Below, piece by piece: positions 1 to 64,000 of a stretch of 64,000 nt of DNA. Made by a program: the position numbers and the translations under genes. This DNA comes from Daphnia carinata. Lineage: Eukaryota; Arthropoda; Branchiopoda; Diplostraca; Daphniidae. The notes below the pieces were generated by a model. The model was given only the letters and a program-made list of their open reading frames with translations, was not told the origin of the DNA and made no database searches. The DNA lies in the NCBI RefSeq assembly GCF_022539665.2, contig NC_081338.1, positions 496,001-560,000 on the forward strand. Reading direction: 5' to 3'. The stretch's first letter is position 1; every line of letters starts with the position of its first letter.

Positions 1-277
1 AATTTTTACCTCCATCTTTATATTTAAATAGTACTTCATCACTTCTTGATAATTTCACCCTAAAAACATGTTGCACAATCAAAACACGCCCATAAATGTG
101 ATGTCTTTATTGTGAAATGCAATACTTTAATAAATTTTTCATCAATTTTAATTTTGCCAGTTACCTTGATAACTAATATGATCTCTTCACAGGTCTATCT
201 GATCTGACGTATCAAGCAGCAGAGTGCTGGTTTGTCCGCCTCAATGCTTATGTGCTATGCTGTATTCCCGTATAATA

Positions 278-391
278 CGCGGACTGCGGACCGTTGTGGT
301 ATGGATAAACTGCGGACTACTGTCAAAATTTTTTTGACAGTCCGCAGGTAAAAGTCCGCAGTTTATACTGTCCGCAGTCCGCGGTCCGCGT
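278..391. repeat. Imperfect foldback repeat
   Basis: The left part (278-328) pairs with the right part (331-391). The centre is TGTCAAAA facing TTTTGACA, the middle pairs GATAAACTGCGGACT with its complement near 352-366, and the outer part is a GC-rich GCGGACTGCGGACC block facing GGTCCGCGG. No target duplication is visible and it matches no other repeat seen here. It is probably a decayed foldback or MITE end. Confidence 0.6.
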
Positions 392-739
392 CTGCATTTT
401 ACACTGACCCGATTCGAGAGCAAATCACAGTTAATTATTGCCCGAAATCTAAACAAACGTAAACTTTTAAGATACAATACCCATTCCTATCCTATTTATT
501 TTTACTAACATATACTGTGAGGTATTCAAAATCGTGGAATGTTTTTTAGTCGTTTTCTTTTTTCGGGTTTTTAGTGTTTGATTATATGAAATGCTTGTAC
601 AACTTAATGCGCAAGTTGGGCTTGGGAATTTATATTTTGATAAGTCACGACGAATTGTAGAAGTCTTTTGGGAAACTTTGGCTAGATGCACTTAAATTAC
701 ATTTACAAATCCTTAACTGCATACACAGAGAACACCTTT
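392..739. other. AT-rich spacer, nothing recognised
   Basis: There is no supportable gene. The short open frames across 241-691 lack family motifs and overlap the foldback. The spacer ends at the poly(T) tract that marks the 3' tail of the minus-strand LINE. Confidence 0.5.
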
Positions 740-902
740 TTTTTTTTTTGTTGTATAGGTGCTTTTTGCGGCTGGGTCGGGGTTGCCGGGTGACGCAGAA
801 AATCTGGGCTGATGCCCAATATCACCACCAGGGTCTGCTCTTTGTTGTGTATCTCTGAAGCGTCGTTTTCTCTACGTTGTTCATTTGGGGTCCAGTTGTT
901 CG

Positions 903-1988
903 TTAAGTGATGAGGTGGAGTTTCGATTTCGCGAGGAATGAGGCTAGGATGTCTCGAATTTGGATTTGGGTATCTTTTCCCAGTGTTGTGTTGTGCCCTA
1001 ACAGCGTATTGACATCACAGGTAAGTTTGTTTTGTTTGAAGAATAGTTTAATTGGTATGTATAGGCTTGAGTAGTGCTTGCAGGCTGTGAGTACATGTGT
1101 TGTATTCGCCATATCAGGGCATCCATGCCGGCATAGTGGATGGAGGTCCATATCTATTTTGCTCATGAAGGAATTCAGTCTATTGTGTCCAGATCTGAGC
1201 CTGTGGAGTGTGGTGCTGATAGATCTGATTGGGTGATGGTGCCAATCGAGGATGCCCAGGTGATTTCTGGAGCCCAGGCAGGTTTTTCCAGATGTTTTCA
1301 GCTCGTTCAGTGTTTCAGTTGACATTTTCCTTTTATATTTTACAATTAATTCAGGTGCAGTGAGAGGGTTTTGGATGTTGCATGAAGGGGGAATGTGCTG
1401 CTGATCGTTGACCAGCTTGTCAGCCTGTTCATTACCAGAAATGCCAATGTGGCTTGGGATCCAGTTAAGGTGAGTTCGAGTACCTGCATCTTTTAGGTTT
1501 TGAATAATGCTCCATATTTCTAAGGTAACTGGGTTTTGAGGGAGTCTAGGGGTTGAATTGATTGCCAGTAAGGCCTGCTGGGAGTCAGTGAAGATATGTA
1601 GCCCTGGGGGTCCGGGCTCTGTGTGGTAGATGGCTTCTAGGGCTTTTAGAATTCCATGTAGTTCAGCCGTTTGAATGCTGGATCCGGGGGTGAGGTGCCA
1701 GGCGCCTTTGAGTCCGTTATCGGGAAATATGAACGAGCGCGAAGCGGAGACTGGTGTTACCGATCCGTCCGTGAATCCAATTAGGGAAGTCGGGGGTATT
1801 TTCCTTAGGTCGTTTGTTATCATCGCTCGGGCTTTGGATTGATTGTCTTTGGAATCCGTTTTCGACATTGAGAAGTAGGATGTCGTGTGAGGTGTAGTGG
1901 TCCAGGGTGGAGGGATTTTCCTCTGAGTGCGGTATCCGGGGCGGTCAGAAAAAAGATTGTAATCTAGAGTTTTTATCTCACCGAGCAT
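903..1988 (-). pseudogene. LINE ORF2 RNase H domain and C-terminal tail
   Basis: All four RNase H catalytic positions are visible: Asp in GFTDGSV, Glu in TAELHG, Asp in FTDSQQAL, Asp in NEQADKL, with the LNWIPSHIGISGN segment between the last two. RNase H after the RT points to the I group. The remainder holds the HxxC-type motif LCRHGCPDMANTTHVL typical of the LINE C-terminus. This frame is open for 361 codons but is out of frame with the RT before it. Confidence 0.8.
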
Positions 1989-4182
1989 TGAGAAGATGTT
2001 CGGGGTGCTTCTAAGGGGCCATGTTGAGGGGTTTTTGTAATGTTGTTGGCTGATTGATATGTCGAGTTATGGGGTTGGTTGCTCAGTTTGATTAAGTAGC
2101 GGGCCATGAGCCATTTAAATCTTCTTTTGATCGGTTCCAGTCCTAGCTCAGTGTAGAGGATATCTACCGGTGTGGATCTGAAAGCTCCCAGTATCATCCG
2201 TAGGATTCCTCGACAAACGATGTCGATTTTAGCTAAGTTGGTGAGGTTAGTGACACCGTAGGCTATGATGCCATAATCAATTTTGTTGCGGATTAGTGCT
2301 TTGAATAGCGTTGTGAGTGTCTGAGTATTCGGACCGAATGCTTGTTTGGTGAGCATACTGAAGAGATTTCGTTTTTTCAGGCAGCTATTCACCACAGAGT
2401 CGATGTGTGCGGACCATGATAGCTTCTGGTCAAAGATGACACCAAGGAATTTGGCCTCTTTGGTCGGTGTAATGCGGCGTCCGTGTATAAATATGAGGGG
2501 GGATTGAGGTGTTTTCCGAGCTCGTGAGAGTGTCAGCAAGGCTGATTTTTCGGCTTGGAACTCGAGGCCCCATTTGATGCCCCATCTGTACAGTTTGTCA
2601 AGGTTGGGTTGTTGTAAGTACTCTACGTCGATGGGGTTTTTTCCTTGGGCGAGCACTGCGACGTCGTCCGCGTAATGAAGGGTGTATGCGCCTAGTGGGG
2701 GCGGGGGAGGTCGCACATTACTACATTGAAGAGTAGCGGGCTTAATACCGCTCCCTGTGGTACACCTCTGTAGATAGGTCGTGTGTCTGATATGTAGCTT
2801 CCGATTTTGATACAGACGGATCTGCCGGTGAGGAATGATTTGACCCACTTAAGGGTTCGACCCCTGATTCCTAATTTTGCCAGTTTGTAGAGAATGCTGG
2901 TGTGTTGAACACGATCGAACACCTTTGCTATGTCTAAGAAGACGGCGTGTGAGGCGAGGTTTTTGCTGAAACCTTTTTTGCGTAGTTTTCTAGGGCTAGT
3001 ATGTGGTCCATGGTGCTCCTCCCGGGACGGAAGCCAGCTTGGGTAGGTTGTAGCAGATGGTTCGTCTCTAGGGGCCAGTTAATTCGATTTTTGATAACAC
3101 GTTCCATTACTTTCCCCAGGCAGGAAGTTAGAGAGATAGGGCGGTAGGACGTCGGGTTTTCCGGGGGTTTGTTAGGCTTTGGTATAGATATAACGGCTGC
3201 CTGCTTCCAGTCCTGTGGTGTTTCTCCGTGTTCAAGTAGAATGTTAAATAGGTGTCTCAGATGTTCACGATTGACTTTGTTAAGGTTTGCTAACATTTTC
3301 TTATGTATTAGGTCGAGTCCGGTGGCGTTGCTTTTCAGTTTTTTTAGTGCCTCGTCAATTTCTTCCGGTGTTATGGGTGAGTTGATGGGTGAGGGGTGGG
3401 ATGATGACGTGGCTTTGTTAATAGTTCTTTCCAGGTGGGAGTTTGGTGCGTTACAGGGGTCGATGTTGTCAACTAAGGCATTGAGGAGGGCTGTCGCCTT
3501 TTCTTTTGGCCCGGATATATTTCCCCCTAAGCTGGACCGAAAGCCAATGGTCGTTGGCGAGTGGGAGTTATCTCTGCCAGACATTGCTTTCATGAAGGTC
3601 CAAAGCGTTTTGCTCCCTTTCTTTGCATCAAGGTTGGTGATAAAATTCTCCCATGATTTCCTTTTGGCGCTGTTAATAGTTTTCCTTTTTTTTAGCTTCG
3701 GCTCTGTGCCAGCCGATCTTCTTTGCTTCAGAGAAGGGGTCTGCTCTCCAGGATACGAGTGCTTCTCGAGCTGCTTTAACATGGGACTTACATTCGTCGT
3801 CCCACCAAGGCTTCTTAGGTTCAGGTACATACTTTTGTGGGGGTTCTGTATATTTGAAACTGGCATGGCTTGCCAGTAGAATAGCGTTCTTGAAAAGGTC
3901 GTGTGCTTGTTGGGGGGATTGGCACATGGAGAATTCGTTCATTGAGAGCGCTTTGTTGACGAGCGTGTTCCAATTTGACCATTTGTTCTCGGATAATTTC
4001 CATGCGGGCTGACCTTTGATTGGCTTTATGGGAGAGATTTTTGTAAGGATGTTTACTGGAAAGTGACCACTGCCCAGGTACGGGCCTAAGGTGACTATAG
4101 AATCGCTTGCTATAGGGGCTGATGCGAAAGTTAGGTCAAGTGTAGATGTTCGTCCGGTGGAGGGGTTGATGTAGGTTCCCAG
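1973..4182 (-). pseudogene. LINE ORF2 reverse transcriptase domain
   Basis: Successive RT blocks are spread over three frames. SYRPISLTSCLGKVMER and QAGFRPGRSTMDHIL are in the 3866-2934 frame. FDRVQHTSILYKLAKLG and GVPQGAVLSPLLFN are in the 2922-2692 frame. The catalytic YADDVAVLA box and the thumb (FLGVIFDQKLSW) are in the 2848-1973 frame. The region upstream of the RT (3942-3673) is also readable. The polymerase Asp pair is intact, but at least three frameshifts interrupt the protein. Confidence 0.85.
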
Positions 4183-4671
4183 TTAGGGTGGAGTGATGAG
4201 GGCGATGCTTGGGATTTCTAGGAGCGCACTGTAGATCGACTTTCCACATTTGTTAGACCTTTGGTTGGAGCCCCATAGCATATGGTGGCCGTTGAGGTCT
4301 CCGCCGATAAGTGTATTATTATTATTGGTCAGCAGGTGGGCGATTTCTTCTTTTGAGCAGTCTCCTTTGGGGCAATATAGGGATATTACGTCGACCTTTT
4401 TGTACTCCTTGGCGGTGATTGAAATGCCTACAGCTTCGATCTTGGGGGTATTAATTAAGGTGAGCTGGGTGAAAAGAATAGATTGGTGGACTAGGATGGC
4501 TACTCCGCCACCTAGTCTGTCGGGGCGATTTTTTTTAATAACGTTGTATGATCTGAACTTAACATTGAAATTATCGTTCCAAAAAGTTTTACATAGGAGC
4601 ACAATGGAGGGTCTCGGTAAGTGATTGTGGAATTCTTCTAGGCGGGCTTTCGTGAGGCCGCGCGGTTCCAT
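4183..4671 (-). pseudogene. LINE ORF2 endonuclease domain (APE type)
   Basis: This 162-codon frame has the endonuclease signatures VDVISLYCPKG and GGDLNGHHMLWGS, matching the DxN metal site of APE-like LINE nucleases that nick the target DNA. The usual ET motif after the first strand reads LLCKTFW, so the catalytic Glu appears as Lys (AAA instead of GAA). The frame ends at a TAA just after the domain, and the thread continues in another frame toward the RT. Both the substitution and the frame break indicate an inactive copy. Confidence 0.8.
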
Positions 4672-4699
4672 TGGAAAATTCTGAGTTCGGTCATTTTAG

Positions 4700-5936
4700 T
4701 TTATTTTTGTGCTTACGATCCTTCTTTGATATTGCTTCTGTGTGCATTGGATGTGTGGTGTAACCCATCCTTGCATAGATTTGTGAGCTCGGGTTTTTGT
4801 GGCAGGGTTCAGAGTCGCTACAGTCGGACTCGGAGTTGGAGGAGTTATGGGCGGCTTTTTTTGGGGTGGGAGTCGGTTGAGAAGGAGCGCCTCCAGTTTG
4901 TCGAATCTTCCGGCAAATTTTTCTTCAAATGGGTCTATTCTTTTATTGGCTCTAGCGGCATCCGTGGCGGCGTGATCAACTTTAACCTGTAAATCGCGGG
5001 TTGTAGTGCTTTGCAGGGATTGGATTTCTTCTTTTAATAGTCTTATATCTTCCTTGAGGGTCTCGACTTCAGAAGGATCGTTTCGTTGGGTGGGAAGCGA
5101 CGTAGGTCTTCTTACGGCTGCGCTGTAGTTCGTTAGCCTTTTGGTTCGCGCTTCAGAGATAGTTACGTTGTTATCCGTGGCGTATTTAATCAGCGACAGT
5201 ATTTCGGTGTAGGCGGGGCATTCCTTTGAGTCGGATGGGTGGCTGAGGCTGTTGCAGTTGATGCATTTTTGTGGACAGAAGGAGGTGGGAGGATGGCTTT
5301 CTCCGCAGTTTTTGCATTTTTCATCCTTGCTTGAGCAGTGGTTCCTGGTGTGTCCAAGCCTCCAGCATTTGTTGCATTTGAAAGGGCTGGGGTAGTATGT
5401 ATGTACCTGGAAGCTTAAAGCTATCAGGGTTACCCTGAGAGGAAGGGCCCTTTCGAATGTTAGGGCGACGGTACCTGATGGTTCTTTATTCCGGCTACCG
5501 TTCTTGTGAAGCGTTCAACTCTGGTGACCCCTTGGGGGCTGAGGAGTTCGAGTAAGCCTGCTTCTGTTTCCGATGTCGGGACGCTGTGAATTATGCCTTT
5601 ACGCCCGCTTATAGAGTTGGGTAGGGAAGCGCTTATAGGCCGGTTGGCCGCCTGAGACAGATCTAATAGGGCCTCTTGCTGAGCGGCATCAATGGGATAC
5701 ACGAATAGATCGCCTCCTCTTGGACAGTCAGAGCGTTTTGGTTGGCCTACTTGTGCGGCGATGTCTTGGGTGATGGCTTTCAGTTCGGCCATGTCCATCT
5801 GTCTGAAGTTTGCTTTTCCGTCCGTGAGTTTCAGTATTACGGGGGGAAGAGTTGTCGCTGGACGATTGCCATTTAGGTTTTTGCTTGGAGGCCATTGTTT
5901 GGTTGATTTTTTTCTCCGATCTTCACGAATATACAT
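4700..5936 (-). pseudogene. LINE ORF1 (gag-like, CCHC zinc knuckles)
   Basis: The first 158 codons (5936-5460) encode a basic start and an alpha/beta-looking segment typical of LINE ORF1 nucleic-acid chaperones. A frame change near 5460 separates this from the continuing frame, which carries three zinc knuckles at about 5390-5220: CNKCWRLGHTRNHC (CX2CX4HX4C), CKNCGESHPPTSFC, and CINCNSLSHPSDSKEC. Downstream is a coiled-coil-like stretch rich in Glu, Leu and Lys. The protein would bind the element RNA. The upstream ATG at 5936 is the first in frame; the true start is not certain. Confidence 0.7.
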
Positions 5937-6226
5937 CTCATTCTACGAGCATTTCTGGGTGATTGAAGGTGGTAATAAAACCAGGAAAATCAAATACAAT
6001 AATTTGTTAGGTTATTTTCCGTTACGATTGTGCAAAACTTTAGCCATGTGACACCTTCAATTTCTCTCTGTTGCAGATACACGTACCAAACTTACTGGTA
6101 ACACCTTTGCTGTTTACTAATATTTGTTGAATTTTTAAAAATTGTTGGAAAATGTTCCTCCTGACACAAATATTGACTTTGACTCTGACACATCTATTAA
6201 ACCTTTAACCCTATGTACAGTACCCT

Positions 6227-6250
6227 CCCTTAGTGTATGAACACTAAGGG
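6227..6250. repeat. Perfect 10-bp hairpin
   Basis: CCCTTAGTGT and ACACTAAGGG are exact complements around a 4-base ATGA loop. It lies in the spacer between the LINE and the Penelope element. No function is assigned; it may be a repeat terminus. Confidence 0.6.
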
Positions 6251-6487
6251 TTTTGGGGGCTATTTCACATGACGTGTTTTGGTGATAGGTGTCAAACGCA
6301 AATGGAAAAAAGGGACAGTAAAAATGGTGACAAGAAAATAAATTTTTTTTTCTTGGTGTTCATTAAATAATTTGCTATCGAGCAAAATTTTAAAACATTT
6401 TCTATCTATAAGATTTATTGACTAGCATGCTAGTAACCAATTATTTGAATACCGCGTTTAGCTTATGGGATGCCTAATGACACTACC

Positions 6488-6605
6488 CAAACTTGCCGCA
6501 CCGATTAATGTTTTGATTGAGATCAGCGATCCGATCAAACTGCAGATGATCAAATCGCCGATCGAATTTTGCCGATCTTTTTTCCCGATCATTCTTAGAC
6601 GACAT
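6488..6605. mobile_element. Decayed end of the GATCGGCGATC hAT-type MITE
   Basis: The sequence CAAACTTGCCGCACCGATT followed by GATCAGCGATCCGATC arrays and ending near TCTTAGACGACAT resembles the left part of the elements at 23186 and 40621. The other end and a target duplication are not visible, so it is a truncated fragment. Confidence 0.45.
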
Positions 6606-7109
6606 TTGAAGTACAAAATTCCAATTCAAAAATCTGTTTAATATATTACAAATAAGAGTGAGTACTAAACAGTATCTTTCAATTCTCGTTTGATAGCAAA
6701 AGTAGTGAAATACTTACATGCAACAACCAAATCGTCCACTAGTACTAAAAAAAGTCCTGACGAGTTCGATTCTCAGGCTGGGCTCCTATGGTGCCTAAGG
6801 CTGAGGGGAAGAGTATTCTGGTGCGACCGTGGTAACACGATTGGGCGACCGCTGGAGTGCTCCTACCTGAAAACCGATACGGATAATATTGATAATTACC
6901 GCTACGCCCAGTCGCCAGGGGGGTAGAGGAGAGATGTCCATCGGAAGTTGAGTGTCTGAAATAACACTGGGGCAACCCCCTAGTGGGAAAAGTGAAATGC
7001 TAAGGAGAATTCTAATCAGCGAGGTGTCGCTGGTGGAGCCAGGACTTCGAAAACCCGTACAGTGAGCCTTCCTAGGCCCTGCTTTTAGCAAAAATGCGCA
7101 GTACTATTT

Positions 7110-8771
7110 TTTCAGAGGTCTTTTTTGAATCTGGGTCCTAAATCTGCTCCTAGATGTCGCGATATCTTGTAGGTGATCCTCGTTCTGGTGCTCGGAAGTG
7201 GGTTGTCTGATCCAGGTGTTTCTACCTCCTCCCTAATGGCGTCGTAATGGTTTCAAACTGGTTTGTGGATTTTGTTGGACCAGTTTGAATGGAATTCTGT
7301 AATCAAGTTGATTTTGGTTTCTGGTACTGTCTTCCTTGTGTTTCGTCCGTGTATAAGGAGGTTTCTGTCCTGCGCTCGTGTTCCATCCAGGGCTTTTTGT
7401 AGAATCTTGTTTCGATATCCTCTTTTTCGGAATCTGTCCAGTAGTAGTGCCACTTCCCGTTCAAAGTCTTCGGAGAAGCTACAGTTGCGTTTAATCCCAA
7501 CCAGCTGCGAATAGGGCAGGCTACGCTTGAGGTGAGCGGCTGATTAGAGGTCCAATGTAGGTATTGGTGGCCGTCAGTGGGCTTTCTGTATAAATTTGTA
7601 GTTATCCGGCCTTCCTCGTCGAGGTTTATTTGCAGGTCTAGCGCTTATAGGGATGCTCCGCCTATCACAAAGGTAAGTTTAATCGCGGCATCCACTGTAT
7701 TTTCAAAGATACCCTCGATTTCTTCTTTCGGACCCGTCCAAATGCCAATGATTTCATCAATATATCGCATGAAGGCGGTCAGGTGTGTCGGTGGAAGGTG
7801 TATCAAGGATGCTGTTCGTTGATACATGAAAGTGTTCGCGAAGTAAACAGAGATTGATGTACCCATGGCGGTCCCTTTGAGCTGTTTGTACCATCTATGT
7901 TGCTGGAAGTGGAAGTAATTGTTGGTTAGGATCAACCGTAATATTTTCAGGAATAGTTCTGGAGGTGGGGCGCTAGTAACTCTTTCTCCTCCGCCACTCT
8001 TCTCAAGGTGTCGAAATTGTTCCGGTAAAACGTCACCGCTGCTCCAATACCCTCCTCCCAGGGTATGCTAGGATATAGGGATTTCACGTCTCCGGAGAAC
8101 AAGATGGCGCCTGGGTGTGCTTGTTGTCGAGGCAACTCTCTTAGCAAGTCCCTGGTATCCACCAGTGACCCCGGGACCTCTCTCAGCAGTGGCTCGATTA
8201 ACATGGCTATCCATGTGTCCAGACTTTTTAGTTCGCCTTTAATGCTGCCATTATCGGCCTCCCTGGGAAGGTGTTGGTGTCTGGCCTCTTGGATTTGTGG
8301 ATCTTCGGCAGGAAATATATAGATGGGATCTCTGTTTTCTCCATTCGTAGTCGGCCTTCTTCTGCTCTCGTGATCCAGCCTCCATTCTGTAGTTCGTGAA
8401 GTATTTGATATTTCTTAAGGCGGAGGTTCGTGTATTCTCTCATTGCTTGGTCACGTGTGAGTTCTTGGTAATTAGAGGTGTTCCAACTGTCGAATGGCCT
8501 CCTTCCGGTAGTCCGTTTTTGTCTATAGTACCGTTCTGCCCACTTTGTTCGCTTGAATTAGATAGAAGCTTGGGTTGGTGACTAGGTCTCGCCAGACGAA
8601 GCGTAGTCTAGGTTCGAGGTTCGTTGGGTCCGGCGTTGTGGGTGATTCTATCGTCTTGCAGAACGCGTCCCAGCTAGGTGTGTTCCTGTTAATCCTCGCT
8701 GGTGGTTGCCAGTTGGATTTAACTATGCGTGAGATAAGGCTGTTTTGCTGCCCCTTCGCTTTCCTGTGCAA
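7110..8771 (-). pseudogene. Penelope-type reverse transcriptase
   Basis: The recognisable blocks are FYLIQANKVGRTVL (8560-8523), SIYFLPKIHKSKRPDT followed by PGRPIMAA (about 8320-8230), FSGDVKSLYPSIPWEEG (about 8100-8045) and LKGTAMGTSISVYFANTFM (about 7880-7825). The catalytic RYIDEIIGIW box is near 7770-7740 and the thumb FRKRGYRNKILQKAL near 7440-7400. LPKIHK and GTAMGT identify the Penelope class. The usual second Asp of the catalytic pair reads Glu. At least four frame changes divide the protein. Confidence 0.75.
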
Positions 8772-9061
8772 AAAGCAGTTCAGGTTGACGGTTCTCTTGA
8801 AGCGGGCGATGCCGGTTGACTGGTATCTCTTCGTGGAATTCGTGGGGATAAAGCTTATTCCTTTTGCTAATACATCTAGATGGGCTGGACATAGTGTAAT
8901 GTTTGTATCGTTCGGGATTGTTTCTTCAATGTGATGATCTGTTATTCATTGTCGGGAGGAGTTTCTTAAGTGTCGTCTTCGTTTAGTTTTATTGTTTCTT
9001 TCTTTTCTCAGTTTTTTTGGACGTCCTGTTGGTCCCTGTCGCGAATTGCTATGGCCTTCGT

Positions 9062-9913
9062 TCAGGGAAGGGCTCCTATCCTGGTAATGTGAGTCGTCCT
9101 CGAATCTAACTCCGTATCGTTGTCCCGATCTAGCTCGGCCCCTTGGGCTTCGTGTTCTTGATTGCCGTCCCCTGTTGTTGTTATGGTGTTGTTCATCATG
9201 TTGTTTGGGTCTAGGTTGTTGGCGCCTGTGCTGTTGAGTTCCGGGTGTCTTGTACTGGTTGATGTCATCTTTCTAGGTTCTGGGCCAGGCACCACTAGTT
9301 TCTGGTTTGTTCCAGGTGTTGGCGGAATGAAGAATTGTATGGGGGTTTCCCGTTTGCCTTTCGAGATGTATGGTCTTATATTCCGGGTCATGAAGCGTCT
9401 AAGTTCCTGCGCGGCTACTAGTTCCTCTGCGATGAGCTGGGTCTCGATGTTCATTTCTTCCATTTTAAGGTTCAAGGCATGTAGTTCTCGTATCTGGGCT
9501 GTGGTTAGTTCTTCACTACATTTAACCGAGCATTCAAGTATGTGTTTGTTCATTTGGTCGGCCAACTCGTGGATGAGAAGTCTCGGTGAGGGGGATTGAA
9601 ACGATCTCTCCGTTATCATGACTGGCGGGCGGCCGTCGCTCTGTTCCAATACGTTGCGGAAGCTTGCGTGTTGAAAATTGTCCATCTCGGCTTGTAGTTT
9701 GCCATTTTTGCTTGCTTTGCCAACCGTAGCCAGTGTCCGCAGCATATCAATGTAGACTCTCGGTGGTGGTTCGGTAGGTGGTGCAGCTATGTCCATGTTT
9801 TTTATGGTTTCATCCATTTCTAAACCTCTGATTTTCTTACGTGCGTTTCTTCTTGTCTCCACCAGCAGGTCCTGTAGAGCACCTCTTGTGTATGCTCGAA
9901 TCTCCCTTGGCAT
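9062..9913 (-). CDS. Penelope element ORF1, coiled-coil protein
   Basis: An intact 283-codon frame lies upstream of the RT. The N-terminal third is charged, residues 120-180 are a heptad-like helix rich in Glu, Leu and Met (around LHALNLKMEEMNIETQ), and the C-terminal 80 residues are polar, rich in Asn, Thr, Gly and Asp, and look disordered. A separate ORF1 with a coiled coil is known from some Penelope lineages such as the Athena group; the assignment here rests on position, not on a conserved motif. It could instead be the N-terminal part of the RT protein cut off by a frameshift. Confidence 0.55.
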   Translation of the reverse strand: MPREIRAYTRGALQDLLVETRRNARKKIRGLEMDETIKNMDIAAPPTEPPPRVYIDMLRTLATVGKASKNGKLQAEMDNFQHASFRNVLEQSDGRPPVMITERSFQSPSPRLLIHELADQMNKHILECSVKCSEELTTAQIRELHALNLKMEEMNIETQLIAEELVAAQELRRFMTRNIRPYISKGKRETPIQFFIPPTPGTNQKLVVPGPEPRKMTSTSTRHPELNSTGANNLDPNNMMNNTITTTGDGNQEHEAQGAELDRDNDTELDSRTTHITRIGALP

Positions 9914-10047
9914 GTTAGTTCTGGCGGCGGATTCCCTGGGGACGTTGTGTGTTGTTTTGGGGATGGCTCCACTCGCCCGGCTTGTTTTTGGCTGGTTCCC
10001 TCTAGAGAGGGGAACATACTTCTCATTAACTTTATTATTTTATCTCG

Positions 10048-10413
10048 TTAAATGCAGAGTTGTCGGGGGAACCCTGTTGTTAAAGTGCTGCAGGGTGGAT
10101 CCAGGGACGCCATCTTGTCAGCTTTAACTAGAGTGTAGCTGTAATTGGTGCACCGGCTAGTTGTTGTTATTTGGAAGCTCGCAGCGTTTCTAGTGTTGAG
10201 GTAATTCGTGAGGTCTGGTTGGCTTTTGATTTCTGTGAAGAAGAACTTGTTGTTGGATTCGTGTACTGTAATCCCTGGTTGGTAAGTGTCGTTATCTATT
10301 GTTTGGTATAGGAAAGATAGTTTAGAGTTCCTCTTGCTCGTGAGAACTGCTCTCAGTCTGATGCCTAGGTTCCTTCTAGTGGCAAATGCTACTAGTGCAG
10401 ACCAGCTTGGCAT
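10048..10413 (-). CDS. Unrecognised ORF upstream of the Penelope ORF1
   Basis: This is a 121-codon open frame on the same strand as the Penelope element. It is moderately basic, with no transmembrane stretch, zinc motif or repeat. It could be a small leader ORF of the element or a chance frame. I do not recognise it. Confidence 0.25.
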   Translation of the reverse strand: MPSWSALVAFATRRNLGIRLRAVLTSKRNSKLSFLYQTIDNDTYQPGITVHESNNKFFFTEIKSQPDLTNYLNTRNAASFQITTTSRCTNYSYTLVKADKMASLDPPCSTLTTGFPRQLCI

Positions 10414-10430
10414 TATCCTTCCAATTGGAT

Positions 10431-11255
10431 AAAGATTCCCGCTTTTTGGTTGTTTTATCTTGTTGTTTTTTTCGTGTGTTCAGTCAGTGTCCCTCGTCTT
10501 CCAAGCTCCTCTCCTAGGGGTGGCATCAACCAAGCAGGCTAGTTTATCAGGGCTTTTCAGCGAAGGCCAGGCCACTCAGCGAAGAAATAGAAAAGGAAGA
10601 AATAGAAAAGTCAATATATGTTTCCTTCTGCAGAAGACAAGGGCCCTCACGCATCCACTGGGAAACCTCTGTTTCGGTTCGGTTGCAAATGAGGCTTCAT
10701 CTCGTTGCTTTCAGGCAGTTTCATGCCCCCAAGTGTCATTCCTTGGCGGCCGTACCATGATGGAGGGCTGGGAGATGATCAGTTTAGACCGTCTGATGAA
10801 TGTAGGTGCAAGTTTAGGGGTTGGTTGTACGTCGAAAGGTCCCTACGGAGGTGGCATTGCTCCCGAGGTTTGCCCATTTCTCGGTAAAGACATCGATCCT
10901 TGCCGTATCTGTCCTGATAAAGGCGCCTCGTATGCTTGCCGGGCTTGCTCCATCCCATTTCCATCATTTCTGTTACGGTTTAGAAAAGCATACGTATTCT
11001 GACAGGTCTGTCCAGTTTGAGATTCCAAGTCCCGAAGGAATTTGGGACCACCCTCGTTGCCGGTCCATTTTTTAGCGATTAAACGGGACTGTTCAACACG
11101 GGTCTTGATGGATGCCCGTTCAGCCTCTTTTTGAGGTTACTCTCGAGCCTGGAGATTATCGACTTTATTTCCCTCGCTTCGATTAACATTTGGGGCATTA
11201 TAGACAATCTGTTAAGCGTGACCAATGTCCGTTCTAGCACTTACGCACGGAGGTG
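10431..11255. other. Retroelement-derived spacer, no protein recognised
   Basis: Several overlapping open frames occur on both strands (10460-11075), none with a family motif. Base composition is like the neighbouring retroelement block rather than the AT-rich host spacers, so this is probably untranslated or decayed element sequence. Confidence 0.35.
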
Positions 11256-11259
11256 GCGT

Positions 11260-11845
11260 TGCTGCTCATTCGTTTCTTACCGAGTGATTGGACCCCATTT
11301 TCGTTGACAACTTGGCCTGTTCAGCCTGCCTCTTTTCCTCTTGGCCTTGGCATAGTTTCAATGCATGGTTCATAACAATAAATTGGTTTAAAAATTGCTG
11401 GTTGTTTTCCTCCAACTTCATGATATGTTGCCGTAAAAATTGCTGGCAATGGCAACCGAGGCCTATCGGGCTGGATTCGGTCGGGACAACTGAAATCTAC
11501 AGGTTCTCCCATCATCAAAAACGCGATCCACGAAGCAAATTGGGTAAAGAAGGGTTGGGCGTGGTTCATCAGCGAACATTTTTTTCCAATATTCGGCAAG
11601 TTCGCCCACTAAACCAGCAGTAAAGATTTGCCTTGTAAGATTGTGATGACATCGCTTCAACTGGTTGGGAACGATGTCGCCATTTACGCCGACTTTACGG
11701 ACGTAGTCTAGCAAGCCCGAAATACTGCACTGCTGCTCTCAGGGACATGCGCTTCCCCATCACCTCCCCAACGGTAAATTGCAGTGTTTCCTCCGACGGA
11801 CGTGGCTGCGAGCTTTTCCTTACATAGTTGCGAATCATTTTGGAA
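11260..11845 (-). pseudogene. psq/pogo-type transposase fragment
   Basis: Reading minus from about 11840, MIRNYVRKSSQPRPSEET and GKRMSLRAAVQYFGL resemble the N-terminal psq helix-turn-helix of pogo-like DDE transposases. After a frame change, FTAGLVGELAEYWKKM (about 11615-11568) resembles the following FT-ELE-ELAEYLKKM region. No DDE catalytic part is seen. A second open thread (11440-11265) rich in Gln and Glu, with NNQQFLNQFIVM, may belong to another element. The assignment rests on remembered family patterns. Confidence 0.4.
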
Positions 11846-12589
11846 AAAAATAGGCAAGGAGTAAGACAATCAGTAAGCTCAAATGGTTAAACTACCTTTT
11901 AGTAGAGTGCACAATCAGTGCGAGTTGTGAAATCAGAATGAGAACAGCAACCCATATTTCTTCTTTCATATCCTACATGCGGATGTAACAATGGATAAAT
12001 TTGACATTTTATTGGACTCAAGGGTATCTTGTCAAGTTTATTTACTAAACAAGCATCTAACAAGCCGCCAGTTAGCATGTCCGGTATCACCCCCTTTTTG
12101 TTGTCCGATGTAACCCCCAAGAGCCGGGTTGCGATAAAACAAAGACTGTTATCGATTCCCCATGGTGGGAACGTAACAGAGAGAGAATGTGTATGGGATG
12201 ATGAAAAGCAAGGGAAAATGAGAAAGATGAATGTGATTGGGAATGACGACACTGTATTCTTAGGTTGTTCTAGGTGACAAAAATCGGGGCAGGAGCAATT
12301 TACTTGATGAAAACGGGATAACTGTCTGGGTCAAAACATAAAAAACCAACTCTTTTGCCAGACAAAATTAAATGGACGACTTAGTCTGGGTAAACTTAAA
12401 ACGAGACTGATTTTCAACCCCCCAAAAGGCAAACAAAGAAAACCACAAATTAAATCACACTAAATGTGTAGGCCCGTGTCCCCTATAGCCCTGCCCGCGA
12501 GGGCAGCAGGTAGGTGACAGCGGGACCCTACGCGACAACAGGTGTACTTACAAACAAAGAAACAAATACTTCTCCGCGATGCAATTTAA

Positions 12590-13012
12590 AAGAATAAAGA
12601 TAATTTCCGTTTACGTGGGCGAACATGAATTAGTGGTTGGCGAGAATCTCCTTATAAGCCTTCTTTGTGCCACAAAGGATCTGGTGGTGGTCACGGGAGT
12701 GTTGGCCGCCTTTTCTCGATCCCTGCGTAGGAGAGACCCGATGTTCCCACTCATCAGGGTCTCTCGCTCGGTCTTGAAGTGTACGTGCACGTTTACGAGG
12801 TCTTGCTGCATCTTCTCATATTCCTTGTCGAGACGGAGGATCGCACGTTGGTACATGTAGACTTTGTCGATGGCTTCCTTTTTGCTCGCAAAATGTCTTC
12901 GATCGTTTACTTGAGGTTGGCAGGAAATTCCACTTCACGCTCCCGACTCACTTTTAACTTTTCTTTCACAGAGGCTCCGGATGGAGGCGGATATTCAGCC
13001 ATTGCACTCACG
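12590..13012 (-). pseudogene. gag-like coiled-coil fragment
   Basis: A minus-strand thread starting MAEYPPPSGASVKEKLK near 13010 is interrupted by a stop and frame changes. It continues as YMYQRAILRLDKEYEKMQQD and HFKTERETLMSGNIG (12856-12700), a helical Lys/Glu-rich segment like the N-terminus of BEL/Pao gag. It lies 3' of the BEL element and may be a second, separate fragment. The assignment is weak. Confidence 0.3.
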
Positions 13013-13451
13013 TTGGACGTAGGGTTAACGGGGAGACGTGTACACTAAACGAAGTTAGGTCAACTGAACGTCGTCTGCTAGCAGGGTAGGCTAAACGGTT
13101 TCCAATTATTGTGTTACTAAACAGCAAGTGACCTGACTTTGCCCTTTGCCCTATATTTGAACTTGAATATAGGTGGCGTTGAGCTTAGTGAATCCTCCAC
13201 CAGGGTTTGAGTTTCAATATTCTACGTCACTCACAGCTACAATTTGGGTTTTGCGATTTGAGCTTTTGATTGTAGCTCAATTACAAGATGTATTTACATT
13301 TTTACAATACCAAATTTAAACGTTTAAGCTATTGGAGATTCCGTTTTCTCGTCCTTTGCATAAACTTCTTGATCTTTTGCCGTAACCATAATACATAGTT
13401 TAGTCACAAGACGAATGCATGGTCTTGGATAGTTACTGAGCTTCACTTTCA

Positions 13452-15207
13452 CTACTGAACGACATTGTCAGTAGGGCTGGGAATAACTTCAAGCACTTTG
13501 CCCAACGGCCACTGCCCACGCAAGGTATTTGGTTCAATTACAAGAATCAAATCTCCCACGGTGACGTTTGGTCTACTTTCTTGCCATTTTCTTCTTTCTG
13601 TTAAGTGGGGAACGTATTCACGTAGCCATCTATTCCAGAAATGTTGGAGAATGGCTTTGCTTTGCAGAAACTGCTTGTTAGAGACGATCATATCTCCCAC
13701 TTCAGCCAGCTGGAGGGGCAAGTACGGCCGAGCTCCACCGTATAGGAAGTGATTGGGCGTTAAAGGATCCGGATCCTCTGGAGCCATGCTTAGGTGCGTT
13801 AACGGCCGGGCATTTAACAGAGCTGCCACTTCAACAAGAACGGTTCGTAACACCTGGTCCGTGACTAGGCAATTACCTATGCTGGTAAGCGGGACTGTAC
13901 GATCCTTTCCCAAACACCACCGAAGTGGGGTCCATGGGGTGGAGAAAAGTGCCACTCTATTTGTTGACAAGCCATTACCGTCTGAAGTTCTTCGTGATTA
14001 ATGACAAGTTCTTCTAGGACTTGTCGAAGCTCCTGCTCGGCAGCAACAAAGTTTGTTCCGTTGTCACTGTAAACAACCTTCGGCTTTCCGCGCAAGCTGA
14101 CAAAACGAGAAAAACAGAGTAGGAACTCCTCCATACTGAGCCCGTTGGCTATTTCCAGGTGAACTGCTCGTGTCTTCAAGCATGTGAATAGGCTAACCCA
14201 ACGTTTTTCATGTAGTCTTCCTCTTCCACCAATTCGGACAGTTACAGGTCCAAAGTAATCGATTCCGGTGTATGTGCGGGTAGATGAGAGGTTAAACGTG
14301 TTGGAGTTTCACCAAACAAAAACAATTGACAAATAGATGGCGTACATTAACACTCCTATGTTAGAGTTACACTTCTACCAGAATCATGTTAGAGGGAGCT
14401 ATCTGTCACTATGGTGTCAGGCTTCCCTTTTTGATATATTGCTCTCTCTGTTCTGTCGTCTGCTGAAATAAAACCACGTTGATTGACATTCCCTGCAACT
14501 TTTCTTTTCAAGGTATTTTCATATATTTATATATATTATAATTGAATGTTTATACAGTTATTATTTAGCAATAGAATTACCTGTATTCAATGCAGAAGCC
14601 TGTGACAATACAGAAGCCTGTGATAACACAGAAGCCTCTAGCTAACTGAACACTCTTGAATTCTAACAAAACGGTGTACTGGTAATGAAGCCAGCATCGG
14701 AGGGCTACGCTTCGACGACGTGCGACGCAAGCAATTCTTGATTACGGATTTTACCACTTTGCGTCCAGAAACTATCCAATAGCGTGAACGGAGGTCAGTC
14801 AGCAATCTCTCTGATTTGACGTGTAGATGTCTTATGTGATAATCCCAAACTATCCTCCGTGTTAAAAGTTGCGTCGCCGGTAGGAGTATGGGGTGCTTAG
14901 CTGCATAGTCTATTTGCGCGTGAAGTATACGTCCGCCTATTCGCAACTGTCCGACTTCATCCACGAAGGGATTGAAGATGCGAAGCTTTGATCCGAGTGG
15001 CAATTTCAGATTCTTGCGAAGGGCGTAGAATTCTTCAGCAAAGGCCAATTCCTGTGCACGTATGATGCATATTGTCAGCGAAGCTACCATTTCTTCTACC
15101 GTTAACTCTCCGACCCTGAGTTTTTCCACGTAATTTTGCTCGAGCGTTGTTGGCAAATCTTTGACTCCAGGCCAACACTCAGGCTGGAAAAACGTACGAC
15201 ACATCAA
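13452..15207 (-). pseudogene. BEL/Pao integrase, interrupted
   Basis: The 15207-14638 frame carries the zinc-binding region (HPILLPATQLLTRRIVWDYH through HIRHLHVKSERLLTDLRS). The core resumes near 14290 with YTGIDYFGPVTV, LKTRAVHLEI (14179 frame), VYSDNGTNFVAAEQEL and WHFSPPHGPHFGGVWER, so the catalytic Asp-Asp-Glu positions are readable. After a frame change, 13970-13452 gives LTPNHFLYGG, HFWNRWLREYVPHL and GDLILVIEPNTLRGQWPLG, the BEL-specific C-terminal domain. A roughly 350-bp insertion lies between the zinc finger and the core. Confidence 0.85.
14292..14655. mobile_element. Insertion inside the BEL integrase, solo-LTR-like
   Basis: The integrase reading thread stops near 14655 and resumes near 14290; the intervening sequence is not integrase. 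It starts near TGTTGGAGTTTCACC, has AATAAAACCACG near 14466, and ends with three copies of an ACAGAAGCCT unit (14590-14637). The TGTTGG start and internal AATAAA suggest a solo LTR on plus, but no clean target duplication was found. Confidence 0.4.
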
Positions 15208-15305
15208 TAGGTGACGTGGTTTTCATCTTCCGTTTTGACTGCCAAGACACGAGTCACGTTTACATCCCGTTCTTCTGGCTCCATAATTTCTTCCCAAATG
15301 TACCA

Positions 15306-16110
15306 TTATGAGGGGTCTCGGTTCAGAAACGGAGGACCTCTATGAAAGTTGACCAACTCGTTGACATCCTTTGGGTCGATACCCCTACTGCAGAGGTCCG
15401 CTGGGTTTGAGTCTCCGGCAACATGACGCCATTGTCGATGACCCGGGTTTCGGAGTATTTTGCCGATGCGGTTGTTGACGAAGACTTCAAATCGGCAGGT
15501 TTTTGAATGAATCCATCGCAACACCGTTTGTGAGTCCGTGTGAAAGGTCACTTGTTGCAAGTCGATTTCTAGTTCAAGACAAATCGTGAGTGCGATGTTG
15601 AGACCTTCTACGGCAGCTTGTAGCTCTAAACGTGGAAAAGTGAGACCTCTTACCGGCGTGACGTGTGTTTTTGACATATCGAACGACACGTTGATCGACT
15701 GATCCTCGAATACGGTACGAATATAGGCTACTACTCCGTTTGGCGGGACTGTTTGACTGCCTCGTCTTCAGAGTCGAAGGAGCCGAGGTAATTGTCGATG
15801 TAGAAGTTTCGTCGAACACTATCTGCTACTTCTGGGAACTGGTTGCGTTGGTCATCGGCCGTTCGGTTGAGGGCGAAGATGCAGGTCGTCGGAGATGATA
15901 TCGCTCCAAACACTTCAACAGTCATCTGGTATGTTAACGGGGCGGAAATACTGCCAATTGTCCGAAAGATAAATCAGAAAGCCGTTTGGTCTTCTTCGGG
16001 AACTTTCACTTGGTTAAACATTTTCTCGATGTCCGCTCCGACTGGTACGAGGTTACGGCGGAAGCGGATGAGCACACCGAGCAAGCTAACGAGTAGGTTG
16101 GGTCCTTGAC
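15306..16110 (-). pseudogene. BEL/Pao reverse transcriptase core and RNase H
   Basis: About 16080-15900 reads PVGADIEKMFNQVKVPEEDQ, the first RT Asp block, with an in-frame stop after it. FGAISSPTTCIFALNRTADD follows (about 15910-15850), then FYIDNYLGSFDSEDE (about 15810-15770). BEL elements normally have a YVDD box; here the second Asp is Asn. The 15689-15306 frame carries the RNase H part, with LELQAAVEGL, FHTDSQTVLRWI and the HVAGDSNPADLCSRG segment. Frame changes at about 15730 and 15930 break the protein. Confidence 0.8.
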
Positions 16111-17215
16111 CACTGCATCGTACTTTCGAGCAAACTCCGTGGTTCGATGAAAACGTCGTTCGAGAGCGTAGAGCCTCTTCAATGCAGACGACGGATTATT
16201 CGGGAGGTTTACGTCGTCGGCTTTCCACATTAGGCCGACTTGATACCGATTACCGATACTCTTTACTGAAGATTCGAGGATACTTTTTCCTCGTAGATCA
16301 TCTTCGGACAGAACGGGCTGATTTACTTCTACTTCTTTGGCCTCAAGTTGCCAGAATTTCTTGATCAATTCGTTTAGGCCTTCGGGACGTTCCTCGGTGG
16401 CCAGATGAGTGGTGAACGGACGTCTGTCTTGTGGCGGGCCCGTTTGTCCACCCAGGCACCAGCCAAACGGCGTCTTGATGGCGATGGGCCCAGCCGTTCC
16501 AGCAGGTGGCTTGATGGAAGCTACATGATCATGCCTCATCGCCTCTGCGACGTCGATTCCTATCAGCACGGTCACGTCCTCGTGCTTAACGATCGGGAAG
16601 TCAATACCACGTAGGGGTGTCCATGACTCCCACTGTCGAGGGTCGATCGGCGAATTCGGCGTCACCTTCAAGTTGTCGACGGCGTAAGCGTGCTTGACTT
16701 CAAACTGGCTTTTACCATCACGAGATGTTAGGGTGAAGTTTACTACGGAAGTCGCAACGTTAGACGTGGCTCCGTCATTCGAGACAACGGTGATGCGTTT
16801 AGACGGCCCCATGAGTCCCAACTTCTTTACTAAGTCGCTCCTAATCAGCGTGGTGTCGCTTCCGGTATCCAGGAAACCGAAAGTGTCTGATCCATGTTTC
16901 ACCAGCTCCAACACGAACCGGTGCGATCTTGAAACATACCGTCGTTTAAAGGTTACAAATGGGTCAAGGTCCCAAGGAATGCTGTCGACGGTGCCGCTGT
17001 TGGAGCACGTTGATCCGCTAGCCTCCTCAATGGGATGAATTCGGATCCATGAAGCAAGGTGTGGTGTCGGATTCCCGTACACCCAGCAATAGTAGAGCTG
17101 ATATCCCTGGGACATTCCTTGCGTTCGTGTTTTCCCGTAAGACATAACAAACATCTTCCGGATTTGAATACCTTCTCAGCCCTTCGTGGTCGTGGGAGAC
17201 ATGAAAGCGGTACAT
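16006..17215 (-). pseudogene. BEL/Pao gag knuckle, aspartic protease and RT N-terminus
   Basis: The frame at 17150-16953 holds CLTGKHERKECPRD, a zinc-knuckle remnant; a frame change joins it to the long 17154-16006 frame. That frame contains the retropepsin-type active site FLDTGSDTTLIRS (about residue 94-105), then the segments LIGIDVAEAM and TPFGWCLGG typical of BEL proteases, and then the RT entry region. The protease active-site Asp is intact. The frame ends in a non-homologous tail at 16006 because of a frameshift. Confidence 0.8.
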
Positions 17216-17440
17216 ACCCTACAATTTCTAATTGAAGATAACAATCAGTAAATCAGAATGCAAATAAACGTGGTAGTTTAAATTTTTCATGTACAATAAA
17301 CGAATGAAAACGTTGAAGAGAAAAAAAACAATGCACATTTTCAATAGCAATTTGGTTTTTATTTAAATCCGCATTTTTGCTGCTGGGGCTTGAGACTAAA
17401 GAGTAGACAAACAATAGGCTATTTTCTTCCAACATTCACC

Positions 17441-18495
17441 CAGAGATAAGGAGATGGGACACGACCGTGTTAAGGCCGCCATGACACATTTTGGCACAAC
17501 ATCTAGCGGCTAATTCCCTCCCTTCATCATTAGCAGACGAATTCCCTGCAAGCAAACAATGTGGCAGGCGGCTGATTTGAATATGGGCAGGGAAAGTTAG
17601 ACAATTCGCCCAGATAAGAAAACACAATGTAAGTTCTGTGATTCGGAGAAAATTTGGGGAAAATTCGAAAAATTGAAATGGGTCGATTTTCTGGAACTTT
17701 TGGCTTGGAAATTATTTCCACCTGTTTGCTTTTTATCGAATTTCATCCTGCGAAATCTACAGCCTCAGTTTACCAGTGGCTCTTAGTAGTTCTAAACGTG
17801 TTTTTTTCTTCTCTTTGGGTAAGAATGTGTCTCCCAAATGTAGTGCCGTTACCTACAATTCGAAGAGAAATAATCAACCAGTTTCCTAAAGATGCTCTGC
17901 TACTAATTATCTGGCTTAAACATTGTGCGCCTAGATTTTAGTCTTAAAGAACTTCTGTCTTGTCATCACTTCACTTTGATTCCGCTTTCTTAACTTGGAA
18001 TACCATATTGGCTTTGTCCGGCAAAATGGAATAGATTAGCTAATAGAAAACTTAATCCGATAAATTTAGACACATACCGATACAGATGGACTCCAAGGCC
18101 AGTATGCAGAGGAATCAAATATTGTCAATTGCCTCATCAAATCTGTTGCTTACAAATTTTTCGAAATAAGATGTTTATCTTAAATCAAATTATTCAGTCA
18201 AAATATATATGACACAACTTTGAATCGCAACAAGTTAAATAAGTTCATACTTTACAAAAATCTGTAAAACAAATTTCATTGAAATTTTACTTATAGTGAC
18301 AAAACTTTCGTTGTGTGTTTTTATCTGGCGCATCGTCTAACTTTCCTTGTTCATTTCAAATTAGCCGCCTGTAACATTGTTTGCTTGCAGGGAATTCGTT
18401 TGCTTATGAAGATGGGAGGGAATTAGCCGCTAGATGGTATGTCGAAATCTGTCATGGCGGCTTTTCCTATTCCGTGGCCCATCTCCTTATCTCTG
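17441..18495. mobile_element. Non-autonomous hAT-type element with long inverted repeats
   Basis: CATTCACC at 17433-17440 and 18496-18503 is an exact 8-bp target duplication. The ends are inverted: CAGAGATAAGGAGATGGG on the left faces the complement on the right. The arms extend about 135 bases (through the CTAGCGGCTAATTCCCTCCC and AATTCCCTGCAAGCAAACAA blocks) with about 85% identity by eye. The 1055-bp body has no transposase. An 8-bp duplication with a CAG start fits hAT. Confidence 0.85.
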
Positions 18496-18503
18496 CATTC
18501 ACC

Positions 18504-19007
18504 CCGTAAGAATCGCGATGTGTTCTTAATAAGGTTTTTGGAGGTTCAGTTTATGTACTTTATTATGAGCTTGGAATAGATATTCACCTTTGTAATGAGT
18601 CGAATAACTGCTTTTGTTAAACGTGACCATAGCTTACGCTAGCCTTGAAGTTGGTACTACTTGAATGGGGGCCGCTCTAAGTGTGCTTTGTGCTACGCTT
18701 CTATGGCACGAAGCTAGGGATGGCGCGTGGTGTACAACAAAAGTGCCACGCCCATATCACGCTCCCGACGCATAAGCATGTTTCCTGTTATCACCATGGC
18801 GTGTGCCACTGTAGCTGTCCTGGTGGTTGTAAGCCCCTGCTTTTTGATTACAAAGTCACAGTCGCCTTTTCTCGCTCCTATAGTGTACTTGTACCAGGAC
18901 AAAGAAACGACTTAAAACCTTACGCCTTCAATTAAACTTCCACGGTGCTTACACCGATTAGCGAGGAACGCTAAATTACCTCGTCTCTACAACACTGGGT
19001 TACCTAA
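18504..19007. other. Spacer, no gene recognised
   Basis: Short overlapping open frames at 18681-18935 run on both strands with no family motif. Nothing further is supported before the M1 copy begins at about 19008. Confidence 0.4.
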
Positions 19008-20250
19008 TAATTTGTAAAAAGTTACGCATCCAGTTACACGGCCAGCCACTGCGCTCCAGCGACAATTATACGGCGAAGTTTGCAAATATCTGTTGTTGAA
19101 ACACAGATTTAGTTTCTTTCGTTTCTGAATTTTCATTATAAAAAATTGCTTGTGAGTGTTTCACGACGAGTTCCAACCGTTCCATATTGTGGTTTATCGC
19201 AGCCATAATACGGCTTATACTTCCGGATTTCAGTTCCTGTACATTATTTACAACGGAAGGATGGATTTTTAATCAATCGCTACAGTATTATAAATGACTC
19301 TTTACGTCCTTGTTTAAGGTTTGGATGAAAACTCTTGTTAATAATTGTTTGGCGTGGACTAATCAGTTGTACAGCATATCGCCTTTAGCATCTTCCTCGT
19401 TGCAGGTAACATTTGATCACCGTACTAACTTGTCGTATTCCCCCAAAGTTCCATTCCGGTTGACTACCGTGGCGGACGGCTGCACACCAGAACGTGTGAT
19501 AAACGACGACATTTTCTTAATCATTTTTTATTAAACAAAACAAAAACACTATAAAGCTTTTGTAATATATGATCAGTTCTTTAGTTAAACTTTTTTGTCG
19601 GGACTTTGGATGCTGTTCGCAGCTATTCCTTCCAAAAATTGAACATATAAATGAATATGAATGAAATTGGGACTCGCCACTAAGCTGACACAGCCAATGT
19701 TGATTTCTCTCTTTGGTAGCGTGGAGTTTTTGGATGGCTTCTATGAAAAGAATGGTGCTGGTTGCGGATAATTCTATATAACGTGTTGATTGATTTCTTT
19801 TACTTGGCTGTTATTCATTATTCAGATTTTGTTGCGATAAACGTAAAAGAGAGGATCGCCGGGCTGTTGTGTCCATGTTTTCATTGTTCGGGTAAAGTTC
19901 TTCCGCTCAGAAATGGTATGCGTTCTTTGGTATTGGTATCTATGGTATTGCGATTCTTGATTAATGTGGTTCCATAGATCTGTGCTAGGTGCACTTGCTT
20001 ATTGACTATTCAAATACAAAATTTGAATAATCTAAAATGATTATGCAACAGAAAAAAATAAGTAAAACTTGCTATTTGTTAAGATTTTATGGATGACGGA
20101 CTGAAACGTCTCTTCGCCAACAAAGCTTGTAGCCATACGGAAAATGTGGCACCTCTCCAAGGGAGATTTATCTTCGTTAAACTCAACAGCTGAGAAGCGT
20201 AGATTTTTTGCTGGTCACCAACCATCAACGCAATTTCGTTGATGCTCTCG
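19008..20250 (-). pseudogene. Decayed M1 aminopeptidase C-terminal half, copy A
   Basis: On minus, after an intron ending near 20140, the text reads with one base missing as FRMATSFVGEETFQSVIHK (about 20115-20058), the M1 segment after the KGASVIRM motif. It is followed by TDLWNHINQESQ, then MKTWTQQPGDPLFYVYRNK (about 19920-19860), equal to the M1 WTxQxGYPV strand, and SRIMAAINHNMERLEL near 19200, the C-terminal ERAP1-like end. Stops and frame shifts are frequent. The whole segment is similar to 29980-30803 in inverted orientation, so it is a paralogous gene copy. M1 enzymes are zinc aminopeptidases, often membrane bound. Confidence 0.75.
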
Positions 20251-20627
20251 CCTGGTGTGGTACAATCTTCCGCAGTTTGCTGTTTGATTATTAATTAAAT
20301 AAGTTATGAATGCTTTTATTGAATTCAGTTTTAAATGTCGCGCAAGAATGTTTCGTGAAAAAAGACTAATGACTTGTTGATTGATGCAAATAAAATAAAA
20401 CATAATTCACAACAATTACATTTTATTGATCTTTGGGCTATTCATTTTGATTGTTGTTTGGTTGATGAACGGCGATGAGCGTTCCAGTCTGTATCAAGCA
20501 CTTTAAGGTAGAATAGGTTTCTTGAAAATATTCTACGTCCTTTCTGTTGAACTTTTACCTTTCTCTGTCCATATTGTACCGTTCCAGTACCACCTTCCAT
20601 TACAGACTTCATTGCTCCCAATAGTCG

Positions 20628-20929
20628 GTGATGTCTTCTGAGCCGGTTTCAACTAGGACGGATCTCGATTTAGATCACATTGATAGTCTGCAAGGAGTCG
20701 GAGCTGGTGTAGGGGACCCGGTGGAACTGGGGGCTGGAGGAAGAACCTGTGATAGAACTTGCATGGAAGGACGTACCTGTACCAGAACTTGCATTGAAGG
20801 AAGGATCTGTGCTGGAACTTGCATAGGTGGACGGACAGGAATTCGAACTCGTATTTGAAACCGGACTGGATCTGGTACCGTAAGTGGTACGGGAACAACA
20901 GGCCGAGAGGTCGTAGGGATCACCGTCAT
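20628..20929. repeat. 30-bp tandem repeat with open frames on both strands
   Basis: About three diverged copies of a 30-base unit (around GAACTTGCATGGAAGGACGT) lie at 20755-20840. On minus the frame 20929-20675 reads a proline/valine/glutamine-rich protein with a 10-residue unit (RPSMQVLVQV); on plus it reads a Cys-Arg-Thr-rich unit (GRTCTRTCIE). Neither has a recognisable domain. It may be a low-complexity exon or a simple minisatellite. Confidence 0.5.
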
Positions 20930-21924
20930 TTTCGCTGCAGGTGGTTTAAAAGTGATTAATTGAGGACGCTCGCTTGAATAATCGCTTGATCAACCCACAT
21001 CCAAGCTGGTTGATCTCCTTTCTTCGTCTTCTCAGTCCCACTTTTTATCAAACAATTTCCCGGCCCCCTTTTCTTGAATTGTCCGTCAATCTTGAAAGAA
21101 TTTTGGTTGGTCGTAGGCCGTTTAGTTGTACTGATAATAATTGGATCATCAAAAATATTTCAAATTTTGTGAGATTGCATCATGGATTTACTGTTATTGC
21201 AATAAACCATACAACAAACCAAAAGCAGCTGAGAGTTACTCTTTGATTCCAGAAAGATGTAACTTAATTTTCCATGTAAAACTACTGTGGAATACATCGA
21301 TTTTCTCTTCAAGTTTCATCATAGCAGTTCGATACTGCAACTAGGGACGTTCTCGTAGTGACTTTTCGATGATATGTGTATACAGTTGAAGTTAAAGAAG
21401 AAACGGAACAAAGAGGTACTAGGGAGTCACATAATTACAATAGAAGATCATGCGACGTGTCAAAGCAAATTAAATGTTGCGAATAGAAAATAATTGAATG
21501 TCAAAATTGGCTATTTTTGCTGCATATTTTTTTCGACGACGATTTTTTGCGTACCGTTTTATGTTGTCGACACTTTGTCCAACGAATTCAAAAATTCCTC
21601 TTTGTATTAAGCCCGACGTGATAATCTTTCTCCGGAGAAAACGAGGACTGAAACTCTACAGCCAACAAACAGAATGATAAATGCCCCAGTTAAGTCTTTG
21701 AGAGATAATTGGCGAGCTTCATTCGCCATAGTTATCTTCTTTTTACCTTCTTTGGCTTTTGCGCTTTTACACTGGGGTGGGATTGCTTTACGTGGGTCTA
21801 ATATCCAATGTAGTTCTATTATTTCGTTCCCGTGCCTTTCCAAGATCCTGATTAGATTTTTATGAACTACGAGTAAACACGTTACCTCTTGTTGACTTGT
21901 AATTACCCTTTGTTGATGATTTTA
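20930..21924. other. Spacer, no gene recognised
   Basis: The short open frames at 20974-21344 and 21607-21865 have no domain signatures. One hydrophobic plus-strand stretch (21715-21770) is too short to call. Confidence 0.35.
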
Positions 21925-22167
21925 CTATAGAGACTTTTTGCAAACGCCCAACCGTGAATAGAAGGCATGTAGGCTGCTGGCAGCTGAACTGACCACGGCC
22001 CTCGTCATGGTAGCAGATGTTGTCAGAGGTGTCCACCCACAATCGGGACCCATAAACGTACCGAGTACTGGTGAACGACCATCGGTCGACCTCACTAAGA
22101 CCGGGTTCCCCATCAAGCTCATCTCAGATAATTTAGGAGTTTTTTGGTGGAAAATATCCGTGCGCAA
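21925..22167 (-). pseudogene. Possible CUB-domain exon remnant
   Basis: The 80-codon minus frame contains VRSTDGRSPVLGTFMG, then C and a run reading TTSATMTRAVVSSAASS before HAFYSRLG. This resembles the second half of a CUB domain (xDGxxxxSPLLGxFCG ... GFxAxYS). Only one domain half is present and flanking exons were not found, so the call is weak. Confidence 0.25.
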
Positions 22168-23177
22168 TTAGACAGGTCCACTCTGTTCGAATGGTATAAT
22201 GCAACTGACAACCAACCACAATTTTCGACCTCTCAACTTGAACTTGAACTTCACATGTTCTTTTGCAGCTTTTTAAGCTGCTTTCGAATACATAGAGCTC
22301 AAGGACATTTGAGCCCGAACTACGGCCGAACGACCCGGTCTAAGAAAATAAGTGTCCCAGAATGAACGACGAAACACAAAAACTTTGACCCCCACGTTAG
22401 GGCAATGCGAACCACTGTAAGACCAAAAGCAGGCTACCATTTTTCTCGCCATGTCGCACTACTACAACTGGACATCAAGTTCATAATTTTACGTCGCATT
22501 AAGAGCGGCGTAGCGTAACACAAAGGCTCAAAGTGGCCTGTGTTACGCTTAAGCGGCCAGTGGGCATTCGTAAAGGCTACCATCGTGACCACCGCTTTTA
22601 CGCTAATTGACACTGACTTCAACACCTAACAAAGGAAACCACTGGACGGTTAAGCTTCCATTCCACCTACCACATGTAGGACCCAAAAAAAGGGGCACAC
22701 ACACGCGCACACAACTAGCACACACCTTTCCTTCTTTGCTGTTCTAATGCCGACTTGGACCTAAACCCATATAGAAGCTTTTGATTTTTCTAATTTCAAT
22801 CTCGCATTCCCGGAGCACAAAACCCTACCCCCTAGGGGATCTTGCGGTGCAGAGCCCAACACAAAAAGATCTAACCCTCGCTAACGATTTGTAGCAAACA
22901 TTTGCCTCCGCTTGTTTGAAAGTCTTCATTGATGGCGCTCATTAGATATTCTTGGGACAATTTTCGCCAACCGGAAAAGCGTATACCATATCATTCGTGA
23001 TGGGGAACAAAAAAAGGAAACCATTTTTAGAAAATTTCCGCTGCGAGATGATTTTGTTAACCGTTCACTGGCATACGTAATTCTTTATTCACGATATCAC
23101 CACTGCGATGCACTGCGAGCGAGGCACACAACGAGAAAATGGGTAGGAATTGAGTTTATTATGTAGCTCCTTCATCA
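22168..23177. other. Spacer with short hairpin and CA-rich tract
   Basis: No gene is recognised. GCGTAACACA and TGTGTTACGC (about 22510-22548) can pair across a short loop. A CA/CG-rich run lies at 22692-22726. Confidence 0.4.
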
Positions 23178-23185
23178 CCCCTGTA

Positions 23186-23614
23186 CAGACTTGCCGTCCG
23201 ATTATTTCTTGGGTGATTATCGGTCACCGTGGATAATCGAAAAAAATAATCGGCGGTCATTCGTCTGTTGAAAAAATTTGATTTCCGATTTAATTTCTTA
23301 CCGATTATTTTTCCGATTGTTTTTAGACGCCATATAGCAGTATAGAAATAAGTTGCCATTGTTTATATTGACACAAGTTTACACTTCACATAAGCGTCTC
23401 GTACAAAAGTGACACAGCTATCAGTATACTTTCATATTCTCTCATCTACTGTTCATAGATGTCGCTGAATAAACGGAAATTAACCACTCGATTAAACTAA
23501 AATTAAAATCGAAATGCCTATTTCAATTATTTAAAAATGATTTGATCGCTGATTAAAATTTTTATCGAAATCGCAATCGCTGATTAATTTTCAATCGCGA
23601 TTACGGCAGGTCTG
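23186..23614. mobile_element. hAT-type MITE, CAGACTTGCCG family
   Basis: CCCCTGTA at 23178-23185 and 23615-23622 is an exact 8-bp target duplication. The ends are CAGACTTGCCGT and the complement of CAGACCTGCCGT. The interior has CCGATTATT and AATCG arrays like the GATCGGCGATC arrays of the element at 40621. The 429-bp body has no coding capacity. Confidence 0.85.
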
Positions 23615-24596
23615 CCCCTGTATTTTCACTCGAGTTCTTGACATTTGTTTATCATGAAAAGAATAATTTTGACCATTTTCTCCGACTATTATATTCTTAA
23701 TAGTATGGATGTTTTTTAAAAACCTGCCGTGAGGAAAACATCAATGCCCCTCCCTGTATCAACAATTAAATGAACGTCGTTCTTTTGGGCGAGGTGGTAG
23801 GTTGAGATAACGAGTGGTGGGTTATTGGGAGCGAGAATGTAAGCGATGAGCACTGAACTGTAGCTGTTGACGAGAACTGCCGCTGCTAAACACCAAGCAC
23901 CAGCCAATACTCGATCAGCTAGTTTTGGCGATGATCACGTTCCCCCTATTTGGTTTGGAAATAAGAATTACATGAAATTTTACTCTTTTATGTTTCTTAT
24001 ACTTATGTTTCTTTTATGTTAGCGTCTTGGTTGTGTAAGTATAAAGGACGATGCAAATGGTCCCTCTCTATGGCTCTCTTGTTTCTCCGTTTATGAGAAA
24101 ATTACGACACTCTTAAGCCAGCTCCGTTCGAGAATCAGTCGCTCTAGCTCCTCGCTAGCATATCGACGCATCTTGAAGCACTACCATAGTTCCAGCATCG
24201 TGTTTGAATGATCTTTTCTCAGTTTTTGAATGACGATTTTTGCCAAAGAAAATGGCTATCAACAATCCATGTGTTTTACCTGTTGGTGGCCGTTGACGAC
24301 CGTGTTACAGATGATGGCTACCGAGGATCTAGAACCCCTACCGGTGACTGTAACTCCGATTCATTATCGATTTACATTGTTACCCGTTCTAGGAGACCGT
24401 CGTCTGTGCGGTCACGTTTGGATCGACGCAGCTCGTGCTGAAACGAATTTGACTGTTCTTTACGCGCCAGATCTGGCCATCATAAAAGCGATTGTGTTGC
24501 CGGTGTCATCAGAAGCTAGTGAAAAAGGGAGTCAGTTTAAATCAAAGATGGATTAGTTTTGGAAAATTTCTGCTTCGCTACCGTTGTTGATCGATC

Positions 24597-25212
24597 GGTA
24601 GCCGGTGAAATAGGACTGAAACGAAATAGGACTGGAAAAATAGGACTGGAAATTTCCAGTCCTATTTCTACCGGAGAAATAGGACTGGGAGAAATAGGAC
24701 TGACTTTTTAAAACTTTTAGGACAGTCCTATTTCTCCATGCCAGCAGTCCTATTTCTCCTTAGAAATAGTCCTATTTATTTTATTTTGTTCCAGTAGGAA
24801 CGATACGTCTCCAATCCGGTAGGCAACATTTTGCGTAAGAGCGTCGGGTTATATCCATTTCCCTTTGTAAAAAGCCGATGGTGTTAACTCATAACTTAAA
24901 TGGTTTACCAAACATTTACCTTTTATCCTATTTTAATTTAAATTGCAGGGGACCATTAAATATGTTATATCTAATATAGTTCATTTAATAAAATACTACA
25001 ACGGCCACACCAGAAATATTTATTAAATTTTTCTTACTTTTTAGTGCATAAATAACTTTTCCAGTTGCACTCATGTTGTACTTGCTCATACAACTATCAG
25101 CAACGATTAACAAGCAAGTCTTACCATATCGGTAGCGCTCTAACCTGTGACACGGGTAGGCTTGTGTTCGATTCTCTGTGGTTACATTTGTTCTGAGGTT
25201 TTTAATAATTAT
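24597..25212 (+). repeat. MULE left terminal inverted repeat
   Basis: The outer 180 bases are a cluster of GAAATAGGACTG units, first direct and then inverted (CAGTCCTATTTCTCC), so the end itself can fold. The inner part matches 27770-28200 in reverse. It includes a tRNA-like stretch (25122-25186) with a D-arm-like ATCGGTAGCGC and a B-box-like TGTTCGATTCT, but no convincing anticodon stem. Confidence 0.85.
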
Positions 25213-26392
25213 TCTATGGAAGAATTTTTGGGAAGAAAACAATTACTGGTGTTTAGGGTAATACTACTGAAATGGCAAATAATGGTAGTTCTGACTTCCC
25301 AATTTTCACATGTGTGTTTCAGTATTTCAGCCAGTCAGTATTTAGATCTTCATGGTGTAGGTTGTCGACGGTGCTTCGAATGTGCCGTGAATGTGCTAAT
25401 CATCTGTTGTTCGTGTCCAGCGGCCTGCCCAGTTCCTGCCCAGCTGCGGATTGTTTCTAAGGAGTCGCAAACCGTAAGTACATTTTCTATTTCACTAGTG
25501 CTGGGCCGTACCCGGACACATTGTATCAGGCTCGGAACGGATAGGCAACGGTTCGAGTGCTGGCATTGTTAATATAAGTGTAAGGGCATTGAGACTTGTC
25601 ACCTCAATGGGCACAGGTATCGGGATTGGTTTCACAGTGTCGTCGTGAAACCAATCGTCTGACCCAGGTCAGTGGACCTTCAGTTAAATAGATATCTTAG
25701 TCGGGACGTAGGCCGACTAGGATTAGAAATATTTACGATAGTTATTTAATTATATATGCAAATTATGGGTATGCTACCTAACTATACTTCACGTCACTTA
25801 ATGCTTTTACTTTTTTTATTGTCTTTCTACTGAACTTTGCTTATGTTTTACTAATTTTTTTTTTCTTCTTTTTCTTCTTTGTAGGTTTTGCCTGGCAATT
25901 TTTTTACAGTTTACTCAGGCCGGTTTAACGTTTTTTTATTTCTTAAGTTCTTTCTTTGCCTTTTTCATTAATTTTATTTTTCTTTTTTCATAGGGAGCTC
26001 TGATCAACGAATTTTTAAACCGTTCTTTCGGACAATTGAAAGCTTTTGCTTTCTCTTATCACTCGTTTGGTAAATGGTTGGAAGGATTTAAACATGCAAG
26101 GTAAATTCATTTATAGTTACATGGAGTACATTGGTATAATTATTGCAATTTTATTTTTTTTAGAACAATCATCTTCTCGGGAATTGTGGCCACGAACCAA
26201 AACCATCAATCGGCACATTAGTCGTCGCTTGCACAACAAGTATTATCGTAATAATTCAAGCATAATGTATTACATTACATATTACATTAAAATAAAAAAG
26301 TCAATTGAGATTATGTAAGTTTATTGATAAAGTATGTTAATTTGTAAACATTCGTCAAATAAAATACATGTTACAAACAAACAAATGTTATT

Positions 26393-27440
26393 CAATTATA
26401 GACATATCTAGGTCATCATTAATATTATTTATAGCAACATTAAGAGCATGTGAGGAAACAATAGCGGGAAAAGATGATCTAAGCTCTAAAACTATTTCTT
26501 CTAGTAGATCCATTGTAGATAGCTGCAAAAACAATAATTAGTTATAGGGAAACTTTTCTTTCTTGTAAATTTAGAAAACATACCTCATTATTTTGATAGC
26601 GCGCCCAAAGCTGGAACAGTACGGAATTCTTAAGTTGGGTCTCTTTCTTCCGGTGAGCCCTTATTTTGTCATGGCAGAGTAGCGTGCTAGTAAGGGAAAC
26701 TTCTTCGGCCAGTTTCCGCAATACCATTGTCATCTTGTAGAATTTTAAATTAGATCCGCCTGCCAACTACAAACATTTTTGTTATTAATTATTCATTACA
26801 TATTATTGTTCAAATTTAAATTACCTTGTTCCATTGGTGGTGAATTCCTTCGCAGTCGTTATTGGTACGCGTTAAGATGTTGAAGCATGACCAGTTCTCA
26901 GGAGTCCAGAACTTGCCCTGAATCCAATTCCGCTCCATATAATCCATGAGTGCTGGAAGTTCGCTAGGTGCTGAGCTCCTCAACGCGTCAAACACACCAG
27001 GAATTTTACCAGCTACAAAAAATTAAAGTTCACAAATGTTATTTATGACAATTAAATATAACATTTGTGTGCTATTTACCTGGAAGATATGCAAGGCATA
27101 GCAGGCGAAACACAAAGTCTCGCACTGGATTCGGTCCCTTGTTGTTGTAGAGGGTGGCAAGGTGAAGATCCCGGACCTTTTTCAGAACGGCTTGGCACCA
27201 GTGGAAATTGCAGCCAAAGTGCTGGCAATCCACAAAGTGCCTGCGGACAGCCGTAAATATAGCACGTTCGAAATCGGTCACGATCCGCTGGACTCTAGGA
27301 AGGGGGATTATATCCTATTACAATATAAAATTTATTATTTTTACATAACAAACTATTTGTAAATGAGATAGTATCTATACCTTTATCTTCTCGAAGACAG
27401 CGCTATAGTCGGCTGCTCTTCTCCTGGTCATGCAAATCTC
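26393..27440 (-). CDS. MULE transposase, C-terminal exons
   Basis: Five minus-strand exons are readable with GT-AG introns: about 27440-27382 (MTRRRAADYSAVFEKIK), 27314-27075 (VTDFERAIFTAVRRHF, GCNFHWCQAVLKKVRDL, up to YLPG), 27013-26823 (PENWSCFNILTRTNNDCEG), 26770-26585, and a last exon from 26524 ending near 26394. TDFE, GCxFHxxQ and RTNNxxEGxH are hallmarks of MULE DDE transposases, which cut and paste the element. No stop or frameshift is seen in these exons, but the N-terminus with the first catalytic Asp (and any FLYWCH finger) was not found, so the gene may be internally truncated. Confidence 0.8.
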
Positions 27441-27769
27441 TTCTTTCTATTCGTCGCCGGCAACTATCTTCAACTTCCTCGGCTTTAGCACCCATAAATC
27501 TTCTTCATCAATTTTATTTCAAAGTCAATATAAATATTAACTCCACTTCGGTGGTAGAATCCTCTTCTTGGTAAAGAAGTTGAGGAATTGTTAAAATGTT
27601 AAATTACAAATAATTTATTTTTCGCCCATCTACCGTTATCTACCATCTCCTCTCTCATCCATTCTCTTGTATCTCAACAGTTCTTCTTGCTCCTGGGGAG
27701 GAACTAGCTTTCATACAGGCGAAGATTCATTAACATTCTTCTACTATTCATAGTAAACTTAACCGCAAA

Positions 27770-28405
27770 TGTTATTAAAAACCTCAGAAGAAATGTAACC
27801 ACGGAGAATCGAACACAAGCCTACCCTTGTCACAAGTTAGAGCGCTACCGATATGGTAAGACTTGCTTGTTAATCGTTGCTGATAGTTGTATGAGCAAGT
27901 ACAACATGAGTGCAACTGGAAAAGTTATTTATGCACTAAAAAGTAAGAAAAATTTAATAAATATTTCTGGTGTGGCCGTTGTAGTATTTTATTAAATGAA
28001 CTATATTAGATATAACATATTTAATGGTCCCCTGCAATTTAAATTAAAATAGGATAAAAGGTAAATGTTTGGTGAACCATTTAAGTTATGAGTTAACACC
28101 ATCGGCTTTTTACAAAGGGAAATGGATATAACCCGACGCTCTTACGCAAAATGTTGCGTACCGGATTGGAGGCATATCGTTCCTACTGGAACAAAATAAA
28201 ATAAATAGGACTATTTCTAAGGAGAAATAGGATTGACGCCGAGGAGAAATAGGACTGCTGGCATGGAGAAATAGGACTGTCCTAATAGTTTTAAAAAGTC
28301 AGTCCTATTTCTCCCAGTCCTATTTCTACCGGAGAAATAGGACTGAAAATTTCCAGTCCTATTTCTCCAGTCCTATTTCCTTTCAGTCCTATTTCACCGC
28401 CAATC
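27770..28405 (-). repeat. MULE right terminal inverted repeat
   Basis: This is the inverted partner of 24597-25212. It shows the same unit cluster at 28205-28400 and the same tRNA-like stretch at 27799-27863. It contains one unit variant (GAAATAGGATTG) and a few substitutions relative to the left end. Confidence 0.85.
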
Positions 28406-29979
28406 GATCGATCACTATACGAACGCAGATGGTACCAGCATTGCGCTCGATCATCACGCGGACAGCCAGAAGCAGTTGAGCAGCATTCTCTTGAGAGAAG
28501 TGTTGAAAAAGGGAGCTTATTATCGCATTGGATTGTGTATACCGGCAACAACTACGAGAGTAACAATGGACTCTTCTCTGCTACGTACCAATTTGCAATA
28601 ACTACGATTGTTACAAGAGGTAATTTAAATAATGTTTCGTAAAAACCATACAAAACTGATTGAAAAATAACAGGACGATTGCGCCACACAATTTGAAGCA
28701 ATTCACGGTACACTATTACAAAAAATCTAAACGTTATTGAGGAAAAAGTTTTTGATAAATTCTTTCATTTATTTAATAGCTTGCAGGTTATTGCCTTGCA
28801 TAGACGAGCCAGCAAAGAAAGTCACTTTTCAGCTAATGCTAGGAAATAATTTTACTCTAAAAGCATCGTTAATATACCGCTGAAACGTTCTACACACATG
28901 TACTTAAAACAACAGCGAAATTATCTACATAATGCATTAACATTTTATTCTTAACGCTCCATCTGCTTGTCTAAATGTGATAGGGCTACGGTTGATAACT
29001 AGGTTAGGGACACATTTGACACGGATAAAGAACGTCACCGTGTGATTGTGAACGCATCTGCACCGACTCGGCCATTTACATTTTGCCCTCAACTTGATAT
29101 CCAATGCGTTTAACAAATACTAAAGTTACCTAGGCGTCCCATATTCGTTACCCAAACTGGACGTGGTTGCCTTACCTGGATACGAAGAAGGTAAAGCCAT
29201 GGACAATTGGAGGCTTATAATTCACAATGAAAAGAATCTGTTGGTCGACGAGACGGTCGATGATATTGTCGCAAGTAGAAATAGAAGAGTGGTTATCTCT
29301 AAACAGAGATGAGTCACCTGCTCCTTGGACTACGCTGCAACCGGGGGAAAGAACTTACCAGAAGAATGCTACCCTAATAGAGATACAGAGATACGGAGTC
29401 CGGAAGGGCTGTGATAAAACTTCGCGCAGCAGGATAAAACACTGCTGTGAAACCCCGTTCGAGAAGTCTCTATTGGAGGAGCTCCCGGAGTTGTCTAAAC
29501 TCCGTTAGTGCCATTGGTTTCCCAAGAGGTCTTCATTGTGTTTCTCCAAGTTCAGGTAAAATTCTTCTGTTTCATCCCTTTTGTTGGTTCTAGTGAGAAG
29601 ATCATGATAGTTATTGTCACTGATTGATGTATTAGTCTATGCGTATTTAATACAAATAAGTTATGACAATATAGACAAGTCTAAGTTGGTACTACCATCG
29701 TTCACGAATTAGCTCATCAGTGGTTCGGTAAGGTCCTTAGCTCTACGTCATGGGATGATATTTGGACGATCGAAGGACTCGCGGCCCTGTTCGGATCACC
29801 TATTCTGGTCCAGGTATACGTTGTCTGTTGATAATGGCTTCCAACTTTGTCAGAACGCATCTCTGCCCTTTCCGATCCGAGGTTGCCTCCGGTTTTGAAT
29901 ACGAAATACTAATACTCGTTATCCTTCAAGAGATCATGACGAGTGTTGTTAAGCACTCAGTTCGCTTTGAGTGCTCCAG

Positions 29980-30803
29980 CTAGCCGTTGTCCAAGTGTCG
30001 ATAAGAAATTCGACATCATCGCTTACGCAAAAGGTAACCAGCAAAAAATCTACATATCCGAGCTTTTGAGTTTAACGAAGACATATCTCACTTGGACAGG
30101 TGCCGCAATTTTCCGTATGGCTAGGAGCTTTGCTGGCGAAGAGGCGTCCCAGTCTGTCATACGTAAAATCACAACAAATAACAAGTTTTACTAATTTTTT
30201 TTAATTGCATAATTATCTTAGGATTATCCAAATTTTTTATTTGAATAGTTAACGCGGAAGTGTAACTAGCACAGATCTGTGGAACCTCATCAATCAAGAA
30301 GCCCGTCAAACGCATACTTTTTCAGGGCTGATGAATGTTGCCCGAATAATAAAAACATAGACACAACAGCCCGGCTATCCTCTGTTTCACGTTCACCGCA
30401 ACAAAATCGGAATAATGAATATCAGCCAAGTAACAGAAATCACTCAAAACGTTAAAAGAACTATACACAATCCGCAACTTTTCTTATCATAGAGGCCATT
30501 CAAAAACTCGGATTCGCCACCAAAGGACATCTCACATCGGCCGTCAGCTTCGTGGTGGGTCCCCATTTCAAAAACCAGCTAGAATACGGAGGTTTCAGTC
30601 GTATAATGACTGCGATAAACAACAATATGGAATGGCTAGAACTTGTCACTGATGACTCACGAGCAATTGTTAAATAACGAAAATAAAGAAACGTAAGAAA
30701 TTAAATCTGTGCATCAACAACAGATATATGCACAAACTCTTCGTATAATTGTCTCCGGAGCGCAGTGGCTGGCCCTGTAACTACATCCGTAATTTTGTAC
30801 TTT
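29980..30803 (+). repeat. Copy-B arm of an inverted duplicate (partner at 19008-20250)
   Basis: This segment aligns in inverted orientation with 19008-20250, including introns and untranslated sequence (GTAACTACATCCGTAATTTTG faces GTTACGCATCCAGTTAC). Because both sides encode the same M1 aminopeptidase region, the repeat is best explained as gene duplication with inversion rather than a transposon. Identity looks about 75%. Confidence 0.65.
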
Positions 30804-30810
30804 GTAGATA

Positions 30811-31460
30811 CCACGCGAGCCAGTCGCTGTAGCTTGGAAAAAGTCTATACAATCAATTCTGCTGATAGCCATCCTAGAATATTGAATATACAAGTTACTG
30901 GTTGTGAATATGTGAGCTAGGTACTTAATTATTTGTGCACTCCAACCGAGAACTTATTAGTTTCAGTATTTAGGCTTCGGTGAACGGTAATACACTTTTC
31001 CAATGGGCAATTTCGCAAATTCGCAATTTTTATGAAATTAAAAATCGAAACTGTGCCCTTTGTCCCGCTACTGAAAACGCGTACTAAACAGTCTTCCGGG
31101 ATTACCGATTAGGAATGGCTAAACAGCATTACAATAAAAATAGCATTTAATCTCAACAGCATGACAAATTCAGATTCAATTCAACCCGCGGAAGTATTAT
31201 ATGGTAGACGAATTTGGTAGACACAAGAGAAACCTCAACCTTAAGCACCTTTCTGCTTATTTATAAATTAATTACTTGTTTCATTAAAACAAATACTTTT
31301 AGCATCCCTCAACGCAGGAGAAAGTTAACGTAAGGAATACCAGTGTTGCACTGGAAGGAATAAATGACATAGCACGTAATCAAATCAACCCAACACCACA
31401 ATATCACAATTTAACTCAGAATACAGAAGTAAAATTTTTCTCTAGGCAAGTCGTAGCTGA
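30811..31460. other. Spacer, no gene recognised
   Basis: AT-rich sequence without an open frame or recognised repeat lies between two M1 aminopeptidase remnants; it may hold further decayed exons that I cannot read. Confidence 0.35.
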
Positions 31461-31646
31461 TTGATATCAGTAACTGGACCCAGCTCGTTTGCTTTGTCTT
31501 CCAGGAGTGATTCTGCTTTCCTTCAGGGAAGTGAAGCAACTGATCAAATAGAAAAGGCCATTTTTGCAATCACTATTGTTCATGAGATTGCTCGTCAGTG
31601 TTTTGGAAACCTGGTAACATCTTGTTGGGGGAATTTAGTTTTCTAG
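31461..31646 (+). pseudogene. M1 aminopeptidase zinc-site fragment, copy C
   Basis: Within a 61-codon frame, TIVHEIARQCFGNLVTSCWG matches the M1 HELAHQWFGNLVTxxWW region. The second zinc His reads Arg (HEIAR instead of HExxH), so zinc binding would be lost. No other exon is recognisable next to it. It is the third M1 remnant in 12 kb. Confidence 0.65.
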
Positions 31647-31718
31647 TTTGCCCTGTTCTCAGTTAAACTAAGTAGTAGTTGAATTTTAGTTCAGATATCT
31701 GGTTTATTGAAGGGCTTG

Positions 31719-32652
31719 TGTAAAGCATCTTCCCGTGTGGGGAGACTGACTTTACTGTATTAAGACAATAAGAAATAAAAACGAGCTCGGAGGCGTATTT
31801 CCCACAATGATGGATTTATTATTCTGAGTGAAGCATACTACAAGAAGCAAGACATAGAAAGAAAATAAAGATACAGTAGGGAAACTAAAGAGAGTAAGAG
31901 AGACAATTATGACCAAGTCTTACCGTGATAACACGAGTAGGTAGCGGAAAGAAATCGACACGGAAGCGAACGAGATAACCTCACGCTCACTAAGGCAACT
32001 CACAATCAAAATAGATTGAACAAATGTCAAGAAGAGGACAAATGCACTGTCCAAGAATAACTAACTTTGAACAGATGCAAATTAAAGCAATTAATAAAAT
32101 TACTTTTTTTTTAACTGGTTGAAACAAATAAATATAAATTATAAGCTCCAGTGATAAAAATAGAAGATAAAAAAGTTACGAGCATCTGCAAAAGGTTGTA
32201 AAATTCCTGTAGGCAAATAAGTTCACACTAAAACGTACAAGTTACTACACAATACTACTAACCAAAGATAAGCGCAACAAGAACAAATTCAGGCGACTAC
32301 TTTACTCAGATGCAAGTTCTTGTCTGATCTTTCCCATATTTTGGGTTCACGATTAAACCTTGCATATTGGCAAATTGGTGAGTTGCTGTGCGAGTATTTG
32401 CCACCAATCAAAGATGTTTAAATGGCGTGATAATGGTCCGATGATGGGCGTCGCCCGTGCCGCCAATCAAATGTTTTATAAGTGGCGTGATGCTGATGAC
32501 ACATGAATGCGTCAGCTAGCTAGCAGTTGTTCATCTAGGTCACCCGTGTTGCGTGTATATGTTGTTGCAATTGACATGTTTTATACTAATTACTTATTAA
32601 AGATACTACAGAAAGGGCATATAAGTTGAAGATGTATATTGGCTTCGTTACA
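31719..32652 (+). mobile_element. Solo LTR, copy 1
   Basis: The sequence runs TGTAAAGCATCTTCCC to GGCTTCGTTACA, with CTTG directly before (31715-31718) and directly after (32653-32656), a 4-bp target duplication as in Ty3-type elements. It shares these ends and blocks such as ACCGTGATAACACG and GATGTATATTGGCTTCG with the copy at 35668. It is 934 bases with no internal coding region. Orientation is taken from an AATAAA-like site near the right end of copy 2. Confidence 0.75.
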
Positions 32653-33672
32653 CTTGCCACGTTATTTGAGAATATTGTAAGGACTTCAAGCTCAACTCAA
32701 CTCGCATATTGCCCTTGCTATCTTTCTACCTCAGTCGACCTTTTCGCTACGATCTCCCCTTTTATTACCTTCTTCCGGTTGACCGAGGTGTCAACGACAC
32801 CAAGCTTATCTGCTAACCTCGTTTCCCTTTTGACACCGGTTCGCTGCTTTATTACCAACGCTAACCTTAGCGTCCCCAAGCAAAAGCGCGGTATAAAACC
32901 CCCGCCCGAGCTTCCCAAAAGAGAGACCCTTCGTAGTCGTCGCATAGACTAGTTGTGTATCTTTGTAATGTCTTGGTGCCAATTTTAAAATAAACTTGAA
33001 ACCCCGAAACGCAACGTTTCAATTGTTGCAATATTGTTCTCAGTAAGGTTTTTTTCTTTATCTATAAAATTATAGTCCATTGTTTTATATTGATAAAAAA
33101 TGTTCATTAGATTGCCCCTGAATTGGGAGCGGATGTCATCGCGGTCCTGGTTCTTCCAACAAGCGCTGTTTCACGATACCTTGAATATATTGTAAGGATC
33201 CGCCGACCAAATAAAATCTAACGTGTCCTTTTATTGCCCTATCTTTCACCCGTTGACCTATTTTGGCCCTATTTCCGGATGACCCACTTTCTAATTTTAT
33301 TACCCTAGCGATCAAGCCAGCTTCCTCTCGCCTGACTTTCAATTCTTTGCACATGCTAAACTCACTTTGACCCAAAACTCTGCTCTCTGTCCTACCGTAT
33401 AAAACGGGAAACCATCACGAAAGAATTCCTAGTGCTAAACAATCTACGAAAGGATAAAAAGGCATATTCAATTCGGTGAGCGGGACGGATTCATTAAACG
33501 GTAAAGGCAAATCTAGAATGGAACTAAAAAACGTTGGCGTCAACTCTCTCTGCTCTTGGCATGTATATGGTTGGGTGAAAAAAAACATCCCGTTCGCCAT
33601 CACTTGAGGCGGTCACAGTTGGAACCGAAAAAATTGATTTATCTGTTTCCCTGCACAGAAGAAGACTGGGTT
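32653..33672. other. Spacer, no gene recognised
   Basis: The overlapping frames at 32626-32952 (both strands) start inside the solo LTR and have no domain. The frames at 33136-33375 and 33415-33603 are also unsupported. Confidence 0.35.
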
Positions 33673-33681
33673 GAATGCAGG

Positions 33682-33945
33682 ATTGCCGGAGAAATAGGAC
33701 CTGGAGAATAGGACCCGGAGATTTAGGACCTCAAAATAGAACCTGGAGAAATAGGACCCGGAGAATTAGGACCCAATCTTCAAACATAATTTGAATGGTC
33801 CTATTTCTCCATCATAAGGGTCCTATTTCTCCTTAGTATTGGTCTTATTTCTCCTTAGGAAATAGCCTTAATGCCCGCTGTTATAAAGGAAGAACCGGAT
33901 GGCTTATGTAGTTTTCCGCACTCCAAACCACGTTATCAATTGCTC
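33682..33945 (+). repeat. Pack-MULE left TIR with GGAGAAATAGGACC units
   Basis: Five direct units (33685-33775) are followed by three inverted units (33795-33865), so the end is a foldable cluster. The central link CCCAATCTTCAAACAT is shared with the right end. Confidence 0.85.
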
Positions 33946-34919
33946 GTGTAATCAGTCCATCATAACTTTTTTATTTAAAATCATATTTGTATTTTTTTTG
34001 CGTGATTACACGCATTATTTATTGCTTTACACAGCTCATGTATAAAAGTTATATTTATTTTTACACAGTGTTTGATTTTTTGCCCTTGACCTTTCGTTAG
34101 TGGCGTTTTCAGTCCTAGTATCGCCCTCCCCTCTGGCTGATATCCTTATTCCATGCGAATTCCCGGAGACGAGGGGCATGCTTTCCCCTAAGTACTCCTT
34201 AATACACTGATAAATAATAAAAAAAATTATATATATATAATTTAAGACAAGCACATTTTTTAATAAAAAAAATATTTGCCGCAAAACCATAAATAGAGAC
34301 CTACGTGGCAAGAACGAAAATAATGAGTTCCGCTCGGATCATGGAAGGCATGCCAGTGTATTGTTATACAAAACTATCATGGCACGGCTTGTAAATAATG
34401 ACACACGAGGCAGCTCATCCATGTCAATATCGGCAATTCATACGATAAGTTTGTTTTTTTCGCTAGTTTATTCAGTTTATGCTTTCCTTTCATTTTTCGT
34501 TTTCTTAATGTTGATTTATCCCTTTTCTGTTGTTGTTCCTTTCTCTTTTCTTGTTCTTCGATGCGTTCAACCAACTTTTTTCTTGTTTGTGATGTTGATT
34601 TTATTCTCTTTCCTAATTGGTTTATCAAGCTCGCAATGAATTCCACATTTTTTTTTAACCTATTGCGCTTAGTATTCTTTTATGTTATAATACAGAAAAG
34701 TAAAATTAGTTGAAGGTCTATTTTTTTTTGTCGAAATCAAAGTTTACCTTGGCATCTGTTATTTTTCCTTTGTTTGTTTAGTTTCTTCTTCTCCAACTTA
34801 TCTAACTTCCGTTTAAGTTGAGCTTTCATTTTATCAGAGTCCTGCTTTTCCCCTGAAATTGGATGACATATGCTGGCTTGCCTTCCTTAAATAAAAAGAT
34901 TATAGCACATACATACCCT

Positions 34920-35225
34920 ACTAGCCTTTGTCCGTCCCAGGGACATCTCATCTACGTCCTGGCTGGCCGATCGGGACGTCCCATTCTGACGGCAGATGTA
35001 CGTCACCAGGATGTCCTAATGTCCGGTTTTAGGGACGTCCACTGGAGGACGTCCTACGGACGTAATTAATTGGAAGTCCTGGTAACGTCCTTATTTGGGA
35101 GTACTACGGACGTCCTTAGTTGGCCGTCTGCAGGGTGGCAAATCCGTACGTTCAGTGAACGTACGTATTGGAACATCCGCGGAATGTCCGGATCGCGGCA
35201 GCCAAAGGACGCAAGAAAATTTGTT
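34920..35225. repeat. GGACGTCC-rich repeat inside the Pack-MULE
   Basis: Many copies of GGACGTCC, ACGTCC and GGACGT crowd into about 300 bases (for example AGGGACGTCC, GGAGGACGTCC, TACGGACGTCC). GGACGTCC is self-complementary. There are no open frame and no clean unit length. It is likely a decayed satellite-like or foldback insertion lying just 3' of the captured GABA-transaminase exons. Confidence 0.6.
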
Positions 35226-35380
35226 TAAATTAAAATAAAACCATAAATTTTTGGTAATTGATTTACATATCATTTATTTTTACAAAATACAAATAATTAA
35301 ACAAAAAATTCAAAAAAAACTTTTTCGATTTGACTTCGGTAGCAACAGACGAACTAAATCCAGGTAAGCATATTATTTAC

Positions 35381-37030
35381 ATTTGTTGTACCGATCAAAA
35401 AGCTCTTCAACTTCCGCCAAACAGCGACGATCTTCTTCCTCATTTTCACGCACAAATACTTCCAACGGATACTAACATTACAAGAAATATGAGATCAGGT
35501 AACAGTTTGAGCCTAATTGAAATTTTAAAACTAACCTTGTGGCGAGGGAAGGTTCCAATTGGCCAGTCCTTTGTAGGAATGTCCAGTTTATGGACTGGCT
35601 TGGTATGAGTCGTGATTAACGTACCAAACGTTCTGTCGTGGAAAGCGCCTTTTGTAACAGAGCAAAGTGTAAAGCATCTTCCCGTGTGGGATGATGGACT
35701 TTACGGATTAAGACAAATAAATGTAAATTGAACTCGAGGCGTTTTACCCACAATGATGTATGTATTATATCAGCTAAGACATAAGAGTTAAAAAGACAAA
35801 GAACAAAGAAGAAGAAGAAACATTCAAGAAACAAGTCAAAAGAAACAAATATAATTGGGTCTTACCGTGATCACACGTATAGAGAACGAGAAGAAAAACG
35901 ACACAAGGCGGGCGTGATACGCAACTTCCACGAGAGCGATACACAAACAATAGTTCAAAACAAATGGAACTAGACAGTCGAATCACCGCGAATAATTCTA
36001 AGTCTAAACAATTTTACTGGACTGACTCGGCGAATAAAATGTTAAGTAAAAGGCACAAATTCAAGCATAACATTAATAAAGTAATATAAATGCTTTCAGG
36101 CAACTACTCGAATCGGCTGCAAGTTCTAGTCTGATCTTCCTCAGATGCTGGGTTAACCACGGAACTTTGCATATTGCAAAGTGGCGTGATTGGGAGGAGC
36201 TTGTAGGCTGCACGCGGTTGACCAATTAAAAGACGCGTTCAATATGGCGTGATATTGATGACGTATCGCCTGCGTGAATCATCTTGCAGGTGTTCATCTA
36301 GATCACCCGCGCTGCGTATGTTGCGGTGCAATTAATATGTTCACCCTTGATGAGTAATAAAGACATCGAGAAGAAATATATGTTGAAGATGTCTATTTGG
36401 CTTCGTTACAAAAGGCTTTAATTTAATATTGATTCAACATTGTAATGTGTTTCTAAATACCTTTGAAAGACATAACAGTCAGGTCAGAAACACCAGGCAA
36501 TTGGTTCATTACGCAACTCGTCTTCTCCTCTGGGGTATATGACTTATCTCCCCTCTGTTTCCGGCGATACCAAACGAAAATTGCCTTGTACGCATTTTCG
36601 TTTGAGCACGATCCACACGCCATAGTCGTTACCTTTAAATATATTTTTTATTATTTGCAATAGGTCGGAACAATTAAGGAGCTACAACTTACCTCTGTAT
36701 GGCCTTTGGGAGCAATACGTAACAGAGAATTCTGGACTCGCTGAGGATAATTTTCACCAGGAAATACACCGAGGGCAGGTCGGTTTATGAATCTTTGAGA
36801 AATATAAATTAAAATTTTGATGTTGCCCAGACAGGTAAATAATCAATTCAATTACGTTCTGATGTTTTCCTTATCTTGACATCTAATAATTCAGGGTGGT
36901 TGTAACCCAATGGAACTGAAGAGGTTTGAGTGTAAACATCAAGCAGAATATTGCCATCGACATCGTATAAATAGTTTCGTATGCTCTTCGAATAATCGGC
37001 GAACAACTGCACTACGTCCGAGATCTGCAA
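35381..37030 (-). pseudogene. ABAT: Captured GABA transaminase fragment (five exons)
   Basis: Minus-strand exons in protein order: 37027-36870 ([31 protein letters not shown]), 36790-36693 (FINRPALGVFPGENY, LLRIAPKGHTE), 36640-36465 (TMACGSCSNENAYKAIF), 35648-35536 ([31 protein letters not shown]) and 35471-35381 ([20 protein letters not shown]). These match consecutive segments of 4-aminobutyrate aminotransferase, the mitochondrial PLP enzyme that breaks down GABA, roughly residues 60-250 of a 500-residue family. Introns have GT-AG ends and the exons are open, but the start, the PLP-lysine region and the C-terminus are absent. A solo LTR (35668-36410) sits in the third intron. Confidence 0.85.
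35668..36410 (+). mobile_element. Solo LTR, copy 2, in a captured ABAT intron
   Basis: TGTAAAGCATCTTCCC to GGCTTCGTTACA, flanked by AAAG at 35664-35667 and 36411-36414. AATAAA at about 36356 lies near the right end. It is 743 bases and related to copy 1 at 31719. It is younger than the capture because it splits the intron between two ABAT exons. Confidence 0.8.
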
Positions 37031-37554
37031 AGATAAATTTGGTAATTTAAAGTCTTATGACGTTAACACAAAGTATGGCAAATAGTATAAAGAAAAATGG
37101 CAACTGACTTGAATTTTTTTCACTTTTTTTCACACTGCTATGCGGCCGTTGCTCAGGCTGCTGTTGTTGCTGATGGAGAAAGTCGAATAACTGTTGTTTT
37201 ACTTTGCGGGCCTTTCAACTGCTTCCAAAACTAAGAAAGAAAAAAAAACTCAGGTTTGATGAATGAAAATTACGAACAAGAAAAACGAACAATAACATAT
37301 AATATAGCATGCAACAAGAATGAACAACATGGAACGAATCCGGGTTTTTACCATCTTTATTCCTGCTGGATGTTAGGGTTTGCCACCTAAGACGATAATA
37401 AATTAAGGTAGTTAATAGTTGAAAATGCGTCTAACTGAAATGATAATTAAACAATGGCTCTCAGATACTATCTAGTAGGAAGATTATAAAAGTTTTTCAA
37501 CATTCCAAAAAGTTATAATTATCGAGTACTTAAATTTTAGATAAATACGAAAGA

Positions 37555-37940
37555 AATTCACCTGTGGCAATAAGGCACTTGTGGTAGGTGATGGTAAGGC
37601 CGTCATCTAACTCGGCTTTGCGACCAGCAATGTCCAGTTTAACTACATGATGTCCTCGCACAACTGAAACACCACCATTTTCTTTGGCAACTAATTCCAC
37701 TGGACTGCAGTAGAATTCATCCTGATCGAAGAACAAACTGGATCCAAAAATAGGTCACATTCATTAAAATAGCGCAACACAAAATTATAACTTTAGACAA
37801 TCACCTTCACTTTTTTCCGTTCCACTGCTTAAACTTCAGTTTGTTTGACACTTCGGGATCGTCACTGAACCACAATTCTTACGCGATAGTGGTGGCCTCA
37901 TGTAAGGCAAGTGGTTTTCTTCACCAATGACTAAGACCTA
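37555..37940 (-). pseudogene. AIFM1: Captured apoptosis-inducing factor fragment (two exons)
   Basis: The exon at about 37935-37805 reads VLVIGEENHLPYMRPPLS and, one frame over, ELWFSDDPEVSNKLKFKQWN. The exon at about 37738-37555 reads DEFYCSPVELVAKENGGVSV, VKLDIAGRKAELDDG and YHKCLIATG. These are adjacent parts of the FAD/NAD-binding region of AIF, a mitochondrial oxidoreductase with a role in cell death. A one-base slip inside the first exon breaks the frame. Both AIF and ABAT pieces are on the same strand, AIF upstream. Confidence 0.8.
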
Positions 37941-39084
37941 GAACAAATGATTCAATTAAAAATGGCGAGATATTTTATGGCATGCTTATAAAAGTCCGAT
38001 TCGATGAGTTGTAGCCTTGAACGTGAACGGAAGAACGAAAAGCCTTTAAATCATAAAAATAAAATTAATTTAGATTCACTTACACATATCTTACCATTCA
38101 TAGCTGGGTGTGTAGTTGGTTTTCTCCTCAACAACAGAATTGGATGTCGTGGTTCTATAAATTGAAATCCGTTAAAGCTCAGTACTTGCATCTTGAGATG
38201 AATGTCTTGACGTAACTAACAGCCGTAATGCTGTTATTTCATCTGAACGATAAGAAAAATGATCACATAAATTTCACAAACAAAAAACTGTGAACATCTA
38301 GATTACCAGAAGGATGATAGTTATAAGGCAGCTAACAAGTTGGTTCCCAAATGGTTCATGGTAAATCATCTCTAGTTTCATGATTCTCCTTGAAAGTAAC
38401 CACCTAAGAAACATTTCGGATTAGTAATCTGTGTCAAATTTCCAAATGCAATTAATAAAATTATGTCTATACTTTAAATACCTTTCCTTCCAAGTAAATT
38501 TTTTTCTTCTGTGGTGCTAATGCCAACATGAATTTGAAATGTACCAAAACTGCCAAACCTAGGAAATAAAATTTTTTTTTATTTTACTGAAACTAGCCAC
38601 TTACCTGTCAAACAAACACCGCTTACAATAAGCAACTTCAACGATTCATAGAATTGTAGGATGTTGACACTTCGAGCTTGCAACAGTCGTCTGCTTGTAG
38701 TAACCGTTGCCATATATATCGTAAAAAACAATATTTTGCGCAAGGGCAAACAGTGTTTTATTATGAAATTAACGTTTATTAAATTATTTTTATGTAATAA
38801 TTTTCTTAGTTATCTGTGTATTAAGAGGTACTTATGCGCCCTCCCAAGAATCCTTATTGAGGCACGAAGAAAAAAAAAAGTGAATAGTGACACTAGTAAA
38901 GGGCGGGTGATGGTAGGCCTGAAAACACCAGTAAGAAAATGTAAAATGCAAAAATTCAAATACTGTGTAAACAAAATTACTTTTCTATTAAATGAGCTCA
39001 AAAAAGCAATAGAAAAAGCATATAATCCTGCAAAAATATTATGAATGTAAATTTAAAAAAAAAAGTTATAATGCAGTGAAGAGG
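37941..39084. other. Pack-MULE interior, no gene recognised
   Basis: On minus near 38715-38590 a frame beginning MATVTTSRRLLQARS looks like a basic mitochondrial leader and could be another captured first exon, but I cannot assign it to a gene. The plus frame at 38661-39044 lacks motifs. Confidence 0.3.
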
Positions 39085-39367
39085 CGTCATATTGATAACG
39101 GTGTTTGGAGTGCAGAAACCAATATAGGCCGTTCGGTTTTTTTTTCAACATATAGGAAAACCAATTGTACATTGATTTTTATGATGGAGAAATAGGACTT
39201 TAAGGCTGGAGAAATAGGACCCTCAATATGGAGAAATAGGACCCTTCAAAAAATGTTTGAAGATTGGGTCCTATTCCTCCAGGTCCTATTTCTCCAGGTC
39301 ATATTTCATATTTGTAGGTCCTAAATCTTCGGGTCCTATTTCTCCAGGTCCTATTTCTCCGGCTACC
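39085..39367 (-). repeat. Pack-MULE right TIR with GGAGAAATAGGACC units
   Basis: Inverted partner of 33682-33945, with the same unit cluster and central link (GTTTGAAGATTGGGTCC). The terminal bases are CTCCGGCTACC, the complement of the GGTAGCCGG end seen in the 24597 MULE. Confidence 0.85.
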
Positions 39368-39389
39368 GAATGCAGGCTGATATATACAA

Positions 39390-40323
39390 TGTATGTACAA
39401 TAGTTATGGTAATTGAAATAAATGAATAAAAGAGAAACAATTTTTTAATTATTTGTCAGCAAAACTAATTACAAGAATTAGTTCATTAATTACAATAAAT
39501 AGCCCTTGGTAAGGACTATCAATTTTTGGTTAATTGTTATCAACATTTTCAAATGGAAAAAATCTTAAAGGCAAAATGTATTTTTGTTGTTTTTCGATCT
39601 TAGGTTGTAATGGGCGCAACTGATAAAAAAAATAGATGTTAAGGTTAAACTTTTTCCTTTTTGAAAAATTTAACATAAATTTTATTGAATTAGATAGCTC
39701 TTGATAAGAGCTATCGATTGATACATAATTTGTCAATTTTGACTGTTTATTTTTCCTCGTAAATAATTATTAAAGGGGATGGGGTGTGTGAAAAAGACGA
39801 AGCTTTGCATTGATCGTTTGATGCTTAATCTTCGTCAAAACATGAAATCGTTATAATATTTTTGTTGCTGGTGATCCCAGGAACAAGTTTGTTTGAACCA
39901 TACTTTTAAGGTGCTACATTTAACCCCAAAATTACGTTTGAAAAAGTGGTTCTAGACAAACCATTATGGCAACCATTTTCTTACGGTGCCCAGTTCAAAT
40001 TGTAAAAAGTGTAAATAGGTGTAAAAAATTGTAATTGTAGGTAAATATTTACAGTTTGGTTGTGACTAGAGAATTTTAATATCCGTCTTAGACAGAAAAT
40101 CCCAAAAATTAACTAAGCTAAGTTAAACAAATTTATTTCTTCGGTTTTCGTTTAGTTAACTTAATTTAATTATAACTTTAATTTTTAATTTTAAGGGTTT
40201 TTTCCACATTTCCGCGTGGAAAACTAAGTTTTAACGTGCCGTACCCGTGGAATAATTTCAAGCAGACAACATTCCAAAAAAACAATTGACTATAGCGCCG
40301 CGCGTTTATCATTTTGACCATAG
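39390..40323. repeat. Dispersed repeat related to the 54.5-kb foldback element
   Basis: This stretch matches 54880-55810 in the same orientation and 56633-57120 in reverse, at roughly 85-90%. Shared landmarks are the hairpin GATAGCTCTTGATAAGAGC, the text CATTTCCGCGTGGAAAAC, and a small minus ORF (39736-39530). It is cut at 40323 by the element that follows; its continuation CAACTATGTAC ... GTAGTGAGACCATGTTG is seen at about 41558-41671. Confidence 0.7.
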
Positions 40324-40620
40324 GCAGAGTCATAGAAACCTGGTTCCTCCACGCTGTATGGTAAATGCTATACGGGTATGCTGGGACTCGTGGTTGAATT
40401 CTGGCCTCTAAAAGGCGCCCTAGCGGCTTTTGTGGAGTACTACATGAAAACAATCAATGACATAATTTCTGTAAAAATTTCGACAGCCAATCATAGCAGA
40501 CGCGCAAAAACGAGGGGAAGTTGAAAAGGAATCAGCAACTGTAGAACATCCCTCCAGCGGTTTGTACTTGGAGTAGTCGGATGGCCAAGTCAAGCGTGTC
40601 TTTCAAGCATGGCGTATTAT

Positions 40621-41078
40621 CAGACTTGCCGCGATCGCGATCAAAAATTGATCGCCGATCCGATCCCCGATCAAAAAATTGATCGCCGATCCGATCTTTT
40701 GAAAAAGATCGGCGATCCCAAAAAATTGATCGCGATCCGATCGTTTTTAGCGATCAAACTTTTCGCCATCTAGCTGTAGATTTTCAGCCGCAGGGTTCTA
40801 TTTCACTGCTATTTTTGCGAATGCCAATTGAAGGAAACTGTTTAGTGTTCACCCTCAATGGCCGCCAGTGACTGTCGCTGTGACAGCCAATGCTATTTTC
40901 GCGAAACAGTGTAAATTTTTACCGTTAGATGCTGCACAAAAATGATCGCTAAAAATGATCGGCAAAATTTGATCGCCGATCCGATCTTTCGCAGTTTGAT
41001 CGGATCGCCCGATCCGATCAAACTCAAAAGATCGGATCGGAGATCGCGATCGGAAAATTGATCGGCGCGGCAAGTCTG
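40621..41078. mobile_element. hAT-type MITE, CAGACTTGCCGCG family
   Basis: CGTATTAT at 40613-40620 and 41079-41086 is an exact 8-bp target duplication. The 13-bp ends CAGACTTGCCGCG are perfect inverted repeats. The subterminal zones are arrays of GATCGCCGATCCGATC-type units in both orientations. It is 458 bp, with no coding, and nested in the element 40324-41535. Confidence 0.9.
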
Positions 41079-41285
41079 CGTATTATAAAAACGGCCTGTC
41101 AGCGCGCAATACCTCCTGCTCCAAAAACTAAATTGCCAGACAGGCCTAATATCCAAACCGTGCTCCACTTTCCATTGTTTAGTAATTAATATAGAATTGG
41201 AATGAGTGGAAAAAACGATAGAAAGTGGAACCTAGCGCCGCGCGTAGCCAGCTTACGTTACGAAAGGGAAAAATAAGACTGATAC

Positions 41286-41351
41286 TGGATTCGAACTCCG
41301 GTTTCCCGCATTGCAATCAGGAGTTCTATCCACTGGACCGTTCTGCTGGTA
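41286..41351 (-). other. tRNA-like sequence, probably SINE-derived
   Basis: On minus the text has an A-box-like GGTCCAGTGGATAGAACTC, a possible TTGCAAT anticodon loop, and a B-box-like GAGTTCGAATCC. The anticodon stem has a mismatch and no acceptor stem closes, so it is unlikely to be a working tRNA. It lies inside the non-autonomous element 40324-41535. Confidence 0.35.
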
Positions 41352-41689
41352 TTAAATGACGCCTCCTTATCATTTTACTATAGGATATCAGGATATCTCT
41401 AAATCTACTCAACAGATGGCTCTTTACAAAGGCCAACTCCGCCCACAAAATCGCTGAAGTTTCAACCACGAGTCCCAGCATACCCGTATAGCATTTACCA
41501 TACGGCGTGGAGGAACCAGGTTTCTATGACTCTGCCATAGGGGAAAAATGCATCCGCAACTATGTACATTATCCTGCACAAAAAGGAGAACACCGATTAT
41601 TTTAAAAATGCTATCTCTGGGCAAAATATATTAACTGTACTACTTAGTACATACGTAGTGAGACCATGTTGGTTGAATGCATGATGTTA

Positions 41690-42213
41690 CTTGCTGATAG
41701 GGATCGGGCCCGCTTTGCTCAAATCGAAGGCCCACTCTTCTTCGAAAAAAAACTGTTCGGGGCACAACGGGGATCACTTCATGAACCGGGGTCGAAGGGC
41801 AAAAATCAGGATTTGCTCTGAAATACCCGGCACCACTTTTAAAGACGGTGGCTGTGTAAAAGGTTCAGGGTGGAAATCGGGTTGGCGGGTAGAATGGGAA
41901 ATAGTGGATTTCTTTCGGAGCATTTTATTTGATCGGTTATGTTACGGCGTTAATCGAGTGGTTTCATTCGGGTATTGAATACCCATTTAGTTCAAGGTGA
42001 AAATATTTTCCCCTCTTCCTCCGATGCCCCAAAATGCTTACCCTGATTGGGATAAAACCCAACGATTGGTTCGGGGCCGATTCCTTCTTGCAGACGATAA
42101 CGTGTTTTCTCTTGCCGCTAAGTGAGAATCGTCGAGTGTAATTGAAGAAGTTTCGTGACTAAACCAATTGTGACTGGCTACACTTTTCGTCTTAATAGTC
42201 ACATATCTATACC
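41690..42213. other. Spacer and likely TSFM promoter region
   Basis: No gene is recognised. TAGGGATCGGGCCC at 41698 is faintly like the hAT end sequence TAGGGCTCGGCCCC but has no partner. The last 150 bases before the TSFM start should hold its promoter; I see no clear TATA box. Confidence 0.35.
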
Positions 42214-43475
42214 ATGAATATGTTTCGGCGATTGTTTCATTGTACTTCCAATATTTCTTTTCGCACCAGCAAAAATATGACAGCCAGTCAGTCTTTACTG
42301 TCAACACTAAGGAAAAAAACTGGATATGCTATCACGAATTGTAAAAAAGCATTGGAAATGAACAACAATGATATTGAAAAGGTATTACAGCTCACCAAGT
42401 AGACTTAAATTTCATTAGAAATGTCGTAATGATAAGTATATTATCTTTCTAAGGCAGAAAACTGGCTACATGCACAAGCACAGTCTCAAGGATGGGCTAA
42501 AGCAGCAAAGCTTCAGAATCGTTCAACTCCAAATGGACTTGTAGGAATTATTTTAAATACAAAATGTGCTGCAATGGTAATAGGAAATATTACACCTCAG
42601 GCCTTCAGATTATCAATTTAATTTATTTAGGTGGAGGTGAATTGTGAAACAGATTTTGTTTCAAAAAATGAAAAATTCCAGTCAGTAGTAACACAAACTA
42701 CTAGGGCATGTTTTAAGAATTCATTAGAAACACTTTTATCCTCAGATGTTCTTCAAGTAACATTCTTCTAAGTTAACAGATTTCAAAATAACTAATCACC
42801 GGTTGTGCAGGAAACACCTATAATCCGACTAGGATTTAGTTCTGAACAGTTAGGAGCATTGCAGCTAAATAACAACTCTGATTCCAAACTTTCAGATTTT
42901 CTTGCACTTAACATTGGTCTAATTGGGGAAAATATGGCTGCTCGTCGAGGAGCTGCACTTTGTTCAACTAACTCGAACATTAAGTAATACATTACAATGT
43001 TCTATTGGAGGCACCAAACAATTTTCTTACTATGCTTCACTGTAGGTTTGCTTCATCTACCCATCCAGAGCAGATGCTCGATGGGTCTTCCTTAGGCAAA
43101 TATGCAGCAGTGATTGCTTACGAAGAAGGCCAGGTTTCATCCGAACAGGATGAGTTAAAAGAAATTATCGATATTGAAAAACTGCCCAAACAGTTATGCC
43201 AACACATTATTGGTTTGTTTTTTGTTTTGGTTTTTTTTCCTAAAATTGTGATTCAGAATTTTGTAAATAGCATTCTAATTGGTTATGTTAACTTCTAAGG
43301 AATGAACCCGCAAAGTTTGGAAAAAGAAGGCAATTCTTCAAACGAAGAGGAAGCAGCGCTTTACCACCAAGAATTTCTTGCTCATCCAGAGTATACTGTG
43401 CGAGAAGTTTTGGACCATGTCGGATGGAAAATCAAAGCTTTCCTGCGTTTTGAATGCGGTGAATCCGTATGCTGA
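42214..43475 (+). CDS. TSFM: Mitochondrial elongation factor Ts
   Basis: Six exons join in frame with GT-AG introns: 42214-42381, 42454-42576, 42631-42756, 42811-42983, 43046-43212 and 43300-43475, giving about 310 residues, the usual size. EF-Ts recharges EF-Tu with GTP in mitochondrial translation. After a leader rich in Arg and Ser, [20 protein letters not shown] and AEKWLH-like [20 protein letters not shown] are the classic EF-Ts N-terminal module; [16 protein letters not shown] is the signature core motif; [12 protein letters not shown] and GMNP follow in the dimerisation region. The start is the first in-frame ATG, and a second ATG nearby could also serve. AATAAA is at about 43612. No lesion is seen. 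Confidence 0.93.
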
Positions 43476-43593
43476 CGTCATGAAACCAAATCAGAGGAGA
43501 CAGACCTCTAATTTAGTTTGCAAGATATTCATTTTTAGTTAATATGCAACTCGCTGAATTTCATTTGGTTTCTCGAATGATGCAAACATTTAG

Positions 43594-43975
43594 TCAGACA
43601 AAATTTAAATTAATAAAGTTTTGTATATTACCATCATCTAAATAGCGATTCCGATTTTTTTTTCTTCGTATGACGCAGGTATTTTGTGAGTTGTAATGTG
43701 TGACAACGTCTTCGTAAAATCCCGCGCTTTCGGAATCTTTCCATTTTGTGTCGTTCTGAAGTGTCTGCAACAGCTCTTTTCGTTTCATACGAACTGCGAA
43801 CTTTGAATGTGTGCCTACAATGCGCCCATCCATAAGAAGTTTTAGAGCCGTTATTTAAGTAACAATGTATCTTAGTTTCCTCTTTTTCGTATCTTATTTC
43901 ATGGCAAATTGTATCACAATCACGAATGAAAAATCTCCCCTTTGCTACAATTTCCATGAGAGGAGAACGGCTCAA
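43594..43975 (-). pseudogene. Uncharacterised ORF with one apparent frame slip
   Basis: The frame from 43975 (MSRSPLMEIVAKGRF, then DCDTICHEIRYEKEETK) runs to about 43850, where a one-base slip near an AAAA run moves the thread to the frame ending at 43594 (MDGRIVGTHSKFAVRMKRKE, then WKDSESAGFYEDVVTHYNSQ). Both halves look like real, charged globular protein, about 125 residues together. It ends 119 bp from the TSFM stop in convergent orientation and contains the TSFM poly(A) signal. I do not recognise the family; a sequencing error or a tiny intron is also possible. Confidence 0.35.
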
Positions 43976-44057
43976 AATAATCGAAATTCAATTTGATTTT
44001 CGAGTTGGGTACTCCTAATCGGCGTTAGACTCGCTGTAGGTAAAGTTCTCCGTAATC

Positions 44058-44453
44058 TTGATCATAGCTTTGGCAACTACCAAACTGTTTCATTTTGCAC
44101 TAATCTTCGAAAAAAAACTGTTGCAAAGGAAAAGCTGGACTGAATGGGAAACAAATTTTCTGCGTCGCCAAATATTTTTGTTTCGGCAAAATAAAACAAA
44201 ACAAAATTTACGAATAAACGAAGTACAACGCAGGTCGGACAAGAAAGAGATGCGTGCTATGCCGGTAACCAAACTTGTCAAGTCGTGCTATGTAAGTCCA
44301 TCTCATATTTCAAAATTGTTGCTCAATAACAGAAGATGTATTAAACTGATCAAAGACGCAAAATTAAACGCATTATCATATTTTCATAACATTGCTTACT
44401 TGGAAAAGCCACCAATCGAAAAGATTGGTCGATTTTCTACTCATTCTCAGTAA
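44058..44453 (+). CDS. Unrecognised basic ORF
   Basis: A 131-codon plus frame, very rich in Lys, Arg and Asn, starts 82 bp from the divergent ORF at 43975. It has no domain, signal peptide or membrane segment that I recognise. An ATG at about 44253 (MRAMPVTKLVKSCYVSPS) could be an alternative start. It may be chance. Confidence 0.2.
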   Translation: MIIALATTKLFHFALIFEKKLLQRKSWTEWETNFLRRQIFLFRQNKTKQNLRINEVQRRSDKKEMRAMPVTKLVKSCYVSPSHISKLLLNNRRCIKLIKDAKLNALSYFHNIAYLEKPPIEKIGRFSTHSQ

Positions 44454-45013
44454 AAATTTATTTGGTAAGACCAATATCAAGCCTAGCGAAGAAGCTTCTT
44501 CTCTAGATGGTTGGCGTTTACACTTTTGCCAACTGCGGCGGTGACTTACTGTTGATCTGCTTTTCTATCTAAATGCAAATGCTGTTTGCCTCACCACGAG
44601 CTGCAGGCGGTAGCAATTGCATTGGCATATAACCGTTGCTTTGTTAACCACTGTTGTGAAAATGTTATCCAACGCCCACCTTGTATTGTATTGTTCCTTG
44701 CGTATTTCACTGTTGGCTACCCATCCAAATATCAGAAACATTTTGTTAAGCCATTGCTTCTAGTTCGGGGGCAGCTCGCAAGCAAACAATAATTTGTAAA
44801 TAACCAATCTCTAAAACACTGCAATATCACCGAACGTTTTATGTGTGTAAAAAGAAGAAACTCAAGTAAAAGCACACCAGGTGTTCCCAGTCGTGAGAAA
44901 ATAGCTGCCATCGGTGGAGGACAATCAACTGCCCGAAGGCGCATTTTCCGGTATTCGAAGTCACTGTCCCCTGGAAAGAGAATTCCAAAAATGCGTTTGC
45001 ATCAACAAGTAAA

Positions 45014-45809
45014 ATGCCCAGATTCCCGTCGCCAGCCGTGAATGGCAACAGTTCCAACAAGCCGTTTGAACAGAGAGGCTGGAACAAGTTTGGCTTCCTT
45101 GGAATGTCTCGTCGTTTCAGTAACTTACAATATGTATCCATAGGAATATTATTCGGCACATGTGTCTTCTTATGGACTAGAAAATTAAATTTAACGAAGA
45201 CATTCGACGGAGGCTTTGCAACTAGTAATCTACGCCAGGTAAGGCGACTGCTGATTTCTCTTTCTGTAAAGTTTACGGCTGGTTGATTCTGTTGGGATAT
45301 CAATATCAATGACATGCTATTATTTATTTATTTCATTTATTAAAATATGTGATATAATAGAATTTCTGTAAATAATTGAAATTTAGACTGCCCGAAGTGA
45401 AAATGAAGAACGTTTAATCAATTCTTGGGCCAATAAAATTGAACTCGAAGATTCGCCATCGAATTTCGAAGAGGGCGAAGAAATTATTAACGGACAAGAA
45501 GATGATGCCAACAATAATGTGCGCTCAAAAGAAGCCGATGTTTATGATAAAGAGGCCTTTTCGATGAACAGTCGCAAAGCATCTGAAGAAGTAGAACAGG
45601 TTGCGGATATTAATTCCTCCAATGCCACTCCGGATGATTCAGCTGTAAAGCCGACCACGTCATCAGAACCATCAGTCGATACGGTACCGGCTGAGCAAGT
45701 TCCGGCTATTGAAAACAGCGAGGAAAGTTCACCAATACCAGTTGAAACGTCGGAAGCTCTAAGTTTACCCGTTTCCACAACAACGATAACAGAAATAGTT
45801 TCTCCATGA
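45014..45809 (+). CDS. Small single-pass membrane protein, uncharacterised
   Basis: Two exons, 45014-45238 and 45387-45809, join in frame (GT-AG intron) to 215 residues. A short basic N-terminus is followed by one membrane segment (LQYVSIGILFGTCVFLWT, about residues 38-55) and then by an acidic, Ser/Thr/Glu-rich tail that looks disordered. This is a type II or tail-anchored layout, as in some Golgi or ER proteins; no enzyme domain is seen. AATAAA at about 45928 is suitably placed. An upstream ORF (44841-45041) in another frame overlaps the start. I do not recognise the family. Confidence 0.6.
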
Positions 45810-45834
45810 TTTTGGGACTTATGAAGATTCAAAT

Positions 45835-46999
45835 TTGTGAACCTTGTTTTTCCTTTTTCTTGTAAAACGTTTGGCGACTCTTATTTATTGTCACTTATAT
45901 GCGCTTATCTGTACCAGAGTAACCACAATAAATCAGATGTTCCTTTCTTGTCTGTGGTCCCAGTTAGACCATCATGCTAATTTGTAAGTGACAGGCGAAC
46001 GTTTGAAAACACTCAAAATACCGAGTGACCCTTGTGTAATTTTCAGTTTACAAGTTGTAAGGACGGAAGCAAAAACTTGCCTCAGGATGTCTTAAATGTC
46101 TGTCAATAAATCGCGTGCTTTTGCCTCGATGAACAATCGGAGTCTATTGCCTGCATAAATAGGTAATAACATTTTTGAAGACAATGACACTAGATTGTAC
46201 GAACTTTAGCTCTATTACTATCGCGTAATTTTACATGATTCTCTTTCAGCACGTTTTCACTATCACTTGGTTTGGAAAATTCTTTTCAATTCTACGTATT
46301 TTATTTCAACTATGCAATTAAAACAATCCGGCTTTCATGAAAACGGTATTTAAGCAACCTGCAAACTCTTTTGGATTTAGGTGTGTTCAGAGTTCGAATT
46401 TCAACGTGCAGTTTCCATTTTTTTTTACAGTCGTAGAACCAACTGTTTGGGAAATCACACGAAATAAAGAATAATCAGATCAATCCGCTCTATCATATAC
46501 CAGATAAACTGGTGGTATAATGTTTCACGACCGATAATGTACTCTTTGCACCGCTAGTAAAGCACTAGATGATACGTTAAGGCGTATCACTTTATAATTG
46601 TGATAATGTGACGTAGAAGGAGGTGTTGGCAATGAGAACAGGTTAAGCTGAAATAAATTCATTACCAACGTATGTACTGTAGGAAATGTAGAAAACGATG
46701 TATTTTCATTTTGTCATCTGTTTTCGTTTGGTTTACCCTCTCGTCACAGCTTTTGCTTCTTTTTTTGAGTTTGAAGCGGTTGTTTTGTCCAACGTAACAA
46801 TTTTGAGAAATTTCATGACATACGATACGGTACAATAATAAGCGCATGCTTTAGGGATGTTACAACGGGATTTTTACAACCGCATTAGCGGGTATGGTGT
46901 AATTATCGAAATCAAACTGCTTGATAGGAACCTTCATAACAGAACGAATCAAGATAAAAATTCGTTAGCGAAAAGTTCGTAATGAAACTGTTTGAAATA
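45835..46999. other. Intergenic region, nothing recognised
   Basis: It lies between the 3' ends of the plus membrane-protein gene and the minus fucosyltransferase gene. The small frame at 46662-46847 is unsupported. Confidence 0.5.
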
Positions 47000-49395
47000 C
47001 TATACCTTGAAGCGGTTTGGCTTGTGACAGTGGTTTCCACCATCGTACCACGCGTCGATGTCGTGATACCATTGCAAATGTGTCCGTGGGTGATTGAGCT
47101 GCTGGCAGAGCTGACAAAACGCAATATTGGCCATTTCTTTGTAGTCGTAATGCGATCTATTTGAAGAGCAAGAAAAACGGTACAGACGTCGTTTTAGGTG
47201 CCGGAAACGTTTTGGCTCGTGCAATGCTGTATACTCACTTGTAAAAAGGCTTCCACCAAAAATATTCGTTGTAGAGAGTATCGTTTTTGTCGAGAATGTC
47301 AAGGTATTTTGCTAATTGAACTGGCGTGTACTTGAGAGCGTCGATGTAAGAATGTGGTGGAGCAATGGCTTCGTAGTTGCCAGCACCGTAGACGATGGGT
47401 ACAATATTTCGGTCGAGAAGATTGAAGAACTTTTCCGTTATGTAACCGCGACAAAGGGAATTTTCGAAGGAAAGATAGAATTTGTAGTCCAGCTCTATAC
47501 GTTCGTAGCAGTCATTTAGCTGGTCGAAAGAACAAAACGGTTTTCCGCACTTGCCAAAGATGTCGATGCGGCTGTGTTGCTTCAGCACGTGCACGTAAAA
47601 TTCTCTCCTTCATTCACAATTTGCATGAACAACATTTTAGTCAATAATTATATTTGTAGCACTTACAGGATATTTTCATTTGAAAAAAATCATCGTCAAA
47701 TCATTAGAAAGCAAGGTCAATCTATTTTAACGACAAGGGCTCGGCCCCGGCTTACTCATGGGTTACGCGTGGGCGGCTTACTACCTGGACGTGCTAACAC
47801 AAAGATGAAAAAAAGAACAGATTTTACATGCGTCGCGTCAATACCTTCCAGTATAAAGTTGGTCATGGGTAACCCATGGGTAAACCGGGGCCGAGCCCTA
47901 TTAACCACATATCGATTTGATCTAACAAAATGCCTACGCGCTGCAAGGGTTTAGAAAACACCAACGTTGCATTAGAATGCATGCCAAAGTACACCGATGT
48001 GAGATGTACGTCAATGATGTGTAATGAATTTTTATAAACCTCTAACCGTTTCTATATTGCTTTAAGCATTCGGATTTAAGCAGATGGAAAAAAAATCTCT
48101 TACCGTGAGTCAGTTTTGCAGTGAGAAACGAACCAAACGGCTAGTTTGCTCTTTCCTGCAGCGTAGTTGCGCGTAACGTTGAGGCGAGCAGCCCGCACTT
48201 CGTCTTCGCCAATCGGAGCAGAAGGCAAAACCTCCACCTGTCCGTACGGCCACTCAATGTCAGAGTCTCTTCGGTAGGTCATGGTGAGGTTGAAGAAGTC
48301 TTTGTCCAATAAGGCAACTTGTATCCCGAGAAACGCCACTAGTAAAGCAAAAATTAAAGGGTAAGGTTTCTATAAACGAAGAAACAAAAAGGAATTTTGG
48401 TGCAGGGTCCTGGTGACAACCCAAAATAATTGGGGAGCAATGCAAAAGAAATGTAACGTGAGAATGACACTGATTTCCGATTCTTTTCTTTACTGGACCG
48501 TGACTTCGTAGTAGATATGAGGCGATTAGTGGTCAAAAACGTAATTTTGCTTTGTCATATTATTTCCTTGCCCGAGAAAAAAAACGCTACTATAAATTTC
48601 TAGCACAAAACGCTATTTCCAGTGAACTTTCTCACACCAACCGTTACAAATGAAATAAAGAAAAATTTGGAATAATGATGATAATAATAATAAAAATCTC
48701 AAAATATGCATATTAATACATACCTGTGGCGACTCGTCAGAGACCATAACGAAAAGCTGATGCTCGGAGCGAGAGGCGACGTACGGATAATCACATAGTG
48801 AAGGCCAGTGAAACATGACTTCAAAACCCAAAAGACATATTAAGGACAAAAACGACAAACAAGAGCAAAAGCATATGGGCTGACAAGACTAACCGGCATC
48901 GTACTGATCCACCGAATCCAATAAATAAGGATCGTCTGTTGCGAGGCATGTTGTGACGGGGCACTTAGCATCAATAAAAGGTTGCCGCCCTCGTCCAAAG
49001 GCATAGTCTGGGTAATAGAACAGGCCGTTCCAAAAGAGGATCGTTTTCAGAGCCGGCTTACCATTTTTCTCATCGCCACGAATCAAGGCAAGGTCTACTT
49101 CGCGATCAGGCCGATCCCAATAAGCGTACTGTGATTGGTTACCAACTCCCCTGTTGAAGCCAATGTAGTTATATAGAAATTTGTTTATTCCAACAAAAAT
49201 GTGATGACTAACGAACGCGATGATGACGTGATCGTCCTCGTAGATTTCGGCCACTTGTCGCGCTGAGAGGTCAGTGGATCTTGATAGACGATTGTCACCC
49301 GTCAAGACTATTAGTAAGACTAGCGGAAGGGCATAGAGTAGCACTGTGGTTGACGACTTTCTACTCCAACGACTTAGGGCAGCTGAGGTTGTCAT
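47000..49395 (-). CDS. Alpha-1,3-fucosyltransferase (GT10), gene A
   Basis: Five exons join in frame: 49395-48894, 48818-48724, 48369-48104, about 47607-47239 and 47156-47000, giving about 462 residues. GT10 enzymes move fucose from GDP-fucose to N-acetylglucosamine in Golgi glycans. A signal anchor lies at about residues 18-34 (TVLLYALPLVLLIVLTG). FFNLTMTYRRDSDIEWPYG, KLAVWFVSHCKTDSR, RIDIFGKCG and the family signature FYLSFENSLCRGYITEKFF with VPIVYGAGNYEAIAPPHSYI are all present. The C-terminus is Cys-rich (CQLCQQLN). Exon 3 carries a hydrophobic run (LIFALLVAFLGIQVALL) before FFNLTM that is unusual and may mean the acceptor chosen at 48369 is wrong. A small hAT MITE (47735-47900) lies in intron 3. 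Confidence 0.88.
47735..47900. mobile_element. Small hAT MITE, AGGGCTCGGCCCCG family
   Basis: The ends AAGGGCTCGGCCCCGG and CCGGGGCCGAGCCCTA are inverted. The flanks TTAACGAC (47727-47734) and TTAACCAC (47901-47908) are an 8-bp duplication with one mismatch. The ends equal those of the hAT transposon at 57517, which could have moved it. It sits in intron 3 of fucosyltransferase A. A second inner inverted pair is ACTCATGGGTTAC / GTAACCCATGGGT. Confidence 0.75.
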
Positions 49396-52008
49396 TTGAA
49401 GATTACTCTTTGATGATAATATCTTTCGAATTTAAAGAAAACAAACAAAATTATTCCTATAAAATTTTGTTGGTATTGCAAAGAAATCTATTTGTTTTTT
49501 TTGTTTTTTCGTTAGCCTGTTCATTTATTTTTGAAATTATCCTTACAAGAAAGAGAAGTTAGAGGAGGATTTCAACCGTTTATCAGGTGTGCCTACTCGT
49601 ATCTGCAAAAGCTCGGTCGCCGTAACCAAAAACTGGTACACGTACAACTGCACATACTAGTTGTTGTACTACGTTAATTTTATTGTGCTGCTTTGTCTGT
49701 TTCTTTAATAATTTTCGCTGGAATTTCACTTGCAAAGGAGAAAATGTAGGAAATGAAGAGTTTAAAAAGAACAGGAAAAGGAGCAAAGGTATAATTTTCA
49801 AACAAACAGGAGTAATTTGTTTCTTCTTTCTGTTTAATATATACTGTACGTATACCGGTATTTATCTTATGCAGTAACTGCTTAGTCTTGTTTGACAAAC
49901 GGAAGTTCAGAGCCAAAAGGAAAACATTTTGTGCGGTTTAGCCAAACATCCGGGGAAGAACGATTACCCGTATAGATGTTTGGTCTTGCAGTTACACTAA
50001 AAGTTACTGTAGTACGAAAAAATTCCTTATATTTACCAACTGATGGTATGATTTTAACAACTTGAGAAAACAACATAGTCTTCCTACCGAGGATTCTATC
50101 ACCCGTCTTCATATTCAGCACTTCTCACGAGCTTGTTCCTATTGTCATCTATGACTCGCTTCGTGTTTCACTGCAAAGAATTACTCATCTACAAATATAC
50201 TAATATGGGTCAAAGGCCAATAGCAAATATCTTTCGGAATCCAAACATTGAATTCTGTATTTTTTCTTAAACAAACATTTTCCTATTTTCGCTTAAATAG
50301 CCGGGGGAGCACATTCGCGCTTGACAGCCGATTCAATACATCCCAATGAGCCCGCTAGATGGTAGCCCAGGGTTTATAAGCTAAATCGCCCATAGCAACC
50401 AATATAAGTTAAATCGCCCAAAATTGCAGAACGTTTAAAATCATGTTAACACCTTTATTTGAAATAACACTATTAACAAAAATGATTAATGAAAGGTAAC
50501 AAAGAAGCTAAATTAAAAACCGCGCTAAAACGCATTTTTATCTCAACTGAAAATTAATTGGATGGCTTATCAAACTATTTTTTTTCCTATCATCCAAATT
50601 CTTATACTTTAGTGCGGGAAAATGGCCCCTTACAAGCACAACAGTTTTATTGGGGAAGCTGACAACCGATTTGAATCCCCGTAATACGTTGTTTGCGTTT
50701 CGCGCACTTGGTTTTTAATGGAATAAGAATTTGATTCTCATGCAGCTCATCTTGGGAGTGCCACCCACGGATTTAGTTGGTAGCAGTTATTGTCACAGCA
50801 CAAATATATTGCGTTCAGGCACGGAACACTGTAATGGTTGTGTTTCTGCCGTTCCTTCAACTAGCTGTCCCATTCTGGAGACACTTTCTCATTCGCAAGT
50901 ATGGTGACAAGTGATTTAGCGCCAAAACCAGTATCGTCAATTGTACAGAAATTTTTAATGAGCTTCAGATCAATGGGTTGCTACAGTTAGCTCGAAAATA
51001 ATCACTTACATTGTTATGCTTTCTCCTAGAGGCTATTCTTCACTGAATCCAGCAAGTGCTCACCTGACGACCAGAAGTATTCATACTGCGCAGACGGTCG
51101 CCGTGGAAGTCAAGCTAAAACAAAAATAAAATAAAAAAAACGAAAAAATAGTTAGTTGGGGGCGTCGTCAGATGCGTGCATATTTTAAACTGTTTCTGCC
51201 TTGGGCATTCTATGTTCTCTGTAACTGAAAAAAAAGACCAGATGTAAGGATAGCCAACAAGCCCTGGAGGAATACCTAATACAGGTGGTCGAGGCCCTGT
51301 AGAAAAAAGGAAAAAGGGAGAAGACGGAGACGTTGTTGAACTCGTAGTCATGTTTTTAAAAAATTACAAGGATGTATGCAAGGATGGTTGACGCAGCGCT
51401 TCTCGCGCCATCAAAAATGCTTGACCTTGAAAATATTTTTGAACTCGACTCGGGGAGAGAAAGTAGCCCGCCACGTATATGAGAAAGTCATCGACCTACC
51501 ATCCTTCGGGACTAGCCGATCTGGTTGCCAAGAAATGGAGATTCGAAAGGGTAGTAAAACAAAAAAATGCATGCGCTCAAATGGCAAATCGCTTTCGTTG
51601 CCTCCAGTCGCGTTTTCAAGGGCGTTTTCAATTTTTTGTGACAGCTGATTCTGCAACTGCATTCTCGAAACTAGTACACCACAGACCGAAAATGAATTAT
51701 TTCCACTGCCAACCAAAAAATCTGAAGGAAGAACTGAGAAAAAGGTTGGCTTCACGCAATAGATCTGTAGCTATATCGGTTCACGCGCAATAAGAAAAGC
51801 TAAGGAAGCTTAGATGATACGGTTTTTCAAAGCAATGTAATTGATATTGACGGAGGAAACAGGAAGAAGATATGAAATAGTATTCTGTGTATTGCTGAAC
51901 AGAAAATCACGGCGTCATCACATCTCAAACGCAGAAAATATAAGCTCATTGTAGATTGAACTATGCGCTTTTGACTTGAACTGCTACGGTTTGCACACTT
52001 TGAACAGG
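49396..52008. other. Spacer between the two fucosyltransferase genes
   Basis: Candidate minus-strand pieces are a 79-codon frame (50121-49882) and a possible two-exon fragment, 51351-51237 (MTTSSTTSPSSPFF, VLGIPPGLVGYPYIW) and about 51117-51067 (LDFHGDRLRSMNTSGRQ), with a good acceptor before the second. A frame on both strands at 51411-51793 is also open. None has a recognisable domain, so no gene is called. Confidence 0.35.
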
Positions 52009-54149
52009 TTAGTCATCCAAAGACCATGGGATTTGGATGCTGTGTAAGTCCTCGTTTCCCTTGTTGCGTATCACGATACCATGGTCTTCCGGGCCAGAGC
52101 ACTTTGTGCTGTTGTACCACCACGCATCGATATCCCTATTTTATTTCATATTTTTTAAAAATGTAATTATATGTAATTCAGTTATATACACATTAGCAGT
52201 ATCGATTACTAGATACTCTTACCGATAAACTTTGCGAGGGAGATTACTATTGAGCTTTTCGCACAAATCGCAAAATGGCCGGGTAGATAATTCCTGGTAG
52301 CCTGAATGAACCTTTTTATTGCCGAAATTGTGTTTTGTGTTACAAAGGAGCACGACGAACGAAACACATAAAAGATGTGTACATACAGTTTAGTTTTAAC
52401 AATGAAGTAGCATACCTGATAAAAATCTTTCCACCAAAAATGACGAAAGTATTGCCGATCACTCTTATCAAGTTCCAATAAGCGATCGGCTAATTGCCTG
52501 GGGTTGAACGAAAGCGCATCGATAAAAGAATGCGGTGGTGCTATTCGCGCGTAATCAGCGCCCCTGCAAGTTCATCAAATTAATCCAAATCCAAGAGTTA
52601 GTATTTCTTACTCTAGTTCATAAAGGGCTTCGTTATTTAAAACATATTTGTATAGATATTTTACTTAACCCAAAGACAATAGGCACTGTCTCGCGGCTGA
52701 GAATATCAAAAAACCTTTTGGTAACAAAATCGTCACAAATAAAACGCTCGAATGCCAGAACGAATTTGTAGTTATCGGCTAACATATCGAGACAGGGTTG
52801 AAGGGCTTCACCTGGCGACCCATTGGTTTCAGGACAGCTCATATTGCCACATGGGCCGAAGCTGTCCACTTGTATATATTCCTGGAAGGCAATATGAAAA
52901 CGAAAAATGAAATATCGTACTTTGATTAGCTTATTTGCACGTAAAAACAGAAAAGACAAAGGAGGATACATACTTTCAACTCATTAATGTATCCTTCCCG
53001 CTTGCTCATGGATCCACATCGAGCTACGTACCAACCGACTAGTTTCTTTTTCTTATCATTAGATCGTAACCGGATTCTACATGGGGGAAAAAAGTTAAAC
53101 ATAGATCAAATTAATGACGATAATAACAATAACAAACATTTCAATTACAATTCAATGTTATCGTTTCCACCGATTTAAAAATTTACTTAACGAAATTATT
53201 TTCTGCTATGTTCAAATAACGAGCCTTATGCTACCCACGCCAGTATTTAATTACTTTAGCAAACGAATTTTTACTGTGCGAGTGAATTCTTCTTTGTTGG
53301 CTTTTCCACCTTCTCGATCCAGCCCCTTTTCCATGTTACATCGGCGTTTTCGCGATAAGAAATTGTCCAATTGAAGAAACTTCCAAACAGGTTCGTCCTT
53401 TCAAAATAATTCCGCGGGTAGCACATTGGCGGGTCATCCGTTAACAAAACGAATCGCTGAAATTCCTGGCGACCGTGAACTTTTGGTAACTCGCACAAGT
53501 TCGTGTAGAGGAAGACTATTGCATCTGCCTGCTCCGGCGTAACTATATTTTTGTTTTTTGACAAGATGCAGTTGGTAAACTTGCATCCCACACGACTGTA
53601 AGCACAAGAGGAAAGGGTGCTTTTAGATATTAAAAAAGAAATGCATTGTACAATAATATTGGATATATTCATGATGACATCATTTTGCTATCGGAATACA
53701 AAGTTTCACAAATAAACAAACAGTTCAAATGAAGACTGCTTTCTGCATTATTGTATTCCCAATCATCCCACTTTCACTAGAACGACGTTGAATAAAATAA
53801 GTGTCGTCACTTACCTGAAAGCAAAATCGTCGTCTAGCGCGAAGCCAAAGTCACCATACCATGGATTCCACATGAGAATTTTTTTCATGTCAAGTTGCCG
53901 AAGTATGGATCGGTCGATGCGCTTGACGATAACCCTCTCTTTACCGTCAATGTCATCCTCATTTAGCGTCAGCTGTTTGAAGGTGAAGATATTCAGCAAG
54001 AAGAGCAGCCACAGCAGGTAAAAGATTCGATGGCGATCAAGTCGCGAAAACAGCGTTTGGAACACATGCATGACCAAACTGGTGTTTAGTGAGAAAACGA
54101 AAGCTGGGCGCAAAATTTTGAACAAGCAGTTGCGCCGACTTCTGCTCAC
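52009..54149 (-). CDS. Alpha-1,3-fucosyltransferase (GT10), gene B, diverged
   Basis: Seven exons join in frame: 54149-53815, 53595-53275, 53076-52974, 52881-52670, 52563-52416, 52293-52223 and 52135-52009, about 438 residues. A 40-residue basic N-terminus precedes a signal anchor (IFYLLWLLFLLNIFTF). GSFFNWTISYRENADVTW, KLVGWYVARCGSMSKREG, VDSFGPCGNMSC and VPIVFGGADYARIAPPHSFI fit GT10. The donor-binding signature FENS-x-YxTEK reads FAFE-type text FVLAFERFICDDFVTKRFF: Asn-Ser become Arg-Phe and the Glu of TEK becomes Lys. The fold should be kept, but activity or donor choice may have changed. The donor of exon 4 (GTTAAGTA) is non-standard but gives the best join. Confidence 0.85.
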
Positions 54150-55032
54150 TGACTGAGGTGTTCAGAAAAGAAGAAGAACACTACGCGATTTCAAGAACTC
54201 TGGCTACCTTGCTCAGTATTACAGTTTTATGCAACAATGTGTGCATGAAAGTGGGATCACTGGTTAACTGCGACATATCCCCTTTGCGACTAAAAGCACC
54301 AATCCAATTGAGGCACCAGAGGCAGAATCAGGTAAATAACCAATGGATGCAGAGCCAACCGTGGGCGCAGCAACTCGACACTGCTCCGCGTTGAATAAAA
54401 CACTGGGAATTTCACGATAGGAATGTTTTGTACTGAGTGGTGCAGCTGTAGTCACCAGCAGGGATCGGCCCCGATTGCCTGCAATCGGGTACACCGATTG
54501 GACCAACCCGAAAAGTGCAGGCTGGTCGCGAGGCAATATGTACTACTTAGTACATAATCGCACCTACAGTTTTCTATATGGAGAAAGTGTGTTTTGTCGC
54601 CACTAGGACTTTGATTTGGTTGCTTTAGTGGTTAAACCGCTAAAGTTAAGCCAGTTAAACAATAATGCGTGTAGCGCATGTCTTTTAAATTTTTCTGAAG
54701 CGAATAATATGAATTCGGTTGATGTAAATTTTTCCGATGAGGTTATAAGTATAACATAAATACTAATATATATGTTACAAATTATATATAGATATTTATA
54801 TATATTACTCTTATATATATACGATACTATTATATATATACAATACTGTAATATATATTGTACTTATATAATGAATATGTACCATTGGTGTCATAATTGA
54901 AATAAAAGAATATAAGAGAAGCAATTTTTTAATTATTTGTCAGCTAAATTAATTACAATAATTAGTTGATTAATTCCAGTAAATAGCCCTTGGTAAGGGC
55001 TATCTATTTCTGGGTAATTGTTATCAACATTT

Positions 55033-55317
55033 TCAAAGGGAAAAAATCTCAAAGGCAAAATGTGTTTTTGTTGTTTTTCGATCTAAGGTTCTAATGGACG
55101 CAACTGATAATAACAAAAAATAGATGTTACGCTTAAACTTTTTCCATTTCTGAAAATTTAACATAAATTTCATAGAATTAGATAGCTCTTGATAAGAGCT
55201 ATCGATTGATGCAAAATTTGTCAACTTTGACTGTTTGTTTTCCTCATAAATAATTATTAAAGGATTCCATGATTTTAGAAAGGGGAGGGGGTGTGTGAAA
55301 AAGACGAAATTTCGCAT
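55033..55317 (-). CDS. Small arm-encoded ORF of the foldback element
   Basis: The same 63-residue text (MTNFASIDSSYQELSNSMKF, ending TTKTHFAFEIFSL) is encoded here on minus, in the right arm on plus (56793-56984), and in a diverged form at 39736-39530 on minus. It spans the hairpin GATAGCTCTTGATAAGAGC, so the shared text may simply reflect a conserved DNA structure. There is no domain. It is listed because three copies keep the frame open. Confidence 0.25.
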   Translation of the reverse strand: MRNFVFFTHPLPFLKSWNPLIIIYEENKQSKLTNFASIDSSYQELSNSMKFMLNFQKWKKFKRNIYFLLLSVASIRTLDRKTTKTHFAFEIFSL

Positions 55318-56792
55318 TGATCGTTTGATGCTTAATCTTCGTCAAAACAGGAAATCATTATAATATTTTTGTTGCTGGTGATTCCAGGAACAAGTTGTTA
55401 TAAACGACTACTTTTAAGATGCTAAATTTAACCCCAAAAATTACGTTTGAAAAAGTGGTTTTTGATAAACCATTACGGCGGCCATTTTTTTACCGCGCAA
55501 AGTTCAAATTTTAAAAAGTGTAAATAAGTGTAAAAATTGTAATTATAAGTACATATTTACATTTTGTTTGTGTCTAGAGAATTTCAATATCCGTCTTAGA
55601 TAGAAAATCTTAAAAATTAACTAAGATAAGCTTAACAAATTTATTTCATGGTTTCTCATTTCATTTACAATTTTAGGGGTCTTTGTCCACATTTCCGCGT
55701 GGAAAACTACGTTTTATCGCGACATCCGCATGGAAAAACTCCAAGCAGACAATATTCCAAAAAAACAATTGACTAACGCCCTGCGCGTTTATCATTTAGC
55801 CCATAAGAAAAAGTGCATCTGCAACTATGTACTACTTAGTACATATGTAGTGAGACCATGTTGAAGAATGGGGGTAAAATTCGGGGCTAGGTTTCGGCCC
55901 CAATCATCTGCAACCCGAAAAACCGCACCGACCTACCCGAAAAATGGCTGATCAGTCACTACCCGGGTAAAAACTTATGAAGCGGTTCGGCTCGATACAA
56001 AATACCCGGTGAAACGTAAAGACCCACTACCATATTTAAAAATGCGAATAACTGAGGCAAGTTTTTTTAAAATGCTACAATACAACGGATTTCACTAAAT
56101 TTGAGCCTTTATCAAATTTATAGTAAGACCGGGGTGGAAGCGGGGTAATTAGACTAGAAAGTGGTGTAATCGGGGTGTGGAACTGGGTTTTTGAAACCGA
56201 TTAGATTTTAGAAATCCGAGCAAACCGCATCGAAATCCGAGTAGACTCAATCGATCGACCAAGAAGCTACCAGATAAACGTGGGTAACAGCCCCACCCCC
56301 CAATTTTACATGAAATTAAAATAATTATTGTCGGAGTAACTATGCTTTGAAAATCCAGAAATTTATATGAAAAATAGAAAGCTCATTATGAGAGCTATCC
56401 ATTTCTGTAAATTTTTTTGGATCATTTAATATAAAAATTATTTTTAGAAAACCTTTTTCTTCTTTTTGTCAATGAGGTCGAGTATATAGGTGGAGGGCAA
56501 AAAAAACTTCGAAAATATTTGTTGTCAATGTTTTGCTTATGAAAATAGTTGATGAAGTGCTAAGACTAAATTTTAAACTTTGAAAAATTGTTGGAATACA
56601 GAAAAAATAAATTCCATGTTCACCTTTGTTTTGAATCACCAGCAACAAAAATATTATAATGATTTCCTGTTTTGACGAAGATTAAGCATCAAACGATCAA
56701 TGCAAAATTTCGTCTTTTTCACACACCCCCTCCCCTTTCTAAAATCATGAAATCCTTTAATAATTATTTATGAGGAAAACAAACAGTCAAAG

Positions 56793-56984
56793 TTGACAAA
56801 TTTTGCATCAATCGATAGCTCTTATCAAGAGCTATCTAATTCCATGAAATTTATGTTAAATTTTCAGAAATGGAAAAAGTTTAAGCGAAACATCTATTTT
56901 TTGTTATTATCAGTTGCGTCCATTAGAACCTTAGATCGAAAAACAACAAAAACACATTTTGCCTTTGAGATTTTTTCCCTTTGA
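56793..56984 (+). CDS. Second copy of the arm-encoded small ORF
   Basis: Identical in protein sequence to the C-terminal 63 residues of the frame at 55317-55033, as expected from the inverted arms. It has no recognised domain and its expression is unknown. Confidence 0.2.
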   Translation: MTNFASIDSSYQELSNSMKFMLNFQKWKKFKRNIYFLLLSVASIRTLDRKTTKTHFAFEIFSL

Positions 56985-57516
56985 AAATGTTGATAACAAT
57001 TACCCAGAAATAGATAGCCCTTACCAAGGGCTATTTACTGGAATTAATCAACTAATTATTGTAATTAATTTAGCTGACAAATAATTAAAAAATTGTTTCT
57101 CTTATATTCTTTTATTTTAATTATGACACCAATTGTACATATTCATTATATAAGTACAATATATATATAATATATATTACAGTATTGTATATATATAATT
57201 GTAACATATATATTAGTATTTATGTTATACATATTACCTCATTGGAAAAATTTACATCAACCGAATTCATATTATTCGCTTCAAAAAAATTTAAAAGACA
57301 TGCGCTACACGCATGATTGTGTAACTGGTTTCACTTTAGCGGTTTAACCACTAAAGCAACCAAATCAAAGCCCTAGTGGCGACAACACACACTTTCTCCA
57401 CCTAGAAAACTGTAGGCGCGATTATGTACTAAGTAGTACATATTGCCTCGCGACCAGCCTACTATAATTATGCTTATTATAATTAAGCTTCATTATTAAG
57501 CTTCGAGCCCTAAGCG

Positions 57517-60471
57517 TAGGGCTCGGCCCCGATCGTCTTTGATCGGGGCAAACCGCGGTTCTTCATTTGAAAATCGTCAAACCGTCGGTTCGGTTTAGCC
57601 ATTTTTGACTGCGGTTCGGTTCTCGGTTTGTAACTGGGCATAACCAGTTTGAACCGCGGTTTGTAATTTTTTTTTGAAATTTTAGCGGAAAATTGAAATC
57701 AACTTATTGTGAATTGTCCCTAATTGCTGTGGGCGTAAGTGTAGTCAACGGCGTAGGTCAGGCCCTAAGGCATCGTATTAATTGCTGTTTACAATCAAAC
57801 TTGTGTCAAATTTTCTTGTTTGTGTTCAACTTACCGCACTTGCATAATGACAAGTAAAAGAGTATCTAAATTCAGAAAAGATCCCGATTCGTCTGGTGCC
57901 AAAAAACGAACAAGTTCAGCTTTATCAAATATTAGTGGGGAAACTTTATTCGATATCAGTGTAACGGACGATGAAGCATCAAGTTCGCGCACGTCAACTC
58001 CTGTCCGTAAGTATTATCGCAATCTTGTTAATAAAAGCTTGTATGTAATTGAAATAAACTTTCTATAATAGGTACACAAACACCTGCAATTTTTCCAATG
58101 CTGGGCAGTGTTGTTGCAGGAAACAATGAGGAAAATCTCTCAGTCGAGTCAGGAAAAGCTAGTCCGACAAGCTCTACCTGCAAGCCAAAACATCTGCTTA
58201 AGTCATGGGTCTGGAAACATTACACCAAAACAAGTGAGGCCAAAGCTATGTGTAAGTATTGCAAGAAATTATTCGTTGTAAGTGGTACTGGCACCATGTC
58301 TAAACATATCCATACGAAGCACAACACTGAGATAACCCATACTACACAGAGTACCTTGGATTATTGTGCGAAAGTTGTGAAGCCATTCCACGTAACATTC
58401 ATTTCCTTTTGCTAATATATTTCTACAAATAACAATAATATTTAATAATAGTTCAATGCTAAGCTGCCAATGGGGCATTCGTTAAATTTATTGTTGCTAA
58501 TAATCATGCTTTCACGCTTGGAGAAGAGCCAGATTTTCAAGACTTTCTTTTAAAAGCTTATTGATCACCTTAGGAACCAAAGAGTTGCTCTTACAACAGA
58601 CTTATGGACTTCCCCCAATAAAATGGCCTTCATGGGCATTACAGCATCGATCTTGGACATCAAGTTTAATCCAATAGACATTATTCTAGGATTTCAACAT
58701 TTGGTTGGTGATCATACTGGATTTAACATCGCAGAGCAGTTTTATGAAACCATCAAGTATTATTCCCTGGAAGATAAGGTAACCAAATTCAAATGTGATT
58801 TGCCTTAAATTTCTACTTATTTTCTGGTTTCTTTACAGATGTTGGCGATAACCACGGACAACGCTAGTTCGAATCAAACCTTCATTGAACGCATTGTTCA
58901 TTTGACCCAAAATAATTCGGTTCCATTCGAAAAAGACAGATGGATACGTTGTTTCGCGCACGTTATTAATCTTTGCGTTAAAAGTGCGCTTGAATGCATG
59001 GTCACACTGATTGACAAGGTAACCTCTTAAAAATTTGTAAAGCAAATATTCACTTAATGAAATTATTCTACAGACCCGGAATCTCGTTGTATCAATCCGA
59101 GCTTCTCCTCAAAGGATTGCGAAATTTAAGAAAATTCTGCGCAATTGTGGTGTTCAATTGGAAGACGTGGAATACGAAGAGGACGAATTGCGTTCTGCAG
59201 AAGGAATCATCATTGATCGTGATCTATTGCCCATAATGGATTGTCCAACACGATGGAATTCTACGTTTTTCTTTTTGAAACGAGCTTTGAAAGTCCGAAG
59301 TGCTCTTGATGAAATCGCCAAGGATCAAGACCTTAGAAAATATGAAATCGAAGCAAATGAATGGCACATTCTACAGGAGATTTTCAATTTTCTGAAGAGT
59401 TTCGCATTGATCACAACATACGTCGAGGCAACAAGTTACCCTACCTTATCTCTAGTTGTTCCTTTGTACAACAAATTACTAAATCTCCTTGAAGACGTGA
59501 CAGGAGACAGAAACAGACACCACCTAATTAGAAAGGGCGCTGCCGCCGGTTTGGACAAGTTGTCCAATTACTACGACAAGGCGTCTCCGATTGTTATGGT
59601 TGCAACCTTTCTGGATCCTCGTTGCAAACTGGAATATTTTGAAAATCACGGGTGGAGTTGCGGTGCTGAGAATAATGATTCATTTACACCATTGGATGGT
59701 GGTAATGTTGATCTCATTTCAACCAGGGTAAAACCAGCGTAAGTTTATTTCGAATTCAATTAGTTCAATTGGTTTATTTGCTAAAAAACAATACATTTTT
59801 TTAGGATTGATCTTCTGTGGAAAGCCTATAATTTGCCATGTGACAGTTCAACGACGATTAACAGCGACATCGAAGATGGAAGTTCCAGTTCAAAATCCAA
59901 ATTGGACCAGTCTTTCATAGCTGATATTATATCTACAAGAACAACTGAATCCAAGACAGATGAACTGAAACAGTACATGAATGAAGTGGTCGAACCAAGC
60001 AACTGTAGTCCGACTGATGTTTTCAGCTACTGGGCCCAAAGGTCTAAAAGATGGCCTAAATTATCCGAAATGGCTAGAGAAATGTTGTGCATCCCAGTCA
60101 CTAGCGCAAGCAGTGAGAGGGCGTTCAGCACGGGAAAAGATGTTTTCGGGATCGCTCGAATGAGCCTAAACCCTGAGACTCTTGAAGCTCTCATCTGCTT
60201 GCGTTCCTGGTTCAGAGCCGGATTGTTCAATGAAACTTAATAAATTGAAAAGCCAGAAAATACAACTTGCTCAAAACCTAATTTCCGACTTATTATTGTG
60301 TGCAAACTGTATAAAACCGCGGGTACAAACCGCGGGTACAAACCGTCAAACCGCGCTGTGATCTGTTTTTGAAAAACGACAAACCGAACCGCACCGGTTT
60401 GTCTTTTTTTTTTTTTATAAACCGCGCGGTTTGACCAAAATCGTGCCCGATCGTCGCGGGGCCGAGCCCTA
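57517..60471 (+). mobile_element. hAT transposon, nearly complete
   Basis: CCTAAGCG at 57509-57516 and 60472-60479 is an exact 8-bp target duplication. The ends TAGGGCTCGGCCCCG and CGGGGCCGAGCCCTA are perfect inverted repeats of 15 bases. Subterminal zones are rich in AACCGCGGTT-type motifs. The 2955-bp body holds one multi-exon transposase gene. It is the probable parent of the MITEs at 47735 and 62273. Confidence 0.93.
57847..60240 (+). pseudogene. hAT transposase, six exons, damaged in exon 3
   Basis: Exons: 57847-58006, 58072-58391, 58452-58778, 58839-59018, 59074-59726 and 59805-60240, all with GT-AG introns. A BED zinc finger (SWVWKHYTKTSEAKAMCKYC, then KHIHTKH) is in exon 2. The catalytic Asp positions are in LTTDLWTSPNKMAF and ITTDNASSNQTF; the Glu is in SASSERAFS of the C-terminal dimerisation domain (SYWAQRSKRWPKL to LEALICLRSW). 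In exon 3 the thread KFIVANNHAFTLGEEPDFQ is in a different frame from both exon 2 and the following RVALTTD text, so at least two small indels break it. The rest is clean, suggesting recent activity. Confidence 0.88.
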
Positions 60472-60479
60472 CCTAAGCG

Positions 60480-60805
60480 TAGGCGAGTTTCTTCAACAAA
60501 AATTCAATGTAAACGTGGCAATGTCGCAGAAGGGCAAAATTGTTTTAAAAAACAAGGCTAAAGAAGCAGAAAGTTACCAGGAATCAAAAAAATTTTAATT
60601 AATGGTTTAATGTAAGGTACAAACCTGTTGACAAAGGATTTATCAAAGTAAAATGTAAGTGATGCATAGGATCAACAATTAAAGATTTATTGGAGTATAG
60701 CCTTAAAATTGTCTACTGAATTCTGCCTAACAGATTTTATGCCTGTGACCACTACCATAGTTACAACTAGTTGAATCCGTTTTGCTTTTAGTGGTAAAAC
60801 TACAT
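60480..60805. other. Short spacer and likely ANAPC10 promoter
   Basis: It lies between the right border of the hAT transposon and the ANAPC10 start. No other feature is visible. The hAT insertion is only about 330 bp upstream of the ATG. Confidence 0.4.
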
Positions 60806-61612
60806 ATGGCGTATTCGTCAGTTTCCGACGAACTTGGAGAAGAGTTCAATCCCAAAAAAGAAGAAAAAGAAGGAAGTATTCTTGAAGTTGGTGATCAAGC
60901 TGTTTGGTCCCTTTCCTCGTGCAAAGCTGGTTTGTTTCAAATACATAAATTCTTAGGATCATACTCCTTAATATTGTAAATTTAATCGGTTGTACTAGGC
61001 TTTGGAATTGATCAACTAAGAGATGACAGTACTGACACATACTGGCAATCTGATGGTCAATTACCACATCTGGTCAACATTCAATTTAGAAAGAAAACAA
61101 CCATCCAAAACATCTGGATATTTGCGGATTATAAGGCAGATGAGAGTTACACACCAAGTCGGTATGGAAAAGTCTGAATTTGAAATAATAATAATACTAA
61201 ACAAAGAAACTATTACATGTACTCTTTGTACTGGGATTCGAATTTTTCATAGAATATCCATAAGAGCAGGAACAGGTTTCAGTGATTTACAAGAAGTAGA
61301 AGTAGTAGAACTAAATGAACCAAATGGCTGGATAGCAATCCCACTAAAGGACGCCCAAGACAAGTAGATACATTTTTGTATTAAATTTAGTATTTAAAAG
61401 AGATATGTGTAATGGAAACAATGCTTTCTAGGTACATTCGAACATTCATGCTTCAATTAGCCATACTCAGCAATCACCAAAGTGGCCGTGATACTCATCT
61501 CCGAAATGTTAGAGTTCATTCACCAGTTTCACAAACCATAGTTGCAATCAAACCATTGCAGAATTTTCAGTTTTTGAGCAGAGAAATGTGCATGTTTAAC
61601 ACTCTGAAATAA
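60806..61612 (+). CDS. ANAPC10: Anaphase-promoting complex subunit 10 (DOC1)
   Basis: Four exons join in frame: 60806-60929, 60999-61161, 61253-61363 and 61432-61612, giving 192 residues (the family is about 185). The DOC domain covers most of it: VGDQAVWSLSSCKAG, FGIDQLRDDSTDTYWQSDGQ, PHLVNIQF, DYKADESYTPSR, ISIRAGTGFSDLQ and AILSNHQSGRDTHLRNVRVH. APC10 is a substrate co-receptor that helps the anaphase-promoting ubiquitin ligase bind degron-bearing targets in the cell cycle. The start is the ATG in frame before the family N-terminus. AATAAA overlaps the stop codon (61608-61613); AATAAA at about 62046 is a more likely signal. Intact. Confidence 0.95.
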
Positions 61613-62272
61613 AAACACGTTAAAGCAAAAATACAATATATGGCATTAGTTGCGGTACTATTGCTTTAAAGTTTCTCCGTCTTTTTGTATGCAATTCTGT
61701 CTTTTTTGCTGAATTTCATTTGCGTTCTACCTTCCATTTTGGTTATTTCAGATACGAACGTAATTTAAATTGTTAGACGACTGTTTCGCCATTTGGTACA
61801 ACCAACCATGTCGGCAAAACCCTTTGTCGTGTTCAACCATTTAATTTGGGAAAATCAATTAGTTTTCTTTCAAATTTGCATGTCATGGTATTTAAGATGA
61901 CATTTCGTTTTGAAGTTCTAAAATCTTATTTCGTCTAACGCTTTTTTGCATTCTATTCATTACAAGGAAAGTATGTAATGCCATTCGGTCATAACGTCTA
62001 CTCAGTTGTAGAATAACCAACCCTTTTTTGTATACATCAGACAGTGTCCTGTCTAATAAAATTTTGTGAATAAAAATTTCGAATCAGAATCAGAAATCAT
62101 AGATTTTTTAATTATTTTATTTATATTTATATTTATTACTTATATTGTATAATATTTTATTCGTTCTTTGTCGAATATATTAAATGTTATTTTATTTCTT
62201 GTTCTTGTTACTTCATGATGTTATTATTATCCGAAAGTAATTTCAAATATCGCGTGTTAAAACAATAGTTTA
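61613..62272. other. ANAPC10 3' region and spacer
   Basis: AT-rich, with GTCTAATAAAATTTTGTG near 62043 as a candidate poly(A) signal. No other feature is visible. Confidence 0.45.
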
Positions 62273-62452
62273 TAGGGCTCGGCCCCTGTACCCCCATGGG
62301 TTAAATGTAACCAGCTAAATAGCCGAAGATGCTGGCGCGACATGCGTAAAACGTATTCTTTTTTTTTCCAACGATCCTTTCGCCATCGTACCAGTAATTT
62401 CCGGCAGTAAGCTGGGCACGATTAACCCGTGGATCTATCGGGTGGAGTCCTA
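62273..62452. mobile_element. Diverged hAT MITE, AGGGCTCGGCCCC family
   Basis: The left end TAGGGCTCGGCCCCTG matches the 57517 hAT; the right end is decayed (complement TAGGACTCCACCCGAT). The flanks ATAGTTTA (62265-62272) and ATGGTTTA (62453-62460) differ at one base. It shares the inner CCATGGGTTA text with the copy at 47735. Confidence 0.65.
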
Positions 62453-63674
62453 ATGGTTTAGCCTAAATTTTTAATATTAAACATTTTATTCAAATTTTAT
62501 TCGGTATTCTGTGCGAAAATCATTAATCAATGGCTTTTTTTATTCGTGATTCTGGATTCTTATTTATTTGGGATTTTGATTCTATTCGTTTACACAACGA
62601 ATCACGATTTTCCATATTCGACAGCACACTGATATCAGAAGTGTTTCGTTCGCACGGGAGCCTTGTCTTCCTGGTTGTATTGGTGCCACCAGATTTATTA
62701 ATTTTTTTTGACTGCGCAAAAATTGATTTGAAATAGCTTTGAACTCGAAGATCTCTGTAGTTGACAGGATCACTTTTAAAGGTAATCACATTTTGTGGCT
62801 GTGGTTGCTTTCGAATCTGGCGTGGCCGTGTCGCGTAAATTTGGTACAAATAGTTTGGAAGAAGGGGGGATGCGCAAAAATAGAAAACAGAGTAGGCTAC
62901 ACTTTTACTTGTAAGTCCATTTGTTATGGGTAATTTTCTTACGCGCTGGTGGGAACATTGCAATCCCTTAGTAAGCCGAGTTGTTGTTTTCCAAGAGAGG
63001 TTGAAATTGCTGGCTAACTATACCAGAATTTTTGCATTGGCTTTGGGTGTTCGCCGTTAAACGGCAACAATGCACACATGACAACCGCAATGGAAGTTGG
63101 TATCGAATATAATATACTGTGTAATAGGACACGTACATAGAAAACTCTTTCTGCCAGATTTAATGCCTATGGTACCCGCTCGCCTTTCTACAGTCAAGAA
63201 AAAAAATCTCGGTCATATAAAGTATTTTACCTGCTGTTGCATGTGTGTATAAAATATAAAAAAAAGAAACGATTGTTTCTCTGAATGTGAAAAAGAAAAC
63301 TCGTTCAAAACTTTTTTCGTTGTTGAAAGGTAAATATAATTACGAGTAGTTGAATGTATTCAAAAACAATCATTTTCTCGTTATCTTGGGCCACTACATT
63401 CCGCTGGCCAGTCGGCGCCCCTAGCAAACTATCATACAGGCCGTTGAACTCGATTTTCCAGTACCCTATTACATACTCGGGTAGTGCGTGGAGAAAAGAG
63501 TTGGCGACACATCAAATGTACCCCATAGGGTCACCCATGGGTTATTTAACACAAAGGCCTTGATGCTTAATGCATCAAGATGAGACCGGTTCTCATACTG
63601 GGCATGCGCAGAACGGTTTCCGCTTCCCTATTTCCCAATTGACGATCACGACAGTCTCTCTTGTTCTGTGTGCT
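62453..63674. other. Spacer, no gene recognised
   Basis: Frames at 62523-62963 on both strands lack motifs. A CTTGATGC / GCATCAAG hairpin lies at about 63561-63582, near a TAGGGTCACCCATGGGTTA stretch (63526-63545) that resembles the inner part of the small hAT MITEs. Confidence 0.35.
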
Positions 63675-63722
63675 ATGGCGGTCCGTGGATTAATCCTGTC
63701 TGTTCGTCTCCACCCTCAGAAG
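63675..63722 (+). CDS. Possible first coding exon of a gene leaving the window
   Basis: An ATG begins the 16 codons MAVRGLILSVRLHPQK and is followed by a good donor (AAG then GTAATA). The leader is short, basic and hydrophobic, as in mitochondrial or secreted proteins. The continuation is not in the window or not readable, so this is tentative. Confidence 0.3.
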
Positions 63723-64000
63723 GTAATATAATATTTCATATCGTTTGTAATGTTTCATTATCAGATATTCAGGCCATTCCTAGCTTATTTAGTATATTGT
63801 AAGAAATTTCTACATTTCATCATACACTGTTATTTGAAGCAGAAAGCATTTGTCGGTTTCGAGAGTATGGCGGCATAGTCTTAGTCCGCTACATTACAAT
63901 GTGTTTCATTTGGATGATACTTGAAATTTATACTTATGAAAAAAAAAATGTAATTTTTTTTTCATGGTTGCTCGCGGATCTTATTGATTCTTGGGCAAGC

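Follow-up and report, generated by a model that had tools for sequence, protein, structure and literature searches.

The question raised by this locus is how pieces of unrelated host genes, introns included, came to lie between inverted repeats in an animal genome. It is part of a window of 64,000 nucleotides of Daphnia carinata DNA (contig NC_081338.1, positions 496,001 to 560,000), and all coordinates refer to this whole stretch. An earlier note, made from the letters of the window, had proposed a Pack-MULE that captured parts of two mitochondrial enzyme genes, ABAT (4-aminobutyrate aminotransferase) and AIF. Searches were made in the 108-Mb assembly of D. carinata, which has chromosome-size contigs. 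The element is very probably a multicopy Pack-MULE of the Mutator superfamily with Foldback-like ends, its fragments most likely copied in by break repair and the element probably mobilised in trans. The ends, the target duplications, the copies, the donors with their introns and a MULE-type relative with the same ends were seen directly.

The outermost inverted arms of the element (33685-33708 and 39340-39363) are complementary at 24 of 24 positions. Weaker arms of 73-89%, broken up and with internal repeats of about 15 bp and of 22 bp, continue inwards to about 34268 and 38756, so the Mutator-type inverted ends of the earlier note are present. The terminal inverted repeats (left, 33685-34268, plus strand, composite with the 15/22-bp repeats; right, 38756-39363, minus strand) have a length of about 580-600 bp, in pieces with 73-100% complementarity. 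Tandem sub-repeats of the families D1-D3 and D6 build these ends, as is characteristic of Foldback-type elements. Outside the inverted repeat, the 4-base motifs differ between the two ends (GATT versus GGTA), and the element reads GATT-GCCGGAG on the left and CTCCGGC-TACC on the right. A further element with the same ends, L055, has GGTA at both. Inside the repeats, the transposase-bearing relative L059 has counterparts of the segments 34536-34915 (plus strand, 74-86% identity) and 38026-38740 (unstranded, 92%).

The direct repeat GAATGCAG(G) flanks the element. Since ATTGCCGG follows a G in almost every other left end examined, the element, which is unstranded, is best read as 33681-39367, with the 8-bp duplication GAATGCAG at 33673-33680 and 39368-39375 (both plus strand). 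The right edge of the interval 33682-39367 proposed before is kept and the left edge moves to 33681; the direct repeat is real, but in the window copy it is best read as 8 bp and not as 9 bp. A duplication is retained in 8 of the 13 distinct complete elements (two of 8 bp and six of 9 bp, one of the latter with one mismatch), and no clear duplication was found in the other five. The family value of 8-9 bp lies within the 8-11 bp of Mutator target duplications. A search with the joined flanks of the window copy gave no recoverable empty site, because a dispersed repeat makes up the right flank.

Every captured piece in the window copy is on the minus strand. In order of coordinates, the cargo comprises a 57-bp piece of the CNK gene (35317-35373, 93% to the gene) and then ABAT, of which the distal half (35382-35667) holds exon 4 (35536-35649) and a part of exon 5 (35382-35471) and the proximal half (36411-37125) holds exons at 36881-37024, 36690-36794 and 36459-36629. 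A second CNK piece of about 250 bp (37132-37378, 90%) is followed by two exons and the intron of AIF (AIFM1; 37377-37970, 88.7%) and by a 41-bp remnant of a JADE exon (37978-38018), which is 97.6% identical to the gene and 100% identical to two JADE-type elements. The five ABAT and two AIF exons described earlier are thus all present on one strand with their introns. The joined ABAT pieces matched 4-aminobutyrate aminotransferase with an E value of 2.6e-75 and the joined AIF pieces matched AIFM1 with 1.4e-24. When six single exon frames were scanned against Pfam, one scored above the cut-off, three matched below it and two were without a match, a weak outcome that is expected because the pieces are short. 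Inspection by eye of the reading frames of the window element, six of which were included in the Pfam scan, revealed no transposase. The element is therefore a non-autonomous holder of host gene fragments, as Pack-MULEs and Pack-TIRs are defined.

The two ABAT halves are separated by a 743-bp block (35668-36410, unstranded) in the intron that separates exon 3 from exon 4. The block begins with TG, ends with CA and is flanked by a 4-bp AAAG duplication. It is missing from the other copies compared and recurs at no fewer than 16 places with 97-100% identity, some of them paired about 4.0-4.2 kb apart, as expected of the solo LTR of a young retroelement. What had been taken as a part of the original element is therefore a later nested insertion.

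For every named piece, ABAT, AIF, CNK and JADE, a donor lying outside the elements was identified, and introns are kept in the cargo. A retrocopy origin was rejected on account of these introns. The AIF donor on C9 aligns to 37377-37970 with the intron included, and the protein of this gene, spliced by eye, is 98% identical to a D. carinata protein. The ABAT donor on C6 aligns to 35382-35667 plus 36411-37125, and in a copy that naturally lacks the insert ABAT forms one continuous block of 1018 bp, introns included, with 90.6% identity to the C6 gene. This gene was picked by its matching exon boundaries and the continuous alignment; two other ABAT genes are present on C9. The CNK donor, also on C9, has CRIC, PDZ and PH domains, of which the PDZ domain matches CNK structures best, and aligns to both CNK pieces. 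The fourth donor is a gene on C8, about 150 kb away from the window element, which we take to be JADE from its PHD and EPL1 domains; the JADE peptide matched no solved structure and no Pfam family. Full-length ABAT and AIFM1 hence lie elsewhere, with the exon pieces confined within the element ends, and both genes align to the cargo through their introns. The two-gene cargo of the earlier note was right for ABAT and AIF but missed CNK and JADE.

Copies of the element were searched in the whole genome. The left end (219 bases) matches well at 40 places or more. The 17-base end motif with at most one mismatch occurs 200 times (101 forward, 99 reverse) and the reversed control gave 0, so the element ends are not due to chance. 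The ABAT/AIF interior was found, whole or in part, at about 20 places with 97-99% identity. The ABAT family model matches at 20 element loci; its other matches are three genes that appear to be of full length and two C-terminal pieces. A spacer piece specific to the chimera is present in 19 copies and its donor when all 21 candidates are scored. Two chimera loci on contigs 64 and 69 have common flanks, so the true loci may be one fewer. The copies occupy distinct sites, which shows mobility after capture as in a Pack-MULE; empty sites were seen for L059 only. The same terminal repeats are thus present at many loci, and copies as well as donors had been undercounted.

Sister elements that share these ends have JADE or AKT as their cargo, in some cases together with AIF. 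JADE exon matches were found at 24 loci besides the gene, and two elements aligned in full have about 1.35 kb of JADE each. The AKT sister elements correspond to 15 candidate loci besides the gene, with an E value of 1.6e-52 to RAC kinases. The closure of elements was assessed with 100 of the 200 end motifs, exact matches only, which gave 38 adjacent opposite pairs; 34 pairs less than 12 kb apart were taken as closed elements and four longer pairs were left out. Host cargo (a match to ABAT, JADE, AKT or AIF) is present in 32 of the 34, a figure that rests on this exact half of the motifs and favours young copies. The other two are L055 and L059. Closed pairs contain 13 of 20 ABAT loci, 14 of 24 JADE loci, 5 of 15 AKT loci and 2 of 6 AIF C-terminal matches. 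No listed end lies near 4 ABAT, 1 JADE, 7 AKT and 3 AIF C-terminal loci, i.e. 12 of 65 cargo loci for AKT, JADE or ABAT and three more for the AIF C-terminal matches; the remaining loci outside closed pairs have one listed end nearby.

The transposase was found by reading large elements with intact ends. L059 is 7.95 kb long and is flanked by the perfect 9-base duplication TAATCCAGC. Its multi-exon gene, spliced by eye, covers positions 2-98 of the 99-position MULE domain (PF10551) with an E value of 7.1e-6 and 26.8 bits, just below the curated cut-off of 27.6. The match to FLYWCH, which together with the MULE domain marks the Phantom subclass, is weak (E 0.0053, 17.3 bits against a cut-off of 23.6). 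The best relatives in a search of 5.8 billion proteins are Daphnia proteins, several of which are named MULE transposase and several of which have PF10551. For the insertion point of L059, 21 paralogous unoccupied sites were found at up to 3 mismatches and 0 with the control. A whole-genome scan for the MULE domain gave 19 matches, none of them inside the 34 closed end pairs, L059 included, when compared by eye; L059 was not caught because its single exons score too low. L055 was rejected as the autonomous partner, since its similarity to MULE is weak (E 0.066). A member of the family, L059, thus encodes a MULE-type transposase, with a score slightly under the cut-off, which supports the Pack-MULE reading. 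Taken together, the cargo-bearing sister elements with the same ends, the host cargo in nearly all closed elements and the MULE-type relative show that this is a genuine animal Pack-MULE family.

The arrangement of the pieces suggests how the chimera was built. In the CNK gene the two captured pieces are collinear and 1.7 kb apart; in the element they flank the ABAT block. CNK and AIF overlap by 2 bp where they join, and 6-8 nt of filler lie at each of the other joints, with the edges as placed by the alignments. The position of ABAT between the CNK pieces would favour break repair or template switching, models that are discussed in PMC8277862, and suggests a patchwork repair. Most likely, the CNK, ABAT, AIF and JADE genomic fragments, now held between left and right parts derived from a MULE, were copied in during the repair of breaks inside the element, with genes elsewhere as the templates. 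In the simplest reading, a CNK block would have been captured, later broken and then patched with ABAT. AIF occurs in both AKT-type and JADE-type elements, and its capture is probably older. JADE precedes AIF in the JADE-type elements and follows it in the window copy, so more than a simple deletion must have occurred. A MULE transposase supplied in trans probably then spread the finished chimera to its roughly 20 sites.

The divergence of the cargo was analysed among the copies and against the donors. The copies differ by about 1% (mean 0.94% for ABAT and 1.02% for AIF, each over 17 rows of copies that a single alignment spans). Codon positions 1+2 and position 3 changed equally, with 0.0044 each for ABAT and 0.0071 versus 0.0069 for AIF, which gives no indication that selection has acted on the protein since the amplification. 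A frameshifting 4-bp deletion in ABAT exon 1 and, in the first AIF exon, an insertion of at least 2 nt with two stops in the frame of the donor are each present in 17 of 17 rows compared. Against the donors, differences at positions 1+2, at position 3 and in introns were 8/428, 20/213 and 36/349 for ABAT, 20/552, 31/276 and 102/949 for AIF of the element L056, 12/540, 21/271 and 27/479 for JADE and 57/737, 93/370 and 64/473 for AKT of the element L054. In L056, short unplaced stretches of two flanking AIF exons were counted as non-coding, which lowers the neutral rate. With a direct capture from the present gene and equal clocks, positions 1+2 are expected to change at no less than half the neutral rate. 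The ratios are 0.19 for ABAT (P 0.003), 0.33 for AIF (P 0.05), 0.35 for JADE (P 0.16) and 0.42 for AKT (P 0.13), with a combined P of 0.0015. This is no more than suggestive of donors that had already diverged from the genes of today, be it in another species, as a lost paralog or as deep alleles.

Could the cargo be ordinary pseudogenes or a segmental duplication that lie between repeats by chance, without any transposition? The stops and deletions common to the copies would agree with this, but the roughly 20 copies with the same cargo are on many contigs with distinct flanks, and the distinct 8-9-bp duplications already contradict it. Also, the donor stretches retrieved match the cargo part alone and not the element ends, which makes this explanation extremely improbable. 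That the element belongs to hAT or another superfamily is hardly more credible and we regard it as very improbable. hAT elements also make 8-bp duplications, as in two of the eight cases here, and three reading frames of L055 were judged hAT-like by eye; however, the other six duplications are of 9 bp, and the L055 frames gave no hAT family match, just the weak MULE match. L059 with its perfect duplication encodes a MULE-type protein, and long composite ends are typical of MULE and Foldback elements (PMC8277862, PMC3169594).

A service of the cargo to the host or to the element, either by a chimeric or antisense RNA acting on ABAT and AIF or by a cargo kept under selection, is improbable as well. 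The changes of ABAT against its donor at mainly third positions and introns, the single orientation of all cargo in the window copy and the exact presence, in one or more copies, of 252 of the 989 23-mers that make up the ABAT donor segment would speak for it. Against it stand the equal changes at the codon positions among the copies, which indicate no codon constraint, and the frameshifting ABAT deletion and the AIF insertion with stops common to all 17 copies compared. In addition, no Daphnia-named protein was among the best 120 of 154 matches to the ABAT cargo (proteins of 114-362 aa). A capture in a different Daphnia lineage, with hybridisation or horizontal transfer later bringing the elements into D. 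carinata, is compatible with the Pack-MULE reading and is rated as unlikely, though less so than the others. It would account for the ratios below one half, and where the gene of D. carinata encodes A and S, the AIF of the element shows V and T, the residues also present in P0155 and in the protein P0156 of D. pulex. However, ABAT alone is individually strong in the ratio test, V and T may be ancestral, and the A of the D. carinata gene is also found in P0157 and P0160; further element residues are unique there. Lost paralogs, deep alleles or a faster clock of the gene could give the same ratios. It is a doubtful proposal that nearly every closed element is a cargo-within-cargo carrier, built by patch repair from fragments of another Daphnia lineage and received by hybridisation or horizontal transfer. 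If true, transposons would ferry foreign gene pieces between species.

The pick-up of intron-bearing host fragments by transposons is well known in plants and seldom documented in animals. In plant Pack-MULEs, genomic gene fragments with their introns lie between MULE ends, and multi-gene chimeras are known among them. The Daphnia element shares the MULE ends and the intron-bearing genomic fragments with them and differs by its animal host and Foldback-like ends. It offers a good animal system: one crustacean genome holds several dozen Pack-MULEs (32 closed with cargo, and others), their donors are identified, the copies are young, a relative bears a transposase and the boundaries of nested captures are visible. 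Questions suited to it are whether transposons gain gene pieces by gap filling or by template switching, and whether donor genes are silenced or rewired by the copies. No Daphnia Pack-MULE was found in the open-access literature among the matches listed.

Plant Pack-MULEs are cited in PMC8277862, whose survey of 100 animal genomes reports, in the portion compared, that Pack-MULEs are absent from the reference genomes and that the multicopy Pack-TIRs number just four. The arthropod-wide MULE survey PMC13359780 mentions gene capture in general terms in its compared part, and the word Daphnia is absent from its main text. Animal Pack-MULEs are already in print for mosquito and fly (PMC5225508, PMC8277862). 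About 20% of the Muta1 derivatives of Aedes aegypti hold pieces that align to host genes; this arthropod MULE family resembles the Daphnia family in that respect, but the example given is a single 276-bp fragment and no nested multi-gene chimera is described in the sections of PMC5225508 at hand. The composite Foldback-like ends of Tm1 from root-knot nematodes, with repeats of about 14 bp, 9-bp duplications and, beyond the inverted repeat, short terminal motifs that are asymmetric, are similar to the ends found here with GATT and GGTA. The Tm1 transposase has FLYWCH and MULE domains and is Phantom-like; the FLYWCH match of L059 lies below the cut-off. The host acquisition of Tm1 is a hypothesised histone-hairpin motif and not multi-exon fragments with identified donors, according to the compared part of PMC3169594.

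The fly element Ssk-FB4 of Drosophila melanogaster, a Pack-TIR/Pack-MULE, has in common with the Daphnia element the long repetitive ends of the Foldback type, an intron-bearing gene fragment and several copies at distinct sites. Its duplications of 9-10 bp are close to the 8-9 bp of the Daphnia family. As far as the compared text of PMC8277862 tells, Ssk-FB4 has one donor gene, four copies and no assigned transposase. In contrast, the Daphnia element combines pieces of four donors and is present in about 20 copies; its family comprises several cargo subfamilies, and a relative that shares its ends encodes a MULE-type transposase. Within the literature compared, the Daphnia case is exceptional for an animal in its copy number, its donor number and its nested structure.

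Among the related elements, L053, L054, L056 and L058 carry AKT, and at third positions this cargo diverges from its donor by 20-30%, which exceeds the divergence of the ABAT, AIF and JADE cargo. Because of this larger divergence, the AKT elements look like older captures. In L053, a kinase frame of 170 amino acids is still open, but it is internally frameshifted relative to the donor.

The locus L055 on contig C8 (454945-459006) has the same ends as the window element, and no host cargo was recognised in it. Its reading frames are hAT-like in appearance and gave only a weak match to MULE (E 0.066). The motif GGTA, found outside the inverted repeat at one end of the window element, was present at both ends of L055, and no target duplication was seen at this locus.

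Two more ABAT genes were found about 20 kb apart on contig C9 (2440268-2442064 and 2460327-2462122). The exon boundaries of both differ from those of the captured ABAT piece.

Inside the window element, a solo-LTR-like insertion of a young retroelement was located at 35668-36410, with TG...CA ends and an AAAG duplication. Among the matches listed, it occurs at 16 further places at 97-100%, and some of its genomic matches are paired with a spacing of 4.0-4.2 kb. The element's own right flank (39383-39625) is a dispersed repeat present in at least 38 places at 84-90%.

Elsewhere in the window, a fucosyltransferase (GT10) exon lies at 47235-47609, and frames of similar look near it reach 54161; the single one of these that was scanned (48889-49431) gave no match. 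A hAT transposon at 58053-60240 has open frames with a BED finger and a dimerisation domain. Retroelement remains were observed on the minus strand as an RNase H frame (903-2066) and as an integrase-core frame (13877-14308) that scored below its cut-off. By eye, the frame at 40893-41231 is closely like the interior of the AKT carrier L058 at about 2308-2560, and therefore a further dispersed repeat may be common to both.
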